64,000 nucleotides of DNA from Pseudomonas sp. P8_241 (lineage in GTDB: Bacteria; Pseudomonadota; Gammaproteobacteria; Pseudomonadales; Pseudomonadaceae): contig NZ_CP125377.1 of assembly GCF_034008315.1 (NCBI RefSeq), forward strand, positions 3,050,001 to 3,114,000, given 5' to 3'. How positions within the stretch are numbered: the stretch's first letter is position 1; each line of letters opens with the position of its first letter. Positions 1 to 64,000 of this stretch are shown in pieces. The notes under the pieces were generated by a model. It was not told where the DNA came from. It saw only the letters and a list, made by a program, of their open reading frames with translations, and did no database searches. The position numbers and the translations under genes were made by a program.

Positions 1-536
1 TCCATCGACTTGTCCGAGAGCTTCAAGCCCAACGCGTGTTCATAGAAGTGCAGGGCGCCGAGCACGTCCGGGGTGAACAACAGCACATGGGACAAGCGGC
101 GAGGGCGGACCTGTGCCAGGGCATCACGCGTTGTTGCGCCACGGCTATTGGCGGGGGTGTCACTGCTGCGGTGGGCGGTCTTGTGGTCGGGCATGGTTTT
201 TTCGCCGACCTTGACCTGCAACAGATTGCCGTCCGGATCACGGAACCAGATGCCGGCACCTGGACGATCTTCAAAACGGCCGCCCGCGGCTTCGATCTGC
301 TGACGCAGCGCAGCGAAGTCCTGTTCGTAGCAATTGAAACTCAGGTAGGCCAGGGATTTGGAGGCAGCCGGCAGGATCTTCGCCCACACATGTCCGTCGG
401 CCGCCCTCAGGAGAAGTTGGTCCGAGCCACGTTCTACGTCGAGCCCGAAGCTTTCAAAGAATTGGCAGGCTTCGTCCAGCGACGGAACGTTCAGCGCGTA
501 GTGATCAATTGAATGCACACCATGGGACACGCTCAT
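1..536 (-). CDS. VOC-family (extradiol dioxygenase-like) protein, 3' end outside window
   Basis: Reading down from the ATG at 536, the protein begins MSVSHGVHSIDHYALNVPSL and continues without a stop to the window edge (about 178 residues seen). It has a first vicinal-oxygen-chelate module (residues about 8-115, with GIWFRDPDGNLLQVKV) and the start of a second one (RLSHVLLFTPDVLGALHFYEHALGLKLSDKS). Two VOC modules in tandem is the plan of extradiol dioxygenases such as 2,3-dihydroxybiphenyl or catechol dioxygenases. A GGAGGC ribosome site lies just before the ATG. It follows the FAH-family gene by 79 bases on the same strand, so the two probably form an operon for an aromatic or related ring-cleavage pathway. 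The substrate cannot be told and the C-terminus is not visible. Confidence 0.8.
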   Translation of the reverse strand, partial: MSVSHGVHSIDHYALNVPSLDEACQFFESFGLDVERGSDQLLLRAADGHVWAKILPAASKSLAYLSFNCYEQDFAALRQQIEAAGGRFEDRPGAGIWFRDPDGNLLQVKVGEKTMPDHKTAHRSSDTPANSRGATTRDALAQVRPRRLSHVLLFTPDVLGALHFYEHALGLKLSDKSM

Positions 537-615
537 GATTGCCTCCATTTTTAATTATTGTAATTGTAGCGTGCAGGGCTTGAGGACAGCCCTGCACGAG
601 TTTTGAACGGTGTTG

Positions 616-1449
616 TCAGGCTTCGTCGACTACCGGGTTGACCAGCTTGCCGATGCCCTCGATGGACACTTCGACCACGTCGCCGGCCTTGAGGTACACC
701 TTTGGATTCATACCGAAACCCACGCCGGCCGGGGTGCCGCTGACGATCACGTCGCCGGCTTCCAGGGTCACCGCTTCACTGAGCGTGGAGATGATAGTGG
801 CGACATCGAACAGCATGTCGTCGGTGTTGGCCGATTGCACGACCTTGCCGTTGACCCGGGTTTCCAGCAGCAAGCCTTTGCCGCCTGCTGGCAATTCGTC
901 GGCGGTGACCAGGACCGGGCCGAATGCACCGGTGTCATCGAAGTTTTTGCCGACGGTCCACTGCGGCGAAATGAACTGGTAGTCACGTACCGAGCCTTCA
1001 TTGAACAGTGCGTAACCGGCAACGTGTTCGAGCGCATCTTCCTTGCGAATGTGACGACCGCCACTTTTCAGGACCACGGCCATTTCACCTTCGTAATCGA
1101 GGGTGTCGGAAACGCGCGGACGCACCAGCGGTTTGTTGTGGGCCGTCAGGCTGGAGTTCCAGCGCGGGAACAGGGTTGGGTAGCTTGGTTGAGCGTAAGG
1201 CGACTCTTTGGTGTGGTCGGCGTAGTTCAGACCCACACAAACGATCTTCGTAGGGCGCGCCATCAATGGCAGATAAGCGTCTTCGGCGATGTCGACCAGC
1301 GCCCCGTTGGCTTCGGCACCATGGGTAGTCAAGTCGACGCCGCGGGCCAGCAGCGATTCAAGAGATTCGGTACCGAGCACGCGCACGCCTTCGGCAGTGA
1401 CGACACCCAGGACAGGTTGACCTTGATTGAGGAAGCGGACGTAGCGCAT
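616..1449 (-). CDS. Fumarylacetoacetate hydrolase family protein
   Basis: A 277-residue protein beginning MRYVRFLNQGQPVLG. The open frame extends further upstream, but this ATG gives the normal family length and N-terminus. The FAH fold is recognised by GLNYADHTKE (about 75-84), the metal-site region DYEGEMAVVLK and SVRDYQ, and the C-terminal VIVSGTPAGVGFGMNPK with GDVVEVSIEGIGKLVNPV. Family members hydrolyse or isomerise C-C bonds in acylpyruvates, or decarboxylate oxo-acids, in aromatic breakdown. The gene precedes the VOC dioxygenase-like gene on the same strand and is divergent from a GntR/FCD regulator, which probably controls it. Exact substrate unknown. Confidence 0.9.
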   Translation of the reverse strand: MRYVRFLNQGQPVLGVVTAEGVRVLGTESLESLLARGVDLTTHGAEANGALVDIAEDAYLPLMARPTKIVCVGLNYADHTKESPYAQPSYPTLFPRWNSSLTAHNKPLVRPRVSDTLDYEGEMAVVLKSGGRHIRKEDALEHVAGYALFNEGSVRDYQFISPQWTVGKNFDDTGAFGPVLVTADELPAGGKGLLLETRVNGKVVQSANTDDMLFDVATIISTLSEAVTLEAGDVIVSGTPAGVGFGMNPKVYLKAGDVVEVSIEGIGKLVNPVVDEA

Positions 1450-1513
1450 GACGGTTTCTCTTGTTGGATTTGAAAAGGGGCGGCGCTCAAAGGCAGCCGA
1501 TCGCGTAGTCACT

Positions 1514-1542
1514 AAGCTAAAACCAATAAAATATATCGTCAA
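1514..1542 (-). promoter_or_regulatory. Candidate promoter for the FAH/VOC operon
   Basis: On the minus strand TTGACG (1542-1537) is followed after 17 bases by TAGCTT (1519-1514), a fair sigma-70 pair. The whole gap between the divergent genes (1450-1623) is AT-rich, with two ATATAT-containing stretches about 10 bases apart where the GntR-type regulator could bind. Placement is inference from pattern only. Confidence 0.35.
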
Positions 1543-1623
1543 CAAAAAATATATATTCCTGCAGATGTGAGAAATTTTGCCTTCTGTGTATGATTCAGCA
1601 GAACAAGGCGTAAGGAGTCGAGC

Positions 1624-2325
1624 GTGAATTCCCCTCAGATCAGTTGGCAACCCGTAGACGTCGCGGAAAAACGCACGATGGCCTCGCAACTCGAAGCCAG
1701 GATTCGCCAGGACATCATCAATGGCCAACTGGCCCCAGGCAGTCGCCTGCGCCTCAAGGAGCTGGCCGACGCCTATGACGTGGGTGTGATTCCCTTGCGT
1801 GAAGCCTTGTCGCGCCTGGCCAGCAGCGGCTTCGTTTCGGCGGCGGATCAGAAGGGTTTCAGTGTCGGGCGAATTTCCGCAGCGGAAATCGCCGACATCA
1901 CCGCTGCACGATTGCACATTGAATGCAAAGCGTTGGCCGACTCCATTCGTCAGGGTGATGTGGAGTGGGAGAGTCGGGTCCTCGCCGCTCATCACAGGCT
2001 CGATCGCTTGACCATCGTCGAAGGCCCGGAGCGCTTGCTCAAGCCGGAATGGGAAAACGCCCACGAACTGTTCCATCAGGCGTTGATTTCCAGCTGCAAT
2101 TCACCAACGCTCCTGCGCTTGTGCACATCACTGCGCGATCAGACCGCGCGCTATCGCTTTCTTTCGATGCATTACAAAGAGAGCAGCCAGCGTGATGTTC
2201 CCGACGAACATCGACAGCTGATGGATGCGGCGCTGGCCAAGGACATCGACAAGGCGTGCGAACTGTTGTCCAGCCATTATCAGACCACTACCGACTCGGT
2301 GTTGAAGCACGCGTTATTGGCTTAA
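1624..2325 (+). CDS. GntR-family transcriptional regulator, FCD subfamily
   Basis: A 233-residue regulator starting at GTG, chosen because AAGGAG lies 6 bases upstream. The N-terminal winged helix-turn-helix spans about residues 20-85 (LRLKELADAYDVGVIPLREALSRLASSGFV). The all-helical FCD effector domain spans about 95-220, with the histidines typical of its metal or ligand pocket visible in HELFHQAL, DEHRQLMDA and LLSSHYQ. It is divergent from the FAH/VOC operon and is most likely its ligand-responsive repressor; FCD proteins usually bind carboxylic acids. The inducer is unknown. Confidence 0.9.
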   Translation: MNSPQISWQPVDVAEKRTMASQLEARIRQDIINGQLAPGSRLRLKELADAYDVGVIPLREALSRLASSGFVSAADQKGFSVGRISAAEIADITAARLHIECKALADSIRQGDVEWESRVLAAHHRLDRLTIVEGPERLLKPEWENAHELFHQALISSCNSPTLLRLCTSLRDQTARYRFLSMHYKESSQRDVPDEHRQLMDAALAKDIDKACELLSSHYQTTTDSVLKHALLA

Positions 2326-2651
2326 GCCTCAATACTCAGCGGCAAGCCTGGAAATCGAAGCTTTAATGCATTCGCAGTAAAAAGAATGTTTTGATGGCGA
2401 AACGCCCTGTCGTCGGGTGTACGCGAACGGAGGAAGGACCTTCATGGGGTTATCCGATTCGCGAGCGGAATTTTTTTTGAAATCAAGGGGTTGCCAGCCT
2501 CAAAAAATGAGTACATAATTCACGCCATCGAAAGCACTGACGGCTAAAAAAGCTCAATGTTTTCAAGGAGATAGGGTGTTAATTAGACTCTCTGTCCCCG
2601 CTCCAAGTTTTTACGCATTTGATGTTGTGCTACTGACAGCAAATGTTTTGA
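2326..2651. other. Non-coding stretch before tRNA-Cys
   Basis: About 325 bases with no convincing gene. It contains a run of eight T near 2471 and A-rich segments near 2500-2555. The end presumably holds the promoter for the tRNA genes, but I see no strong consensus pair. Confidence 0.4.
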
Positions 2652-2725
2652 GGCCGAGTAGCAAAATGGTTATGCAGCGGATTGCAAATCCGCCTACGCC
2701 GGTTCGATTCCGACCTCGGCCTCCA
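2652..2725 (+). tRNA. tRNA-Cys (GCA)
   Basis: A 74-base tRNA with acceptor arms GGCCGAG and CTCGGCC, a discriminator T and encoded CCA. The anticodon stem GCGGA/TCCGC encloses loop TTGCAAA with anticodon GCA at 2684-2686. The T arm reads GGTTCGATTCC. Confidence 0.97.
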
Positions 2726-2736
2726 CTTATAAACAG

Positions 2737-2769
2737 GCTCCGTAGATCTATGATTTACGGAGCTTTTTT
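2737..2769 (+). terminator. Rho-independent terminator after tRNA-Cys
   Basis: Stem GCTCCGTA/TACGGAGC followed by six T. It ends the tRNA-Cys transcript, so tRNA-Leu probably has its own promoter. Confidence 0.85.
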
Positions 2770-2920
2770 ATTTGTAATACTTGCAAGATTTAGTCTTGAA
2801 AAGGGGTTTTGTAAACTTGCTTCACCGGGGCGGGATGTATATTCTCCCACCTCTGCTGCAAATGCGTCAGGACGGCCAGAGTGTATTTCGGCAAGTTTTA
2901 GACGGCTTCACCGCGCTACC

Positions 2921-3007
2921 GCCCGAATGGCGAAACTGGTAGACGCATGGGACTTAAAATCCCCCGCTCGTAAGGGCGTGCCGGTTCGATTCCGGCTTCG
3001 GGCACCA
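2921..3007 (+). tRNA. tRNA-Leu (TAA)
   Basis: An 87-base class II tRNA with acceptor GCCCGAA/TTCGGGC and encoded CCA. Anticodon TAA sits in loop CTTAAAA, there is a long variable arm around CGCTCGTAAGGGCG, and the T arm is GGTTCGATTCC. Its 3' end lies 82 bases from a truncated phage integrase, so it is the likely old attachment site. Confidence 0.97.
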
Positions 3008-3016
3008 TTTAAAATC

Positions 3017-3054
3017 AAGGGTTTGCGGGCGAAAGCTGATGCAAACCCTTTTTT
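3017..3054 (+). terminator. Rho-independent terminator after tRNA-Leu
   Basis: Perfect stem AAGGGTTTGC/GCAAACCCTT followed by further T residues, directly downstream of tRNA-Leu. Confidence 0.85.
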
Positions 3055-3089
3055 GTTTCTGGTCCGCAGTTTTGGAGTTGGTCCGGAAT

Positions 3090-3746
3090 TCACTTGGTTG
3101 GCGAAAATTTTTTGCCTTTACGGTTGCGGATGTACTGCTCCGTCATAACAACGGTGGTATGCCCAAGTTGATCTTTGGCTTGCATCATGTCACCACTGGA
3201 TTCTGCCTTATCCGTACCGGCTTTTGCTCGCAAAACGCGCATTTTAAACTCCGGTTTGGAAACACCAGCGGCCTCCCTGGCCATGTCAAACCTCCTGCGC
3301 AACATCGCCACCGTCATCGGTGCGCCATCCTCTGACACGATCAGCCGCGTCGAGCGGACCTTGTGCCCCGACTTTCGGGTCATGATTCGATCAATCAATA
3401 CCTTCAACTCACCAGTTACCTCGATTCGTCGTTTAGCCTTTGTTTTCCCCTGAAGTAACCATATTTGGCTGTCGCGGACATCGCGCTCGTCCATCAGTCG
3501 TGTGTCAGTCACTCGTTGTCCGGTCAGATAGGCCAAGTCCATGGCATCTTGCAGGCCGGTATCAGCCTTATCGTGCACGCGCTTGAGCAGTTCGACGTAA
3601 GTATCCCGACCGGTCTCTTTATTACCCTTGACACCAGCGCAGGGGTTGGCCAATGACGTGTAACCCTTGTCTCTGGCGTAGTTCCATATTGCGCTCAGCA
3701 GCGCCTTTTCTCGATTCGCTCGGACCGGTGCTGACTTGCGCCTGCC
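3090..3746 (-). pseudogene. Phage-type tyrosine integrase, N-terminus lost
   Basis: The C-terminal part of a tyrosine recombinase. Readable homology starts near KSAPVRANREKALLSAIWNY (about 3740) and runs to the stop at 3090. The catalytic region has the first arginine in TGQRVTD, a second arginine in the stretch MRVLRAKAGTDKAE (normally part of an RDLRAKAGTD-like motif), a histidine in LGHTT and the tyrosine in MTEQYIRNRKGKKF. The arm-binding and part of the core-binding domain are missing. The open frame continues to 3827, but that part is antisense to a tail-gene fragment on the other strand, marking a deletion junction near 3740. Its position beside tRNA-Leu fits an integrase left behind by a decayed prophage. 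Activity is very unlikely. Confidence 0.85.
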
Positions 3747-3985
3747 GCGTTGGGCAACATCTTCCCCACCGAGTGGTTTGCCGGCGACATGTCGCCGATT
3801 CCCGACGCGGTGAAGCCGTTCCCGCACCTACTGATTCTCTACCCCCTGAAGGTCAATGAACGGCCTTTCTACTTTAACCTGGACACGGCAGCCTTCGATG
3901 AACTGCGCCGGCAGACGGCGTTTCGCTGGGCCGCGCAGGAACGTTTGACCCGACGCCCGGCGCAGCAGGCATACCTGGTGGAGTC
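3743..3985 (+). pseudogene. Phage tail protein fragment (gpU-like)
   Basis: An open frame starting near 3750 encodes RPFYFNLDTAAFDELRRQTAFRWAAQERLTRRPAQQ (given in two pieces: FYFNLDTAAFDELRRQT then AFRWAAQERLTRRPAQQ). This resembles the N-terminal pattern of P2-type tail protein gpU, where a hydrophobic strand and YxxLxRQT are followed by a WR...R.GRRPA.Q segment. The reading departs from the family after QQAYL, about 25 bases before the dam-like fragment, so the 3' part has been deleted. It is bounded on the left by the truncated integrase. The gpU assignment is by remembered pattern, so moderate. Confidence 0.5.
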
Positions 3986-3999
3986 GGTCCTTGCTATCC

Positions 4000-4439
4000 A
4001 TGTCTGCACCTATCATCCCTTGGATGGGTGGCAAACGCCGCCTGGCCGATCGCCTCATTCCGTTGTTTCCACCCGATGAATGCTACGTCGAAGACTCACC
4101 GACAGCGCGCCGCCCGATTTTTCTACCTGCAGCACCATGCCTTCGCGGGCAAGGTCTCCGGGCAAACCTTCGGCACCGCCACCACCACCCCGTCGATCAA
4201 CCTACTTCGTATCGAAGAAAACCTCTCGAACGCTTGGCAACGCCTGGCCGGTACCTACGTGGAAAACCTGCCGTGGTTGGAATGCGCCGAGCGCTATGAC
4301 CGGGCGCACACCTTCCATTACATGGATCCCCTGTACTGGCAGACCACAGGCTACGGGGTGGATTTTCCGTTCGAAAACTATGAGCGCATGGCCGACTTCA
4401 TGCGGCGGTGCAAGGGTAGGGTGATGGTCAGCATCAATT
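4000..4439 (+). pseudogene. DNA adenine methylase (Dam-type) remnant
   Basis: The N-terminus MSAPIIPWMGGKRRLADRLI is intact from the ATG at 4000 and shows the WxGGK motif of Dam-type D12-class methylases. After PPDECYVED the frame shifts and family sequence resumes as RAARFFYLQHHAF, then KVSGQTFGTATTTPSINLLR and on to FHYMDPLYWQTTGYG. The intervening segment, including the FAGG-type SAM site, is missing, and the DPPY catalytic motif reads DPLY. The reading stops at GRVMVSIN where an IS30-like terminal repeat begins at 4440. It is a dead gene three ways: internal deletion, motif change and insertion. Phage-borne dam genes are common, consistent with its neighbours. Confidence 0.8.
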
Positions 4440-4768
4440 TGTGGATTCAACCGGTCGATGCAACACAACTAAATTCTGTGTAAGCAGAAGGAGTGTTGCA
4501 GATGAAACAGAGACCTCGGATCTATTACATCGAAAGCCAGAAAAAACTGATGTTGGATCACTGGCACAAAGGTGACTCTCTCCAGCACATAGCCCAACTA
4601 TTTGATCGAAACCATTCATCGATACACGCATCTTGGCGCAAACATTCGGTATCAGACCCGCTGTACGCCGCAGGTCCAGATTGGCGCTGACGTTGGCTGA
4701 GCGCGAAGAGATTTCGCGTGCAGTGGTGGCAGGTAACTCGATCCGTTCCATGGCCGCCTGTAGCCGTA
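4440..4768 (+). mobile_element. IS30-like insertion sequence, left end only
   Basis: From 4440 the sequence reads TGTGGATTCAACCGGTCGAT and then GCAACAC, closely matching the terminal inverted repeat known for IS30 (TGTAGATTCAATTGG type). It is followed by the 5' part of an IS30 transposase. The copy is cut at about 4768, where an mvaT-like relic on the other strand begins. No matching right end is visible, so the element cannot move by itself. Confidence 0.75.
4502..4768 (+). pseudogene. IS30-family transposase, N-terminal fragment with frameshift
   Basis: Starts MKQRPRIYYIESQKKLML with AGAAGGAG upstream and follows the IS30 transposase N-terminus (DSLQHIAQLFDRNHSSIH), the first helix-turn-helix. 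Near 4630 the frame changes. The matching continuation FGIRPAVRRRSRLALTLAER and EEISRAVVAGNSIRS is read one frame away up to about 4768. The DDE catalytic domain is absent. Confidence 0.8.
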
Positions 4769-4770
4769 CT

Positions 4771-4906
4771 ACCCCAACAGGTCGCGAAGCTTTTGCGCGA
4801 ATTCCATTTCGCGCTTCAGACCGTCGTCGTTTTTCAGGGTTTAGAGCTCGGCCAACTGGGCGGCGAGCTGTTGTTCAAGTGCACGGAATTATGCGAGACG
4901 GGACAT
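4771..4906 (-). pseudogene. mvaT-family (H-NS-like) N-terminal relic
   Basis: On the minus strand from an ATG at 4906 the reading is MSRLA-stop-FRALEQQLAAQLAEL-stop-TLKNDDGLKREMEFAQKLRDLLG. This aligns directly with the N-terminus of the intact MvaT-type protein encoded at 52175-52540 (SRLAEFRAAEKALQEQLKQL then KNDAGLKKEIEFEEKLQGL). Both in-frame TAA codons sit where that paralogue has glutamate and a non-conserved residue. The DNA-binding C-terminal half is missing and the relic ends at the IS30 fragment. It probably came with the prophage or island, since such elements often carry their own xenogeneic silencer. Confidence 0.75.
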
Positions 4907-5058
4907 TTTCTGCTCCAGTTCAGGTTTGTTCGAATAAAGGCCGGCCGCTCTAGAATGACCATCTTGGGTGACTTCGCACTGAAAACGTTCTAGTATCTGA
5001 GCGCTGAAGATGTCACTGAGCCATCAAGCGTACTAGATCGTAATATAGGGAATTCAGT

Positions 5059-5448
5059 TTGAACAAAGTAAGCTTTTTCGCAGCAGCAGCTCTGTCTGTC
5101 GCACTACTCAGCGGCTGCGCTGGCGTGCAGAAAGTCGCAGACAAACTGGACATGAAGACCGGCACCTACGTATCACCTGAACAGCTGGCTACTTTCGTCA
5201 AGGGCAAGACCCGCCAGGCCGACGTGATCTCCGCAATCGGCTACCCGCCGGCTCGTAACGAGATCAGTGGCAAGGAAATCTGGACGTACAACTACACCCT
5301 GATCACCGCTATCCCTTTCGTCGGTGAGAACAAGTCGGAGTCGACCGTTTTCGAGTGGAGCAAAGCAGGCGTGCTGGCCAATGCCTACAAGGCAAATGGC
5401 ACCGCTGGCGGTAGCAGCAATCCAATGCTGAACGCAGCCGGCCTGTAA
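5059..5448 (+). CDS. SmpA/OmlA (BamE-like) domain lipoprotein
   Basis: 129 residues with a TTG start, preceded by TAGGGA. The signal peptide ends in a lipobox LLSGC, giving Cys20 as lipidation site. The mature part shows the BamE/OmlA pattern: FVKGKTRQADVISAIGYPPA, then EIWTYNYT, FVGENKSESTVFEWSKAGVL. It is not the housekeeping bamE by context; this short form with a C-terminal Gly/Ser/Asn tail recurs as an accessory lipoprotein. It is followed 61 bases later by a second lipoprotein gene, and both probably share one transcript ending at the terminator near 5857. Location: periplasmic face of a membrane. Confidence 0.8.
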   Translation: MNKVSFFAAAALSVALLSGCAGVQKVADKLDMKTGTYVSPEQLATFVKGKTRQADVISAIGYPPARNEISGKEIWTYNYTLITAIPFVGENKSESTVFEWSKAGVLANAYKANGTAGGSSNPMLNAAGL

Positions 5449-5509
5449 TTAAAAGCCTCTCTGATATGCTCGGTGATGCTTCGTTTTCGACATCGATAAG
5501 GATAATTGT

Positions 5510-5836
5510 GTGAAACAAGTTAATTTTTTTGGCGTGGCTGCACTGACCCTGGCACTGGGCATGCTCGCTGGCTGCGGCGAAAAAAAGATTGATGGCAGCT
5601 CGTACGAATCGTTCGGTGAATCGGTTCAGGCAATGATGAAGAGCCTTCCTGCCGATAAGCAGCGTGAGTTCTCGTCGACAGTGACAAAAGCAATGGGACT
5701 AGGCGTCGCTGAAGAGGGTAAATCTTTTGCGCAATCCGTTGACGGAAAAAATGCTGAAGAACTCATGGCCTACGCGAAAGCTGGTATCGAAAAAAAGAAC
5801 TTCGGCGGTAATAAGCCTATTCAATTCAGACCATAA
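5510..5836 (+). CDS. Small lipoprotein (DUF6694-like)
   Basis: 108 residues from a GTG start. The signal peptide MKQVNFFGVAALTLALGML ends with lipobox LAGC (Cys22). The mature region, with SYESFGESVQAMMKSLPADK and EELMAYAKAGIEKK, is helical and resembles the DUF6694 lipoproteins, which I recall only in outline. It starts with almost the same N-terminus as the lipoprotein before it, MNKVSFFAAAAL against MKQVNFFGVAAL, suggesting shared ancestry of the leader. Function unknown. Confidence 0.75.
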   Translation: MKQVNFFGVAALTLALGMLAGCGEKKIDGSSYESFGESVQAMMKSLPADKQREFSSTVTKAMGLGVAEEGKSFAQSVDGKNAEELMAYAKAGIEKKNFGGNKPIQFRP

Positions 5837-5856
5837 GTCTTAGGTTGCGAAAAAAG

Positions 5857-5881
5857 CCGAGGCCACGGCCTCGGTTTTTTT
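5857..5881 (+). terminator. Rho-independent terminator after the lipoprotein pair
   Basis: Stem CCGAGGCC/GGCCTCGG followed by seven T. Confidence 0.9.
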
Positions 5882-5970
5882 GATGCCAATGTGTCGTCAA
5901 GCCATTCCTGTCGACAGACAATTCTCGTTGTCCGCTAGGCTGAACTCGTTCCTTAGAATGCCGTGTCGCT

Positions 5971-6423
5971 TCATTTCTTGCAGGTAACTTCTCTAGAAAG
6001 GTCGCCCGGTCGCTCACCCAAACGCTCTACCAACCTAACGAGATAGCCGTCGGGATCCTGGACGATGAATTCGCGCTGGCCGACTTCTACATTGTTAGCC
6101 CGGTACCAAGTGTCTTTGCACTCTAGATAGAGTGGAAACCCAGCCTGACCAAGTTTTTGGATGATGGGTGCGACAGCCACAACGTCAATCTGGATGTTGA
6201 TTCCTCTTCCAAACGGCTTTGTCAGGGGGGCCGTTAGCCATTGGCTGGCGTGCGGGTCAACCTGCTCAAGCATTACTTGTGCACCGTTATAGTCCAGGTA
6301 AGCGAAACCGTCTTCTGGGCGTTGATAGGCCACTTCAAATCCAAGGCAAGAATCCCAAAAAGCCAGACTGCTATCCAGGTCAGTGACCATTAATTCCGGA
6401 ACCAGTTTGCTACGTTCGAACAT
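5971..6423 (-). CDS. VOC-family protein (bleomycin-resistance/glyoxalase-like)
   Basis: 150 residues from the ATG at 6423 (MFERSKLVPELMVTDLDSSL); an ATG at 6450 would add nine residues and cannot be excluded. The single VOC module shows the paired beta-alpha-beta-beta-beta plan: LMVTDLDSSLAFWDSCLGFEV, then FAYLDYNGAQVMLEQ, and the second half ending REFIVQDPDGYLVRLVERLG, typical of bleomycin-binding or glyoxalase-like stand-alone proteins. These act as dimers, either binding a drug without catalysis or doing metal-dependent chemistry. No neighbour hints at a substrate. Confidence 0.8.
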   Translation of the reverse strand: MFERSKLVPELMVTDLDSSLAFWDSCLGFEVAYQRPEDGFAYLDYNGAQVMLEQVDPHASQWLTAPLTKPFGRGINIQIDVVAVAPIIQKLGQAGFPLYLECKDTWYRANNVEVGQREFIVQDPDGYLVRLVERLGERPGDLSREVTCKK

Positions 6424-6755
6424 GAGTGACGTCCATTTCAATCGGCTCATTCGCCGGGAGGGAGCATTGTAAAACGTTGATCGGCGAAATCAGACTCTGC
6501 TAGCGGGGCGGGGAAGGGCAGCCATCGATGGCGCTGGAGCCCATCGGTGACGTATTACCTGCAAAGGCCGAAGCGGCCTGCTATCGATAGTTCGACTATT
6601 CTGCCATGGCGGCGTGATTCATACCAAAAAGCCTCCAGAGTTCCCGGGGCGGTTCATAATGAAAAGCTGCGATGTAGAAACTAATGTTTGTAGTAGCCAC
6701 GGATTACATAGGCAGGCCAGCGAGATTGGTAAAGCTCACTTGATGAGGTTACGCG
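6424..6755. other. Non-coding stretch before the LssY_C operon
   Basis: About 330 bases without a supported gene, containing the promoters of the two divergent transcripts. I see no clean consensus promoter or strong palindrome. Confidence 0.4.
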
Positions 6756-8048
6756 ATGCATCGCATGGTGAGACATGTTCTCGCAGTAACAGCCATCGCA
6801 GCCGCGCTCGCCGGCTGTGCCTCCCAGCCTCCGGCAACAACGAGCCTTGACTACAAGAGCCGCGCCGTGACGCGCAGCGATGGCGGCTTGCGCGTGTCGA
6901 CCGCCGTACTGTCGGCCGCAGAAAGCGAGGCGGTCTACGGCGTGCCTCTGGCGAATACATCGATACAGCCAGTCTGGATCGAAGTCAAAAATCGGGAAGA
7001 CCGCACCTACTATCTGCTTTCGCCGGGCCTCGATCCAAATTTCTTCCCTGCATCCGAGGCGGCCGAAGCGTTTTTTCCGGGTGTTCCGCTGGACGAGCGG
7101 ACGGCGCTCGACCGGCACTTTCGTCGGCTGGCCTTTCGCAATCCTGTCGCACCTGGCACGACAACCTCGGGCTTCGTGTTGACCAATCTCGACGAGGGGT
7201 TCAAGTTCGTTAACCTCGATCTGGTGGCAGACGGGCGGGCGAGACATTTCTCTGTCCTGGCCATCGTGCCGGGACTGCGCACCGATTACCACATCAGCGA
7301 AGTGTTCAGACAGGGCATCTATCCTCCAGAAGACATTGTGAATTACACGGATGACGCCAGTTTCCAGGCGGCGCTGGAGGCGCTTCCGTGCTGCGTCACC
7401 AACGAAGAGGGCTCCAGAAACGGCGATCCGCTGAACCTGGTGATCGTCGGCGGCCTCGATGATGCCTTCCCCGCATTCGCGCGTCGCGGCTGGCGAGGAA
7501 CCGAGGAAAAGTGGTCGGGGTCGATCATGAAAATGGTTAATTCGGCGCTTGCCGGCGAACGCTATCCCTATGCTCCGGTGAGCGATCTCTATCTATTCGG
7601 CCGAGCTCAGGACCTTGCCTTGCAAAAGGCGCGTGACAACGTCCACCAGCGCAATCACCTGAGGCTGTGGCTGAGTCCGATGCAATATCACGGCAAGAAG
7701 GTGTGGGTCGGACAGATCAGCCGTGATATCGGCAGCCGGTTGACCGTGCATTCTGCGACGCTGACGACGCACAAGATCGACCCTGACGTCGATGAAGCGC
7801 GCAGTGCGCTGACACAGGATATGGCGTATTCGGTGACGCTGGCCAAATTCGGATTTGTGAAGGGTGTGGGTGCCGCTACCAAGAGCGCACCGCGCGAGAA
7901 CCTGACAACCGATCCTTACTACACGGATGGCCTGCGCTGTGTCCTGGTGTTCGATCACACGCACACTTCCCTGGCGCAAATCGAATTCTTTCTGTCAAAG
8001 GGAATCTACGAGAATGGCGGACAATCACCGGGGCGGGTCAAGCCATGA
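6756..8048 (+). CDS. LssY_C-domain lipoprotein, copy 1
   Basis: 430 residues with signal peptide and lipobox LAGC (Cys21 in VTAIAAALAGCASQPP). The C-terminal 200 residues carry the LssY_C pattern: PLNLVIVGGLDDAFPAFARR GW, a long polar stretch, then LRLWLSPMQYHGKKVWVGQI, DVDEARSALTQDMAYS and GFVKGVG. LssY_C is found alone or fused to membrane phosphatases (DedA/PAP2) and its role is not established. The N-terminal half (SAAVLS-like segment, IQPVWIEVKNR, LSPGLDPNFF) is shared with the next gene. ATG start with GAGG upstream; a second ATG at 6765 is possible. Its stop overlaps the next start as ATGA, so translation is coupled. Likely on the periplasmic side of a membrane. Confidence 0.8.
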   Translation: MHRMVRHVLAVTAIAAALAGCASQPPATTSLDYKSRAVTRSDGGLRVSTAVLSAAESEAVYGVPLANTSIQPVWIEVKNREDRTYYLLSPGLDPNFFPASEAAEAFFPGVPLDERTALDRHFRRLAFRNPVAPGTTTSGFVLTNLDEGFKFVNLDLVADGRARHFSVLAIVPGLRTDYHISEVFRQGIYPPEDIVNYTDDASFQAALEALPCCVTNEEGSRNGDPLNLVIVGGLDDAFPAFARRGWRGTEEKWSGSIMKMVNSALAGERYPYAPVSDLYLFGRAQDLALQKARDNVHQRNHLRLWLSPMQYHGKKVWVGQISRDIGSRLTVHSATLTTHKIDPDVDEARSALTQDMAYSVTLAKFGFVKGVGAATKSAPRENLTTDPYYTDGLRCVLVFDHTHTSLAQIEFFLSKGIYENGGQSPGRVKP

Positions 8049-9325
8049 GCCGCTTGACATCGACGCCATGCGGCTGGGGTACTCTGCGATGTGCAATGCG
8101 CTGCTTGTGCACCGTGGGTTGTGCAGCGGTTCTTGCGCTCGCCGTTGCTTGTTCGACCTGGCAGGCACCTGCTGATTTCAGTACTGCCGAGTTGCGTGAA
8201 CGTGCGCAGACGGCCACCAGGCACGAGATACGCGTCAGCGCTGCCGTGCTCAGTGCCGAAGACAGGCGGCGCATGCTGGGGTTAGAGTTGGACAAGACAC
8301 GCGTGCAGCCCGTGTGGGTCGAAGTCCAGAACCGGACTGTCGAACCGCTCTTGTTGTTGCAGCCGGGAACCGATCCCGACTATTTCTCGCCACTCGAAGT
8401 CGCCTGGTCCATGCATGGCACATTCGCCCCGGCAGCGAACGCGCGCATCAATGCACACCTGGACCAACTGGGGTTCAAAAATCCCGTCCTGCCAGGTGAA
8501 ACGAAGGCGGGCGTGCTGTTCATCAACCCTGAGCGCGTTACGCGGCTGCTGAATATCGATCTGCTGCAGAGAAAGACCCTGATCCCGTTCTCCCTCTTCT
8601 TGCGGGTACCCGACGATGCCGGGGAAAAATGGTTTGCCGAAGGCTTGTTTCAGCATCAGGGTTCCGAGATCAAGGACTATGACGATCTGGCCGCGTTGCG
8701 TTCTGCGTTGGAGCGCCTTCCCTGCTGCGCCGCTGACGCGAACGGCCGGACGAGCGGCGATCCGTTCAATGCGATTCTCGTCGGCGAGTTCGCCGATATC
8801 GCCACCGCATTTGTGCGTCGCGGCTACCGGCGTGCCGCGCACCCCGTAGATGCGGCCGAACGTGCATTCGGCCGCATGCCCGATGCCGTGGTTCGCAAGC
8901 AATCGCAAGCCGGAGCGCCGGCGACTTGGGTGCGTGTGTGGATCACGCCTATGCGCTTCGAAGGTCACTCCGTCTATGTCGCGCAGGTCGCAAGACCGAC
9001 CGGCGGACGCTTTGCACCGCGCGAGGCACAAAACCTCGTTTTGCATGAGGACGTCGATGAGGCGAGAAATTTCCTGATCCAGGACATGATGTATTCGGCC
9101 GGTCTGGACAAGCTCGGGTTCGTCACCGGCGTCGGTCCCACGTCCCAGGCACAACCGCGAACGACGTCCAGCGGCGCCCATTACTTCAGCGACGGTCTGC
9201 GTGCGGTCATGTTCTTTGCGACGCGGCCGCTCAGCCTGTCACAGGTTCAGATGCTCGATTGGGAACCGTATCTGGACTGGCGCGAATCGCCTGCACGCAA
9301 GGAGGTCGACGATGCCCGCAAGTGA
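8045..9325 (+). CDS. LssY_C-domain lipoprotein, copy 2
   Basis: 426 residues, paralogous to the gene before it over the whole length: VSAAVLSAEDRRRMLGLELD, VQPVWVEVQNRTVEPLLLL, PGTDPDYFSPLEVAW, then FNAILVGEFADIATAFVRRG Y, VRVWITPMRFEGHSVYVAQV, DVDEARNFLIQDMMYS and GFVTGVG. The signal region is longer and cysteine-rich (CTVGCAAVLALAVACSTW), with the lipobox best placed at AVAC. Starts within the stop of copy 1 (ATGA) and overlaps the next gene by 14 bases, so all three are made together. The two copies are clearly diverged, which suggests a heterodimer or split function rather than recent duplication. Function unknown. Confidence 0.8.
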   Translation: MSRLTSTPCGWGTLRCAMRCLCTVGCAAVLALAVACSTWQAPADFSTAELRERAQTATRHEIRVSAAVLSAEDRRRMLGLELDKTRVQPVWVEVQNRTVEPLLLLQPGTDPDYFSPLEVAWSMHGTFAPAANARINAHLDQLGFKNPVLPGETKAGVLFINPERVTRLLNIDLLQRKTLIPFSLFLRVPDDAGEKWFAEGLFQHQGSEIKDYDDLAALRSALERLPCCAADANGRTSGDPFNAILVGEFADIATAFVRRGYRRAAHPVDAAERAFGRMPDAVVRKQSQAGAPATWVRVWITPMRFEGHSVYVAQVARPTGGRFAPREAQNLVLHEDVDEARNFLIQDMMYSAGLDKLGFVTGVGPTSQAQPRTTSSGAHYFSDGLRAVMFFATRPLSLSQVQMLDWEPYLDWRESPARKEVDDARK

Positions 9326-10466
9326 CCTGTTCAGCCGGCCGGATGACAAAGCCAGCCGTTGGTGCGGTGCCCACCCATTGTTGTGCAGCGCGGGAATGGT
9401 ATGGCTGCTGATAGCAGGTTGTCATGCGCTCACTGCCTGCACACCCGCGCCGCTGATTGCCTACTCGACGGATACACCACCGCTTGTGCTGGTCCCTGCG
9501 TCGCAGGCCGGCGTGAAGGACAAGCGGGCGCGCTTTCGCGAGATTTTCTGCTCGATCCTCGACAAGCGAGGAAGTGCCTTGCCCGATAGCCGCCCTTGCG
9601 AGGAGGCACTGACGCGCGTCGGAGTCGAACCTGGTGGCACTGGCAAACCCGTTAATCTCGGTCAATCGAAACGCCGTCTGATCGGCGCTGTGGTAGCCGG
9701 CGTCGGCTACGAATGCTTCGAGCAATGGCTGCAAGCGCCCGGCAGCGTAGCAACTCATCTGCGTCAGTTCGGATATGACCTGGTGCAGATGAAGGTCGAC
9801 GCCTTATCGAGCTCCGCAAAGAACGCACGACAGATACGCGACGCGATCATGGCGATGCCAGCCGAAGCCGGACCGCCGCGCCTCGTCCTGATCGGATATT
9901 CGAAAGGCGCGCCCGACGTTCTCGAAGCAATGGTCGCTTACCCGGAAATCCGCCCCCGCGTGGCGGCAGTGATCAGCGCAGCCGGCTCGGTCGGCGGCTC
10001 GGCGCTGGCCAACGATGCCGAGCAGTACCAGGCTGACCTGTTGCGGTACTTTCCCGGTGCGACTTGCGATTCGGGTGACGGTGGCGCGATCGACAGCCTG
10101 CGACCCGCAACGCGTAAGAGCTGGCTGGCGCAGAACCGGCTGCCGTCCGATCTGAACTTCTATTCGCTCGTTACCTTCCCGCAGCCGGATCACATCTCGG
10201 CCGTGCTGAAATCGAGTTACAACAAGCTGGCGCGCATCGATGCCCGCAACGACAGCCAAATGATCTTCTACGATCAGATTGTGCCTGGCAGCAGCCTGAT
10301 GGGCTATATCAACGCCGATCATTGGGCACTGGCAGTGCCGATCGCCAGGACGCATTCAACCCTCGCTTCACTATTGGTGACACAGAATGCCTATCCGCGC
10401 GAGGCGCTGGCGGAGGCGATGCTGCGCTTTGTCGAAGAGGATCTGGCGACCTCTTCTTCGCGCTGA
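9312..10466 (+). CDS. Lipoprotein alpha/beta hydrolase
   Basis: 384 residues; start chosen at the ATG at 9312 because a near-perfect AAGGAGGT lies 5 bases upstream, although the frame is open further back. The N-terminus has a hydrophobic signal ending LTAC, a possible lipobox. Nucleophile motif GYSKG (in PRLVLIGYSKGAPDVLEAM) marks an alpha/beta-hydrolase serine, and the likely catalytic histidine lies in GYINADHWALAVP near residue 340. A segment GYECFEQWLQAPG and the many cysteines suggest a periplasmic fold. It is the third gene of the LssY_C operon, overlapping copy 2 by 14 bases, so the hydrolase and the two lipoproteins probably form one envelope system. Substrate unknown; a lipid or ester is a guess. 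Confidence 0.8.
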   Translation: MPASDLFSRPDDKASRWCGAHPLLCSAGMVWLLIAGCHALTACTPAPLIAYSTDTPPLVLVPASQAGVKDKRARFREIFCSILDKRGSALPDSRPCEEALTRVGVEPGGTGKPVNLGQSKRRLIGAVVAGVGYECFEQWLQAPGSVATHLRQFGYDLVQMKVDALSSSAKNARQIRDAIMAMPAEAGPPRLVLIGYSKGAPDVLEAMVAYPEIRPRVAAVISAAGSVGGSALANDAEQYQADLLRYFPGATCDSGDGGAIDSLRPATRKSWLAQNRLPSDLNFYSLVTFPQPDHISAVLKSSYNKLARIDARNDSQMIFYDQIVPGSSLMGYINADHWALAVPIARTHSTLASLLVTQNAYPREALAEAMLRFVEEDLATSSSR

Positions 10467-10905
10467 TCCGCTCCCTCACGTATCGGCGCTTAACCCCCAA
10501 AAAGCCGATGGCGAGCTTTTCTAGCTTATTTTCAGTAAGGGGATAGAAATGTAGAGCGTCAGTGCTACGCCACCCATTGGTACTGAAGTCTTTGCGGTCT
10601 GATCACTCCCAAGACTAAACCCGTCTTGAACAACGGCAGGTACTGTGTCTCCATGACAGTAGACACAATGCCCCAGGAGGCCATACTGATTTGAGGTGTG
10701 GAGGTTGAAGTTTTCAGTACTGTTGCTGGCTTTAACAGATGTTGGCGCTGATGCAGTTTTGATCCGGACTGACCTACCTGAATACTCGGTAATCGAGGGT
10801 CTTATGCGTGTCTTCATAGACCGCCTAAGGTTCAGCTGAAGTCAGCGGTTTGGGTCATAACCACATCAGCACCAACAACCGGCTGCGATAGTGGCGGTTT
10901 TTCGG
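10467..10905. other. Stretch without a supported gene
   Basis: About 440 bases between the hydrolase and the universal stress protein. A minus-strand open frame at 10521-10817 contains a GHCVYCHGD segment and ends ALTLYISIPLLKIS. I cannot match it to a family, it has no ribosome site at its start and no signal, so I do not call it a gene. Confidence 0.4.
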
Positions 10906-11808
10906 TCAGTGATCCGCTTCTCCCTTGATCGCCAAAACGCTGCAGGGCACCTGATACAGAACATGCTCCGTGGTACTGCCAATCAGTTTTTCTACCCCTT
11001 TGTGATGGGTATTTCCCATTACGAAGACGTCTGCTCGAGAATGAGTGGCAAAGTCAACCATCGCTTTGGCTGGCGGCCCTGCGATGAAGTGTTGTCGCTC
11101 AACTGGCACGTCGTACCGTCCTGCCAAGGCAACAAAGCACTTTTCAAGAGACCGGCGCACTTCGTTGCTGAAGCCTGGCATCGTCACGGCGCCAGCACCT
11201 GCATCAGAGAAATGTGTGTGTGTCAGTTCATAGGCATATAGCATGTGCAACTCAGCATCACATTGCGCCGCCATTTCGTTAGCCGCCTGAATGATGCTGT
11301 CGTTGATTCCGCTGATTTGACCCTCTGGATGCGATGGGTCAATCGCCGCGACAATCACCCGAGGAAGCGGACACCTGACTTCGCTGACCAGATGTATGGG
11401 GGGCGCACATTCGCGCAACAACTGCCAATCCAAGGGCGTGACGAATACACGTTTGAGCGCTGATTCATGATGTACGTCCTTGATAATCAGGTCCGGCTGC
11501 ATTTCAGCCACATGCCCAAGGATCTCTTGCAGCGGGTCACGGCTCAATGCAACTTCGGTGGTCACATCGATGCCCTTCCTGCGCATGAGTTCGGCCTCAT
11601 CCGCCAACCACTGCAGGTTCTCCTGCCGACAACTTTCACGAAGTGGTTCACTGTTGCTCATTAACCGCATAAGGTCGAAGTCTTCGATGAACACCGCGAT
11701 ATGCAGCGCTGCGCCTGTAGCGTCGGCCAGTGCGATTGCCCGCTCCATCGCCGGCGAGTGACGCATGGTTGGACCTGCGATCAGAAAGAGTCGTTGATAC
11801 TGTCTCAT
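10906..11808 (-). CDS. Universal stress protein, two tandem Usp domains (UspE-like)
   Basis: 300 residues, GGAGGT 6 bases before the ATG. Two UspA folds: residues about 1-145 (LFLIAGPTMRHSPAMERAIA through DLIIKDVHHE) and about 150-295. Only the second carries the ATP-binding motif typical of UspA-type proteins, seen in VFVMGNTHHKGVEKLIGSTT EHVLYQVPCSVLAIKG. A degenerate first domain and intact second one is the usual state in UspE-like proteins. These are cytoplasmic proteins induced in stationary phase or by oxygen limitation. In Pseudomonas similar genes are often under Anr, but I found no clear TTGAT-N4-ATCAA site upstream. Confidence 0.9.
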   Translation of the reverse strand: MRQYQRLFLIAGPTMRHSPAMERAIALADATGAALHIAVFIEDFDLMRLMSNSEPLRESCRQENLQWLADEAELMRRKGIDVTTEVALSRDPLQEILGHVAEMQPDLIIKDVHHESALKRVFVTPLDWQLLRECAPPIHLVSEVRCPLPRVIVAAIDPSHPEGQISGINDSIIQAANEMAAQCDAELHMLYAYELTHTHFSDAGAGAVTMPGFSNEVRRSLEKCFVALAGRYDVPVERQHFIAGPPAKAMVDFATHSRADVFVMGNTHHKGVEKLIGSTTEHVLYQVPCSVLAIKGEADH

Positions 11809-12563
11809 GTGACACCTCCAAACGTTCTGGGTTATCCACTAGCGCCCCCAGCACTTTCGCTTGTCCCACCATTGGCGATCTTTCATCGCCTCAACTACCT
11901 GGATCGACAATATCAATATACGCCTGCATTACTGGCTTACCAGTTGCCACGCCTGTCGAAGGCTGTAGCAGATCTTTTCATCATGCGGGCGATTGCTCCG
12001 GGTTTGTTTGGCGTCGTCCCATGTTAGATAGCATTGCGTGGTGTGCATGCGGGTTTCTGAGGCTCAAACATACGACCGTGGTCACCGCCATCGCGGTGAC
12101 GCTTGGACTGCCATTCACCTTGACGATGTGACTGGCGCCGTTCTTCTTAAAGATGAGAATCTGACCTGCCTTATCGCCAGAAGTAGCAGCGAAAAGCTTT
12201 AATTTTCAAGATTTTTTCAGCGTGCCAGGGGTTTTGATGTGCATAGGGTATGGCACTATAGTGGCCTGCCTTCAATGAGTTGTAGAATCGTGATTGGCAA
12301 GATTCGTAAATTTCTTAACCGACTCAAAAATAGCGAATTCTTTTCAATTCTCATCGGCGAGGATTGGCCACGTGCCACCGGGGAAGATTCTCGTCAATCG
12401 CGATATGGAAAAGCAGACAAAAGAAACGAAGTCGGTGCGAATTCTGGCACCGAGTGAGAGATTGGTTGAGTTTGGTCCGAAGCCTAGAACCTCAAGTGAA
12501 TACTAAGTTGCGCCGGGCTCTAAGGGGTGAGGCTACGGCCGTAGCCTCTAATAAAAAGTGAAG
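11809..12563. other. Long stretch without a confident gene
   Basis: About 750 bases between the usp promoter side and a convergent secreted-protein gene. A plus-strand frame 12294-12506 (TTG start, 70 codons) is open but unlike anything I recognise. A perfect 20-base palindrome sits at 12529-12548. The minus strand near 12195-12050 reads as sensible protein (for example GQILIFKKNGASHIVKVNG) but has no start and meets a stop just upstream, so it may be the ghost of a gene. Confidence 0.4.
12529..12548. terminator. Perfect palindrome, possible terminator
   Basis: GAGGCTACGG followed by CCGTAGCCTC forms a 10-base-pair perfect inverted repeat with no spacer, 16 bases past the stop of the gene ending at 12564. 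No T tract follows on either strand (TAATAAAAAG on plus), so termination is possible but not typical. Confidence 0.4.
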
Positions 12564-13103
12564 CTAGTGAAAAACGCCGGACTCTTCCGCGCTTTCGAGC
12601 CTGTCTTCTTGAGGGTTGTTTTCAAATTTCGCTGCTTTTTTGTAAATCAGGCGGTCCTTTTCGTTTCTCTCCTTTGCGTCGTTGAAAACTTCAAGGGTGT
12701 CGTCGTCAATGACTTTTACGTGCATTGATCGAGAGCTTTCATCGTCCCAAAGCTCTACATAGCCCGAGCGCTCACTCTGCCTGGCATAAAGCTCGTATGG
12801 AATAGTCCGAACTTGTTCCTTGTTGTAATAGAAGCGTTGCATTCCGAAGTAAAGCCCGTTTACAGCTCTGTCACTTGTGGCGGTGGGTATTGGATTTGGA
12901 ATTAAAGTGATGATGAAGCCAAAACCGTTATCAGCGACCCACTTGTAACCGTCTATCACTTTTTCCAAAGCTTTAATTTGAACGCCATATTCCCTGCTAT
13001 TTCTATCCTTGGGCAGCTCCTGGTATTGAAAGTCCAGCTGAGCATACGCAACATTCGAAAAGCCGAGGAGGCAGCTGAATGCGACTGCGATCTTAAACTT
13101 CAT
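12564..13103 (-). CDS. Secreted protein of unknown function
   Basis: 179 residues starting MKFKIAVAFSCLLGFSNVAYAQ, a classical signal peptide with cleavage after AYA. I chose this ATG over one 45 bases upstream because it starts the signal exactly. The mature part has alternating charged and aromatic segments (LYFGMQRFYYNKEQVRTIPY) and an acidic/lysine-rich C-terminus (NDAKERNEKDRLIYKKAAKF). No family recognised. Lower GC than the flanking core genes, in a region of accessory DNA. Confidence 0.7.
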   Translation of the reverse strand: MKFKIAVAFSCLLGFSNVAYAQLDFQYQELPKDRNSREYGVQIKALEKVIDGYKWVADNGFGFIITLIPNPIPTATSDRAVNGLYFGMQRFYYNKEQVRTIPYELYARQSERSGYVELWDDESSRSMHVKVIDDDTLEVFNDAKERNEKDRLIYKKAAKFENNPQEDRLESAEESGVFH

Positions 13104-13728
13104 TCCATTTTTCCCTGTTAATTTCGGTCGCATCAAGATGATGGCCAACGGCCATTTTTGCGTAAGATCGACGTCTTTTCAAACGTCTGGCGATCTCCAA
13201 ACACCTTGGTGGTTGATGGCGTGCTTCGCGTACCGGACACCATCAGGTGAGCACGCTTGTGGTCAAGGGTACAGATCCCCGGTAAAACGTGAAGAGAAGC
13301 GAGCCGCCGGTCCTCCGCGCGGTCAAGAAAATCGAGTTTTTCGCAAACGAGTGGTATGCCTTCAAATTATCAAAGTGGGTGAAGGCTAAGAAGGGCGCCG
13401 CTGAGCAGGGAAACTTTACCTCGCAAAGACTTGGTGCCGACGTCAAGGGCTGGTGTACCGGCTGTTTGAGGGTGATCGTGAGGTGCGGAGCGCTCAACAT
13501 TGCTTGCAAGGCCGGATCCGGTTGAACGAAATATTTCGTTTCGACTTCGCCTGCGACAATTTTCAGGAGCAGGCCTTGGCTGGTCAGTACGCAGAACTCT
13601 GTCCGGGCCGGTCAGCACTCTGATTTTTGGTCGCAGAATGAGCTCGACTAGCTCCTCGTGGGGGGGCGTTGCGTGCGGTATTCAGAAAATACTCCTCGCC
13701 AGCAGTTAGCTGAGAGGCTTATCGTTTA
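13104..13728. other. Stretch without a supported gene
   Basis: About 620 bases. Several overlapping open frames on both strands are of similar length and none has a signal, a domain or a convincing ribosome site. I see nothing definite in it. Confidence 0.4.
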
Positions 13729-13935
13729 ATGCAGTTAGATCCTGAGCGAGAAGCAGAGATGGAAAACGCGTTTCGAAACCCCATGTTTGCCGCTGGAATA
13801 CCAATGGCGATTGTCGGACTAGGCGTTGGTCTGAACCATTTGCTTAGGGACGTAGCCTTCGGTTACCTGGCTTTTGGCCTGTTCATCTCAGGCTGCACCT
13901 TGTTGCTGATTGGGTGGATTCAGAGGAACAAGTGA
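13729..13935 (+). CDS. Small membrane protein, unknown
   Basis: 68 residues with an amphipathic N-terminus (MQLDPEREAEMENAFRNPMF) and two predicted membrane segments: AAGIPMAIVGLGVGLNHLL and GYLAFGLFISGCTLLLIGWI, ending in basic QRNK. That is a sensible small inner-membrane protein, cytoplasmic N- and C-termini by the positive-inside rule. No close ribosome site is obvious (GAGAGG lies 15 bases upstream). Function unknown. Confidence 0.5.
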   Translation: MQLDPEREAEMENAFRNPMFAAGIPMAIVGLGVGLNHLLRDVAFGYLAFGLFISGCTLLLIGWIQRNK

Positions 13936-14210
13936 TAGGCTCGACGTCTGTATGGGGCCTGCATCGATTGAGTTCATGATGACTCAGCGTGGACGCGGTC
14001 GGTCAGTTATCCCGTCCCGTCGTAGCAGGGATCACGGCACTATTCGTAGCCAGATCCACCATCGGCGACGGTAGCAGCAGTTCGACCAAGCGCTTGCTTT
14101 CATCATCGCCAATCGCTTCAAGGCTGTCGGCGGACGAGACAAGTACGCTGCCGTGGAAAGATGAAGGTTTGATCGAGGGAGAGGGCGCATGTCGTTGCGC
14201 CCTTGACCGC

Positions 14211-16214
14211 TCAAAGAGACTTAAGAGGGTTTCCTTTTTTACTGATGAACTCATTTCCTAGTGCAGCTGCGCCTGGCGCATTCAAATGAGAGCCATCCAG
14301 CCGGAATATGATTTTCCCGTTAACGACAGGTGAGCAAGTCTGTTCACACAAGACATCGTTTGGATCAATCAATATGACCTCTGGAAAGCGTTCCTTTATT
14401 TTGTATTCAATTCTGTCTGTCTTCTTTTGTACCGGTGGAATCAGGACAGTGGAAAGGGCTGTGTGGTGCAGCTTCATCTCTCGCATTTTACTGACGGTTG
14501 CCCGACCGATTTCGGCGAAGGGTTGAGCAAGTATTACGACCTTTACACCAGAATCCAGGAAAGCTTTAACGGTATTGAATTGTAGCTCTTCAACGTCGTC
14601 ATTGATGTCGCTAATATTTGAGTTGTGGACTCTAAATCTGACTTGCCAATCGGCATAACTGTTCCAGAAGTTAGATAAAATGACGATTTTTTGTTTTTTT
14701 GCCATCTCAAAACGCAATGTGTTGTATGTCGCAATTTTCAGTGATTCTTCATTGGATATTTTGTTCTGCATATCCATCACGAACACACCTGGTATTGCAG
14801 GTGTAGAGCCTGCCGTGGTGTCGTGAATCATCAAGCCTGCGTCCTTTGCCAGTACATCAACAAAAGGGGCATAGGCGTTCGCAAAAGAATCCCCTATCAG
14901 CATTCCGTCCATTGCCATTTTGGTCACACCCAAGTGGCACTCGTCGGTATTGCCCACTTGCAAAGTGCTAATGCATTGGGCGCGCTGCACGTGCGACGTA
15001 TTGGTCTCTTCCAGTTCTGCCACCAACTCGCCAGCTCGAGCACGAAAACCGTCATTCTCAATGATCACGTAGGTCATACTGCCGATGGCCACGAGTGGTA
15101 CCAGATACATGGTGGCAACGATCGTTTTGAACCCTTTTGCGCGCATTGACCGAAATGGCGTCTCAACCAGGTGATAGCTGATGGCAGAGGCTGCAAAAGC
15201 AAACACCATCAGAATTGCCGCGTTGAAGTGGGTCAGTTCGATACCGCGGTACTGAGCCAGGACCAGCACCGGCCAATGCCACAGGTAAAAGGAATAGGAC
15301 ACCTTGCCAACGTAGCGAATCGGCGCGAGGCCGAGAACTTTGGTACCAATGCCGGTTTGCGACTTGAACCCGGCCGCGATCACGAACGCTGTACCCAGAC
15401 ATACAGGTAATGCGTTGAGTCCCGGGAAGGAAAAAGATTCATTCATCAGTAAAGCGCTACCGATGATAAGGATCAAGCCGACGATCGAGAGTGCACCAGG
15501 AGCGCTTATCAGTCGTGCGACCCGGTGCTGATAGAGCGCCAGAGTGCATCCGATCATCAGTTCAAAGAACCGAAATGGCAGAAGTAGATAGGCCGCGTTT
15601 TTATGGTCGACCGCATAAATTTCAGAAGCTACAAGAGACCCGACAAAGATCGCGGCAATTACGCATCGGGCGGTCTTCTTGCTTCCTGCCCACGCCAGTC
15701 CCAACAGAATCACAGGCCACACGATATAGAACTGTTCTTCTACTGCGATTGACCAGGTGTGCAGAAGAGGTTCTGTGCTGGCAGATCCAAAATAGCCAGT
15801 TCCCGAAAAAAAGTAGATATTGCTGGCGGCAACCATCGAATAAAGGGCGCTTTTGGCGTACGACAACAGATCGTCCGGCATAAGGTACTGATAGCAGTAG
15901 GCCGACAAACATAACAGCATGAAAGCGTAAGCAGGCAGAAGACGTTTTATCCGTCGAACATAAAACGACTGAAACGAAAACCGGTCTGTCAGAATTTCCC
16001 TGCGCAGAATGAATGTGATCAGGTAGCCCGAAATAACAAAGAACACGTCTACACCGACGAACCCACCGAGGACCGGGAACTTTGCGTGATACAGGACCAC
16101 CAACAGCACAGCGATGGCACGCAGGCCATCGATGTCGGGGCGATACTTCGGGTGAGTGGTATCGTGGGGCGCTAGCCTGATGGCTTGTTCAGCAGAGGAC
16201 GTCATTTTTGGCAT
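14211..16214 (-). CDS. OafA/YrhL-type membrane acyltransferase with SGNH domain
   Basis: 667 residues. Residues about 20-380 are an acyltransferase-3 domain with some ten membrane segments: YRPDIDGLRAIAVLLVVLYH, GGFVGVDVFFVISGYLI, FYVRRIKRLLPAY and LHTWSIAVEEQFYIVWPV, all hallmarks. Residues about 420-660 are an extracytoplasmic SGNH domain with the serine in LIGDSFANAY and the catalytic Asp/His in RLDGSHLNAPG. Such proteins O-acetylate lipopolysaccharide O-antigen, peptidoglycan or exopolysaccharide, taking acetyl from cytoplasmic acetyl-CoA across the membrane. It stands alone, without glycan genes beside it, as is usual for acquired O-antigen modifiers. Start at the first of two ATGs, preceded by TTGGA. 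Confidence 0.92.
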   Translation of the reverse strand: MPKMTSSAEQAIRLAPHDTTHPKYRPDIDGLRAIAVLLVVLYHAKFPVLGGFVGVDVFFVISGYLITFILRREILTDRFSFQSFYVRRIKRLLPAYAFMLLCLSAYCYQYLMPDDLLSYAKSALYSMVAASNIYFFSGTGYFGSASTEPLLHTWSIAVEEQFYIVWPVILLGLAWAGSKKTARCVIAAIFVGSLVASEIYAVDHKNAAYLLLPFRFFELMIGCTLALYQHRVARLISAPGALSIVGLILIIGSALLMNESFSFPGLNALPVCLGTAFVIAAGFKSQTGIGTKVLGLAPIRYVGKVSYSFYLWHWPVLVLAQYRGIELTHFNAAILMVFAFAASAISYHLVETPFRSMRAKGFKTIVATMYLVPLVAIGSMTYVIIENDGFRARAGELVAELEETNTSHVQRAQCISTLQVGNTDECHLGVTKMAMDGMLIGDSFANAYAPFVDVLAKDAGLMIHDTTAGSTPAIPGVFVMDMQNKISNEESLKIATYNTLRFEMAKKQKIVILSNFWNSYADWQVRFRVHNSNISDINDDVEELQFNTVKAFLDSGVKVVILAQPFAEIGRATVSKMREMKLHHTALSTVLIPPVQKKTDRIEYKIKERFPEVILIDPNDVLCEQTCSPVVNGKIIFRLDGSHLNAPGAAALGNEFISKKGNPLKSL

Positions 16215-16752
16215 TATTCCAAGTGTCAGTTGGCCGCTATTTAAGGCGTATGCATCCTACTCGTATCAGGATTGTTTCAAAAGCTCGGTATGAGCTCTGT
16301 CACTGTTGCCTTGCGAGCGTTGATGCCATGACCAGGGAAGCCCGGTGAGGGAGGCGACGCAAGTGATGGGTACATCATCATAGAAGTCTGCGATTTCCCC
16401 CCCCAAAAATCTGCAAATAATTCGCGCTAGCCAGGTTCCCGTGTTGCCATCGAAAGTCCAAGGGTTTGCGGACGACAGCTGGTGTGAAACCTTGCTTCTT
16501 TGGGATCGCAATTGCGGACGTGATTCTCCATCCTCGCTGTGGGTCCTCCTTTTTCACTGCAAGTGCAATGGTTAATTGCGCTCTCGTTGGTTGGCTCGGC
16601 GACTTCCGCAACAGTGACTTACAAAAGCAGCCTCTTAAAAGGGTGACTCTGTCGAGATTGATGTCTTCTGACGTTTTTGTCTGCGCCTGCCTCACTCAGG
16701 TTCCTTGCAGCAAATCCGGGGCCTCTTTGCCCTTATTTCCTCAGGATAATGA
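16215..16752. other. Stretch without a supported gene
   Basis: About 540 bases between the divergent acyltransferase and transglycosylase genes. Open frames on both strands (for example 16378-16695 minus) show no domain or start signal. Contains a run of seven C near 16398. Nothing definite seen. Confidence 0.4.
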
Positions 16753-17358
16753 ATGAAACCAAGACCGATTTTTCTATTGGCCGTATTGCTTATGTTCTTG
16801 TCGGGTTGTGTTACCACACCACCCAGTGATCAAGGCAACATCTGCAGCATCTACCGTGAGTATCCTGACTGGTACGAAGATTCGCTGGAAATGCAGAAGG
16901 ATTATGGGACACCTTTGCATGTGGCCTTGGCCATCATGAAGCAGGAAAGCAGTTTCGTGGCCGACGCACTGCCACCTCGTGACTACCTGCTTTGGGTAAT
17001 TCCATGGGGGCGCGTCAGTTCTGCGTACGGTTATGCGCAGGCTCAGGATCCGGTATGGGGTGAATACAAGAAGGGAACGGGTAACGGTGGTTCTCGCGAC
17101 AGCTTCGACGACGCGATCATGTTTATCGGTTGGTACGCCAGCGGCACTTACCGTCAGCTCGGAATCTCCCAGTGGGATACTTACAACCAATATCTGGCTT
17201 ACCACGAAGGACGTGGAGGCTATAGCCGAAACACCTATCGCAGTAAACCCTGGCTGATGCAGGTAGCCCGTAAAGTGCAGCAGCAGTCAGAGATTTATAA
17301 CGCTCAACTCAAGCAATGTCGCCAAGAACTCGAAGACAATCGTAGTGGGTGGTTCTAG
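16753..17358 (+). CDS. Lytic transglycosylase-like lipoprotein
   Basis: 201 residues: signal MKPRPIFLLAVLLMFLSGC with lipobox LSGC (Cys19), then an SLT/lysozyme-like fold. The catalytic glutamate is in ALAIMKQESSF (about residue 61). The usual active-site surroundings follow as SAYGYAQAQDPVWGEYKK and later YNQYLAYHEGRGGYSRNTY. It would cleave the glycan strand of peptidoglycan while tethered to a membrane, as do the small transglycosylases used for remodelling or for making room for envelope machines. No secretion system lies next to it, so a housekeeping or island role is equally possible. Confidence 0.88.
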   Translation: MKPRPIFLLAVLLMFLSGCVTTPPSDQGNICSIYREYPDWYEDSLEMQKDYGTPLHVALAIMKQESSFVADALPPRDYLLWVIPWGRVSSAYGYAQAQDPVWGEYKKGTGNGGSRDSFDDAIMFIGWYASGTYRQLGISQWDTYNQYLAYHEGRGGYSRNTYRSKPWLMQVARKVQQQSEIYNAQLKQCRQELEDNRSGWF

Positions 17359-17379
17359 AACCGTCAGCTACCCGATACC

Positions 17380-17416
17380 AAAAAAAACCCCACATCTCCT
17401 GGGGGAAGATGCGGGG
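17380..17416 (-). terminator. Terminator-like hairpin, minus strand
   Basis: On the minus strand CCCCGCATCT and AGATGTGGGG pair (one G-U) around a 9-base loop and are followed by eight T. It would stop transcripts coming from the small gene at 17654-17836. On the plus strand it lies 22 bases after the transglycosylase stop but lacks a T tract. Confidence 0.7.
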
Positions 17417-17560
17417 TAAAGTCGTACACATGGAGAGGAGAGTCAGCATGCTTCAAATGCAAACTGGGCTGCATTCGAAGTGTCCGTTAAAGGCGTCACC
17501 TGTAAACCCCACCTTAACCAACCCTCCTCGAGCGGCATTTAAATCTGAGCGAAGTAAGTA

Positions 17561-17581
17561 AGGAAATTAATAATTATCAAA
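17561..17581 (+). repeat. Short direct repeat, copy 1
   Basis: A 21-base AT-rich sequence (core AATTAATAATTATCAAA) is repeated exactly at 17930-17950. The copies flank the 60-codon gene 17654-17836. Confidence 0.7.
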
Positions 17582-17653
17582 GATGGATTGCACGGCGTAC
17601 CCGTTGAAAGCAAAACCCGAGCCTAAACAAGAAGACAATCCCTGCAAGCGACG

Positions 17654-17836
17654 CTATGCCAGTTCCAACTCAAGGATATCCACGCTGAAAGGCAAGGGAT
17701 GTGGTGAGTTGATCCGATATTCCAGCTTGTCCGCGAATGCCAAAGCTTCTGCATAGCTGCGAAATTTAACGCACCACGCGTCCATCCATACGTTCCAGCC
17801 TTCCGGTGTGACCGCTTTTTCGATTTTTATCAGCAT
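17654..17836 (-). CDS. Small conserved protein, unknown
   Basis: 60 residues, MLIKIEKAVTPEGWNVWMDA then WCVKFRSYAEALAFADKLEY. GGAGGGA lies about 9 bases upstream of the ATG. It is rich in aromatic residues and ends acidic (VDILELELA). The look is of the small single-domain proteins common in Pseudomonas accessory DNA, but no named family is recognised. It lies between two exact 21-base direct repeats. Confidence 0.6.
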   Translation of the reverse strand: MLIKIEKAVTPEGWNVWMDAWCVKFRSYAEALAFADKLEYRINSPHPLPFSVDILELELA

Positions 17837-17929
17837 CCTGGAATCCCTCCGTGTGTGGTTTTGCCCCGTTTGAACGTGGAAAAACCAAATGGTCCCCCCA
17901 GCGCATTTAAGGTTGGTGGGCGAGGTGTC

Positions 17930-17950
17930 AGGAAATTAATAATTATCAAA
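17930..17950 (+). repeat. Short direct repeat, copy 2
   Basis: Exact second copy of the 21-base sequence at 17561-17581. The DNA before each copy also shares a CATTTAA stretch. Confidence 0.7.
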
Positions 17951-17978
17951 AATAGCTTTTGAGCGCCGTCCCTCAAGG

Positions 17979-18188
17979 TTATCGCGAGTCGCTATCTGGA
18001 CCCGCATCAACATTGCGTCGCTCTTCGCCGCAAGGGTTACCCTCGTTAATCAACCGTCGTTCCAGGAGGATATTTTGCAAAGCCTGTCGGTCGCACGGTT
18101 GCAATTGATGTTCTCGTTCCTTGAGTTCAAGCAGGATCGGGCTGGACCACTGGCGGTAGGTTGTTTCGGCACTACGAATGGGTGACAT
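17979..18188 (-). CDS. Small protein, unknown
   Basis: 69 residues starting MSPIRSAETTYRQWSSPILL. The start at 18188 is set by AAGGAGG ending 6 bases upstream; longer readings of the same frame pass through this ribosome site. The middle is charged and helical (ELKEREHQLQPCDRQALQNI) and the tail is hydrophilic. No family recognised. It lies 104 bases beyond the NmrA-like gene on the same strand and may be co-transcribed with it. Confidence 0.6.
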   Translation of the reverse strand: MSPIRSAETTYRQWSSPILLELKEREHQLQPCDRQALQNILLERRLINEGNPCGEERRNVDAGPDSDSR

Positions 18189-18292
18189 TGTTTCCTCCTT
18201 CATTACACTCCCGCCAATTGAGGTGGTGCCGATCGATACGACAGAGACCCTAGTCGAGGAAGCTGAAGGTCGCCAATGCTGGGCGATGGATG

Positions 18293-19129
18293 TCAGCGCG
18301 CGTTTGCCCATTCTCCTGAACCGACGGTGCGCCGCACGTAATCGGAGAAGTCTCGCGCGGGTCTACCGAGTGCTTGCTGCACGCCATTGGCCACCAGAGT
18401 GTTGCGGCCATCGAGCACCGTGGTGAACAGATACAACACCAGATCGATCAATTGTGAAGGGATTTGCTCCTGTTCCAGCGCTTCACGATAGGCTTCGCTC
18501 GGGATCGCTACGAAATCTATGTCACGGTGTGTTGCGCGTGCGATCTCCTGAACGGCTTCTGCAAAGGTCAGGGCACGCGGTCCGGTCAGTTCGTAGAGTC
18601 GATGGTTGTGCCCGGGCTGGGTCAGAGCTGCAACGGCGATTTCCGCGATGTCTTCTGCATCGACAAAGGGCTCGGCGATGTTGCCGACGGGCAGCGCCAG
18701 TTCGCCTTGCAGGATCGGCTCAAGAAAGTGCGCCTCGCTGAAGTTCTGGCAGAACCAACTCGCTCTCAGGATCGTCCAGTCGACACCGCTGTTCTGCACG
18801 ACGCGTTCAGCCTGTTGCGCTTCAATCTCACCGCGACCGGACAGCAACACCAATTTGCGGATGCCGAGTTTGACTGCCAGGTCAGTGAACGCCTGAACGG
18901 TCTCCAGGGCACCGGGCACGGCGAGGTCTGGTTGATAGCAAAGGTAGACCGCGTGCACGCCTTCCAGCACGGCTACCCAGGTCGATCGGTCCTCCCAGTC
19001 GAAGGGTGGATTTGCCTCTCTGGAGCCGAGACGAACACAAACACCAGCAGCATCAAGGCGCTCTTTGACCCGTCTTCCGGTTTTGCCTGTCGCGCCAAGG
19101 ACCAGAATGGTTTCCTGAAGAGAATTCAT
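18293..19129 (-). CDS. NmrA-like NAD(P)-binding protein
   Basis: 278 residues; the ATG at 19129 is chosen because GGAGGTGA lies just upstream. The Rossmann fold opens with ILVLGATGKTGRRVKERLDA, and the atypical short-chain dehydrogenase plan follows: HAVYLCYQPDL, KLVLLSGRGEIEAQQAERVV, WTILRASWFCQNFSE and FVDAEDIAEIAVAAL. The catalytic tyrosine of classical SDRs is absent, as in NmrA and related redox-sensing or quinone-reductase proteins. It is divergent from a TetR regulator, an arrangement usual for a reductase induced by a toxic electrophile or quinone. Confidence 0.88.
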   Translation of the reverse strand: MNSLQETILVLGATGKTGRRVKERLDAAGVCVRLGSREANPPFDWEDRSTWVAVLEGVHAVYLCYQPDLAVPGALETVQAFTDLAVKLGIRKLVLLSGRGEIEAQQAERVVQNSGVDWTILRASWFCQNFSEAHFLEPILQGELALPVGNIAEPFVDAEDIAEIAVAALTQPGHNHRLYELTGPRALTFAEAVQEIARATHRDIDFVAIPSEAYREALEQEQIPSQLIDLVLYLFTTVLDGRNTLVANGVQQALGRPARDFSDYVRRTVGSGEWANAR

Positions 19130-19152
19130 GACATTCACCTCCATCGATTAAT

Positions 19153-19167
19153 GTGAGTTATACTCAC
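19153..19167. promoter_or_regulatory. Candidate TetR operator 1
   Basis: GTGAGTTATACTCAC, a perfect six-base inverted repeat (GTGAGT/ACTCAC) with 3-base spacer, 24 bases upstream of the NmrA-like gene start. A related site occurs at 19267-19281. Confidence 0.6.
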
Positions 19168-19266
19168 GTTTAAATATGATAGATGCTCATGTTTTTTCGT
19201 CAACTGTGCAAATCCAGTCTCCCGATGGATGGACATCACTTGGGAACATTGGTGTGAGGTGCTAAG

Positions 19267-19281
19267 GTGAGTACATGTCAC
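19267..19281. promoter_or_regulatory. Candidate TetR operator 2
   Basis: GTGAGTACATGTCAC shares GTGAGT and the closing TCAC with operator 1 and lies 23 bases before the GTG of the TetR gene. Two like sites, one near each divergent start, fit a regulator repressing both directions. Confidence 0.5.
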
Positions 19282-19304
19282 GTTATTGATCGAGAAGTAC
19301 GCTC

Positions 19305-19967
19305 GTGCCCAGGAAAACAATCGAAGCAACGCAACGGCCCACAGAAATGACTCGACGCCGCCCCACGCAGCAACGCAGCCGCGAGCGACAAGAGCGGATT
19401 CTTGCGGTAGCAACGCAGTTGATTGCAAACAAGGGCAGCGACCAACTCAAGATGAGCGAAATTGCTCAGCGTTCGGAGATTTCAATTGGCTCTCTGTATC
19501 AATATTTCCCCGACAAGAGTTCTGTCATCCATACGCTGGCCGAACGCTACAATGCTGAGAGTCGTCGTTGTATCGAAAAGGCATTATCCGCGGTCGAGGA
19601 TACTCAAGGGTTACGCAAGGCGTATGCAGGGTTGCTCGACCAGTACTACGAGATTGTTTTTGCGACACCGGTCATGCGAGACATCTGGTCCGCGATGCAG
19701 GCTGACAAGCAATTGTTGCAACTGGAGTTGGAGGAAAGTCGGGTAGCGGGAAAATTTTTGGCGCAAGCGATGCTTCGCGTTTATCCAGGTCGTGATGCGC
19801 AACAGGTTGAGGAAGCTGCTTTTCTGATCTGGCACCTGGGTGAGGCGACGATGCGGCTGGCCATCACGTGCGAGCCGAAGGAGGGGCGCGGTCTGGTTGA
19901 AGCGTTCAAACGCATGTCGTTGCGCGAAATCATGGCGCCGGCGATCGTTGAATCCGATCTTCAGTAA
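19305..19967 (+). CDS. TetR-family transcriptional regulator
   Basis: 220 residues with a GTG start (an ATG 42 bases later is an alternative). The DNA-binding domain covers about 22-75: RERQERILAVATQLIANKGS, LKMSEIAQRSEISIGSLYQY FPDKSSVI. The ligand domain is helical and carries the AetR-like LDQYYEIVFATPVMRDIWSA MQADKQLLQLELEESR pattern. It is divergent from the NmrA-like reductase, with two matching palindromes between them, so it probably represses that gene and itself until a small hydrophobic ligand binds. Confidence 0.9.
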   Translation: MPRKTIEATQRPTEMTRRRPTQQRSRERQERILAVATQLIANKGSDQLKMSEIAQRSEISIGSLYQYFPDKSSVIHTLAERYNAESRRCIEKALSAVEDTQGLRKAYAGLLDQYYEIVFATPVMRDIWSAMQADKQLLQLELEESRVAGKFLAQAMLRVYPGRDAQQVEEAAFLIWHLGEATMRLAITCEPKEGRGLVEAFKRMSLREIMAPAIVESDLQ

Positions 19968-19977
19968 TCCTTTGCGG

Positions 19978-20413
19978 TTACTTCGACTTCCATTCGCCCC
20001 CGCCCGTTTCACAATCAATTTTTGCCTGTGCCAGGTTTTCCGCGTTGTAGTAGAACGTGATGATCCGTGCATTGTCGGGAATGTTAATTGATTTGCTGTT
20101 GTCCTTGCTGGTGGACTGCGGGTTGGCCAGCGACTCTTGAGTCAAAGTTGCCAGACACGCCGCCTGGTAATGATCGCCACATTGCGCAACGGGTTTTTTC
20201 GTATTGCTGAGCATTTCCTTGCTCTCATTGCTGCAGGACCAATTTATAGCGTCGACCGGCATACCTTCATATTCATAACAAGTGTGCGACACAAGTGTGC
20301 GACACAATTACAGGCACAGATGGACTTTGCGAGCGCGTCAGGACATCACATCCTTGAGCGTTGGCCTCGGCGGGCCCCAGGCTGGCGATGACAAGCAGAA
20401 TAATTCTGTTCAT
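19978..20413 (-). pseudogene. Secreted small protein, frame broken by a 13-base tandem duplication
   Basis: From the ATG at 20413 the reading is a signal peptide (MNRIILLVIASLGPAEANAQ) and then GCDVLTRSQSPSVPVIVSHT C, after which a 13-base duplication (20280-20305) shifts the frame to a nearby stop. With one repeat copy removed the frame continues CYEYEGMPVDAINWSCSNES KEMLSNTKKPVAQCGDHYQA and on to the stop at 19978, giving exactly 141 codons. The intact form would be a cysteine-rich periplasmic protein of 140 residues, ending CETGGGEWKSK. No family recognised. The fault may be real decay, a reversible slip or a sequencing artefact. Confidence 0.7.
20280..20305. repeat. 13-base tandem duplication
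   Basis: AAGTGTGCGACAC occurs twice head to tail inside the secreted-protein gene and shifts its frame by 13. Confidence 0.95.
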
Positions 20414-20449
20414 GGCATTTTCTTCCCACGGGGCCCCTGAGTATCGCGA

Positions 20450-20734
20450 TTAAACGAAAGGTTGACCGGAAAAGCCGCGGGGCAATCGCTGCAGGCCGGC
20501 CATCGCAGTCAGCCGTTCTGTCCATGCTGAACGCCAGTCAGTAACCGTTTGAACAGCTTTGGCTTTGCGTGCCGCGCGCCGGACAGCGTTGCGCTCGGCT
20601 TTGCGCGCCTCCTTGTAAGCGTCTGTATTGCGACAACTTCTGCATTTCACACGATTGAGTTCACGTGTGGAGGTGAGGTTATTACCTTTGTGACCACAGG
20701 CCAGATGCCCACTGATTTTGAAGTGAGTTACCAT
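20450..20734 (-). CDS. Small basic protein with possible zinc site, unknown
   Basis: 94 residues, AAAGGAG 7 bases before the ATG. The N-terminus reads MVTHFKISGHLACGHKGNNL, followed by VKCRSCRNTDAYKEARKAER. The cysteines in ACGH and KCRSC could bind one zinc, and a strongly basic helix follows (RNAVRRAARKAKAVQ). That points to nucleic-acid contact, by inference only. The type is familiar as a lone small gene of Pseudomonas; function unknown. Confidence 0.65.
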   Translation of the reverse strand: MVTHFKISGHLACGHKGNNLTSTRELNRVKCRSCRNTDAYKEARKAERNAVRRAARKAKAVQTVTDWRSAWTERLTAMAGLQRLPRGFSGQPFV

Positions 20735-20807
20735 CGGAACGTCTCCTTTGCGACGTGTGATCGTTTGACCTCAAGCCCACGCAGACGTTCGTTTATATTG
20801 AACTCAC

Positions 20808-20832
20808 AAAAAACCCAGCACCAGGCTGGGTT
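20808..20832 (-). terminator. Rho-independent terminator, minus strand
   Basis: On the minus strand AACCCAGC/GCTGGGTT around a 5-base loop is followed by six T, 110 bases past the small gene ending at 20942. Confidence 0.85.
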
Positions 20833-20941
20833 GGAGGCAGTCGTAATTTTTGTTCAGGTGCACGCACGCTTGCAGACCGTCGAAACACCGACCATGCGCC
20901 AGGGTTCAGGCCAGGTCTTCCTGCCTTGTGTGCAGATTTGA

Positions 20942-21172
20942 TCATCTGAACCGAGGTAGGGGCCGATCAACCGGTTGCAGAGAAGACAGTGTGTGGCGAA
21001 TCAGCGGTGTGTCTTTTTCGATGTCGTTCAGGCGATCACGAATTCTCAGGGCGGTTGGATGCCCGCCTTGATGGTCAACCCAATCGGCAATTTCCTTGCA
21101 AGCTGCAGCCAGGCGAGCCTGACGCGAATCAAGGAGGGTGAGCAGGGTGGTGATGGACTCTTTTTCGGACAT
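20942..21172 (-). CDS. Small helical protein, unknown
   Basis: 76 residues starting MSEKESITTLLTLLDSRQAR, with GGAGGTG 7 bases upstream. It is predicted wholly helical (LAAACKEIADWVDHQGG, ALRIRDRLNDIEKDTPLIRH). It is flanked by its own terminator at 20808-20832. No family recognised; likely a small cytoplasmic protein. Confidence 0.65.
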   Translation of the reverse strand: MSEKESITTLLTLLDSRQARLAAACKEIADWVDHQGGHPTALRIRDRLNDIEKDTPLIRHTLSSLQPVDRPLPRFR

Positions 21173-21208
21173 GGGAAACACCTCCGTTCAAGAAACCTGG
21201 CAGGGCAG

Positions 21209-21232
21209 CAAAAAGCCCGCAGGGAGCGAGCT
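21209..21232 (-). terminator. Rho-independent terminator, minus strand
   Basis: On the minus strand AGCTCGC/GCGGGCT (one G-U pair) precedes five T, between two small genes; it would end the transcript of the gene at 21302-21523. Confidence 0.7.
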
Positions 21233-21301
21233 GACTGCTGATTGGGTCACGGGGCCTTCAGCTATTTCAGTATAGACCCGTTAAAAAATGATGAAACGCC
21301 T

Positions 21302-21523
21302 TTACCCTTGTCGTGCTGTCACTTGTGATCTTGCATTCAACTGATCGCACGTCTGTTGGGCGTCTGCTTCAAGATCAAAGCCATCACCAATGAACCCCTC
21401 GGTACGGGTGTCGGTGATTCGGTACCAGACGGCGGCATCCGGTGGCGGGTGATCGGTTTCGCCGTCTCTGCGACCATGGATGATGATCTTGTTGCAACGC
21501 TTCACGACGAAAATGTCTTCCAT
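21302..21523 (-). CDS. Small protein, unknown
   Basis: 73 residues from the ATG at 21523 (MEDIFVVKRCNKIIIHGRRD), chosen because GGAGA lies 6 bases before it. A compact beta-rich pattern follows: AAVWYRITDTRTEGFIGDGF and then a helix DLEADAQQTCDQLNAR. The ending suggests a small ligand- or protein-binding fold. No family recognised. Its upstream neighbour on the same strand is the topoisomerase IB gene, 71 bases away. Confidence 0.6.
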   Translation of the reverse strand: MEDIFVVKRCNKIIIHGRRDGETDHPPPDAAVWYRITDTRTEGFIGDGFDLEADAQQTCDQLNARSQVTARQG

Positions 21524-21594
21524 GGCGTCTCCGTAGTTGATTTGTATCAGATCAACTATAGAAGCCATTGGCAATCGTGCAAAAAATAGACAGG

Positions 21595-22620
21595 TCAGTT
21601 CGTCGGTTGAGGCGCGGTCAGCATCGTTTCCAGGAACATCGCCAGTCCGACTTCTTCGGGCGTCAGGCCTTTACGGGCGCGTGGTTTGGGCAGCTCGACC
21701 AGGGTTCCCAGAACAAAAGCGTCGAGCACGGCCGGGTGGATGTAGCACTTGCGGCAAACGGCTGGGGTGTTGCCCAATCGCGTGGCAACGTTCTTGACCA
21801 TTTCGACCATATGGCGCTTGGCGTCCGGTTCAGTTTCCCAGCGCAGTTCCCGCAAGGTGGCCAGCGCCAGCACGCTACCGGCCCAGGTGCGGTAATCCTT
21901 GGCGGTGAAATCGGCACCTGTGAGCGATTGCAGGTAAGTGTTGATGTCGGATGAGCTGACGCTGTGCCGCTCACCGTTCTCATCGAAATACTGAAAGAGG
22001 TTTTGCCCGGGGATCTCCTGGCAACGTTTGACGATTCGTGCCAGGCGTCGGTCTTTCACCGTGATTTGGTGTTCGATGCCACTCTTGCCGCGGAACTGGA
22101 AGCGGATCGCACTGCCGTTGATTTCAACATGTCGGCTGCGCAAGGTGGTCAGGCCGTAGGAGCGGTTGTCCCGTGCATATTGGCTGTTACCGATGCGAAT
22201 CAGGGTCGCATCCAATAGGGTGATGACCGTGGCCATGACTTTGTCGCGACTGAAGCCTGGCGCCGCCAACAACGCTTCCAGCTGTTTGCGAAGCTTAGGC
22301 AAAACCAGTCCGAAATCCCGCAGGCGCAAGTATTTATCGGCATCTCGCACCTCCCGCCAGCGTGCGTGATAGCGATACTGTTTACGCCCGCGGGCATCCC
22401 GACCGGTGGCTTGCAGATGCCCTCGGGGATCGGCGCAGATCCAGACCTCGGTGTAGGCCGGAGGCACCGCCAACGCGTTGAGGCGTTTAATCTCATCCGC
22501 GTCGGTGATTCGCTGCCCTGTCGGGTCGAAATAGCAGAATTTGCCCCGCAGTTTTCTACGGCTGATTCCGGGCTGAGTGTCATCGACATAATGCAGGTCG
22601 GGAGGCAATACATCGGACAT
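21595..22620 (-). CDS. DNA topoisomerase IB (bacterial, poxvirus-like)
   Basis: 341 residues starting MSDVLPPDLHYVDDTQPGIS (AAGGAC upstream; the frame stays open to 22671). N-terminal domain: GISRRKLRGKFCYFDPTG and ALAVPPAYTEVWICADPRGH LQATGRDARGRKQYRYHARW. Catalytic domain: the first arginine in LTTLRSRHV, lysine and arginine in KGKSGIEH and KDYRTWAGS, and the nucleophilic tyrosine in CRKCYIHPAV. The enzyme relaxes supercoils by a transient 3'-phosphotyrosine link, without ATP. Such genes are scattered in Pseudomonas and other proteobacteria and are not essential. Neighbours give no special clue. Confidence 0.92.
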   Translation of the reverse strand: MSDVLPPDLHYVDDTQPGISRRKLRGKFCYFDPTGQRITDADEIKRLNALAVPPAYTEVWICADPRGHLQATGRDARGRKQYRYHARWREVRDADKYLRLRDFGLVLPKLRKQLEALLAAPGFSRDKVMATVITLLDATLIRIGNSQYARDNRSYGLTTLRSRHVEINGSAIRFQFRGKSGIEHQITVKDRRLARIVKRCQEIPGQNLFQYFDENGERHSVSSSDINTYLQSLTGADFTAKDYRTWAGSVLALATLRELRWETEPDAKRHMVEMVKNVATRLGNTPAVCRKCYIHPAVLDAFVLGTLVELPKPRARKGLTPEEVGLAMFLETMLTAPQPTN

Positions 22621-22695
22621 GGCGATAGTCCTTGTTATGGAATCAGGGGCCGTTATTGTCATTGACCCCACGCCGCTGCGCTCGTGCCGAGAATT

Positions 22696-23775
22696 TCAGG
22701 CCAGTACCGCCACCGCTTTGATCTGCGCCCAGAGTTGCTGGCCGGGATGAATACCTAGCTGGTCCCGCGAAAAGCGCGTAATGCGTGCGAGTAACGGAGT
22801 GCCTGCGGCATCAAGGCGTATCAAGACATGAGCGGCATTGTCGGCGTTCAATTCGCTGACAACGGTGACTGGCAAGCGATTGAGGATGCTGCTTTGCTCG
22901 ACATTGTGCAGGCTCAGGCTGACATCTCGTGCCTGAACCTTGCAGCGCAATGTATGACCGACCTCCAGTGGCGTGTGGGCCACGCGAATACTCAGCGTGG
23001 TGTCGGGCATTTGCAGGGTCAGCAATTGATAGTGGGTGTCATACGCGTTGACGCACCCTTCGATCACCACGCCGGCGTCGTCCCCGAGCGCTAGCGGCAA
23101 ATCGAGGCGAGCCAGGGTTTGGCCGATGGGGCCACTGGCCAGTGCCTTGCCGTCGCTGAGCAGGACGATATGGTCGGCCAACCGCGCCACTTCGTCCTGG
23201 GAGTGACTGACGTACAGCACCGGGATGTCGAGTTCATCGTGCAACCGTTGCAGGTAGGGCAGGATCTCGCTTTTGCGCTGGGCGTCCAGCGCGGCCAGTG
23301 GCTCGTCCATCAGTAATAGTTTTGGGCTGGTGAGCAGGGCACGGGCCATCCCGACACGTTGACGTTCGCCGCCAGAAAGGTGCTGCGGATGCCGGTCCAG
23401 CAAATGGCTGATTCCCAGTAATTCGGTGGCATGCGCCATGTCGACACGTCGTTCGTGCTTCGCAATACGTTTGAGACCGAACTCAAGATTGGCCAGTACC
23501 GATAAATGGGGAAACAGACTGGCTTCCTGAAACACATAACCCAAGGCGCGTTTGTGTGGTGCCACGAAAATGTTCTGTTCGCTGTCTTGCCAGACTTCGT
23601 CATTGACCTGGATAAAGCCTTCATCGGCGCGTTCAAGACCGGCGATGCAGCGCAGGCAAGTGGTCTTGCCCGAACCCGAATGACCATAAAGCGCCGTGAC
23701 GCCACGCCCTGGCAGTTGCAGATCGACATCCAGGGCAAAACCCGAATAAGCCAGTTTCAGGCGCATGTGAATCAT
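22696..23775 (-). CDS. modC: Molybdate ABC transporter, ATP-binding protein
   Basis: 359 residues. Walker A GHSGSGKT (about 31-38), signature LSGGERQR, Walker [14 protein letters not shown], and the switch histidine in [10 protein letters not shown]-terminal Mop domain for oxyanion binding occupies about 290-355 ([20 protein letters not shown] and beyond), which separates ModC from general ABC ATPases. Last gene of modABC, 3 bases after modB. It energises molybdate uptake at the inner membrane. Confidence 0.95.
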
Positions 23776-23778
23776 CGA

Positions 23779-24459
23779 TCAGCTCCAGCCGATTTTGCTT
23801 TTACGGCTGGAGTACAGCGCCAGCAGAACAACAAACGAGAACACCAGCATCGCCCCGGAGAGCCAATGAGCCTGGGCGTATTCCATGGCTTCGACATGAT
23901 CGTAGATCTGTACCGACACCACGCGAGTCTTATCGGGAATATTGCCGCCGATCATCAAGACCACGCCGAACTCGCCGACGGTGTGAGCGAAACCGAGAAT
24001 GCCCGCCGTGATGAATCCGGGGCGAGCCAAAGGCAGGGTCACGCTGAAGAAAGTGTCCCATGGATTGGCGCGCAACGTCGCGGCCACTTCCAGTGGTCGG
24101 GTACCAATTGCGGAAAAGGCGTTTTGCAGTGGCTGCACCACAAACGGCATCGAGTACAGCACCGAACCGATCACCAATCCTGCAAAACTGAACGTGAGGG
24201 TCCCCAGTCCCAGTGACTGGGTGAACTGTCCGATGAACCCGTGAGGTCCGAGGGCCAGCAACAAGTAAAAACCAATCACCGTGGGCGGCAGCACCAGGGG
24301 CAGGGCGACAACCGCGCCAACCGGGCCGCGCCACCAGGATTGAGTGCGCGACAACCACAAGGCAATCGGAGTGCCGACGATCAACAGAATGACGGTCGTC
24401 AGGGACGCCAGTTTCAGGGTCAGCCAAATGGCGGAAAAGTCGGCACTCGTGAGGGACAT
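23779..24459 (-). CDS. modB: Molybdate ABC transporter, permease
   Basis: 226 residues with five membrane segments. The EAA loop that docks the ATPase is [34 protein letters not shown] followed by AHTVGEFG, typical of ModB. The start codon follows the modA stop directly (TAAATG), so translation is probably coupled. It forms the inner-membrane channel of the molybdate importer, a homodimer in the known structures. Confidence 0.95.
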
Positions 24460-25291
<832 letters not shown>

Positions 25292-25379
25292 AATTGTATG
25301 CAAACGGAACGCCGAATATTTGCCAGTCGAAACTTTGTCGCCGCTGACCGAGCCGTGTCAGCGGCGAAAGGTGTGAGAT

Positions 25380-26444
25380 CTAGCGACGCAGTAACCTCGC
25401 CAAACCCTCTTCGGCGAGGCGTTTGGTAAGTTCAGCGGTGGACAGTTCTACGCCCAGATTGAATGCTTGCCCGGCCCAAAGGTTGCTGAAATCCGCTTCA
25501 TCCTTGGCTCGCAATGGCGTAAGCGCGCCGCCGGCAAGCGGAAAGGCTGGCGCCTTGGCGCTCATCGGCCCGAGTTCACGCATCACCCGATTAAGGATTC
25601 CGCGCGCCGGACGGCCAGTGAAAATGTTGGTGAGTGCCGTCTCGCTTTCCCTGGCAGTGCGCAATGCCTTGTGATGGGACGCGCTGACCTTCGCTTGCGG
25701 CGTGAACAAATACGCCGTCCCCACCTGCACCGCCGAAGCGCCAAGCATGAATGCGGCGGCAACTCCGCGTGCGTCAGCGATGCCGCCAGCAGCTATCACC
25801 GGCACATTCACCGCATCGACAATCAAAGGAACCAATGCAAAAGTCCCGACCTGGCTGCTCAGGTCATCGCTGAGAAACATTCCTCGATGCCCCCCGGCTT
25901 CATAGCCCATGGCGATGATGGCGTCACAGCCGTGTTGTTCCAGCCAGATTGCTTCTTTTACGGTGGTGGCCGACGACAGTACTTTTGCCCCGGTAGCCTT
26001 CACGCGATCGAGCAAAGCTTTTTCCGGCAAGCCAAAGTGAAAGCTCACGACCTCGGGGCGAAGTTCTTCGATGACTTCACACGCGGCATTATCGAAAGGC
26101 GCGCGGTTGGAAACCGGGGTCGGCGCATCAAAGTCGACGCCCAGCTCCTGATAGTAGGGTTGCAGCAGGTTTTTCCAATCCTGTGCTCGCTGTTCGTCAG
26201 GTGCCGAGGGACGATGGCAGAAAAAGTTGACGTTGATTGGACGCTGGGTGTGTTGGCGGATTGTTTTCAATTCCTCGCGCAACTGTTCGGTGCTCAGCAT
26301 GGCGGCCGGCATTGAACCCAGGCCGCCGGCGTTGCTGGCTTCGATGACCATGGACGACAGCGTAGCGCCGGCCATGGGGGCCTGGATAATCGGCAGTTCG
26401 ATTCCGAGCAAATCAAGAATGCGGGTATCTGGCCATTGGTTCAT
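25380..26444 (-). CDS. Nitronate monooxygenase (class I)
   Basis: 354 residues, an FMN-binding TIM barrel. Hallmarks are LPIIQAPMAGATLSSMVIEA near the N-terminus, the phosphate-binding AMGYEAGGHRGMF, the catalytic-histidine neighbourhood in that motif, and IAAGGIADARGVAAAFMLGA SAVQVGTAYLFTPQA. The class I family oxidises propionate-3-nitronate and other alkyl nitronates with oxygen, detoxifying plant or fungal nitro compounds. It stands alone between modA and a broken glycine-rich gene. Confidence 0.9.
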   Translation of the reverse strand: MNQWPDTRILDLLGIELPIIQAPMAGATLSSMVIEASNAGGLGSMPAAMLSTEQLREELKTIRQHTQRPINVNFFCHRPSAPDEQRAQDWKNLLQPYYQELGVDFDAPTPVSNRAPFDNAACEVIEELRPEVVSFHFGLPEKALLDRVKATGAKVLSSATTVKEAIWLEQHGCDAIIAMGYEAGGHRGMFLSDDLSSQVGTFALVPLIVDAVNVPVIAAGGIADARGVAAAFMLGASAVQVGTAYLFTPQAKVSASHHKALRTARESETALTNIFTGRPARGILNRVMRELGPMSAKAPAFPLAGGALTPLRAKDEADFSNLWAGQAFNLGVELSTAELTKRLAEEGLARLLRR

Positions 26445-26548
26445 GTGCAGTGTTCTCCGACGGTGAATCCGGGGCGGGACGGTAGGACAGATTTGTAACG
26501 CAACGACTGGTGCGAGGCCAGTCGTCTTTTCGCTTCGCGTGTCAGCTA

Positions 26549-27313
26549 TCAGCGTCGATGGAATCCACCGCCACCGAAAGAGTGATTCATCAACTGGGAT
26601 GAGGAGTGATAGTTGTTGAATCGATCGTTGCCGACGTGAGCGATGCCGCAGTTGCGATTATGGATACCGCCATACTGGGTGGTGTTGCCGGTGTTCGGGG
26701 TGTAAACCGCTCCGCGATTGGCGGTGACCTGGGCCCCGTTGCGCGCGTTGCCTGCCGTCACGTGCTGGTCGGCCATTGCCCCCCCTTCAGGACCCTTCAG
26801 CGCGCCGCTGCGACCTGCCGCATAGTTGCCGGTGTAAACGTTGTGCACCGCGCCACGTTGACCCGCCGCCGCGATGCCGGTCCGTGAATTACAGGAAGCA
26901 CCGACTTCACCGACCCAGCGATTGCCGGTCCAGGCATTGTACCCAGCGCCATAGCGGCGGACCGAAGCGCGATCGCCCCACTGCCGGTAGACGTTACCGG
27001 TGGTTCCCGCCCAACCACCCGGTCCCCAGGCAACGGCGCCTCCGCGATAGCCGTAAGCTGCACCACCTCAAGGCATCGGGGCGGGGTAGCGGTGCGGACC
27101 CCAGGCATAACCCCAACCGTAATTGCCCCACCATGGGTAGGCACCCCAACCCCAACCCACGGCGACCGTGCTGCCACCCCAACTCCAGCCGAAACCAAAA
27201 CCGAACGTCCAGCCTGTCCAGGGTGTGTAGCGGTGAACAAGCGCATTCCAGACATTGTCAGCTCCATCGACGGGACCGCTACTATCGGCTTTTAAAGACC
27301 GAAAAAAAAGCAT
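26549..27313 (-). pseudogene. Gly/Trp/Tyr-rich repetitive protein, truncated and with an internal stop
   Basis: One reading frame spans 27313 to 26549, broken by TGA at 27070-27068. Before the stop: NALVHRYTPWTGWTFGFGFG, WSWGGSTVAVGWGWGAYPWW, then YAWGPHRYPAPMP. After it: GGAAYGYRGGAVAWGPGGWA GTTGNVYRQWGDRASVRRYG AGYNAWTGNRWVGEVGASCN SRTG and further degenerate TGN repeats to a GGGGFHRR end. The TGA probably replaced TGG (Trp), as the surrounding pattern would give MPWGG. Large envelope proteins of this composition are usually several hundred residues longer at the N-terminus, which is missing here, so this is a 3' remnant. Function of the intact family unknown. Confidence 0.7.
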
Positions 27314-27433
27314 AGTTGCCGTTGTTCGAATCGCCCGGCGTTTTCGCCGGTTGGCTTAAACTCGAGTACGGCAAAACGTTGCCTTGTGTTATTTCAAATG
27401 CCCCCCCCTGATTGATTCCATTGAGAGGCCGCA

Positions 27434-28417
27434 ATGTTCAAAGGTATTTTGATCGACAAAGACGACAACGGTTACCGGGCCACACTGCAAGAGATCAATG
27501 ACGATCAACTGCCCGAGGGCGATGTCACCGTGCGTGTTGCGTACAGCACGCTGAACTTCAAGGATGGCCTGGCGATCACCGGCAGCAGCCCGGTGGTGCG
27601 CAAATTCCCCATGGTGCCGGGGATAGATCTGGCAGGGACGGTCGAAGTCAGCGGGCATACGGACTACAAGGTCGGTGACGAAGTCCTGCTCAATGGCTGG
27701 GGCGTGGGTGAAGGACATTGGGGTGGGTTGGCGCAGAAGGCTCGCCTGAACGGTGACTGGCTGATCCCGCTGCCCACGGCGTTTACCGCTGCCCAGGCGA
27801 TGGCGGTCGGCACGGCAGGTTACACGGCGATGCTGTGCATCCTGGCACTGGAACATAACGGTGTGACGCCGGAACAAGGCGAGGTTCTGGTCACCGGGGC
27901 CAACGGCGGCGTAGGCAGTTTCGCCATCGCTTTGCTGAGCAAGCTTGGCTATCGGGTGGTCGCATCCACGGGGCGCCCGTCGGAGCATGACTACCTCAAA
28001 CGACTGGGCGCCCGCGAAATCATCGACCGTGCATCGCTGTCCGAACCGGGCAAGCCCTTGGCCAAGGAACGTTGGGCGGCGGTCATCGATTCAGTCGGTA
28101 GTCATACCCTCGCCAACGCCTGTGCCAGCACCAGGGCCAACGGCACCATCGCCGCGTGTGGCCTGGCGCAAGGCATGGACTTCCCGGCGTCCGTTGCCCC
28201 ATTCATTTTGCGGGGTGTGACCCTGGCCGGCATCAACAGCGTGACCCAGCCGAAAGCCAAGCGGATCGAAGCCTGGAATCGTTTGGCCACGGATCTGGAC
28301 TTCGATCTGTTGTCGCTGATCAGTCATGAAATCGGTTTGGGCGAAGCCATCGACGCCGCTCCGCGCTTGCTTGCCGGCCAGTTGCGCGGGCGGGTCGTGG
28401 TGGATGTGAATCGCTGA
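27434..28417 (+). CDS. acuI: Acrylyl-CoA reductase (NADPH), zinc-less MDR family
   Basis: 327 residues, MFKGILIDKDDNGYRATLQE. The medium-chain reductase fold lacks zinc ligands. NADPH-binding motif VLVTGANGGVGSFAIALLSK and the phosphate-contact region STGRPSEHDYLKRLGA match AcuI/YhdH. These enzymes reduce acrylyl-CoA to propionyl-CoA and so detoxify acrylate, for example from DMSP or 3-hydroxypropionate. The gene is convergent with ada, the two stop codons being adjacent. GAGAGG lies 6-7 bases before the ATG. Confidence 0.92.
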   Translation: MFKGILIDKDDNGYRATLQEINDDQLPEGDVTVRVAYSTLNFKDGLAITGSSPVVRKFPMVPGIDLAGTVEVSGHTDYKVGDEVLLNGWGVGEGHWGGLAQKARLNGDWLIPLPTAFTAAQAMAVGTAGYTAMLCILALEHNGVTPEQGEVLVTGANGGVGSFAIALLSKLGYRVVASTGRPSEHDYLKRLGAREIIDRASLSEPGKPLAKERWAAVIDSVGSHTLANACASTRANGTIAACGLAQGMDFPASVAPFILRGVTLAGINSVTQPKAKRIEAWNRLATDLDFDLLSLISHEIGLGEAIDAAPRLLAGQLRGRVVVDVNR

Positions 28418-29482
28418 TTATTGCGACTCGCGCTCCAGCAACAGACGTTTGCGCTCGACGCCCCAGCGATAGCCCGACAAGTTGCCATCGCTGCGCACCA
28501 CGCGATGGCACGGAATCGCCACTGCCAGACTGTTTGCGCCGCAGGCTTGAGCCACGGCGCGAACAGCTTTGGGCGATCCGATGCGCTGAGCGATGTCGGC
28601 GTAACTGGCGGTGCTGCCGACGGGAATCTCGCGCAGCGCTTGCCAGACCCGCTCCTGGAACACCGTACCGCGGACATCCAACGGCAAATCCAGGCCCATT
28701 GCCGGAGCCTCGATATACCCTACGACCCTGGCGATCAGTTGCTCGAATTCATGATCGGCACCGATCAGGTTGGCGCGCCGAAACTTGTCCTGCAGATCGC
28801 ACACCAGTTGGTGCGGATCATCACCCAGCAAGATCGCACACACGCCACGTTCACTCTGCGCCACTAAAATCGCCCCCAGCGAGCACTGGCCGACAGCGAA
28901 ACGAATGTCGTTGTTCTGACCGGCTGCGCGGTAATCGCCAGGCTTCATGCCGAGCAATTGATCCGCTGCTTCATAAAAACGACTGTTGGAATTGAAGCCC
29001 GCTTCATAAAGAGCGTCAGTCACTGAACTGCCATGGGCCAGCTGTTCTCTTACCCGGCGGGAACGATGAGCCGTCGCGTAACCCTTGGGTGTCAGGCCGG
29101 TGACGGCTTTAAACACCCGATGGAAGTGGAAACTGCTCAGTCCTGCGGCATCAGCCAGTTCACTCAATGCCGGAAGCGTCGGTGCGTTTTCAATGTGGCG
29201 GCATGCGGCAGCGACAGTGGCGGCATGTTGCGCTGCGACATCGCTTTGATCCTTCGTAGCACGCTTGCTCGGTCGGTATCCGGCAGCCTGCGCTTGTTCG
29301 GCGGTATCGAAAAATTCGACGTTCTGCGGCTTGGGCAAACGCGCCAGGCTACTGGGGTTGCAGTAGATGCCCGTGGTTTTCACCGCGTAGACAAACTGCC
29401 CGTCTGCCTTGGGATCGCGGGCGACAACGGCAGCCCAGCGCGGATCGGTTTCGGCGTTGATCGGGTTCGATTGACTGCTCAT
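28418..29482 (-). CDS. ada: Ada: methylphosphotriester/O6-methylguanine repair protein and AraC-type activator
   Basis: 354 residues, three parts. Residues about 10-75: Ada N-terminal domain, with the methyl-accepting cysteine in TTGIYCNPSS. Residues about 85-180: AraC-type helix-turn-helix (LSELADAAGLSSFHFHRVFK, GFNSNSRFYEAADQLLGM). Residues about 185-350: O6-alkylguanine transferase with the acceptor in AVAIPCHRVVRSDG. In E. coli Ada four cysteines hold zinc in the N-terminal domain; here the other three positions read PSS, PSK and KRA, so only the acceptor remains. That may alter methyl sensing. It follows alkB and an operator-like sequence. Confidence 0.93.
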   Translation of the reverse strand: MSSQSNPINAETDPRWAAVVARDPKADGQFVYAVKTTGIYCNPSSLARLPKPQNVEFFDTAEQAQAAGYRPSKRATKDQSDVAAQHAATVAAACRHIENAPTLPALSELADAAGLSSFHFHRVFKAVTGLTPKGYATAHRSRRVREQLAHGSSVTDALYEAGFNSNSRFYEAADQLLGMKPGDYRAAGQNNDIRFAVGQCSLGAILVAQSERGVCAILLGDDPHQLVCDLQDKFRRANLIGADHEFEQLIARVVGYIEAPAMGLDLPLDVRGTVFQERVWQALREIPVGSTASYADIAQRIGSPKAVRAVAQACGANSLAVAIPCHRVVRSDGNLSGYRWGVERKRLLLERESQ

Positions 29483-29536
29483 GGCTCATGTCCGTTGAGG
29501 GATTTACTGAACGTTAACCCGCGTGACAGTGGCATC

Positions 29537-29562
29537 GCACTCCGGCGCTTGCGGTCGAACTC
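29537..29562. promoter_or_regulatory. Candidate Ada-type operator before ada
   Basis: A 26-base sequence with core CTTGCGGTCGAACTC, 54 bases before the ada start, recurs with three mismatches at 30997-31022, 52 bases before the first gene of the cluster. Same orientation and distance to the start codon indicates a shared regulatory site. Confidence 0.65.
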
Positions 29563-29569
29563 GCAGCGT

Positions 29570-30235
29570 TCAGGCTGCAGTGCGGAACGTGAAGTTGATG
29601 CGTTGCTCACCCAGTCGCGGATGGGTTCCCGCCTTGATCGGCAGCACGCCGTGGTAACGCAAGCGATCGACACCACCCCACACCACGATGTCGCCGTGCA
29701 GCAATGGAATGCGCTGGCTTTTATCGCCGCGCTCAAAACCGCCGAACAGGAACATCGCCGGCAGACCCAGCGATACCGAAACGATGGGCGCCCCATAGTC
29801 ATGTTCGTCTTTGTCCTGATGCAAAGACATCTTCGCCCCGGGAATATATCGATTGATCAGGCAGGAGTCAGGCACGAAGTCCGAAAATCCGGCCTCACAG
29901 GCGGCCGATCGTGCCAGCTGCAAGAACACCTCGGGCATCGCCGGCCAGGGTTTTCCCGTCTGCGGATCGTGGCGGGTGTACCGGTATCCGCTGCGGTCAG
30001 TGGTCCAGCCGAGCGTGCCGCAACTGCTCAGGGCAACTGACATGGTAAAGCCGCCCGGCGTGACCATCTGGCGAAACGGAGCCGCGATGAGGACGTCTTC
30101 CAGAGCAGGCAACACGCGGTCCAGCCAGGGTAAGGCGAACCCTCTGAGCACGCAGGACTGTTCGCCGATCTTCACGCATTTGGGCTGTTGTTCTGGCTCG
30201 GCATCGGTGAACAGGTCGAACGTATGCGGGTTCAT
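29570..30235 (-). CDS. alkB: DNA oxidative demethylase AlkB
   Basis: 221 residues from the ATG at 30235 (MNPHTFDLFTDAEPEQQ); an in-frame ATG at 30250 overlaps the stop of the preceding gene and is an alternative. The dioxygenase core has the iron-binding HxD in KMSLHQDKDEHD and the distal histidine in LRYHGVLPIKAG, with the 2-oxoglutarate arginines in RLGEQRINFTFR. AlkB reverses N1-methyladenine and N3-methylcytosine by oxidation. It sits between a PF09859-type oxygenase and ada, so the three form an alkylation-repair cluster. Confidence 0.95.
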   Translation of the reverse strand: MNPHTFDLFTDAEPEQQPKCVKIGEQSCVLRGFALPWLDRVLPALEDVLIAAPFRQMVTPGGFTMSVALSSCGTLGWTTDRSGYRYTRHDPQTGKPWPAMPEVFLQLARSAACEAGFSDFVPDSCLINRYIPGAKMSLHQDKDEHDYGAPIVSVSLGLPAMFLFGGFERGDKSQRIPLLHGDIVVWGGVDRLRYHGVLPIKAGTHPRLGEQRINFTFRTAA

Positions 30236-30239
30236 AAGC

Positions 30240-30944
30240 TCATAGCGCATCGTGAAAGATGATTCCAAGGGTATGCCGTTTTCCGCTGTGCAGGCGACTG
30301 ACGCCGTGACGCAGCGTCACCCGGTAATAGTCGCGAACGCCTTTGACCGGTCGCTGGTTGACGGCAAATATCAGCCCGTCGCCTTTTTTCAGACCAATGA
30401 CCATCGGACGTGACTGCATGCGCGGGCGCTGTTCGGTCATTACAAACTCGCCACCGTTGAAGTCCTGTGCCGGGTCTGACAGCACAACTGCCACTTGCAG
30501 TGGGAAGACGTGTTCGCCATACAAGTCCTGATGCAAACAGTTGTAGTCCCCTGGCCCATATTGCAGCAACAAGGGTGTCGGACGCTTCTGACCGGCGGCA
30601 TGACATTGATCAAGAAAGTCTTGATGGGATTCAGGAAAGCGCGAAGGCAGGCTCATCTGCGCATGCCAGCGATTGGCGATAGGGACCAGTCGTGTATAGA
30701 GCGCGCTGCGCAAGCGGGCTACGAGATCGGGTAACGGATAAGCAAAATACTTGTACTCGCCACGACCGAAACCGTGGCGAGCCATCACGATCTCTGAGCG
30801 AAATGGCTCGGATTGACCGTACAAGGCGCTCACTTCATCGCACGCCTTGCGGCTCAACAGAGACGGGATGAGCGCATAGCCATCCTCGTCCAGCTGCTGT
30901 TCCAGCCCGGGCCAGTCCAGCTTGTCCAGGTAGCGCTCGCTCAT
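30240..30944 (-). CDS. 2OG-Fe(II) oxygenase of the PF09859 (Oxygenase-NA) type
   Basis: 234 residues. Iron ligands appear as HxD in YNCLHQDLYGEHVFPLQ and a distal histidine in VTLRHGVSRLHSGKRHTLGI with a 2OG-binding arginine. The strings LLLQYGPGDYNCLHQDLYGE and FNGGEFVMTEQRPRMQSRP fit the PF09859 family, which is proposed to act on alkylated nucleic acid. It is first in the cluster; its stop lies 4 bases before the alkB ATG. With alkB and ada downstream, a direct repair role is plausible; the substrate is not proven. Confidence 0.88.
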   Translation of the reverse strand: MSERYLDKLDWPGLEQQLDEDGYALIPSLLSRKACDEVSALYGQSEPFRSEIVMARHGFGRGEYKYFAYPLPDLVARLRSALYTRLVPIANRWHAQMSLPSRFPESHQDFLDQCHAAGQKRPTPLLLQYGPGDYNCLHQDLYGEHVFPLQVAVVLSDPAQDFNGGEFVMTEQRPRMQSRPMVIGLKKGDGLIFAVNQRPVKGVRDYYRVTLRHGVSRLHSGKRHTLGIIFHDAL

Positions 30945-30996
30945 TGCCGATCCTCGATGCTTGAGGTGACCAGCTTAAGAGGTGGGAATGGCTTGC

Positions 30997-31022
30997 GCAC
31001 TCTGACACTTGCGGTCGAACTC
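30997..31022. promoter_or_regulatory. Candidate Ada-type operator before the oxygenase-alkB genes
   Basis: Second copy of the 26-base element (core CTTGCGGTCGAACTC). It lies 52 bases upstream of the oxygenase start. See the copy at 29537-29562. Confidence 0.65.
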
Positions 31023-31049
31023 AGGCGTCGGGTTCACTCAAAGCGCTGA

Positions 31050-31226
31050 TTAGAGCGCTTTGCTGACGCTGATTTCGCTGATGACATCGTCGCCAGGACC
31101 GTGGAGAGCGTCCAGCGCCGCTTTGGCCTCTTCAGCCGTACCATTTTCCAGTTGCGCAAACTCGAAGCGGCGTTCGCCATTGAGTTTGTATTTGATGACG
31201 TATTTGGTCGTTTGAGCCACGTTCAT
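31050..31226 (-). CDS. Small protein, unknown (58 residues)
   Basis: Read from the ATG at 31226: MNVAQTTKYVIKYKLNGERR, FEFAQLENGTAEEAKAALDA, LHGPGDDVISEISVSKAL. AAAGG lies 5 bases upstream. The plan beta-beta-helix-beta is compact and the composition is that of a folded protein. It precedes the oxygenase cluster on the same strand, downstream of the DUF1883 gene, with which it may be co-transcribed (27-base gap). No family recognised. Confidence 0.65.
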   Translation of the reverse strand: MNVAQTTKYVIKYKLNGERRFEFAQLENGTAEEAKAALDALHGPGDDVISEISVSKAL

Positions 31227-31253
31227 TTGCCTTTCTTTATATCGGTCTGTCTC

Positions 31254-31556
31254 TCAGCTCAGTTTAGTGCTGGAGCGACGGATGATTTTGATCGAATGAG
31301 TCAGCGTGGGTTTGCGGGTAACACTGATGGGGCGGCGGTTGACCGTGTCGATCGTAATGTTCCAGAAACCGGTGCTCGGCGCCGTGATGCGAGCCGGGAA
31401 TGTATCGAACGCGCCGCCGTGATAGGTATGACGACCGCCATTTTTGAAGCTGCGGAAGTTGGCGTCGTTCATTAAACGGATGTTGCACGTTTGGGAGCAT
31501 TGAATGACGACGATGTCGTCTTCGTTGAGGTGCTCGCGCTGATGGATAAATTTCAT
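31254..31556 (-). CDS. DUF1883-family protein
   Basis: 100 residues starting MKFIHQREHLNEDDIVVIQC, with GGAGG upstream. The whole length follows DUF1883: IRLMNDANFRSFKNGGRHTY, GGAFDTFPARITAPSTGFWN and ITIDTVNRRPISVTRKPTLT. A small beta-rich domain seen alone or fused to TIR domains in other bacteria. Function unknown. Two cysteines (QCSQTC) near the N-terminus. Confidence 0.85.
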   Translation of the reverse strand: MKFIHQREHLNEDDIVVIQCSQTCNIRLMNDANFRSFKNGGRHTYHGGAFDTFPARITAPSTGFWNITIDTVNRRPISVTRKPTLTHSIKIIRRSSTKLS

Positions 31557-31758
31557 GGGGCGCCTCCAGAAGGGCTTTTTCTACAAAATCAAAACGATAG
31601 CATGGGTCAATGGCGCGCAGTTTATCAGCCCGTACAGCTAATTATCCGGCCGGGAAGGGTCCTGAAGGCAATAAAAGCAGTAATTGTGCATTCGAAGCGC
31701 AATATCCCGGAGAAAAAACGCCATTGCGCTGTCCGACAGTCTTTATCGGAGGTTTTGT

Positions 31759-32115
31759 ATGAAGTGGGGTTACTGGGTTCTGCCGTGGGCGTTGGCGATG
31801 AGTGGTTGTGCAAGTGTCACCGATATCAACGAGTCGCTGCCGACCATGAACGTGATTTCAGGCAAGAAACCCCATGAGTATTCCGAGTGCCTGAGCCAGA
31901 AGCTGGCCGAAAGCCGAGGCGCCTTGCAAATCGAACCCCACAAGGACGGCGAGCGAGTGATTGTGCCGCAGAAGTTTTCCTCGGGGCCGGCCGCCGTCAT
32001 CGATATCGAAGAACGCTCTGGCGGCAGCAGCATCAAGTTGCATGAGAGCATGTCCAACGTTCCGGTACGTCCCCGAGATGTCAGCGATGCCGTGAACGCG
32101 TGCATTTCCGGCTGA
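31759..32115 (+). CDS. Small lipoprotein, unknown
   Basis: 118 residues from the ATG at 31759, set by CGGAGG 8 bases upstream (the frame is open back to 31684). Signal MKWGYWVLPWALAMSGC gives a lipobox MSGC with Cys17. The mature part has EYSECLSQKLAESRGALQI and AAVIDIEERSGGSSIKLHE, and it ends with a cysteine (VNACISG) that may pair with ECL. A conserved-looking envelope lipoprotein of Pseudomonas; no function known to me. Confidence 0.8.
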   Translation: MKWGYWVLPWALAMSGCASVTDINESLPTMNVISGKKPHEYSECLSQKLAESRGALQIEPHKDGERVIVPQKFSSGPAAVIDIEERSGGSSIKLHESMSNVPVRPRDVSDAVNACISG

Positions 32116-32184
32116 TAGACTGTCGAGCGTTATCGATGCCGTCCGGGCGAGGTTTGGGCGGCATTGTCATTTATGGAGTCGAGT

Positions 32185-32415
32185 ATGAAGCGAGAGCGGG
32201 TACGGGAATGCCATGCAGAGGGTCTGATCTCTGCGACCCATGTGATTCAGAGTCCGGCTGACCCCGGCGAATGGATCGTGTTTTTCAAAAAAAGCGCCGG
32301 TCGCAGTTTTTTTCTGGTCGATGAAAACGACGAAGTCGAATCCTTCGTCAGTCTCGACGAGCTGATCGAGACCATACGCGGTCTGGGGATCAAATTCGCC
32401 GAGATTCACATGTAG
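32185..32415 (+). CDS. Small protein, unknown
   Basis: 76 residues from the ATG at 32185 (MKRERVRECHAEGLISATHV), set by GGAG 8 bases upstream. A beta-rich middle (GEWIVFFKKSAGRSFFLVDE) and acidic helix (EVESFVSLDELIETIRGLGI) suggest a small soluble domain. It recalls the plasmid KorC/RepB accessory-like small proteins only in size; no family recognised. Confidence 0.65.
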   Translation: MKRERVRECHAEGLISATHVIQSPADPGEWIVFFKKSAGRSFFLVDENDEVESFVSLDELIETIRGLGIKFAEIHM

Positions 32416-32426
32416 GGCAGGGCGCC

Positions 32427-32708
32427 TTACTTGCAGACCACCACGACACTGCGGTTCTTGTAGTTCCCTACGTCGGCGCCAAGGGTCTTTTCGCTTTCCT
32501 TGAGTGAAGGCGTTCCATCGGTGCCGACAATCCGGTAGCCGGTGCCCGCGCAAGAGGCTTCTGCTTTTTCGTAACAAGCGGCCCAGGAGTTGGCTTCTCC
32601 AGAGCAATCAATTGCCAGGCCTTGCTCGCCATTGTTCAGGTACGTTTGTTCGGAGGTCGCGCAGCCGGTCAGGGCCAGTAATGCGATCAAAGGCAAAAAT
32701 TTTGTCAT
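32427..32708 (-). CDS. Small lipoprotein, unknown
   Basis: 93 residues: MTKFLPLIALLALTGCATSE with lipobox LTGC (Cys16). The mature part has several cysteines (IDCSGEANSWAACYEKAEAS C, VVVVCK) in a spacing that suggests two disulfides. Ribosome site weak. Convergent with the gene before it. Periplasmic or outer-membrane anchored; function unknown. Confidence 0.8.
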   Translation of the reverse strand: MTKFLPLIALLALTGCATSEQTYLNNGEQGLAIDCSGEANSWAACYEKAEASCAGTGYRIVGTDGTPSLKESEKTLGADVGNYKNRSVVVVCK

Positions 32709-32845
32709 GTCGTGGTCGTCGTCAGGGGGTAGGCCAGGGTTATGACAGCGCCGCAGGCAAAAGGTTATAGCGAAAGGCCACTTCTTCGCGGGCGCTCACA
32801 AAAAAGCCCTGCACGATGGCAGGGCTACGATCGTGCACGGGACGA

Positions 32846-33034
32846 TCAGTTCTTGTCCTTGCCGCGTCGCTTGGGTTCCGGATGTTCCAGTTGCAACACC
32901 GATGCCACTTCGATTGCCATCGCTTCGGAAGGGAAAGGACCGGCGATATTTTCACCGCCGACGCTGTCGACCCACCATTGGCCATCTTTAGCCTTGTTGA
33001 TCAGGTACCCGTTGACGCTTTTTGCTGCCGACAT
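32846..33034 (-). CDS. Small protein, unknown
   Basis: 62 residues, MSAAKSVNGYLINKAKDGQW, then WVDSVGGENIAGPFPSEAMA, IEVASVLQLEHPEPKRRGKD. Beta hairpin then helix, with a basic tail. GAGGCAAAT lies just upstream. Composition fits a real protein; no family recognised. Confidence 0.65.
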   Translation of the reverse strand: MSAAKSVNGYLINKAKDGQWWVDSVGGENIAGPFPSEAMAIEVASVLQLEHPEPKRRGKDKN

Positions 33035-33320
33035 CTATTTGCCTCGTTGGCTGGTTCAATTGCGCCATGATAGCGCCAAATGCACGCAATCGGTGCTGAT
33101 GAGGTTGAGGCGCGGGGTTTATGTCGGTGGGGCGCGTGCAATTCTGCGAGTCTCTGCTATCCCTAAGAGCTGCGCAGCTGACTGCGTAACCCACGGGGAA
33201 CTATCCGAGCAAATATTTCTCTATGTTGGCATCGGTTAGCCAGCGCTGGGCATTGTAAGGTGCTCACTGGCTGATTAGACTGCGCCGAAACTCGTACACA
33301 CAGCCCTTTCAAGGACTTTT

Positions 33321-34160
33321 ATGATCAAGAAATGCTTGTTCCCAGCAGCCGGTTACGGTACTCGCTTCCTGCCAGCGACTAAGGCCATGCCTAAAGAAAT
33401 GCTGCCGGTGGTGAACAAGCCACTGATCCAGTACGGCGTTGAAGAGGCCCTGGATGCGGGCTTGACCGAAATCTCCATCGTCACCGGTCGTGGCAAGCGC
33501 GCCCTGGAAGACCATTTCGACATCAGCTATGAACTGGAAAACCAGATCAAGGGCACCGACAAGGAAAAATACCTGGTCGGCATTCGCAAGCTGCTCGACG
33601 AGTGCTCGTTCTCCTACACCCGTCAGACCGAAATGAAAGGCCTGGGCCATGCGATCCTGACCGGTCGTCCGCTGATCGGCGACGAACCGTTCGCCGTGGT
33701 GCTCGCGGACGACCTGTGCGTCAACCTCGACGGTGACGGCGTGCTGACCCAGATGGTCAAGCTGTACAAGCAGTTCCGCTGCTCGATCGTGGCCATCCAG
33801 GAAGTCGACCCGCAAGAGACCAACAAGTACGGCGTGATCGCCGGCGAGATGATCCGCGACGACATCTACCGTGTCCACAGCATGGTTGAAAAGCCAAAGC
33901 CTGAAGACGCACCGTCGAACCTGGCCATCATCGGCCGCTACATCCTGACCCCGGACATCTTCGACCTGATCGAACAGACCGAGCCAGGCAAGGGCGGCGA
34001 AATCCAGATCACCGACGCGTTGATGAAACAGGCTCAGAACGGCTGCGTGATGGCCTACAAGTTCAAGGGCAAGCGTTTCGACTGCGGCGGCGCTGAAGGT
34101 TACATCGACGCGACCAATTTCTGCTTCGAGAACTTCTACAAGACAGGCAAGGCTTACTGA
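33321..34160 (+). CDS. galU: UTP-glucose-1-phosphate uridylyltransferase
   Basis: 279 residues. The nucleotidyltransferase motif FPAAGYGTRFLPATKAMPKE MLPV binds UTP and the catalytic lysine region VEKPKPEDAPSNLAIIGRYI is intact. It makes UDP-glucose for lipopolysaccharide core, exopolysaccharide and trehalose-type pathways. Full family length. Followed by a strong terminator. Confidence 0.97.
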   Translation: MIKKCLFPAAGYGTRFLPATKAMPKEMLPVVNKPLIQYGVEEALDAGLTEISIVTGRGKRALEDHFDISYELENQIKGTDKEKYLVGIRKLLDECSFSYTRQTEMKGLGHAILTGRPLIGDEPFAVVLADDLCVNLDGDGVLTQMVKLYKQFRCSIVAIQEVDPQETNKYGVIAGEMIRDDIYRVHSMVEKPKPEDAPSNLAIIGRYILTPDIFDLIEQTEPGKGGEIQITDALMKQAQNGCVMAYKFKGKRFDCGGAEGYIDATNFCFENFYKTGKAY

Positions 34161-34229
34161 TAGCGCTTGAGTTGCTTGTGTTGAACTCGCCTCCACTGTC
34201 TGTTTAAAACCAGACGGATGAAGGCCCAG

Positions 34230-34264
34230 GCAAACGCCCCGACTTGTTCGGGGCGTTTGCTTTT
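34230..34264 (+). terminator. Rho-independent terminator after galU
   Basis: GCAAACGCCCCG/CGGGGCGTTTGC, a perfect 12-base stem with 7-base loop followed by TTTT. Confidence 0.9.
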
Positions 34265-34463
34265 GTGCGAGCCAAAAGGCAAAGCATTTCAGCCATCTGC
34301 ATTTTCAGATCTGTCCTACATCAAATCTTTTTCCGCTTTGTTAGCGTGCTCCGCAATTCGAACTTGATCAGGCTAGGTATGGCTTGGGCATTGTGTTTGT
34401 CTCCTTTCAGAGATTCAGGACAAACCTGGTTCGCGCCGGCCAACATTGCCGAAAAGGAGCTGT

Positions 34464-37400
34464 ATGAGCGCAGATAGACTGGCGATGGTCGATCGCCTGG
34501 CACAGGCCGACCGTGCCGCCAAGGCGATGCCGCATGAAGATATCAATAGCCCCTTGACCCCTTGCCCGGCCCACCAGCCGGTACTGTTCGTGGTGCCGGT
34601 GCGTTATGCCCTGGGGGAAGAAAACGCCACCCAGGCCTGCTGCCAGCCCGGGGTTGGCACGCAGAGTCATCCCCTGGCGACACGGCGCCTGCGGGCCGGT
34701 TTTCTCTACCTGTGGCAAAACAACGGTCCGTTGAAACGCTATGCGGTCGCGGCAGATGGTTTGCTCAGCGAGCAAGCGCTGGAGGACGAGACGACCCTCT
34801 TGCAGAAGGGTAACGTGGCGGGGCTGGCCCTGGAAAAAATCCACGACGCCTGGATGCTCTACAGCGAGTTCCCGCTGAACGCCGAGCACTGCCAGTCGCT
34901 GAGCGACAGCCATGCCCAGCGCGCAGCGCACATGCGCCACGTGGCCTTGCGCACGGTGGCCGACGAGCTGCAAGCGCCCCATTGCCCGCCGCTGGCGAGC
35001 GCCGATCAAGTGCTGGCCGAACTCATCCCGGACACCTATGCCCGGTCGATGAAAGCGGATCAAAAACAGGGCGGTGAAGACACCGGCGCGCTGGGCGCCG
35101 CGGCGATGAAAGCCCCGACCCCGGCCAACATCAAGGCCTACACCGACGCCATGCACCGCGCCCGTGAGCGCGAACGTATCCTCGCCGAGTACCCCGACGC
35201 CAGCGATCAGCCGCCGGGTCAGTGGAGTGCCGAGCCGTGGGACGGGCAGGGCACCCGGGACTGGCTGGACCGCGCCAGATCCCAGGCCGGGCCCTTGTTC
35301 AGCGTGTTCGCCTGCCTGGACGACGATCTGGGCGTGCTGCGGGACATCAACCATGAGCAAGAGTGGCTGGAGGCGCGTCACGAACAGTGGCTGGGCGACA
35401 ACAACCTGCGCCTGAGCATTGGGGGTTCATTCGCAGCCTGATCAGCGAAGACGGCGCCGAGCTGGCCGGCACGCTCAGCTACCGATACAAGGATCGCGAC
35501 ATCAGCCTCACGCCCGAGCAGGGCGAGGTGATGCTCAAGGCCCAGCACCGGCTGGATGAGGAACTCAAGGCCGAAACCCGTGCCCGCCAGTACGGCGGCC
35601 AGCCCACACAGGCCGAGGTGGCCGCCCGCGATGCGCGCATCGCCGCCATCGTCGCCCCGGTGCGGGCGTTTATTCCGGCGGACTTGTACACCGAAGCGGA
35701 ATTCGTCGTCCGCGAGTACCGCGCGCAAAAGCACGCCAACCTCAACAACCATTTCTTGAGTGATAAAGTCAGCGAGTACATCGACCTCAAGGCGATGAAC
35801 ACCTGGCTCGAAGAGACCGCGCCGGCGCACTACCAGCAGATCGAGCAGCGTCACACCGCGTTGTTCGCCGACCGCGGCCAGTACCTCAAACGCTCGCGCA
35901 GCGGCACCTGGTTTGTCGATTACGACGACCTGGAGACCCGCCAGTGGCTGACCGAACTCGCCACCGGCTGCCTGACCGCCCAATGCATCCGCGCCCAGGG
36001 GGCCGAACAGTACGCCGACTATGTGCGCGCGGCGGACGGTGGTGCGCTGACGCACCTGTTCAACGCCTGGACACCCACGATCGACGCCGCCGTCAATAAC
36101 GTCAGCCGCCTGGGCGAACTGATGGCGGCACTGGCCGACGACAACCTCAATGCCACGCACCTGGCGCTGGCGCCATTGAGCAAGCCGATCCTGCACGACA
36201 TCGCGGCCATGGCCCGTGACGTCGGCAGCGCGTGGAGCGTGCTGGTCAAGCGGCTCGCGGCGGCCTTGCTGGTGCTCAAAGGCGATAAAGCCTTCAGCAA
36301 TGCCTGGCTGGGCATTTTCGTCGCCGCGCGTCTGGGCAGCGATGCGCGCTTGCAGTTCGGCGTCGAAGGGAGCCGGCAGCTGTGGAAACTGCTGGGACAA
36401 CAGGCCGACGCGTTGGACGGCTGGGTGAAAACCACCGGCAAGGCCATTGGGGCCGGGCGGGTGGAGCGGATCGTCAACTCACCGGCGGTGGCCAACAGCG
36501 GTGGCGTGGTGCCAGTGGCGGCGTTGTTGTTGAACGTGCTGAATGCGCAGAACTATTTGAGCGAGGCTGGGGTGGTGGAGGGGATGGACAGTCGACGGAT
36601 GTATGACACGGTGTCGGCGACGTTGTATGCGGGGGCGGCGTTGGTGGCGGTGATTGATCATCAGGTGCGGAAGGGGTTGGGGATTAAGGAAGTTGGGAAG
36701 GGACTGACAATGGCCCCGACGTTGACTCTGTTTGGTGGGGTGATTGGCGGGTTGTCTGCAGGTGCCGCGTATCAGGAGTTTAGATCGCTACAAAAGCAAC
36801 TAGAAGATGCCCAGAGCCGAATCGATCCATGGCTGGACATGCGCCAGACTGTGGTTGGTGGACAAATCACGGCCTTTGGCGCCCAGGCATTGTTGGGGGC
36901 TACTTACACAATGAAAGCCTTGGCGGGATCTATAACTGTCGAAACCGCCATCTTGCGCTATACGCTGTACCTGGGGCCGTTGAACTGGCTGATTGCCGTG
37001 CTGGGCGTGCTGCACTTGATCACTTGGGTCTTCGAGCAAACCCCGCTGCAAAACTTCCTCAACTTCTGTTGCTGGTCAAAAGCCCGGGCGCTCGACCTGG
37101 CCCCCATCGCAGCCAAAGCCCAGGAGGAAGAACTCGATAGGCTGTACTTCATCCTGTATGCACCTCGGGTCAGCATGCAAAGCAGCACGGAATCGACCCT
37201 GGGTAGTGGCGCGTCGGGCCTTGCCTTCGTCAGCGCCATCGAGGCCCTGACCATCGATTTACCGGGGGCCGAGCCCGGCAGTGCCTACCTGGAGCTGAGC
37301 ATGATCGGTGATCCCGTGGATACCCAGGCTTACCGCCATCTGATCAAGAACAGCCCCAACCAACATTTCAAGCCGCCGCGTCCCTGGCGGGACATGACGC

Positions 37401-37735
37401 CGCACTGGCTGGTCAGCAGCGTTTGCGAGTGGATACCGTTCAAGGACGGTCAGGGTCTGCGCTTGAGTGGTCCCTTCAAGTCGCTACGCGATGTCTTGGG
37501 CACAACCCCCAGCAGCGTTTCCCTGCGGTTGCGCTATCGCACGCCACTCCTCGCCATGCTCGGCGCCCAGACCTTCATCGGTGGCGAAGCAGGGCTGGCC
37601 TTTACCTTGAGCGACAGCACCGGCGTGATCGCGCTGCGGAACGACCCGACGCCTGAGCTGGATCGTGTTCCGCGCTACCGGCTCGGCGAAGATCATCCCG
37701 GTGCCTCTTACCTGCAACCCAAGGACAAACCATGA
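34464..37735 (+). pseudogene. VasX-like type VI secretion effector (BTH_I2691 family), frameshifted
   Basis: ATG at 34464 with AAGGAG 5 bases upstream. The N-terminal part has the VasX N-region pattern (CPAHQPVLFVVPVRYALGE then LRAGFLYLWQNNGPLKRYAV). At 35421-35425 a tract of five G ends the first frame after LRLSIGG; with six G it continues FIRSLISEDGAELAGTLSYR to a total of exactly 1090 residues. The C-terminal half carries several hydrophobic segments (VVPVAALLLNVLNAQNYL, TLYAGAALVAVIDH, LTLFGGVIGGLSAGAAY, YLGPLNWLIAVLGVLHLITW), as in the pore-forming VasX group that depolarises target membranes. Its last codons overlap the first DUF6708 gene. No vgrG or PAAR gene is adjacent, so it is an orphan. 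Phase variation or sequencing error are alternatives to true decay. Confidence 0.8.
35421..35425 (+). repeat. Five-G tract at the effector frameshift
   Basis: One more G restores a single open frame of 1091 codons including the stop. Confidence 0.8.
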
Positions 37736-38676
37736 GCACGCCCGAGGCAGGCACCACAAAAAAACGGCTGATGTCGCGCAATGATTATTTGGCGCCGCTG
37801 CCCATCCCTACGGGAGAAAAGCCGTGTGATGTGCTCAACATCATTTGGCGCAAGAATGAGGTGTTTCTGGATGTCGGCAACTACAGCATTGGTTCAGCGG
37901 TGATGGTGCTCTGGCCGATGGTGGTACTGTTTGCATTTATGGGTTATCTGTTCAGAAATGATCACGATGAAATGCACCTTTTTGCGGTGATGACCACCAT
38001 CATTATTGGTGTGCCTACCGTTCTCTTGATCCAGGCCCTATTCCGCGAAGTACCGCTCCCTGTGCGCTTCAACCGCCAACGCCGCGAAGTCTGCGTCCCA
38101 CGCGATAACGGCGAATACTGGCTCGTCCCCTGGGAAAGCGTGACCGCCGCCGCCACTCAGCACTCTTCCGTCAGCCAGGCTGGCCGCAACACGATGGGCT
38201 TGCTGGTCATCGGCTTCGAGAATCCCGATCCCCACGCCGAGGAAGACAACAAGCACTTTTCGCTGGGCTTCAACTGCGGCGGCGGCACCACGGCGATGGC
38301 GTTGTGGGAGTGCATGCGCAGCTACATGGAGATCGGGCCGGACGTTGTCGAGGATCAGACAGCACGTTTCGACCGCTCGAAAGGGATTTGGGCAACCTAT
38401 CTGGATGATCTGGTAAAGGCCGCGAAGCTCAGGGGTTGGCTGGTAACTGCCTTGTGGGAGGGATTCTGCGGAATTTTTATCTTCAATACCTTACTGATCG
38501 ACGTGCTGGAACGTTGGAAGCTAAACCCGCCGCCGGATCTGACCCACCCCGATATCATCGAATGGTCCAAACCACTCCCCCCGGAACAATGGGCCAAACG
38601 CTCCCCGGAACTGGAAGCCGCCATCGCCAAACGCGAGGCTGAACTCGCTACCCAGCAAGAGCGAGAGCTGGCGTGA
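37732..38676 (+). CDS. DUF6708-type membrane protein 1 (inferred effector immunity)
   Basis: 314 residues, first copy after the effector, overlapping its stop (ATGA). Common N-terminus MSTPEAGTTKKRL and RNDYLAPLPIPTGEKPCDVL. Variable segment A forms two membrane helices (VLWPMVVLFAFMGYLFRN, FAVMTTIIIGVPTVLLIQAL). A near-invariant core follows (RFNRQRREVCVPRDNGEYWL, GLLVIGFENPDPHAEEDNKH F). Variable segment B contains a third helix (LVTALWEGFCGIFIFNTLLI). The C-terminus has DIIEWSKPLPPEQWAK. Family identity is from recalled pattern. An inner-membrane protein beside a membrane-acting toxin fits an immunity role. Confidence 0.7.
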   Translation: MSTPEAGTTKKRLMSRNDYLAPLPIPTGEKPCDVLNIIWRKNEVFLDVGNYSIGSAVMVLWPMVVLFAFMGYLFRNDHDEMHLFAVMTTIIIGVPTVLLIQALFREVPLPVRFNRQRREVCVPRDNGEYWLVPWESVTAAATQHSSVSQAGRNTMGLLVIGFENPDPHAEEDNKHFSLGFNCGGGTTAMALWECMRSYMEIGPDVVEDQTARFDRSKGIWATYLDDLVKAAKLRGWLVTALWEGFCGIFIFNTLLIDVLERWKLNPPPDLTHPDIIEWSKPLPPEQWAKRSPELEAAIAKREAELATQQERELA

Positions 38677-38879
38677 CGACAAATCCTCAAGGCCGGTTGC
38701 CCAGCAGCGTTTCCCTGCGGTTGCGCTATCGCACGCCACTCCTCGCCATGCTTGGCGCCCCGACCTTCATCGGCGGCGAAGCAGGGCTGGCCTTTACCCT
38801 GAACGATCGTGTCCCGCGCTACCGGCTCGGCGAAGATCATCCCGGCGCCTCTTACCTGCAACCCAGGGACAAACCATGA
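38673..38879 (+). CDS. Effector C-terminal duplicate, unit 2 (short form)
   Basis: 68 codons from GTG, the start overlapping the stop of immunity gene 1 (GTGA) and the stop overlapping the next ATG. First residues MTTNPQGRLP come from the immunity 3' flank; the rest is the effector C-terminus from SSVSLRLRYR on. It lacks 16 codons (STGVIALRNDPTPEL region). Probably a duplication by-product whose translation carries ribosomes into the next gene. Confidence 0.5.
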   Translation: MTTNPQGRLPSSVSLRLRYRTPLLAMLGAPTFIGGEAGLAFTLNDRVPRYRLGEDHPGASYLQPRDKP

Positions 38880-39821
38880 GCACGCCCGAGGCAGGCACCA
38901 CAAAACAACGGCTGTTGTCGCGCAATGATTATTTGGCGCCGCTGCCCATCCCTACGGGAGAAAAGCCGTGTGATGTGCTCAACATCATCTGGCGCAAGAA
39001 CGAGGTGTTTCTGGATGTCGGCAACTACAGCATTGGTTCGGCGGTAATGGTGCTATGGCCGATGGTGATGCTGTTTTAATCATGGCGTACTTCGAAATCA
39101 CGAAATTCGCCTCTGGAGATTTTATGGCAGGATAGCTGGCTCAATCATCACTGGCATCCCAGCGCTGTTTCTGATCCAAGGCCTCTTCCGCGAAGTCCCC
39201 CTACCCATACGCTTCAACCGCCAACGCCGCGAAGTCTGTGTCCCACGCGATAACGGCGAATACTGGCTCGTCCCCTGGGAAAGCGTGACCGCCGCCGCCA
39301 CTCAGCACTCTTCCGTCAGCCAGGCTGGCCGCAACACGATGGGCTTGCTGGTCATCGGCTTCGAGAATCCCGATCCCCACGCCGAGGAAGACAACAAGCA
39401 CTTTTCGCAGGGCTTCCACTGCGGCGGCGGCACCACGGCGATGGCGTTGTGGGAGTGCATGCGCAGCTACATGGAGATCGGGCCGGACGTTGTCGAGGAT
39501 CAGACAGCACGTTTCGACCGCTCGAAAGGGATTTGGGCAACCTATCTGGATGATCTGGTAAAGGCCGCGAAGCTCAGGGGTTGGCTGGTAACTGCCTTGT
39601 GGGAGGGATTCTGCGGAATTTTTATCTTCAATACCTTACTGATCGACGTGCTGGAACGTTGGAAGCTAAACCCGCCGCCGGACCTGATCCACCCCGATAT
39701 CATCGAATGGTCCAAACCACTCCCCCCGGAACAATGGGCCAAACGCTCCCCGAAACTCGAAGCCGCCATCGCCAACCGCGAGGCTGAACTCGCTAGCCAG
39801 CAAGAGCGAGAGCCGGCTTGA
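38876..39821 (+). pseudogene. DUF6708-type membrane protein 2, disrupted
   Basis: The common N-terminus is read from 38876 but stops after VMVLWPMVMLF at 39079, where copy 5 has one more T (…CTGTTTTTAATC). Further small insertions and deletions follow up to about 39145 relative to copy 5. The core resumes in frame with the terminal stop at 39821, and the B segment (PDVVEDQTARFDRSKGIWAT) is identical to that of copy 1. So the A segment is copy-5-like and damaged, the B segment copy-1-like. Confidence 0.8.
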
Positions 39822-40024
39822 CGATGAATCCTCAAGGCCGGTTGCCCGGCAGCGTTTCCCTGCGGTTGCGCTATCGCACGCCACTCCTCGCCATGCTCGG
39901 CGCCCAGACCTTCATCGGCGGCGAAGCAGGGCTGGCCTTTACCCTGAACGATCGTGTCCCGCGCTACCGGCTCGGCGAAGATCATCCCGGTGCCTCTTAT
40001 CTGCAACCCAGGGACAAACCATGA
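39818..40024 (+). CDS. Effector C-terminal duplicate, unit 3 (short form)
   Basis: 68 codons from TTG overlapping the stop before it (TTGA); begins MTMNPQGRLPGSVSLRLRYR and ends YLQPRDKP. Same 16-codon deletion as unit 2. Coupled to the next gene by ATGA. Confidence 0.5.
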   Translation: MTMNPQGRLPGSVSLRLRYRTPLLAMLGAQTFIGGEAGLAFTLNDRVPRYRLGEDHPGASYLQPRDKP

Positions 40025-40944
40025 GCACGCCCGAGGCAGGCACCACAAAAAAACGGCTGTTGTCGCGCAACGATTATTTGGCGCCGCTGCCCATCCCTAC
40101 GGGAGAAAAGTCGTGTGATGTGCTCAACATCATTTGGCGCAAGAACGAGGTGTTTCTGGATGTCGGCAACTACAGCATCGGTTCGGCGGTGATGACCATT
40201 TGGCCGGGGGTGATGTTGTTTATTTTAATGAACTACATCAATCCCGACCCCCTGATCTGGGGAGGAGGGTTGATCATCATGGGTATCCCTATCTGTTTTG
40301 TAATCCAAGGCCTCTTCCGCGAAGTCCCCCTACCCATACGCTTCAACCGCCAACGCCGCGAAGTCTGCGTCCCACGCGATAACGGCGAATACTGGCTCGT
40401 CCCCTGGGAAAGCGTGACCGCCGCCGCCACTCAGCACTCTTCCGTCAGCCAGGCTGGCCGCAACACGATGGGCTTGCTGGTCATCGGCTTCGAGAATCCG
40501 GATCCCCATGCAGAGGAAGACAACAAGCACTTTTCGCTGGGCTTCCACTGCGGCGGCGGCACCACGGCCATGGCGTTGTGGGAGTGCATGCGCAGCTACA
40601 TGGAGATCGGGCCGGCAGCAGCGCCGGAGGCGGCTGCGCTCAACTCCGGAGCGAACCTGCGCTACTACATCGATTACATGAGCGACAAGGCCAAAGAGCG
40701 CGGTTGGATTTTGACGCTGTTGTGGGAGGGCGTGTTCGGCGTATTCATCTTCAATGCTCCTCTCGCCACCTATCTGCAAAGGAAAAAGCTGTACCCACCG
40801 CCCGACCTGCTCTATCCCGACATCATCGAATGGTCCAAACCACTCCCCCCGGAACAATGGGCCAAACCCTCCCCGAAACTCGAAGCCGCCATCGCCAAAC
40901 GCGAGGCTGAACTCGCTACCCAGCAAGAGCGAGAGCCGGCGTGA
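40021..40944 (+). CDS. DUF6708-type membrane protein 3 (inferred immunity)
   Basis: 307 residues, intact. Shares the N-terminus and core of the other copies. Segment A is its own (MTIWPGVMLFILMNYINPD, GGGLIIMGIPICFVIQGLF). Segment B (PAAAPEAAALNSGANLRYYI, GWILTLLWEGVFGVFIFNAP) is shared with copy 6. Three predicted membrane helices as in copy 1. Confidence 0.7.
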   Translation: MSTPEAGTTKKRLLSRNDYLAPLPIPTGEKSCDVLNIIWRKNEVFLDVGNYSIGSAVMTIWPGVMLFILMNYINPDPLIWGGGLIIMGIPICFVIQGLFREVPLPIRFNRQRREVCVPRDNGEYWLVPWESVTAAATQHSSVSQAGRNTMGLLVIGFENPDPHAEEDNKHFSLGFHCGGGTTAMALWECMRSYMEIGPAAAPEAAALNSGANLRYYIDYMSDKAKERGWILTLLWEGVFGVFIFNAPLATYLQRKKLYPPPDLLYPDIIEWSKPLPPEQWAKPSPKLEAAIAKREAELATQQEREPA

Positions 40945-41195
40945 CGACGAATCCTCAAGGCCGGTTGCCCAGCAGCGTTTCCCTGCGGTTGCGCTATCGC
41001 ACGCCACTCCTCGCCATGCTCGGCGCCCCGACCTTCATCGGCGGCGAAGCAGGGCTGGCCTTTACCTTGAGCGACAGCACCGGCGTGATCGCGCTGCGGA
41101 ACGACCCGACACCTGAGCTGGATCGTGTCCCGCGTTACCGGCTGGGCGAAGATCATCCCGGTGCCTCTTACCTGCAACCCAAGGACAAACCATGA
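40941..41195 (+). CDS. Effector C-terminal duplicate, unit 4 (long form)
   Basis: 84 codons from GTG overlapping the preceding stop. Retains SDSTGVIALRNDPTPEL as in the full effector and ends YLQPKDKP. Coupled to the next gene by ATGA. Confidence 0.5.
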   Translation: MTTNPQGRLPSSVSLRLRYRTPLLAMLGAPTFIGGEAGLAFTLSDSTGVIALRNDPTPELDRVPRYRLGEDHPGASYLQPKDKP

Positions 41196-42121
41196 GCACG
41201 CCCGAGGCAGGCACCACAAAAAAACGGCTGTTGTCGCGCAATGATTATTTGGCGCCGCTGCCCATCCCTACGGGAGAAAAGTCGTGTGATGTGCTCAACA
41301 TCATCTGGCGCAAGAACGAGGTGTTTCTCGACATCGGCAATTACAGCATTGGTTCAGCGGTGATGGTGCTCTGGCCGATGGTGGTACTGTTTGCATTTAT
41401 GGGTTATCTGTTCAGAAATGATCACGATGAAATGCACCTTTTTGCGGTGATGACCACCATCATTATTGGTGTGCCTACCGTTCTCTTGATCCAGGCCCTA
41501 TTCCGCGAAGTACCGCTCCCTGTGCGCTTCAACCGCCAACGCCGCGAAGTCTGTGTCCCACGCGATAACGGCGAATACTGGCTCGTCCCCTGGGAAAGCG
41601 TGACCGCCGCCGCCACTCAGCACTCTTCCGTCAGCCAGGCTGGCCGCAACACGATGGGCTTGCTGGTCATCGGCTTCGAGAATCCGGATCCCCATGCAGA
41701 GGAAGACAACAAGCACTTTTCGCTGGGCTTCAACTGCGGCGGCGGCACCACGGCGATGGCGTTGTGGGAGTGCATGCGCAGCTACATGGAAGTAGGGTCG
41801 GAGGCTGTACCTGATAGCCGAGTAGGAATTGCACCCTACGAAGAAACGCAAATCGGTTCGATCATTTCTGACCTGCGCAAGGGGGACCTCATAGGTGTTT
41901 TATGGGGGATATTCTGCATTACGATTTTGGGGACGTACCTGGCGGAGAAAGTTCAGAATTTGAAGCTTTCACATCCGCCTGATCTGCCTTATCCCGACAT
42001 CATCGAATGGTCCAAACCACTCCCCCCGGAACAATGGGCCAAACGCTCCCCGGAACTGGAAGCCGCCATCGCCAAACGCGAGGCTGAACTCGCTACCCAG
42101 CAAGAGCGAGAGCTGGCGTGA
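41192..42121 (+). CDS. DUF6708-type membrane protein 4 (inferred immunity)
   Basis: 309 residues, intact. Segment A is identical to copy 1 (VLFAFMGYLFRNDHDEMHLF) including the downstream PLPVRF variant. Segment B is unique: VGSEAVPDSRVGIAPYEETQ and LIGVLWGIFCITILGTYLAE. A clear hybrid of a shared front and a private back. Confidence 0.7.
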   Translation: MSTPEAGTTKKRLLSRNDYLAPLPIPTGEKSCDVLNIIWRKNEVFLDIGNYSIGSAVMVLWPMVVLFAFMGYLFRNDHDEMHLFAVMTTIIIGVPTVLLIQALFREVPLPVRFNRQRREVCVPRDNGEYWLVPWESVTAAATQHSSVSQAGRNTMGLLVIGFENPDPHAEEDNKHFSLGFNCGGGTTAMALWECMRSYMEVGSEAVPDSRVGIAPYEETQIGSIISDLRKGDLIGVLWGIFCITILGTYLAEKVQNLKLSHPPDLPYPDIIEWSKPLPPEQWAKRSPELEAAIAKREAELATQQERELA

Positions 42122-42324
42122 CGACGAATCCTCAAGGCCGGTTGTCCAACAGCGTTTCCCTGCGGTTGCGCTATCGCACGCCACTCCTCGCCATGCTCGG
42201 CGTCCCGACCTTCATCGGCGGCGAAGCAGGGCTGGCCTTTACCCTGAACGATCGTGTCCCGCGCTACCGGCTCGGCGAGGATCATCCCGGCGCCTCTTAC
42301 CTGCAACCCAGGGACAAACCATGA
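42118..42324 (+). CDS. Effector C-terminal duplicate, unit 5 (short form)
   Basis: 68 codons from GTG; begins MTTNPQGRLSNSVSLRLRYR and ends YLQPRDKP, with the same 16-codon deletion as units 2 and 3. Overlaps neighbours at both ends. Confidence 0.5.
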   Translation: MTTNPQGRLSNSVSLRLRYRTPLLAMLGVPTFIGGEAGLAFTLNDRVPRYRLGEDHPGASYLQPRDKP

Positions 42325-43292
42325 GCACGCCCGAGGCAGGCACCACAAAAAAACGGCTGTTGTCGCGCAATGATTATTTGGCGCCGCTGCCCATCCCTAC
42401 CGGAGAAAAGCCGTGTGATGTGCTCAACATCATCTGGCGCAAGAATGAGGTGTTTATCGATATCGGCAACTACAGCATTGGTTCGGCGGTAATGGTGCTA
42501 TGGCCGATGGTGATGCTGTTTTTAATCATGGCGTACTTCACACGAAATATCGCCTCTGGAGATTTTAGCCAAGACATATTGATAGCTGGCTCAATCATCA
42601 CTGGCATCCCAGCGCTGTTTCTGATCCAAGGCCTCTTCCGCGAAGTCCCCCTACCCATACGCTTCAACCGCCAACGCCGCGAAGTCTGTGTCCCACGCGA
42701 TAACGGCGAATACTGGCTCGTCCCCTGGGAAAGCGTGACCGCCGCCGCCACACAGCACTCTTCCGTCAGCCAGGCTGGCCGCAACACGATGGGCTTGCTG
42801 GTCATCGGCTTCGAGAATCCGGATCCCCATGCAGAGGAAGACAACAAGCACTTTTCGCTGGGCTTCCACTGCGGCGGCGGCACCACGGCGATGGCGTTGT
42901 GGGAGTGCATGCGCAGCTACATGGAGATCGGGCTGCAAGTTCTCCCGTTAACCAATGATTTTGAAGGGGAGCGAGAGAGACTGCGTGGAAGGAATGTTTT
43001 CTGGGGTGTTTTCTGTGACTACTTGAATGGCATCAGACAACATCTGGCAGCCTGGGAAATTGACAAGGCATTGTGGCTTATCATCGGCGCCGTACTGTTC
43101 GGGGCACCGCTGGCAATGATGCTGCAAGCGTGGAAATTGTCACCGCCACCCGCGTTGACCCACCCCGATATCATCGAATGGTCCAAACCACTCCCCCCGG
43201 AACAATCGGCCAAACGCTCCCCGGAACTGGAAGCCGCCATCGCCAAACGCGAGGCTGAGCTCGCTACCCAGCAAGAGCGAGAGCCGGCTTGA
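42321..43292 (+). CDS. DUF6708-type membrane protein 5 (inferred immunity)
   Basis: 323 residues, the longest copy. Segment A: VMLFLIMAYFTRNIASGDFS, QDILIAGSIITGIPALFLIQ. Segment B is unique and longer: QVLPLTNDFEGERERLRGRN, LWLIIGAVLFGAPLAMMLQA. Core and termini as in the other copies, except PPEQSAK for PPEQWAK. Confidence 0.7.
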   Translation: MSTPEAGTTKKRLLSRNDYLAPLPIPTGEKPCDVLNIIWRKNEVFIDIGNYSIGSAVMVLWPMVMLFLIMAYFTRNIASGDFSQDILIAGSIITGIPALFLIQGLFREVPLPIRFNRQRREVCVPRDNGEYWLVPWESVTAAATQHSSVSQAGRNTMGLLVIGFENPDPHAEEDNKHFSLGFHCGGGTTAMALWECMRSYMEIGLQVLPLTNDFEGERERLRGRNVFWGVFCDYLNGIRQHLAAWEIDKALWLIIGAVLFGAPLAMMLQAWKLSPPPALTHPDIIEWSKPLPPEQSAKRSPELEAAIAKREAELATQQEREPA

Positions 43293-43543
43293 CGACGAAT
43301 CCTCAAGGCCGGTTGTCCAGCAGCGTTTCCCTGCGGTTGCGCTATCGCACGCCACTCCTCGCCATGCTTGGTGCCCAGACCTTCATCGGTGGCGAAGCAG
43401 GGCTGGCCTTTACCTTGAGCGACAGCACCGGCGTGATCGCGCTGCGGAACGACCCGACGCCTGAGCTGGATCGTGTCCCGCGATACCGGCTCGGCGAAGA
43501 TCATCCCGGCGCCTCTTACCTGCAACCCAAGGACAAACCATGA
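43289..43543 (+). CDS. Effector C-terminal duplicate, unit 6 (long form)
   Basis: 84 codons from TTG overlapping the preceding stop; retains SDSTGVIALRNDPTPEL and ends YLQPKDKP. Coupled to the next gene by ATGA. Confidence 0.5.
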   Translation: MTTNPQGRLSSSVSLRLRYRTPLLAMLGAQTFIGGEAGLAFTLSDSTGVIALRNDPTPELDRVPRYRLGEDHPGASYLQPKDKP

Positions 43544-44479
43544 GCACGCCCGAGGCAGGCACCACAAAAACGGCTGTTGTCGCGCAACGATTATTTGGCG
43601 CCGCTGCCCATCCCTACGGGAGAAAAGCCGTGTGATGTGCTCAACATCATTTGGCGCAAGAATGAGGTGTTTTTGGATGTCGGCAACTACAGCATTGGTT
43701 CGGCGGTAATGGTGCTATGGCCGATGGTGATGTTGTTTTTAGCCATGTCTTTTTTTACTCGAAATCTCAATTCTGACTTCAGTCAAGAGATTTTGATATT
43801 GGGCGCAGTTATTATGGCCATTCCTATCTGTTTGGTAATCCAAGGCCTCTTCCGCGAAGTCCCCTTACCCATACGCTTCAACTGCCAACGCCGCGAAGTC
43901 TGCGTCCCACGCGATAACGGCGAATACTGGCTCGTCCCCTGGGAAAGCGTGACCGCCGCCGCCACTCAGCACTCTTCCGTCAGCCAGGCTGGCCGCAACA
44001 CGATGGGCTTGCTGGTCATCGGCTTCGAGAATCCCGATCCCCACGCCGAGGAAGACAACAAGCACTTTTCGCTGGGCTTCCACTGCGGCGGCGGCACCAC
44101 GGCGATGGCGTTGTGGGAGTGCATGCGCAGCTACATGGAGATCGGGCCGGCAGCAGCGCCGGAGGCGGCTGCGCTCAACTCGGGAGCGAACCTGCGCTAC
44201 TACATCGATTACATGAGCGACAAGGCCAAAGAGCGCGGTTGGATTTTGACGCTGTTGTGGGAGGGCGTGTTCGGCGTATTCATCTTCAATGCTCCTCTCG
44301 CCACCTATCTGCAAAGGAAAAAGCTGTACCCACCGCCTGACCTGCTCTATCCCGACATCATCGAATGGTCCAAACCACTCCCCCCGGAACAATGGGCCAA
44401 ACCCTCCCCGAAACTCGAAGCCGCCATCGCCAAACGCGAGGCTGAGCTCGCTACCCAGCAAGAGCGAGAGCCGGCTTGA
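43540..44479 (+). pseudogene. DUF6708-type membrane protein 6, frame shifted in a poly-A tract
   Basis: From the usual ATG (43540) the frame fails after MSTPEAGTTKTAVVAQRLFG, because the A7 tract of copies 1, 3, 4 and 5 is A5 here. Restoring two A gives 313 residues. A TTG at 43577 would still allow a protein lacking the first 13 residues (SRNDYLAPLPIPTGEKP…), which keeps all membrane helices, so function may survive. Segment A is close to copy 5 in part (VMVLWPMVMLFLAMSFFTRN) and segment B equals copy 3. Confidence 0.65.
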
Positions 44480-44491
44480 CGACGAATCCTC

Positions 44492-44569
44492 AAGGCCGCT
44501 CGTTCTGCGGCGCGCATCAGTGGATTCCGCTCAGGGCAGGCCAAGGCTTGGCTCTGAGCGGCCTTTTTA
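44492..44569 (+). terminator. Terminator closing the effector/immunity array
   Basis: AAGGCCGCTC (44492-44501) pairs perfectly with GAGCGGCCTT (44556-44565) and T residues follow. An inner hairpin GCCAA/TTGGC lies at 44540-44552. Confidence 0.75.
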
Positions 44570-44682
44570 ATACGTTGCCGAGTGTGTGCACATGACGCTG
44601 AGGCGTGAGGGGCTATCGGGTGCCGCCTTGTGGCGGCAAGTGGGTCGAGTGATATGCTGTCGGCCTGCCGAGGAGATTGAAA

Positions 44683-46041
44683 ATGGCCTACGATTTTGAC
44701 CTTTATGTGATTGGTGCCGGTTCCGGCGGTGTGCGGGCGGCGCGGTTTGCGGCCGGGTTTGGCGCGAAAGTGGCGGTGGCCGAGAGCCGTTATTTGGGCG
44801 GGACCTGTGTGAACGTCGGCTGTGTGCCGAAGAAGCTGCTGGTGTATGGCGCGCATTTCGCCGAAGACTTCGAGCAGGCGTCTGGTTTTGGCTGGACGCT
44901 GGATGAAACGCAGTTCGATTGGGCGACGCTTATCGCCAACAAGGACCGCGAGATCAATCGCCTGAACGGCATTTATCGCAATCTGCTGGTCAATAGCGGT
45001 GTGTTGTTGCATGAGGGACACGCGAAAATCATCGATCCGCATCAAGTCGAGGTGAATGGCGAGCGTTTTACCGCTAAAAATATCCTGATCGCCACGGGCG
45101 GCTGGCCGCAGATCCCGGAGATTCCGGGGCATGAACACGCGATCAGTTCCAATCAGGCGTTCTTCCTCAAGGAGCTGCCAAAGCGAGTTCTTGTGGTTGG
45201 CGGTGGTTACATCGCTGTCGAGTTTGCCGGGATTTTCCATGGCTTGGGCGCGCAGACCACGCTGTTGTATCGTGGTGAGTTGTTCCTGCGCGGTTTCGAC
45301 GGTTCCGTACGCAAGCATTTGCAGGAAGAGCTGACCAAGCGTGGAATGGACCTGCAATTCAACGCGGACATCGAGCGCATCGACAAGCAGGTCGATGGCA
45401 GCCTGAAAGTTACGCTCAAGGATGGACGTCAATTGGAAGCCGATTGTGTGTTCTATGCGACCGGTCGGCGTCCGATGCTCGACAACCTTGGCTTGGAAAA
45501 CACCAGGGTCAAACTCGACAAGAAGGGCTTTGTTGAGGTCGATGATTTGTATCAGACCGCCGAGCCGTCGATCCTGGCCTTGGGCGATGTCATCGGTCGT
45601 GTGCAGCTGACACCGGTGGCGCTGGCTGAAGGCATGGCCGTTGCGCGCCGCCTGTTCAAGCCTGAGCAATATCGTCCGGTGGATTACAAGATGATCCCGA
45701 CGGCGGTGTTCAGCTTGCCGAATATCGGCACCGTCGGTTTGACCGAAGAGGAGGCTCGCGAAGCTGGCCATGAGGTGCAGACTTTCGAGAGCCGCTTCCG
45801 CCCGATGAAGCTGACCTTGACCGAATGTCAGGAGCGCACCTTGATGAAACTGGTGGTGGATGCCAAAACCGACAAGGTGCTGGGTTGCCACATGGTCGGC
45901 CCGGAGGCCGGGGAGATCGTTCAGGGCCTGGCGATTGCCTTGAAGGCGGGCGCGACCAAGCGCGACTTCGACGAAACCATCGGCGTGCACCCGACGGCCG
46001 CCGAAGAGTTCGTCACCATGCGTACGCCGGTCACCGGTTAA
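44683..46041 (+). CDS. gor: Glutathione-disulfide reductase
   Basis: 452 residues from the ATG at 44683 (GAGGAG upstream). FAD motif [16 protein letters not shown], redox-active disulfide [18 protein letters not shown] motif [20 protein letters not shown], and the catalytic HPTAAEE at the C-terminus. It reduces glutathione disulfide with NADPH. Its stop overlaps the stop of the convergent KfrA-like gene. Confidence 0.97.
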
Positions 46042-47048
46042 TCGTCTTTGGCTGAGTCTGGCGCCGTCGTAACGACGGCCGCCAGACGCACGCTTTCCTC
46101 CAGGTCTGCCTGGGCTTTGGTCAATTCCAATTCCAATGATTTGTTGATCTGCGACTGCTCATCGACATTCTGTTTGAGCGCCTGACTTTCCAGCAGGGCG
46201 ATGCGCAAGCGTTCCTGGAGGAGGGTGCGCTCGCTGTCTACGCGGGTTGTCTGCTCCAGCAGTTGATCCTGACGGGTATTGCTTTGCTTGAGCTGCTCCT
46301 GCATCAGGCTCAGCTCCCGCAGCGTGCCGCGGTTCTCAGTCAGCAAGCGCTCGTTGTCTCGGTGCAGCTGGGTGATTTCGTCCTGACGGACAAGCGCGCT
46401 CTGCTGCGCCTGACGCAATTCCACCTGAAGTTGTTGCACCTGGCCTTCGTGGCGACTCAGTTCTTGCTCGCGCTGTTCCTTCACCGCGTTGCGATAGTGC
46501 TCCAGCGCCTCGCGAGCGTGCAGGTGCTTCTCTTCAAGGGAGCGGATCTGCTCGTCCTTGTCTTGCAGGCGCAATTCGAAATCGGTCAGCGCCTGGTTCA
46601 GGCCGGCGTTGCGCGATTGCTCCGCTTGCAGCATGGCACGGGTTTCTTGCAGGGCCTCGGAGTCCTGGGTCAGCGCCAGGCTTTGAAATTCGTATTGCTG
46701 CTGCAATTCGGTGTTGTTGTCTTGCGCCTCGGTCAGCTGAATCTCCAGCGCTTTGCGTTGCTGCTCGAACTGTTCGCGGGCCTGGTCGACAGGCTCTTGC
46801 GCCTGCTGCTTGAGCCGTTGCGCCAGTCGCGCGACCAGCGCCAACAGTTCATCGTCAATCGGTTCCGACGTTTCTTCAGTGTTTTCGACCCGGTCGTCCA
46901 GCTCTTTGAGGTAGCGATGGATCGTGGTTTTCGAGCCCGTGTTGCCCATCTCGATTCGCACAGCATCAATGCTGGGGTTTTCCCCTCGAGCAAGGATCGC
47001 CAACCGGGCAGCCTGCACTACCACTTTATTTACGCCGCCACGAGCCAT
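46038..47048 (-). CDS. KfrA-like DNA-binding coiled-coil protein
   Basis: 336 residues. The N-terminal KfrA domain (about 1-75: [47 protein letters not shown]) contains a helix-turn-helix. A long coiled coil fills about 80-315, with heptad-rich [20 protein letters not shown] and similar stretches. KfrA is known from plasmids as an autorepressor and partition accessory; chromosomal forms occur in Pseudomonas. Here it is divergent from a tyrosine recombinase gene 285 bases away, which may be functionally linked. Confidence 0.88.
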
Positions 47049-47216
47049 GAGATCTCCTACGATTTATTGCTGTGGTACATACCACTACATTACACATTGT
47101 ACCATTCATAATAAAAAGTTAAATGCTGAATGTTATTAACACGGGATATACTGGTATTACCCCGTATGAAGGCTGGTTTTCAGCATCAGTGGCGCAATTT
47201 CGGTACACAAAACCCC

Positions 47217-47316
47217 TGTAGGAGCGAGCGCGCTTGCGAAAAACCAGAGAGCTCCGCACAGCCAGGCAGCGAGCGTCATCGTTAACATCCCTCGCGAGCA
47301 TGCTCGCTCCTGCAGG
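47217..47316. repeat. REP doublet (BIME-like)
   Basis: TGTAGGAGCGAGCGCGCTTG and, inverted 50 bases on, GAGCATGCTCGCTCCTGCA. Typical Pseudomonas REP pair between the divergent KfrA-like and recombinase genes. Confidence 0.75.
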
Positions 47317-47333
47317 TGGTGAAGGTGATTTGA

Positions 47334-48269
47334 ATGAGTGATATCGAGCGTTACCTGCAAGCCGCGACACGCGACAACACCCGGCGCAGCTATCGGGCGG
47401 CCATCGAGCACTTCGAGGTGGTGTGGGGCGGTTTTTTGCCGGCGACAAGCGATAGCGTGGCGCGTTATCTGGTTGCCCACGCCGGGGTGTTGTCGATCAA
47501 CACCTTGAAGCTGCGCTTGTCGGCGTTGGCGCAGTGGCACAACAGCCAGGGCTTTGCCGATCCAACCAAAGCGCCGGTGGTACGCAAGGTGTTTAAAGGC
47601 ATACGGGCGCTGCACCCGGCCCAGGAGAAACAGGCCGAGCCTTTGCAGCTTCGCCATCTGGAACAAGTGGTGACATGGCTGGCGCAGGAAGCGCAAACAG
47701 CGAAAGCCAAAAATGACCGTCCTGCTCTGTTGCGCGCCAAACGGGATACAGCATTGATCCTGCTGGGTTTCTGGCGCGGCTTTCGCAGTGATGAGTTGTG
47801 TCGGCTCCAAATTGAACACGTGCAGGCCAGCGCCGCCGCCGGTATCACGCTGTATCTGCCGCGTAGCAAGAGTGATCGCGACAATCTCGGCAAAACCTAC
47901 CAAACCCCGGCATTGCAGCGATTGTGCCTGGTGCAGGCCTATATCGACTGGATCACTGAAGCGGCGCTGGTGCGCGGGCCGGTTTTCCGCGGCGTCGACC
48001 GTTGGGGGCATTTAGCTGAAGAAGGTTTGCACGCCAACAGCGTGATTCCATTGTTGCGTCAGGCGTTGGAGCGCGCGGGTATCTGCGCCCAGCATTACAC
48101 CAGCCACTCGCTGCGCCGTGGTTTCGCCACGTGGGCGCATCAAAGTGGATGGGACTTGAAGTCGTTGATGAGCTACGTGGGCTGGAAGGACATGAAGTCC
48201 GCGATGCGCTACATCGAGACCAGCCCGTTTCTGGGCATGACGCGCCTGGAAACACCAATCGCACTGTAA
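47334..48269 (+). CDS. Tyrosine-type site-specific recombinase
   Basis: 311 residues; GAAGG 8 bases before the ATG. N-terminal SAM-like core-binding domain (about 1-100: SDIERYLQAATRDNTRRSYR AAIEHFEVVW). Catalytic residues: arginine in FWRGFRSDELCRLQ, HxxR in SHSLRRGFATWA, and tyrosine in SAMRYIETSPF; the usual second histidine/tryptophan position is W in YVGWKD. It is not XerC or XerD by sequence, and no att site or phage gene is near. With the KfrA-like gene it forms a recurrent Pseudomonas pair whose role I cannot state. Confidence 0.88.
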   Translation: MSDIERYLQAATRDNTRRSYRAAIEHFEVVWGGFLPATSDSVARYLVAHAGVLSINTLKLRLSALAQWHNSQGFADPTKAPVVRKVFKGIRALHPAQEKQAEPLQLRHLEQVVTWLAQEAQTAKAKNDRPALLRAKRDTALILLGFWRGFRSDELCRLQIEHVQASAAAGITLYLPRSKSDRDNLGKTYQTPALQRLCLVQAYIDWITEAALVRGPVFRGVDRWGHLAEEGLHANSVIPLLRQALERAGICAQHYTSHSLRRGFATWAHQSGWDLKSLMSYVGWKDMKSAMRYIETSPFLGMTRLETPIAL

Positions 48270-48406
48270 ATTCAGTTTTCTTCTATTAATTCCGGTGGCT
48301 AATAGCCAAAGCCAATCAGCAGCATCAGATTTGCCAATGAGCTATCGAGCGATTGGATAGGTAAAGTTCTTTCCATCAACTTCTTAACCCTGACGGAGAG
48401 TCAACG

Positions 48407-48970
48407 ATGCCTATCATCAACAGCCAAGTTAAACCTTTCAAAGCTGACGCCTTCAAAAACGGCGACTTCGTAAAAGTCTCGGACGCTGACCTGAAAGGCA
48501 AGTGGTCGGTGGTGTTCTTCTACCCAGCCGACTTCACCTTCGTTTGCCCAACCGAGCTCGAAGACCTGGCTGACAACTACGACGCATTCCAGAAGCTGGG
48601 CGTCGAGATCTACAGCGTTTCCACTGACACCCACTTTGCCCACGCTGCCTGGCACAACACTTCGCCAGCCATCGGCAAGATCCAGTACACCATGATCGGC
48701 GACCCGACCCACGCCATCTCCCGCAACTTCGACGTACTGATCGAAGAAGCTGGCCTGGCTGACCGCGGCACCTTCGTGATCAACCCTGAAGGCCAGATCA
48801 AGATCGTTGAACTGAACGATGGCGGTGTAGGCCGTGACGCTTCCGAGCTGCTGCGCAAAATCAAGGCTGCCCAGTACGTCGCTGCCCACCCAGGCCAGGT
48901 TTGCCCGGCCAAGTGGAAAGAAGGCGAGGCCACTCTGGCTCCGTCCCTGGACCTGGTCGGCAAGATCTAA
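48407..48970 (+). CDS. ahpC: Alkyl hydroperoxide reductase, peroxiredoxin subunit
   Basis: 187 residues, the exact AhpC length. Peroxidatic cysteine in [18 protein letters not shown] and resolving cysteine in [14 protein letters not shown] near residue 166. It reduces hydrogen peroxide and organic peroxides and is recycled by AhpF, encoded next. GGAGAG before the ATG. The upstream gap (48270-48406) has an inverted CCAAT/ATTGG pair (48334-48356), but I do not see a clean OxyR site. Confidence 0.98.
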
Positions 48971-49035
48971 GTCTGTGACGCGCTTCATCAGGGCGGACAT
49001 CCGCACCTTCTAAGCAAGCTGCACCGCCCAACAAA

Positions 49036-49070
49036 AACGCCCGGGCGAGATTCGCTCGGGCGTTTTTTTT
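49036..49070 (+). terminator. Terminator between ahpC and ahpF
   Basis: ACGCCCGGGCGA/TCGCTCGGGCGT stem (one G-U) followed by eight T. It would limit read-through so that AhpC exceeds AhpF. Confidence 0.9.
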
Positions 49071-49098
49071 GTCTCAAGAATTCAAGGAAATCGCCCGT

Positions 49099-50661
49099 AT
49101 GTTGGACACCAATCTTAAAGCCCAGTTGAAATCGTACCTGGAACGGGTCACCCAGCCGATCGAGATCGTTGCTTCCCTCGACGACGGTGCGAAATCCCAG
49201 GAAATGCTCGAACTCTTGAAAGACGTTGCCAGTCTTTCCACCCTGATTACCTTGCTCGACAACGGCGATGATGCGCGTAAGCCGTCGTTTTCGATCAATC
49301 GCCCGGGCGCCGATATCAGCCTGCGTTTCGCCGGCCTCCCGATGGGCCACGAATTCACTTCGTTGGTGTTGGCGCTGCTGCAAGTCGGTGGCCACCCTTC
49401 GAAAGCCAGTGCTGAAGTGATCGAACAGATTCGCTCGCTCAAAGGCGAGTTCACCTTCGAGACTTACTTTTCGCTGTCCTGCCAGAACTGCCCGGACGTG
49501 GTCCAGGCACTGAACCTGATGGCCGTGTTGAACCCGAACATCCGCCACGTTGCTATCGACGGTGCGTTGTTCCAGGCTGAAGTCGATGAGCGCCAGATCA
49601 TGGCGGTCCCGAGCATCTACCTCAACGGTGTGAACTTCGGTCAGGGCCGCATGGGCCTGGAAGAAATTCTCGCCAAGATCGACACCAGCGGCATCGAGCG
49701 TCAGGCCGAGAAGATCAGCGCCAAGGAAGCCTTTGACGTGCTGGTAGTCGGCGGTGGCCCGGCGGGTGCATCGGCCGCGATCTATGCAGCGCGTAAAGGC
49801 ATTCGCACCGGCGTCGCGGCAGAGCGTTTTGGTGGTCAGGTGCTCGACACCATGGCCATCGAAAACTTCATCTCCGTGCAGGAAACCGAAGGGCCGAAAC
49901 TGGCCGTGGCGCTGGAAGAACACGTTAAGCAGTACGACGTGGACATCATGAACCTGCAGCGCGCAGACAAATTGATCACGGGTAAAGAGGGCGAGCTGCA
50001 TGAAGTCCACTTCGCCAGTGGGGCGAAGCTCAAGGCCAGAACCGTGATCCTCGCGACCGGTGCACGGTGGCGTGAAATGAACGTCCCCGGTGAGCAACAA
50101 TACCGCAACAAGGGCGTGGCGTACTGCCCGCACTGCGACGGTCCGCTGTTCAAAGGCAAGCGAGTGGCGGTGATCGGCGGTGGCAACTCCGGCGTCGAGG
50201 CGGCTATCGACCTGGCCGGTATCGTGTCGCACGTCACGCTGCTGGAGTTCGACGTGCAGTTGCGTGCCGATGCCGTATTGCAGCGCAAGTTGCACAGCCT
50301 GCCGAACGTCACCGTGATCACCCGTGCGCAAACCACTGAAGTGACTGGCGACGGTCAGAAGGTCAACGGATTGCGCTATAAGGATCGCCAGACGGACGAA
50401 CAGCACACCGTGGAACTGGAAGGGATCTTCGTGCAAATCGGTTTGCTGCCCAATACCGATTGGCTCAAAGGCACCATCGAGCTGTCATCTCGTGGCGAGA
50501 TCATTGTCGATGCGCGTGGTGAAACGTCGGTGCCGGGCGTGTTCGCAGCAGGTGACGTGACGACTGTGCCGTACAAGCAGATCGTGATCGCGGTAGGTGA
50601 GGGTGCCAAGGCTTCGCTCAGCGCATTTGATCATCTGATCCGGACTTCGGCCCCGGCATAA
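49099..50661 (+). CDS. ahpF: Alkyl hydroperoxide reductase, flavoprotein subunit
   Basis: 520 residues from the ATG at 49099 ([20 protein letters not shown]). N-terminal double thioredoxin-like domain with CxxC in [17 protein letters not shown] domain motif [20 protein letters not shown], second redox pair [13 protein letters not shown] motif [19 protein letters not shown]. It passes electrons from NADH to AhpC. Read-through of the terminator or a promoter within it must supply transcription; AAGGAA precedes the start. Confidence 0.97.
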
Positions 50662-50681
50662 AAGGCGGCGCTGAAAACACA

Positions 50682-50708
50682 AACCCCATGAGTGATCATG
50701 GGGTTTTT
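50682..50708 (+). terminator. Rho-independent terminator after ahpF
   Basis: AACCCCATGA/TCATGGGGTT stem with T tract. Confidence 0.85.
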
Positions 50709-50721
50709 GTGTGTGTTGAAA

Positions 50722-50817
50722 AAGATTGCAGCCTGCGGCAGCTACTACGGGAGAAAAGCATTTCAAGTCAATGCAAACCTCGTTCTTGTAGGAGCTGCCG
50801 AAGGCTGCGATCTTTTG
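50722..50817. repeat. REP doublet
   Basis: GATTGCAGCCTGCGGCAGCT and its inverted partner GTAGGAGCTGCCGAAGGCTG 40 bases on, just beyond the gloA stop. Confidence 0.8.
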
Positions 50818-50825
50818 ATTTTGAT

Positions 50826-51347
50826 TTAGAGCGGCGCTGGCTGGATGATCTCGACCCAGTAGGCATCCGGATCCTTGATGAACGCCAGGCTCTTCATGCG
50901 GCCGTCGCTCAGGCGTTTCTGGAAGTCGCAGCCCAGTGCTTCAAAACGCTCGCACGCGGCGACGATGTCCGGCACCGAGATGCAGATGTGGCCGAAACCG
51001 CGCGGATCGGTATTGCCGTTGTGGTAGGCAAAGTCCGGGTCGTTTTCGGTGCCGTGGTTGTGGGTCAGCTCCAGAATGCCCGGAATCGACTTCATCCATT
51101 CGGTACGTGCAGCGGTGTCAGCGGGAATCTGGCTTTTATCGACCAGCGCCAGAAAGTACAGGCTGAACTCGGCTTCCGGGAAGTCACGTTTTTCTACCAG
51201 GGTGAAGCCCAGGATGCGCGTATAGAAATCCAGGGATTTGGTGATGTCCTTGACCCGCAGCATGGTGTGATTGAAGACGAACTTCTGGGTGGCGGTGTCT
51301 GGTTGGGCGGTGACGCCCGGGAAGCTGTTCAATTCGTGCAGGCTCAT
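50826..51347 (-). CDS. gloA: Lactoylglutathione lyase (glyoxalase I)
   Basis: 173 residues. Metal ligands of the classical enzyme are visible: His in FNHTMLRVKDI, Glu in GILELTHNHGTEN, His in GFGHICISVPDI and Glu in AYWVEIIQP. The long form with the N-terminal extension (LHELNSFPGVTAQPDTATQK) is the zinc-type glyoxalase I found in Pseudomonas. It converts the hemithioacetal of methylglyoxal and glutathione to lactoylglutathione. GGAGGG before the ATG. Genomic neighbour gor supplies reduced glutathione, though not in the same operon. Confidence 0.95.
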   Translation of the reverse strand: MSLHELNSFPGVTAQPDTATQKFVFNHTMLRVKDITKSLDFYTRILGFTLVEKRDFPEAEFSLYFLALVDKSQIPADTAARTEWMKSIPGILELTHNHGTENDPDFAYHNGNTDPRGFGHICISVPDIVAACERFEALGCDFQKRLSDGRMKSLAFIKDPDAYWVEIIQPAPL

Positions 51348-51492
51348 GGACCCTCCGGAAAATATGTGGGCTAACGAATGGCGACAATGATACGCAAGGG
51401 CTCTGACATCGCCAAACGCAAACGCTCAGCTATTGCCTGACCGGGCGGTCCGGGCTCAGACTTTGTTGATCAATTTGTGAGTACTGAGTGCA

Positions 51493-52011
51493 ATGTTTCG
51501 ATTCGGTCATTCGTTATTCGTTCTGTTAGCTTTGCTGTCGGGCGTTAGCCTTGCGTTCGCTGAAGCCCCCGTCGTGACGTGGCCACAAGGCTGGCAGGTT
51601 GAAGCCGTTCCCGAAGTCGATGTCGGTGTGAGCCGCCAGCGAGCAGTGAAAAATGATCAGGGCGGCGCGCCGGTCATGGTGATGGAGCTGACGATGAGTC
51701 AGGTCGAAAGCAATCACCAGGTAAACCTGGAAGGTGTACTGCTGGAAATGCGCAAGTCGGTGCAGAAGGACTTTTTTGCGAGCGGTTATCAAAGTGTTTG
51801 CACACGCATCCACTCCACTACGTTGAGTCGATTGGCGGCGCTTGAGACAACCTGCACTATCACGCAGAACGGCAGGCATGTGCTTTCACAAACATTGGTC
51901 GCCGCGATGGATGCCGATAAAGCCTATGTTCTTTCTTACGCCGGACAGGCCGAGGCTTACAAGGCGAGCATGGGGGAAGTAGAGGCAGCGCGTAACAGCT
52001 TGAAACTTTAG
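51493..52011 (+). CDS. DUF4946-family secreted protein
   Basis: 172 residues with signal peptide (FVLLALLSGVSLAFA-EAPV). The mature part starts VVTWPQGWQVEAVPEV and contains QVNLEGVLLEMRKSVQKDFF and a cysteine pair (SVCTRI, LETTCTI) likely in a disulfide. It matches the DUF4946 layout as I recall it. Periplasmic, unknown role. Confidence 0.75.
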   Translation: MFRFGHSLFVLLALLSGVSLAFAEAPVVTWPQGWQVEAVPEVDVGVSRQRAVKNDQGGAPVMVMELTMSQVESNHQVNLEGVLLEMRKSVQKDFFASGYQSVCTRIHSTTLSRLAALETTCTITQNGRHVLSQTLVAAMDADKAYVLSYAGQAEAYKASMGEVEAARNSLKL

Positions 52012-52131
52012 TAATCCGGTGTGCGGTCTCGACACAAGAAAAAATTTTAGATACCCAAACGGATTAAGCACAAAGTTGATCGGCAGTTAGGTAAGCGTGC
52101 GCTACCTTTACGCGGATTTAAATGACACCAC

Positions 52132-52162
52132 AGAAAAGCCCTGCATTGGCAGGGCTTTTCTG
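52132..52162. terminator. Bidirectional terminator
   Basis: AGAAAAGCCCTGC/GCAGGGCTTTTCT, a perfect 13-base stem, between the convergent DUF4946 and mvaT genes; A and T runs inside the stem ends suit both directions. Confidence 0.8.
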
Positions 52163-52174
52163 TGGGTACAAATG

Positions 52175-52540
52175 TTAGCCGCGAAGCCAGGAGTCAACGG
52201 TGGCGGCGCCATATTGTTCCTTCCAGGCTTTCAGGCCGCGATGGTTGCCGCCCTTGGTTTCAATCAGTTCGCCAGTGTGCGGGTTCTGATAAACCTTGAC
52301 CACGCGAGCCCGGCGGGTTTTAGGTGCGGTGGCCTGTTGAAGACCGGATTTGCTCGGGTTCGGATCGAGAATGGCGATGATGTCGCGCAGGCTCTTGCCG
52401 TAAGTTTTCATCAAACCCTGGAGCTTCTCCTCGAATTCGATTTCTTTCTTGAGCCCGGCATCGTTCTTCAGGGATTCGAGCTGCTTGAGCTGTTCTTGAA
52501 GGGCCTTTTCGGCTGCACGAAATTCAGCGAGTCTGGACAA
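52175..52540 (-). CDS. MvaT-family H-NS-like nucleoid regulator
   Basis: 121 residues. The best start is TTG at 52540, giving the family N-terminus (SRLAEFRAAEKALQEQLKQL) with TTGGAG 7-8 bases upstream; no ATG fits. N-terminal coiled-coil oligomerisation domain about 1-60 (KNDAGLKKEIEFEEKLQGLM KTYGKSLRDIIAILDP). C-terminal DNA-binding domain about 75-121 with the AT-hook-like TRRARVVKVYQNPHTGELIE TKGGNHRGLKAWKEQYG. MvaT and MvaU/MvaV silence AT-rich foreign DNA in Pseudomonas; sequence looks nearer the MvaU/V branch. A related relic lies at 4771-4906. Confidence 0.9.
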   Translation of the reverse strand: MSRLAEFRAAEKALQEQLKQLESLKNDAGLKKEIEFEEKLQGLMKTYGKSLRDIIAILDPNPSKSGLQQATAPKTRRARVVKVYQNPHTGELIETKGGNHRGLKAWKEQYGAATVDSWLRG

Positions 52541-52772
52541 TATCTTTACTCCAATAGTGTGTTTGGTTGATACCAACCGCAAACAAAGCTATAAGCCAAG
52601 AGCTTTGAAGCGACTCGGTGATAATGGCTCACCTGCCAATTTAGCGCGGGCATGAAAATTGTAGTAGTTAATTGGCCAAGAGTAAATCCTGACTTTTTCT
52701 TCATGTAACTAGAGTAGTAATTTGATTCACTTTGGTGCCTGTACACGTTGTCTTGTCGGTTAAGTCCGTTAG

Positions 52773-54305
52773 TTAATGGTCACTTAATGCACTAATGAAC
52801 TCTGCACCAGACATCGGTTTGCCGAACAGATAACCCTGAAGGAAGTTCACACTTTGAGCGCTCAGGTAGTCACTTTGTCGTGGTGTTTCCACGCCTTCGG
52901 CAACCAGTGCCAGCTCGAGCTTGCCCGCCAGTTCGATGATGCTGTCCAGAATATGACTGGAGAGGGTATCGACGCCGATCATGGCGACAAAGCTCTGGTC
53001 GATTTTCAAGAAATCGACATTAAACTGGTGCAAGTAACCAAGGCTTGAGTGACCGGTGCCGAAGTCATCGATGGCGAATTTCACGCCCAACCCATGGAGT
53101 TGTTCGATCAGTTGCAGGGTGATGGCCGTGGGTTCGATCAGTTCCCGCTCGGTCAGTTCCAGCACCAGATGAACGGAGCCTGGAACAAATGCATCGAGAA
53201 ACTCACGGCAATCGTTGACCAATTCCAGATCCTGGCAATGACTGGCGGTGATGTTGATACCGATATGAAAGGGCTCGCTGAAGGAGTCCGATTGCGGGGC
53301 GAGCAGGGCGGCGGTTTGTTTCATCAGCGAGCGGGTCATCGGCACGATCAGACCGGTGTGTTCGGCAAACGGAATGAACAGGTCTGGGCGCACCAGGCCT
53401 TCCTTTGGATGTTTCCAGCGCATCAATACTTCACACCCGGCCCAGCGCTTGCTGTCGCCATGCACAACGGGCTGGAAGTATGGAATGAACTCCGATGCTT
53501 CCAGCGCCCTTTGCATTTCATGGGTCGGCGACATTGAGCGCTTTTGCAGGAAGTGAACGATGGCACCGGCGATCACACCGAAAAAGATCAGCAAACTGAA
53601 CAGCGGTGGGTATTCGCTGCGTATGTATCGCCAGGCTTCGCCTTCAGGGAAACCTGCCGATACTTTAAAAGCGTATTTTTTCGACAGCTCAGTGCTTTGG
53701 GCGACGGGCAATTCAGGCCGCGCGCTCGTATGGACTTTACCGTCAGCCGACAACCAGTCGGGGCCGACCTGGAGCAGCAACGCAGCCTTGCCGCCAATCA
53801 GGCGCAGGATGTTGCTCAAGTGATAACCATCCAGGGTCGTCAGTGCGCCTTTTTTGCCTTCACTGAGTCGATATACCAGCAGTGCCGTGTCGGGGGTCAC
53901 CGGGTTGCCATTCATCAACCATAACCCGCCGTGCGTGTAGTCACCGGGATTGACTATTTCGTGAAACTCACCGAACAGCGAACTGCAGTAAAGATCGTTG
54001 TCCCACACCAGGTTGGTCGAGCGCACGAAAGGACGACGGGTCACTTGTTCGCGCAGGGCAAGCGTGACGTCTTTGCAATTCTGCCCGGCCAGTGGCAGTA
54101 ACGCCTGAGCTGCCTGGGCCGTGTTGTCGAGCATCAGGTCGAACTGGTGAATTGCTTCGAGGGCGGTTTGTGCCGAGCTTTGCTGGAGTGTTCGCTGCGC
54201 CTGCATATAAAGAATGACGGATCCCAGCAGGATGGGGATCAAACCACTGATCAAGGTGATCGCCATCCTGAGTCTGCGTTGGCGGGATTTGACTTTCAGT
54301 GGCAT
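52773..54305 (-). CDS. Cyclic-di-GMP phosphodiesterase, CSS-motif and EAL domains
   Basis: About 510 residues from the ATG at 54305 (MPLKVKSRQRRLRMAITLIS); the frame is open 84 bases further to another ATG, but AGG-type spacing favours this one. Two membrane helices (about 14-35 and 240-265) enclose a periplasmic CSS domain with the redox motif LYCSSLFGE. The C-terminal EAL domain has ECEVLMRW-type signature (CEVLMRWKHPKEG), NITASH, ELTERELIEP, AIDDFGTGHSSLGYL, DFLKIDQSFV and LQGYLFGKPM, so active residues are present. CSS-EAL proteins in other bacteria are activated when DsbA/DsbB redox changes act on the periplasmic cysteines. Confidence 0.92.
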   Translation of the reverse strand: MPLKVKSRQRRLRMAITLISGLIPILLGSVILYMQAQRTLQQSSAQTALEAIHQFDLMLDNTAQAAQALLPLAGQNCKDVTLALREQVTRRPFVRSTNLVWDNDLYCSSLFGEFHEIVNPGDYTHGGLWLMNGNPVTPDTALLVYRLSEGKKGALTTLDGYHLSNILRLIGGKAALLLQVGPDWLSADGKVHTSARPELPVAQSTELSKKYAFKVSAGFPEGEAWRYIRSEYPPLFSLLIFFGVIAGAIVHFLQKRSMSPTHEMQRALEASEFIPYFQPVVHGDSKRWAGCEVLMRWKHPKEGLVRPDLFIPFAEHTGLIVPMTRSLMKQTAALLAPQSDSFSEPFHIGINITASHCQDLELVNDCREFLDAFVPGSVHLVLELTERELIEPTAITLQLIEQLHGLGVKFAIDDFGTGHSSLGYLHQFNVDFLKIDQSFVAMIGVDTLSSHILDSIIELAGKLELALVAEGVETPRQSDYLSAQSVNFLQGYLFGKPMSGAEFISALSDH

Positions 54306-54632
54306 TCGCGAAACCTGTTGCGATGAAATTAGGCTCTCAAATGCTGGTAGGGCAATACGCCTCCCATAAAGAGTTCGGGTATAGGCCATGATAGTTGGCC
54401 CTGGGCGGTTACGCTGCCGTCATATTGTCAGCCGTGGCGTGCACCTGCAGGGGGCGTGATTCTGGCAGGGATTTATCTGCGCAATAAACCCCTTGCGCGC
54501 TCAGGAAAAAAGGGGATTTTATACAGAAGGCGGACAAACCGTTTTACGCTGTGTAGAATCGGGTTACGCATACAATAATAATCGTCTTCTGGCAGCAGCA
54601 GAAGCCTCGCCCGCAAGAGCCTTGGGTCGACA
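54306..54632. other. Intergenic region between the EAL gene and the hpd leader
   Basis: Promoter region for divergent transcripts. GTTTTACGCTGTGTAGAATC (54541-54560) includes a TAGAAT -10-like element for the hpd side. No gene seen. Confidence 0.35.
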
Positions 54633-54737
54633 ATGAAGATATTCGGGTTTCAACTGATCTACGGTGACTTCCTCGCACGCAGCGTGCGGGGTATCTCCTG
54701 CGCGCCACCCACCGGTCTCAGCATTGCTAGCAAATAA
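54633..54737 (+). CDS. Possible leader peptide upstream of hpd (34 residues)
   Basis: ATG at 54633 opens MKIFGFQLIYGDFLARSVRG, then ISCAPPTGLSIASK and stop, 36 bases before the hpd start. There is no strong ribosome site. The peptide has no poly-Tyr or poly-Phe attenuator run. Listed as a candidate only. Confidence 0.3.
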   Translation: MKIFGFQLIYGDFLARSVRGISCAPPTGLSIASK

Positions 54738-54773
54738 CCTTTGTTAATTGATAAAAATGATGAGGCGCCGACC

Positions 54774-55850
54774 ATGGCAGATTTATACGAAAACCCAATG
54801 GGCCTGATGGGCTTTGAATTCATCGAGCTCGCTTCCCCGACTCCGAACACGCTGGAGCCGATCTTCGAGATCATGGGCTTCACCAAGGTCGCGACCCACC
54901 GCTCCAAAGACGTCCACCTCTACCGTCAGGGCGCGATCAACCTGATCCTCAACAACGAGCCCAACAGCGTGGCCTCGTACTTCGCCGCCGAACACGGTCC
55001 GTCGGTGTGCGGCATGGCATTCCGTGTCAAGGATTCACAAAAGGCCTATAACCGAGCGCTTGAACTGGGTGCCCAGCCGATTCACATTGAAACCGGCCCT
55101 ATGGAGCTGAATTTGCCGGCGATCAAAGGCATTGGCGGCGCGCCGCTATACCTGATCGACCGTTTCGGCGAAGGCAGTTCGATTTACGACATCGACTTCG
55201 TGTTCATTGAAGGCGTTGACCGTCACCCGGCCGGGGCTGGCCTGAAGATCATCGACCACCTGACCCACAACGTGTATCGCGGTCGCATGGCCTACTGGGC
55301 CAACTTCTACGAGAAGCTGTTCAACTTCCGCGAAATTCGTTACTTCGACATCAAGGGCGAGTACACCGGGCTGACCTCCAAAGCGATGACCGCGCCTGAC
55401 GGCATGATCCGTATCCCGTTGAACGAAGAATCGTCCAAGGGCGCCGGGCAGATCGAAGAGTTCCTGATGCAGTTCAACGGCGAAGGCATCCAGCACGTTG
55501 CGTTCCTGTCCGATGACCTGATCAAGACCTGGGATCACCTGAAAAGCATCGGCATGCGCTTCATGACCGCGCCACCGGAAACCTACTACGAAATGCTCGA
55601 AGGTCGCTTGCCGAATCATGGTGAGCCGGTGGGCGAACTGCAGGCTCGGGGCATTTTGCTGGACGGTTCGTCCGAGTCGGGCGACAAGCGTCTGCTGCTG
55701 CAGATCTTCTCGGAAACCCTGATGGGGCCGGTGTTCTTCGAGTTCATCCAGCGCAAGGGCGACGATGGTTTCGGCGAAGGCAACTTCAAGGCGCTGTTCG
55801 AATCGATCGAGCGGGATCAGGTACGCCGTGGTGTGCTGACCACTGACTAA
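54774..55850 (+). CDS. hpd: 4-hydroxyphenylpyruvate dioxygenase
   Basis: 358 residues from the ATG at 54774. Two VOC-type domains; the iron ligands fall in the C-terminal one: His in [15 protein letters not shown], His in [13 protein letters not shown] and Glu in [20 protein letters not shown]. It turns 4-hydroxyphenylpyruvate into homogentisate in tyrosine breakdown and supplies pyomelanin and tocopherol-like routes. The usual homogentisate genes are not adjacent here. A strong terminator follows. Confidence 0.97.
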
Positions 55851-55864
55851 GCGGATGTAAATGT

Positions 55865-55895
55865 AAAAAACCGGTCCTTTGTGACCGGTTTTTTT
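55865..55895 (+). terminator. Rho-independent terminator after hpd
   Basis: AAAAAACCGGTC/GACCGGTTTTTTT stem and T tract; symmetrical enough to work in both directions. Confidence 0.9.
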
Positions 55896-55902
55896 GAAGA
55901 TC

Positions 55903-55980
55903 AAAAGATCGCAGCCTGCGGCAGCTCCTACAGAGAAATGGTGTTGATTCTGTAGGAGCTGCCGCAGGCTGCGATCTTTT
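55903..55980. repeat. REP doublet
   Basis: AAAAGATCGCAGCCTGCGGC and the inverted GCTGCCGCAGGCTGCGATCT around a short spacer; lies directly before the rarD stop. Confidence 0.9.
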
Positions 55981-55983
55981 GCT

Positions 55984-56865
55984 TTAGGGTCTGCGCTGTC
56001 GGACCAGATGCTTGAACCCTTCAAACACCAGCACCAGCACCGCCATCCAGATCGGAATGTACGTCAGCCACTCGCCGGCCTTGATACTTTCCCCCAGCAA
56101 CAATGCCACGCCCAGCAACAGCACCGGTTCAACATAACTCAACAACCCGAACAGGCTGAAGGGCAGCAAGCGGCTGGCAATGATGTAAACCACCAGTGCC
56201 GACGCACTGATCACGCCCAGCACCGGAATCAACAGCGACAGCCACGGATGCTGCTCGAACACGCCGAAGCCTTGCGCGCCACTCAGCACGAACCAGAAGG
56301 CCACGGGCAGCGTCAGCGCCATGTCCAGCCACAAGCCGCCGAGGTTGTCGGCCTTCAGGCGTTTACGCAGAACGAAATAGGTCGGGTAGCCAATGCATAC
56401 CAGCAAGGTCGCCCAGGAGAAACCACCAACCTGATACAACTCGTTGATCACTCCGAGGCAGGCGAACACCACGGCGACTTTTTGCAGATACGAGAGACGT
56501 TCGCCATAGGCAATGCGCCCGGTCAAGACCATGGTCAGCGGCAGCAGGAAATAGCCGAGGGAGACATCCAGGCTGTAGCCGTTGAGCGGTGCCCACATGA
56601 ACAGCCAGAGTTGTACGCCCAGCAGGGCTGAGGAGGCAAACAGACCTGCGATCAGTTTTGGCTTGGCGATCACGCGCCGGACAATCTCGACGACACGTTT
56701 CCATTCGCCGGACCAGATCATGAACACGGTCATGCACGGCACGGTCAGCAGCATGCGCCAGCCAAAAATTTCCACGCCGCTCAGGGGAGTGAGCAACGAT
56801 GTGTAGTAATACATGACGGCGAACAGCACCGAGGCTGAAACCGATAGAGCGATACCTTTAGACAA
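55984..56865 (-). CDS. rarD: EamA-family permease RarD
   Basis: 293 residues from a TTG at 56865 (reads LSKGIALSVSASVLFAVMYY), preferred because GAGG lies 6-7 bases upstream and this is the family N-terminus; the frame is open to 56937. Ten membrane helices; RarD features include LTPLSGVEIFGWRMLLTVPC, LGYFLLPLTMVLTGRIAYGE and the basic tail FEGFKHLVRQRRP. The role of RarD is poorly known; early reports tied it to chloramphenicol sensitivity. A REP doublet abuts its stop. Confidence 0.9.
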   Translation of the reverse strand: MSKGIALSVSASVLFAVMYYYTSLLTPLSGVEIFGWRMLLTVPCMTVFMIWSGEWKRVVEIVRRVIAKPKLIAGLFASSALLGVQLWLFMWAPLNGYSLDVSLGYFLLPLTMVLTGRIAYGERLSYLQKVAVVFACLGVINELYQVGGFSWATLLVCIGYPTYFVLRKRLKADNLGGLWLDMALTLPVAFWFVLSGAQGFGVFEQHPWLSLLIPVLGVISASALVVYIIASRLLPFSLFGLLSYVEPVLLLGVALLLGESIKAGEWLTYIPIWMAVLVLVFEGFKHLVRQRRP

Positions 56866-56953
56866 GCTGTCCTCGCGAGGTTGACGGTGAAACGGGGTGC
56901 GGAGGATACGTGGTTTTAGCGATAAATACTGACCCACTGATCAACACCTTCCT

Positions 56954-57033
56954 GCGTAGGAGCCGGCTTGCCGGTGAACCAGACGACGCGGTACGTCAGG
57001 CGCGCCCTTTTCGCTGGCAAGCCAGCTCCTACA
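56954..57033. repeat. REP doublet, second sequence class
   Basis: TAGGAGCCGGCTTGCCGGTG and inverted GCTGGCAAGCCAGCTCCTAC; the core differs from the other doublets in this window. Confidence 0.85.
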
Positions 57034-57047
57034 GAAGATGAGTTTCG

Positions 57048-58061
57048 TCAGACATCATGTGGTTTACGGCCCGACACAAAATGGCTCACATCATTGAACC
57101 CCGGCGTCGACGCATGCCCCGGCGTCACCAGTGAATCAATGAACGCTTCGTCTTCGGCAGTGATGTTCACCGCTTGCGCCATAGTGTAGGCGTCCCACTG
57201 CGCTTCGGTGCGGGGCCCGACGATGGCTGAAGTGACCGCATTGTTGTTCAGCACCCAGGCGATGGCGAACTCAACGATGCCAACGCCGCGCTGTTGGGTG
57301 TACTGCTGGATTTGCTGGGCGATGCGCAAGGATTCGACGCGCCACTCGGTTTCCAGAATTCGCTTGTCCGCACGCCCGGCACGGCTGTTGGCGTCCGGCT
57401 TCACATCCGGCGCGTACTTGCCGCTGAGTACGCCGCGCGCGAGCGGACTGTAAGGCACCACGCCAAGTCCGTAGTTTTGCGCGGCGCTGAGCTGCTCGGT
57501 TTCGGCCTGGCGGTTGACGATGTTGTAAAGCGGCTGGCTGATCACCGGCCGGTCGACGCCCAGCTTGTCGGCTACACGAATCACCTCGGCGATGCGCCAG
57601 CCACGATAGTTGGACAAGCCCCAGTAACGGATCTTGCCCTGGCGAATCAGATCGCCAATGGCCGATACCGTGACCTCCAGCGGCGTATTGTGGTCTTCGC
57701 GGTGAAGGTAATAGATGTCGAGGTAATCGGTGCCCAGGCGCACCAGGCTGGCATCGATGCCATTGAAGATGTGCTTGCGGCTTAAACCGCTGCGGTTCGG
57801 AACGCCGTCCACCGGGCCGAAACCGACTTTGGTCGCGAGTACCCATTCCTGCCGGCGACGGACAATCGCTTCACCGACGATTTCTTCGGAGCGACCGTTG
57901 GTGTAGACGTCGGCGGTGTCGATGAAATTGATGCCCTGGTCCCAGGCCTTGTCGATGATCCGCAAGGAATCTTCGGTGCTGGTCTGTTCGCCGAACATCA
58001 TCGTGCCCAGGGTCAGGGTGGACACCTGAAGACCTGAATGACCCAGCGTGCGATAGCTCAT
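57048..58061 (-). CDS. Aldo/keto reductase
   Basis: 337 residues from the ATG at 58061 (AAAAGG upstream). TIM barrel with the catalytic tetrad: Asp and Tyr in FIDTADVYTNGRSEEIVGEA, Lys in VLATKVGFGPVDG, His in IYYLHREDHNTPL. The cofactor end reads SAIVGPRTEAQWD. Similar to the YajO/Tas and AKR12-13 groups, which reduce small aldehydes and ketones with NADPH. The substrate is unknown; it stands between two REP doublets. Confidence 0.93.
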   Translation of the reverse strand: MSYRTLGHSGLQVSTLTLGTMMFGEQTSTEDSLRIIDKAWDQGINFIDTADVYTNGRSEEIVGEAIVRRRQEWVLATKVGFGPVDGVPNRSGLSRKHIFNGIDASLVRLGTDYLDIYYLHREDHNTPLEVTVSAIGDLIRQGKIRYWGLSNYRGWRIAEVIRVADKLGVDRPVISQPLYNIVNRQAETEQLSAAQNYGLGVVPYSPLARGVLSGKYAPDVKPDANSRAGRADKRILETEWRVESLRIAQQIQQYTQQRGVGIVEFAIAWVLNNNAVTSAIVGPRTEAQWDAYTMAQAVNITAEDEAFIDSLVTPGHASTPGFNDVSHFVSGRKPHDV

Positions 58062-58126
58062 GAGCAAATCCTTTTACCAGTGGGAAAGGCTCAATCAGAT
58101 ATCAGAATTGTTGGATATGGCAAACG

Positions 58127-58205
58127 AAAAGATCGCAGCCTGCGGCAGCTCCTACACAGAAATGACATTCACATTGTAGGAGCTGCCGCAGGCTGCGATC
58201 TTTTG
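58127..58205. repeat. REP doublet
   Basis: AAAAGATCGCAGCCTGCGGC and inverted partner, same class as 55903-55980. Confidence 0.9.
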
Positions 58206-58215
58206 ATTTTCGCTT

Positions 58216-59526
58216 TTAAGCGCGCAGGGTTCGGGTCATGCGCAACGCCAGCAAACTACCGCAGACGATGACACCCGCCAGCAGATACAGCGCCGCATCG
58301 GTCGACCCGGTGCTGTCCTTGACCCAACCCACCAGGTAGGGGCTCAGGAAGCCGGCCATCTGCCCCATGGAGTTGATCAACGCCAGACCACCGGCAGCCG
58401 CACCGGCGCTGAGCATCGCGGTCGGCACTGGCCAAAACATTGGCAGGCCGGTGAGGGCACCCATGGTTGCGATGGTCAGGCCGAGGATGGCGATGGCCGG
58501 GTTGGCGGCGAAGTTTACGGCGATCAACAGACCCAACGCGCCCATCAGCATCGGTACAACCAAATGCCAACGACGTTCCTTGCGCAGGTCTGCCGAGCGT
58601 CCGACGATCAACATGAACACCGCCGCCAGCAGATACGGAATCGCACTGAGCCAGCCAATCATCAGATTATCGCTGAAGCCCAGGTTCTTGATGATCGACG
58701 GTAGCCAGAAGTTGATCGCGTAGACACCGCTCTGGATACAGAAGTAGATCAGGCCGAAGGCCCAGATCGCCGGGTTCTTGAACACCGCCAGCAGCGAATC
58801 GGTGGTGGTTTTCGGTTTGCTGGCAAGGTCCTCGGCATGGTCGGCTTCGAGCACCGAGCGCTCGAACGGGGTCAGCCATTTGGCATTGGCATAGCTGTCG
58901 CTGAGCAGGAAGTAAGCCAGTGCGCCGAGCACAACGGTCGGAATACCTTGCAGCAGGAACATCCACTGCCAGCCGGCAAGACCACCCTGGCCTGCGGCGA
59001 AGTGATTGAGAATCCAGCCAGAGAAGGGACTGCCGAGCAAACCCGAAACCGGGATCGCCGACATGAACAACGCCATGATGCGGCCACGGCGGAAGGTCGG
59101 GAACCACTGCGAGAGGTACAGCACCACACCCGGGAAGAACCCGGCTTCGGCCGCGCCGGTGAACAGGCGCAATGTATAGAACTCGGTCGGTGTGGTGACG
59201 AAAAGCAGGCAGGTCGACAGCGTGCCCCAGGTGATCATCATCAGCGCGATCCAGCGCCGTGGACCGAATTTGGTCAGGGCCAGGTTGCTCGGTACGCCGC
59301 ACAGCACGTAGCCGATAAAGAAGATCCCGGCCCCGAGGCCGTACACGGTTTCGCTGAATTTCAGCGCGTCGAGCATCTGCAGCTTGGCAAATCCAACGTT
59401 CACCCGGTCGAGGTAGTTGAACAGGTAGCAGATGAAAATGAACGGAATCAAACGCAGGGTAATGCGTTTATAGACGGCGTTTTTATCGTCAGCGATGGCC
59501 TGGGACGCTACGGCGCTCTGTGACAT
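58216..59526 (-). CDS. MFS transporter, anion:cation symporter (ACS) family
   Basis: 436 residues from the ATG at 59526. Twelve membrane helices. ACS signature near the first helix: FIFICYLFNYLDRVNVGFAK LQM. Later loop RRGRIMALFMSAIPVSGLLG SP is typical. This family carries glucarate, galactarate, tartrate, hydroxyphthalate and related organic anions. Its divergent neighbour is a CdaR-type regulator and a glycerate kinase follows, so D-glycerate or a sugar diacid is the likely cargo. Confidence 0.9.
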   Translation of the reverse strand: MSQSAVASQAIADDKNAVYKRITLRLIPFIFICYLFNYLDRVNVGFAKLQMLDALKFSETVYGLGAGIFFIGYVLCGVPSNLALTKFGPRRWIALMMITWGTLSTCLLFVTTPTEFYTLRLFTGAAEAGFFPGVVLYLSQWFPTFRRGRIMALFMSAIPVSGLLGSPFSGWILNHFAAGQGGLAGWQWMFLLQGIPTVVLGALAYFLLSDSYANAKWLTPFERSVLEADHAEDLASKPKTTTDSLLAVFKNPAIWAFGLIYFCIQSGVYAINFWLPSIIKNLGFSDNLMIGWLSAIPYLLAAVFMLIVGRSADLRKERRWHLVVPMLMGALGLLIAVNFAANPAIAILGLTIATMGALTGLPMFWPVPTAMLSAGAAAGGLALINSMGQMAGFLSPYLVGWVKDSTGSTDAALYLLAGVIVCGSLLALRMTRTLRA

Positions 59527-59697
59527 GGCGGCTCTCTCTTTATTATGATTTTTTGCGATGCAAAGGGTAACGTTGATCGCCCTGAGAGTCTCGACCACCC
59601 TAACGGTTGCTGTCTTTGTGCCGGCGCACAGGGTTTGCGAACCCACCCTGTGCGGGTGAACAACCCGTTCCTTCAAATCTCTTCAAGGATTACGCCT

Positions 59698-60822
59698 ATG
59701 TTCGAACTCGATCACGACCTGGCCCAGGACATCGTCGACCGGGCGATGGCTATTCTGCCGTACAACGTCAATGTCATGGACAGCCAGGGCCTGATCCTCG
59801 GCAGCGGCGAACCTGAGCGGGTCAACACCCGACACGAAGGTGCGCAACTGGTGTTGGCCAACGGTCGTGTGGTGGAGATCGACGCGCAAACGGCGATCCA
59901 TCTCAAGGGCGTGCAGCCGGGCATCAACCTGCCGCTGATGCTCGATCAGCGCTTGATCGGCGTACTCGGCATCACCGGTGAACCCGAGCAACTGCGCACC
60001 TATGCCGAACTGGTGCGCATGACCGCTGAAATGTTGGTGGGCCAGCGCAATCAGCAGGCCGAACAGCAATGGCGGCGCCAGCGTTGCGATGACCTGTTGG
60101 CGTTATTGCTCAGCGACGCCGGCAGTTCACCGCGGTTGATCGACGAAGCTCAGCAATTGGGCCTGAAGCCGCAATTGACCCGTGTGCCGTACCTGTTCGA
60201 GTTAGGCATGGAGCACGGACCAGGGCAAACCGCCGAGGCACTCAACGCCTGGCTGACGACCCGTTATCCCGACAGCTGGTGCGTGAACTCGGCGAAGTCT
60301 TCGCTGCTCTGGTGCCGACCGGCCAGTCAATCCATCGAGAATGACCGTTTGCTGGATAAGCTCGACGCCCTGGGTTGGAACATCCTGCGCCTGGCCGTAG
60401 GCGGGCAGGCCGATGGACTGAGCGGCTTGCGCCGTTGCTATCGCCGGGTTGGCGACTTGCTGGCCTACGGCCGCGATGTGCTGCCCGGTTCTCGATTGCT
60501 GACGCTCCATCGCTATCGCCTGCCGGTCATGCTCTGGCGTCACCGCAATGACGATGCCCTCGACGAGTTGCTGAATCCGCTGCGCAAGGTCATCACCAAG
60601 GACAACAACGGTCAGTTGCTGGCGACTCTGCGCAGTTGGTGCGAACACGACGGTCAGAGCCAGGCTTGCGCCGATGCCTTGGGGATTCATCGCAACAGCC
60701 TGCGCTATCGGATGGAGCGGATTGCCGAACTCAGTGGAGTTGACCCATTGCGCCTCGACGGCATGTTGGCGTTGTACCTGGGCGTGCAGCTACTGCCGCA
60801 GACCGATATACATACCCCGTAG
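59698..60822 (+). CDS. CdaR-type sugar diacid regulator
   Basis: 374 residues from the ATG at 59698 (AAGGA 9 bases upstream). N-terminal sugar-diacid recognition domain about 4-135 (MFELDHDLAQDIVDRAMAIL, PYNVNVMDSQGLILGSGEPE RVNTRHEGAQLVLANG). C-terminal PucR-type helix-turn-helix about 310-365 (ACADALGIHRNSLRYRMERI). CdaR in E. coli activates galactarate, glucarate and glycerate genes. It probably controls the divergent MFS gene and glycerate kinase. Its stop codon TAG comes from a REP element. Confidence 0.9.
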   Translation: MFELDHDLAQDIVDRAMAILPYNVNVMDSQGLILGSGEPERVNTRHEGAQLVLANGRVVEIDAQTAIHLKGVQPGINLPLMLDQRLIGVLGITGEPEQLRTYAELVRMTAEMLVGQRNQQAEQQWRRQRCDDLLALLLSDAGSSPRLIDEAQQLGLKPQLTRVPYLFELGMEHGPGQTAEALNAWLTTRYPDSWCVNSAKSSLLWCRPASQSIENDRLLDKLDALGWNILRLAVGGQADGLSGLRRCYRRVGDLLAYGRDVLPGSRLLTLHRYRLPVMLWRHRNDDALDELLNPLRKVITKDNNGQLLATLRSWCEHDGQSQACADALGIHRNSLRYRMERIAELSGVDPLRLDGMLALYLGVQLLPQTDIHTP

Positions 60823-60897
60823 GAGCTGCCGCAGGCTGCGATTTTTTGATCTTGAAAAATCAAAGTCAAAAGATCGCAGCCTGCGGCAGTTCCTACA
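60819..60897. repeat. REP doublet overlapping the cdaR stop
   Basis: GTAGGAGCTGCCGCAGGCTG and inverted AGATCGCAGCCTGCGGCAGT; the TAG in the first three-base step is the stop codon of the regulator gene. Confidence 0.9.
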
Positions 60898-61021
60898 GTG
60901 AGCGTGTGTATCTCGGGTTTTGTGGAAATGAACAATAATCCTCACAACCACTTGTGCAGCGGACCGGCGTTATTGTGTGTGGCGGCTGGCAGCATGTAGG
61001 CATTGGAACTGGAGAATTCCC

Positions 61022-62167
61022 ATGAAAATCGTGATCGCCCCCGACTCGTTCAAAGACAGCCTCAGCGCCCAAGGCGTGGCCGATGCCATTGCGCTGGGAT
61101 TGGCTGAAGTCTGGCCCGAAGCGCAATTGATCAAATGCCCGATGGCCGATGGCGGGGAAGGGACGGTCGAATCGATTCTCGCTGCCTGTGAAGGCGAGCT
61201 GCGCCGCAATGAAGTACGCGGTCCGCTGGGTGCAACGGTCAACGCCGCCTGGGGCTGGTTGCCGCAAAGCCACACCGCGATCATCGAAATGGCCGAGGCC
61301 AGTGGCTTGCAGTTGGTGCCCGTGGATCAGCGCGATGCCTGCATCAGTAGCACCTTTGGCACCGGCGAATTGATTCGCGCGGCCCTCGACGCCGGCGCGC
61401 AACGGGTGATTCTGGCGATTGGCGGCAGCGCGACCAACGACGGTGGTGCGGGCGCGGTGCAAGCCTTGGGCGTGAAGCTGCTCGATGCCCAAGGGCAGAC
61501 CTTGGCGCCGGGTGGCCTGGCACTCTCGCAACTCGCGCGGATAGACCTGCGCGACATCGACCCGCGTTTGGCACACGTGCGTTTCGACATCGCCGCCGAC
61601 GTCAACAATCCGCTGTGTGGCCCGCATGGCGCCTCGGTGATTTTCGGCCCGCAAAAAGGCGCTACACCCGAGCAGGTCGAACAACTGGACTGCGCCCTTG
61701 CGAATTTTGCGGGGCATTGTGCAAGCGCCTTGAAAAGGGATGTGCGCGACGAGCCCGGCAGCGGTGCGGCGGGTGGTTTGGGATTTGCCGCAAAGGCCTT
61801 CCTGGGCGCGCAATTCAAGGCCGGGGTCGAAGTGGTGGCGGAACTGGTGAACCTGGCCGAAGCGGTCGCTGGAGCCGATCTGGTGATCACGGGCGAAGGT
61901 CGTTTCGATGCACAGACCCTTCGCGGCAAGACGCCGTACGGCGTGGCACGCATCGCAAAACTACAAGGTGTGCCGGTCATTGTGATCGCCGGCACGCTGG
62001 GCAAGGGCTATCAAGCGCTGTACGACCACGGCATCGATGCAGCGTTTGCCCTGGCGAGCGGGCCGATGAGCCTGGACCAGGCGTGTACCCAGGCGCCGCG
62101 CCTGTTGCGTGAGCGAGCCACCGATATTGCCCGGGTCTGGTGGATGGCCAGCCGTACACGCGGATAG
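61022..62167 (+). CDS. Glycerate kinase (type 1)
   Basis: 381 residues; GGAG 6 bases before the ATG. Family motifs: MKIVIAPDSFKDSLSAQGVA at the start, KCPMADGGEGTVESI, and ILAIGGSATNDGGAGAVQAL. It phosphorylates glycerate, most likely to 2-phosphoglycerate as for GarK and GlxK. It lies downstream of cdaR and upstream of an aminotransferase and a 2-hydroxyacid dehydrogenase that could make glycerate from hydroxypyruvate. Confidence 0.94.
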   Translation: MKIVIAPDSFKDSLSAQGVADAIALGLAEVWPEAQLIKCPMADGGEGTVESILAACEGELRRNEVRGPLGATVNAAWGWLPQSHTAIIEMAEASGLQLVPVDQRDACISSTFGTGELIRAALDAGAQRVILAIGGSATNDGGAGAVQALGVKLLDAQGQTLAPGGLALSQLARIDLRDIDPRLAHVRFDIAADVNNPLCGPHGASVIFGPQKGATPEQVEQLDCALANFAGHCASALKRDVRDEPGSGAAGGLGFAAKAFLGAQFKAGVEVVAELVNLAEAVAGADLVITGEGRFDAQTLRGKTPYGVARIAKLQGVPVIVIAGTLGKGYQALYDHGIDAAFALASGPMSLDQACTQAPRLLRERATDIARVWWMASRTRG

Positions 62168-62252
62168 TTTCTGCGATGCGCATTCGAAGGGTGGCGTGTT
62201 TCATGAATTGAGATAGGGTTGAGGCTAGGAATTCGCGCGACAGGAGAACGAC

Positions 62253-63497
62253 ATGCGCTATTCAGCCTTGACCCAACGAATCGCGGGAGAAGGAGCGGCG
62301 GCCTGGCAGATTCATGATCGAGCGCTGGAGCTGCGCGAGCAGGGGGCCGATGTCCTGCTGCTCTCGATCGGCGATCCAGACTTCGAGACACCCAAACCCA
62401 TTGTTCAGGCCGCGATCGCCAGTCTGCTGGCTGGCGACACTCATTACCCCGAAGTACGGGGCAATCGAGGGTTGCGTAACAGCATCGCCCGTCAACATCG
62501 CCAGCGCAGCGGTCAACCCGTCGATGCAGACCATGTCATCGTCTTTCCGGGTGCGCAGTGCGCCGTGTACTCGGTCGCACAATGCCTGCTGGACCCGTGC
62601 GATGAAGTGATCATCGCCGAGCCCATGTATGTGACCTACGAAGGCGTGATCGGCGCGTGTGCAGCCAAACTGGTGTCGGTGCCCGTTCGTTCGGCAAACG
62701 GGTTTCGCGTGGATCCGGCCGATGTCGCCGCTCGGATCACACCGAAGACTCGAGCCATTTTACTCAACAGTCCGAACAATCCTTCCGGCGCCAGCCTGTC
62801 GCTCCCCATCTGGCAAGCGCTGGCTGCGCTGTGCATTCGTCATGATCTGTGGCTGATCAGTGACGAGGTCTATAGCGATCTGTTGTACGAGGGTAAGCAC
62901 ATCAGCCCGGCCAGTCTGCCGGGCATGGCCGAGCGCACTGTGACGATCAACAGTCTTTCCAAATCCCATGCCATGAGTGGATGGCGGGTGGGATGGGTGA
63001 TCGGCCCCAAACCCATGGCCGAACACCTGGTGAATCTGTCGCTGTCGATGCTGTTCGGGATTCCGGACTTCGTGCAGAACGCTGCGCAATTGGCGCTGGA
63101 TCAAGACCTGCCGGAAGTCGCCTGCATGCGTGAGGAGTATCGCCAGCGGCGCGACCTGGTGTGCGCAAGTCTGAGCCTGTGTCCGAGCCTCAGGCCTGTT
63201 CGGCCCGATGGCGGGATGTTCGTGATGGTCGATGTACGAAAGACCGGATTGTCCGCCCAGCACTTCGCCGAGCGGCTGCTCGAAGGGTATGGCGTGTCGG
63301 TACTGGCGGGCGAAGCGTTCGGCCCGAGTGCGGCGGGTTACATCCGCATCGGCCTGGTGGTGGATCAAACCAGGCTGGCGGATGCCTGTCGACGCATGGC
63401 GTTGTGTGCGGCGGATTTGCTGATATCGGGGATAACACAGTCTTCTGGCGCCACTCATCGCGATTGCACGAGCAAGCTTGCCAGCGATGGTCGTTAA
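62253..63497 (+). CDS. PLP-dependent aminotransferase, class I/II
   Basis: 414 residues, GGAGAA before the ATG. Fold-type I features: cofactor-binding GNRGLRNSIARQH and NSPNNPSG, Asp in LWLISDEVYSDL, and the Schiff-base lysine in TINSLSKSHAMSGWRVGWVI. The C-terminal conserved arginine lies in GYIRIGLVVD. The last 20 residues or so are encoded inside a REP doublet and look unlike family C-termini. Substrate not clear; alanine, serine or glyoxylate would fit the neighbours. Confidence 0.9.
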   Translation: MRYSALTQRIAGEGAAAWQIHDRALELREQGADVLLLSIGDPDFETPKPIVQAAIASLLAGDTHYPEVRGNRGLRNSIARQHRQRSGQPVDADHVIVFPGAQCAVYSVAQCLLDPCDEVIIAEPMYVTYEGVIGACAAKLVSVPVRSANGFRVDPADVAARITPKTRAILLNSPNNPSGASLSLPIWQALAALCIRHDLWLISDEVYSDLLYEGKHISPASLPGMAERTVTINSLSKSHAMSGWRVGWVIGPKPMAEHLVNLSLSMLFGIPDFVQNAAQLALDQDLPEVACMREEYRQRRDLVCASLSLCPSLRPVRPDGGMFVMVDVRKTGLSAQHFAERLLEGYGVSVLAGEAFGPSAAGYIRIGLVVDQTRLADACRRMALCAADLLISGITQSSGATHRDCTSKLASDGR

Positions 63498-63546
63498 CGA
63501 CACCGCGTGCATGCTGGATAAACCCGGCGCTGGCAAGTCCATCGTC
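63471..63546. repeat. REP-like doublet overlapping the aminotransferase end
   Basis: CTTGCCAGCGATGG and inverted CGCTGGCAAG (perfect 10 bases) around a 40-base spacer; supplies the last codons and TAA of the gene. Confidence 0.7.
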
Positions 63547-63604
63547 GCACGCCGCCCGGAACAGGCTCGCTCGCACAATGGTTTGCCCGCGAACGATCAG
63601 GTTC

Positions 63605-64000
63605 TCAAGCTTTCCACGCCCTGGCATTCACCAGATTCACCGGCCGCTCACCCGCCAGCGCCGCCAACAGGTTATCTACCGCACACTTGGCCATGGCTTC
63701 ACGTGTTTCATGGGTTGCAGAGCCGATGTGCGGCGTCGCCACCACGTTGTTCAGCCGCAACAACGGCGAATCAGGATTGAGTGGCTCACGTTCGAAAACA
63801 TCCAGCCCCGCCGCACGAATCTGACCCGTGCTCAAGGCATCGATCAACGCTGCTTCATTGACCACCTTGCCTCGGGAAATGTTGATGAAAATGCTGTCGG
63901 GCCGCATTAGCGCGAACTCTTTGGCACCGATCAGGCCTTCGGTTTCGGCGGTTAACGGCAACGTCAGGCATATGAAATCCGCTTGCTGCAACAGCTCGGT
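63605..64000 (-). CDS. 2-hydroxyacid dehydrogenase, N-terminus outside window
   Basis: The C-terminal 131 or so residues of a D-2-hydroxyacid dehydrogenase, entering from beyond 64000. NAD-domain features: [49 protein letters not shown] with the active-site Glu, and [15 protein letters not shown] with the active-site His. It resembles glyoxylate/hydroxypyruvate reductase (GhrB) and 2-ketogluconate reductase. Hydroxypyruvate reduction to glycerate would feed the glycerate kinase nearby. Confidence 0.88.

What the first reader, a model, noticed from the sequence alone, without database searches (positions are those of the whole stretch)
37511..44497. Six-unit tandem array of effector tail plus DUF6708 membrane gene
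After a VasX-like effector, the segment [effector last 60-76 codons + membrane protein gene + 23-base 3' flank] is repeated six times head to tail, all on one strand and ended by one terminator. An immunity array this long behind a membrane-acting type VI effector suggests protection against many variant toxins, or dosage by unequal crossing over.
Basis: partly seen in the sequence, partly recalled or inferred. Interest (0 to 1): 0.9.

Follow-up and report, generated by a model that had tools for sequence, protein, structure and literature searches.

The report
Mix-and-match immunity genes against bacterial toxins
A row of six related immunity genes behind an antibacterial toxin gene turns out to be a set of mix-and-match proteins, built from two interchangeable segments that appear to correspond to two short sites in the toxin, so one bacterium may hold protection against several toxin variants.

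Summary
The six-unit array is real (37514-44497; units 81-94% identical). It sits behind a VasX_N/BTH_I2691-like type VI effector. Copy 2 is broken, copy 6 has lost its in-frame start, and the effector is split into two frames.

The units differ by intragenic shuffling, not by plain drift. A 92-99% identical backbone carries two cassettes: V1 (TM1-TM2 hairpin) and V2 (TM3 segment). Copies 1 and 4 share V1 (100%) but not V2 (47%); copies 1 and 2 share V2 (100%) but not V1 (53%). Across Pseudomonas there are five common V1 and four common V2 types, and all 20 combinations occur among 95 proteins.

The effector has two short matching sites. A hairpin loop (E2) tracks V2 of the first immunity gene, and the next helix (E1) tracks V1. 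Twelve later loci supported this: E1 to V1 11/12, E2 to V2 8.5/12, each 0/2000 permutations; the crossed pairings fail.

Best reading: immunity is a two-part code, and arrays store recombined specificities. In this window copy 4, not copy 1, fits the effector. Arrays of this family are known; I found no report of the two-cassette code in my searches. Nothing here is tested at the bench.

The parts
34464..35441 (+). N-terminal piece of the effector (VasX_N domain), from the likely ATG (ORF listed from TTG 34446); its frame ends here
   Evidence: PF20249 75.7 bits, cut-off 27; NF041559 BTH_I2691 55.7 bits, below its cut-off of 150. DNA alignment with a second locus of the genome starts at 34460
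35363..37735 (+). C-terminal piece of the effector (pore-type region and tail) in another frame
   Evidence: 790 aa ORF; NF041559 32 bits, below cut-off
36683..36712 (+). E2: loop between two hydrophobic segments of the effector (IKEVGKGLTM); class II; site that tracks V2
   Evidence: replaced as a block relative to the paralogue (differences crowd into about 36683-36727)
36755..36793 (+). E1: helix after the hairpin (SAGAAYQEFRSLQ); class a; site that tracks V1
37732..38676 (+). Immunity copy 1, 314 aa, type V1=a / V2=III (V1 37906-38040, V2 38332-38547)
38673..38879 (+). Relic effector tail 2 (GTG overlaps the stop of copy 1; its stop overlaps the ATG of copy 2)
38876..39821 (+). Immunity copy 2, broken within V1; V2=III, same DNA as in copy 1 over the segment compared
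39818..40024 (+). Relic effector tail 3 (TTG start)
40021..40944 (+). Immunity copy 3, 307 aa, type e / IV (V1 40195-40314, V2 40606-40815)
40941..41195 (+). Relic effector tail 4 (GTG start, long form)
41192..42121 (+). Immunity copy 4, 309 aa, type a / II: best match for this locus's effector (V1 41366-41500, V2 41792-41992)
42118..42324 (+). Relic effector tail 5 (GTG start)
42321..43292 (+). Immunity copy 5, 323 aa, type b / I (V1 42495-42635, V2 42927-43163)
43289..43543 (+). Relic effector tail 6 (TTG start, long form)
43577..44479 (+). Immunity copy 6, open only from an internal TTG, type b / IV (V1 43712-43849, V2 44141-44350)
44527..44567 (+). Likely intrinsic terminator of the array
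   Evidence: stem followed by CCTTTTT; not listed by the consensus scan

Best explanation
The array is a set of orphan and near-orphan immunity genes for one family of pore-forming type VI effectors (BTH_I2691/VasX-like). Specificity is a two-part code. Each immunity protein has a conserved backbone and two exchangeable cassettes: V1, the first transmembrane hairpin, and V2, the segment around the third transmembrane helix. V1 corresponds to site E1 of the toxin and V2 to site E2, a hairpin loop; E1 and E2 lie about 20 residues apart on either side of a weakly hydrophobic helix. Homologous recombination in the conserved stretches shuffles V1 and V2 among copies and loci, and swaps the short E1 and E2 tracts in toxin genes. 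New effector-immunity pairs enter upstream and leave the older immunity gene behind with a stub of the old effector's 3' end, so arrays accumulate. The cell is thereby protected against several toxin variants. Shown here: the two-cassette mosaic, all 20 combinations, the specific E1-V1 and E2-V2 associations, and relic tails without E sites. Inferred: physical contact, neutralisation, and the order of events.
For: Mosaic at DNA level inside the window: copies 1/4 V1 100%, V2 47%; copies 1/2 V1 53%, V2 100%; copies 3/6 V1 48%, V2 99%; N-terminal, core and C-terminal backbone segments 92-99%. Backbone follows the locus and cassettes do not: mean identity within versus between loci, core 0.96/0.85, V1 0.49/0.46, V2 0.53/0.50 (67 proteins). 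All 20 of 20 combinations of five V1 and four V2 types among 95 typed of 103 proteins (42 loci); V1-V2 mutual information not above shuffles (191 of 2000 reach it). Effector windows scored against the type of the first immunity gene, 37 effectors: V2 peaks at E2 (z 12.3, median of 143 windows 0.0), V1 at E1 (z 10.0, median 2.4); the peaks stay without divergent or odd loci. Twelve later loci: E1 to V1 11/12 (shuffle mean 2.5), E2 to V2 8.5/12 (mean 2.7), each 0/2000; crossed E2 to V1 3.7/12 (336/2000) and E1 to V2 2/12 (1551/2000) are at chance; the rest of the effector's C-terminal part gives V1 2/12 and V2 5/12. Not linkage for V2: in the effector downstream of E1 no window passes z 2.2 for V2. 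Copy 1 is the best match in 20 of 25 multi-type loci (two ties counted half), 9.9 expected, 0 of 20000 random draws reach it. E2 tract swapped in otherwise similar DNA in 31 of 666 effector pairs, E1 in 9. 21 relic tails in 15 of 43 loci begin at residues 560-765 and none contains E1 or E2.
Against: No bench data and no structure of the complex. In this window the rule fails at copy 1: the effector (a/II) fits copy 4, and the paralogue's effector (a/III) fits window copy 1 and no copy of its own exactly. Other odd loci: L120 (fits copies 4 and 6), L027, L030 and L070. Without exclusions leave-one-out success is 30.5/37 (E2 to V2) and 28.6/37 (E1 to V1), so about a fifth miss. Misses in the 12 later loci: V2 of L105 (nearest is the odd L030), L120 and L122, a tie for L104; V1 of L120. 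V2=II goes with two unlike E2 loops (L017 type, L070 type), V2=III mostly with KDRFFIRSSA but in L025/L028 with VKEFTFRLSA, and E1 class a rests on one locus (L026) besides this genome. The 12 loci are not fully independent: L117 comes from the genome of L029, L116 and L119 share cassettes with earlier loci, and the exact limits of E1 and E2 were written after these loci had been printed. V1 has a raised background from relatedness (downstream windows up to z 5.0, 3.3 without divergent loci). Both effector copies of this genome are frame-split, so in this strain the array may be memory only. The effector fold never ran, and the immunity model is poor (pLDDT 54).
Confidence: 0.7

Rival explanations
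1. Sequential displacement only, as in Vibrio cholerae: whole foreign effector-immunity modules were added one after another, leaving old immunity genes; no modular recognition code.
For: Relic effector tails between copies, tails of different length in different genomes; cognate-like gene usually first (20 of 25); published model (PMC5361080, passages).
Against: Does not explain cassettes shared at 99-100% between copies whose other cassette differs, or 20 of 20 combinations, or two separate E-V associations.
Confidence: 0.15
2. Plain tandem duplication for dosage, by unequal crossing over; the differences are drift.
For: Copies in one array share a nearly identical backbone and unit borders.
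Against: The large differences are confined to V1, V2 and a 48-base length difference in the tail; cassette types are shared with other species and track the toxin sites.
Confidence: 0.05
3. Only one cassette is recognised by the toxin; the other follows something else, such as membrane partners or resistance to a different agent.
For: V1 shows a relatedness background (median z 2.4); V2=II pairs with two unlike loops. The second DUF6708 array of this genome varies mainly in its V1 region.
Against: Both associations hold in the 12 later loci, each specific for its own site.
Confidence: 0.15
4. In this strain the locus is a decaying relic: an ectopic copy of the vgrG-linked locus with a dead toxin.
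For: Effector split in two frames, copy 2 broken, copy 6 without its start; no vgrG or DUF4123 seen beside it; paralogue at G000:C1 2.15 Mb also split.
Against: Four full-length immunity frames remain. Splits in several genes of this genome, it seems the paralogue's vgrG too, may be indel errors of the assembly; I cannot tell.
Confidence: 0.35

Closest known systems
Tke5-Tki5 of Pseudomonas putida KT2440 (PMC12909789; abstract, outline and passages read)
   Same: BTH_I2691-family pore-forming T6SS effector with an N-terminal MIX domain, a helical pore region and a beta-rich C-terminus; vgrG-tap-effector-immunity order as in the paralogue L010; the immunity protein acts on the helical region.
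   Different: One immunity gene named there; no array, no cassettes and no specificity sites in the passages I read. No sequence match of our effector piece to any solved chain at E 1.
Immunity gene arrays of Vibrio cholerae T6SS clusters (PMC5361080; passages read)
   Same: Orphan immunity genes stacked 3' of an effector-immunity pair, with 3' pieces of old effectors.
   Different: There whole immunity genes of different types are stacked, and the authors argue against duplication because copies do not cluster by genome. Here the backbone does cluster by genome while two inner cassettes do not.
Stenotrophomonas rhizophila Tse3 with tsi3 array (PMC13340143; passages read)
   Same: BTH_I2691 effector followed by Tsi3a (DUF6708) and 12 homologous genes in 14 kb: the same kind of array.
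   Different: No cassette structure or recognition code in the passages read; the genome was not analysed here.
IdsD-IdsE of Proteus mirabilis (PMC6682164; passages read; binding of matched variable regions is recalled)
   Same: T6SS-transferred membrane-type protein and partner whose matching variable regions define self.
   Different: Unrelated families (recalled); no two-cassette combinatorics known to me.
Orphan Rhs-CT/CdiA-CT modules (mentioned in PMC5361080, otherwise recalled)
   Same: Displaced toxin 3' ends kept with their immunity genes.
   Different: There the orphan pieces can hold the toxin domain (recalled); here no relic tail contains the E sites.

Membership tests
VasX_N / BTH_I2691 T6SS effectors | VasX_N domain at the N-terminus | tested here: met
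   75.7 bits, cut-off 27, in the N-terminal piece
VasX_N / BTH_I2691 T6SS effectors | NF041559 over the family cut-off (150 bits) | tested here: inconclusive
   55.7 and 32 bits for the two pieces scanned apart; the frame split lowers the score
VasX_N / BTH_I2691 T6SS effectors | vgrG and DUF4123 adaptor next to the gene | tested here: not met
   no DUF4123 match near the window locus, upstream neighbour is a nucleotidyl-transferase gene; both genes present at the paralogue L010. Of 4 VasX_N genes in the genome, the other three have a DUF4123 match beside them. vgrG itself was not searched for genome-wide
VasX_N / BTH_I2691 T6SS effectors | pore-forming toxicity | not testable with these tools
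   hydrophobic segments only
DUF6708 (PF20455) | Pfam match over 27 bits | tested here: inconclusive
   five window copies 19.3-24.1 bits, E 3.6e-5 to 1.1e-3, copy 2 remainder no match; four of five copies of the genome's second array are just over the cut-off, 27.4-28 bits. Called DUF6708-like
T6SS immunity proteins | gene directly 3' of the effector | tested here: met
   in the 37 effector loci used, which were chosen for having a typed downstream immunity gene
T6SS immunity proteins | protects against the cognate effector | not testable with these tools
   reported for Tki5 (PMC12909789), not for these proteins
Displacement-type immunity arrays (V. cholerae model) | 3' pieces of old effectors between immunity genes | tested here: met
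   five in the window; 21 tails in 15 of 43 loci
Displacement-type immunity arrays (V. cholerae model) | array copies do not cluster by genome | tested here: inconclusive
   backbone does cluster, cassettes do not
Displacement-type immunity arrays (V. cholerae model) | cognate gene first, orphans behind | tested here: met
   20 of 25 loci, ties counted half, 9.9 expected; the window itself is an exception

The most novel reading that the evidence does not exclude
Immunity to a whole family of pore-forming toxins is written in a two-letter combinatorial code: two cassettes of a membrane immunity protein each read one of two nearby sites at either end of a toxin transmembrane helix, and recombination of five by four cassette types gives at least 20 specificities, which arrays store as a library.
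Probability: 0.6. Interest if true: 0.87.

Novelty: new variant of a known kind. Interest (0 to 1): 0.77.

Why it matters
How immunity proteins tell one pore-forming toxin from its close variants is poorly known (my inference from the papers seen). Here sequence alone points to two short toxin sites and two immunity cassettes, with a lookup table that can be tested directly in laboratory strains. If right, it shows how bacteria make new toxin and immunity specificities by swapping segments of about 10 to 80 residues instead of whole genes, and it lets one predict from a genome which toxin variants a strain can withstand. It would also explain why such long arrays of near-identical genes are kept.

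Tried and rejected
Assembly collapse or duplication artefact: unlikely, copies differ in cassettes; relatives assembled in one contig also have long arrays (G015 eight copies; G152 seven long copies and G323 six). Dosage: rejected as main cause (above). A large hypervariable effector domain: not found; conservation along the effector is fairly even in 20-residue blocks. Other effector sites: for V2 the only windows above z 4 outside E2 lie at the ragged left edge of the 430-residue cut, where the gap pattern depends on the 5-residue insertion of V2=I effectors (z up to 7.0), an edge effect; for V1 a general background remains. The N-terminal part was scanned only column by column, with 22 effectors. 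Solved relatives by sequence: none for the effector piece; two weak hits for the immunity profile (E 0.029 and 0.62). Immunity model: pLDDT 54.4, TM hairpin at 53-103 and a beta-rich core; Foldseek gave no match at E 0.001 or better, so no fold claim. DUF6708 over 274 genomes of the class: 3 with a match at 1e-8; that threshold also missed this genome, so it says little. Second genus draw repeated the first; the family draw added one new genome with the effector. Papers: nine searches; no report of two-cassette or combinatorial immunity for this family in the listings and passages they gave; lists were capped, most subscription journals are not held, and supplements were not available.

Cassette types of later loci were given by nearest neighbour without an identity floor (lowest used about 0.67). 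In one search six odd loci were not used as references, which favours the rule; searches have no such exclusion. In one search, two of 23 listed tails are effectors cut by a contig end and are not counted. E1 and E2 were found on the first loci; their exact columns were fixed with an anchor in L018, after the 12 later loci had been printed.
Full report
What is there. The window lies in a 6.39 Mb single-contig genome whose named matches are Pseudomonas. Between a nucleotidyl-transferase gene of GalU type (33321-34160) and a pyridine-nucleotide oxidoreductase gene (44677-46041) sit an effector gene and six head-to-tail units (37514-44497). The effector has a VasX_N domain and sub-threshold BTH_I2691 matches in both pieces; its frame changes within 35357-35441. 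Each unit is the effector's 3' end, a DUF6708-like gene and a short flank. Each of the five relic tails can open with a GTG or TTG that overlaps the stop of the previous immunity gene and ends in an ATGA overlap with the next, so the row could be translated as one coupled chain (inference).

Second copy. The same genome has a paralogue at 2.15 Mb (L010) with vgrG, a DUF4123 adaptor, an effector and two units. The DNA match with the window starts four bases before the effector's ATG, so the window locus looks like an ectopic copy without vgrG and adaptor. The paralogue's effector is split too, at another place. A third VasX_N effector (4.57 Mb) has its own array of five distant DUF6708 genes. 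One VipB gene indicates that a T6SS is present.

Mosaic immunity proteins. Aligning the six units shows backbone segments of 92-99% identity and two segments that lie at 30-76% or at 99-100%, independently. V1 is the first transmembrane hairpin (two hydrophobic segments at about 52-104); V2 holds the third. I collected relatives from one genome-contig scan (29 loci) and whole-genome searches; the effector's C-terminal part is found in 33 of 398 genomes of the genus at 1e-60. V1 falls into five common types (a-e; script labels 3, 5, 6, 7, 8) and V2 into four (I-IV; 1, 3, 4, 5); three rare V1 types and one rare V2 type also occur. In the first 67 complete proteins 19 of the 20 common combinations occur; with the later loci, 20 of 20 among 95 of 103 proteins. 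V1 and V2 are not detectably linked (191 of 2000 shuffles reach the observed value). Backbones cluster by locus, cassettes do not. Copies within one array are about as varied as random draws (5 repeats, 7.0 expected). Window types: copy 1 a/III, copy 2 broken/III, copy 3 e/IV, copy 4 a/II, copy 5 b/I, copy 6 b/IV; paralogue b/IV and a/I.

A matching pair of sites in the toxin. The effector is fairly evenly conserved, but columns associated with the type of the first immunity gene cluster at two places: about residues 443-452 of the second piece (E2, a loop between hydrophobic segments) for V2, and about 467-479 (E1, on the following helix) for V1. Usual forms: VKEMSxxLPxGRxGS with I, IKEFGRGRSI-like loops with II (KDRFHIRSTA in two loci), KDRFFIRSSA with III, KDRFxFFGSA with IV; SFVAAGAEF with c, SAYAAL with d, SxxAAxNEF/Y with e, SAGAAFAEF with b, SAGAAYQEF with a. 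Over 37 effectors a sliding window gives one main peak for V2 (z 12.3 at E2) and one for V1 (z 10.0 at E1), with medians over all windows of 0.0 and 2.4. The peaks stay after removing divergent and odd loci. Outside E2 the only V2 windows above z 4 are at the ragged left edge of the cut, and only in the reduced sets.

Test on later loci. Twelve loci came after the sites were found, though the exact column limits were fixed after these loci had been seen, and some are related to earlier ones (L117 shares a genome with L029). Nearest-neighbour assignment gives V1 from E1 in 11 of 12 (miss: L120) and V2 from E2 in 8.5 of 12 (misses: L105, L120, L122; tie: L104), each beyond all 2000 label shuffles; crossed assignments are at chance (3.7 and 2 of 12); the rest of the effector's C-terminal part gives V1 2 and V2 5 of 12. 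Leave-one-out over all 37: 28.6 (V1) and 30.5 (V2), against 10 and 14 from the rest of that part. Downstream of E1 no window passes z 2.2 for V2, so shared descent of a linked block does not explain the E2-V2 match. For V1 a relatedness background remains there (up to 5.0; 3.3 without three divergent loci), well under the E1 peak.

How sites and cassettes move. Window and paralogue effectors are near-identical around E2, yet the loop is replaced as a block of about 45 bases. In 31 of 666 effector pairs E2 differs within conserved surroundings, and in 9 E1 does. On the immunity side whole cassettes are exchanged within an array. Relic tails begin at many different effector positions (residues 560-765; 21 tails in 15 of 43 loci) and never include the E sites, as expected if each new pair brought its own E sites and displaced the old effector. 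That is the published displacement model (PMC5361080, passages) plus intragenic shuffling.

Cognate first, orphans behind, and the exceptions. Copy 1 fits its effector best in 20 of 25 multi-type loci (19 outright, two ties at half; 9.9 expected; 0 of 20000 draws). The misses are L070, L120, L122 (by 0.01) and the window, whose effector is E1=a, E2=II and fits copy 4. The paralogue's copy 1 scores best of its two, but its effector reads a/III, which is window copy 1 and none of its own copies. L120 fits copies 4 and 6. L027, L030 (immunity gene with an in-frame stop) and L070 have no clear match. Both effectors of this genome are split, which may have relaxed the match; this is inference, and the splits may be assembly errors.

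Mechanism proposed. BTH_I2691 toxins are thought to insert helices from the periplasmic side, and Tki5 acts on the helical region of Tke5 (PMC12909789, passages). E2 and E1 flank one weakly hydrophobic helix, about a membrane's thickness apart (inference from 20 residues). A membrane immunity protein whose hairpin V1 and third-helix segment V2 meet the two ends of that helix would need both to match. Contact, stoichiometry and side of the membrane are not shown; the immunity model was too poor and the effector fold could not be run.

Known and new. Arrays of DUF6708 genes behind BTH_I2691 effectors are in print (S. rhizophila, PMC13340143, passages), as are displacement arrays (V. cholerae). 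What I did not find in nine literature searches is the two-cassette structure and the two-site correspondence. I file it as a new variant of a known kind.

Noticed in passing
L009 1-20000 (G000:C1:4555000-4574999, - strand): A second array in the same genome: five distant DUF6708 genes in units of about 1272 bases behind another VasX_N effector; mostly 96-100% identical, but 45-79% in the V1 region (alignment 300-500; copies 4 and 5 are identical there), with a smaller drop at 800-1000 (68-78%) in pairs with copies 4 and 5. Copy 3 is frame-broken.
   Followed up: partly
L010 2799-4882: The vgrG of the paralogue locus appears in two overlapping frames, like both effector copies: decay or indel errors of the assembly (only the second piece was scanned).
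   Followed up: no
window 34460: The DNA match with the paralogue begins four bases before the effector's likely start codon, so the window locus looks like an ectopic copy inserted between housekeeping-type genes.
   Followed up: partly
window 38673-43543: Relic effector tails keep open frames with starts overlapping the upstream stop and stops overlapping the next ATG; they may serve as translational bridges.
   Followed up: no
window 55895-55981 and 58175-58211: Short repeats of 37-40 bases also present near the paralogue (L010 1086-1130), possibly REP elements.
   Followed up: no
L070 7444-14828: Array of eight immunity genes without relic tails in a one-contig relative; its effector's E1 (SWIAAAEEHR) resembles no other here and may be a further class.
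   Followed up: no
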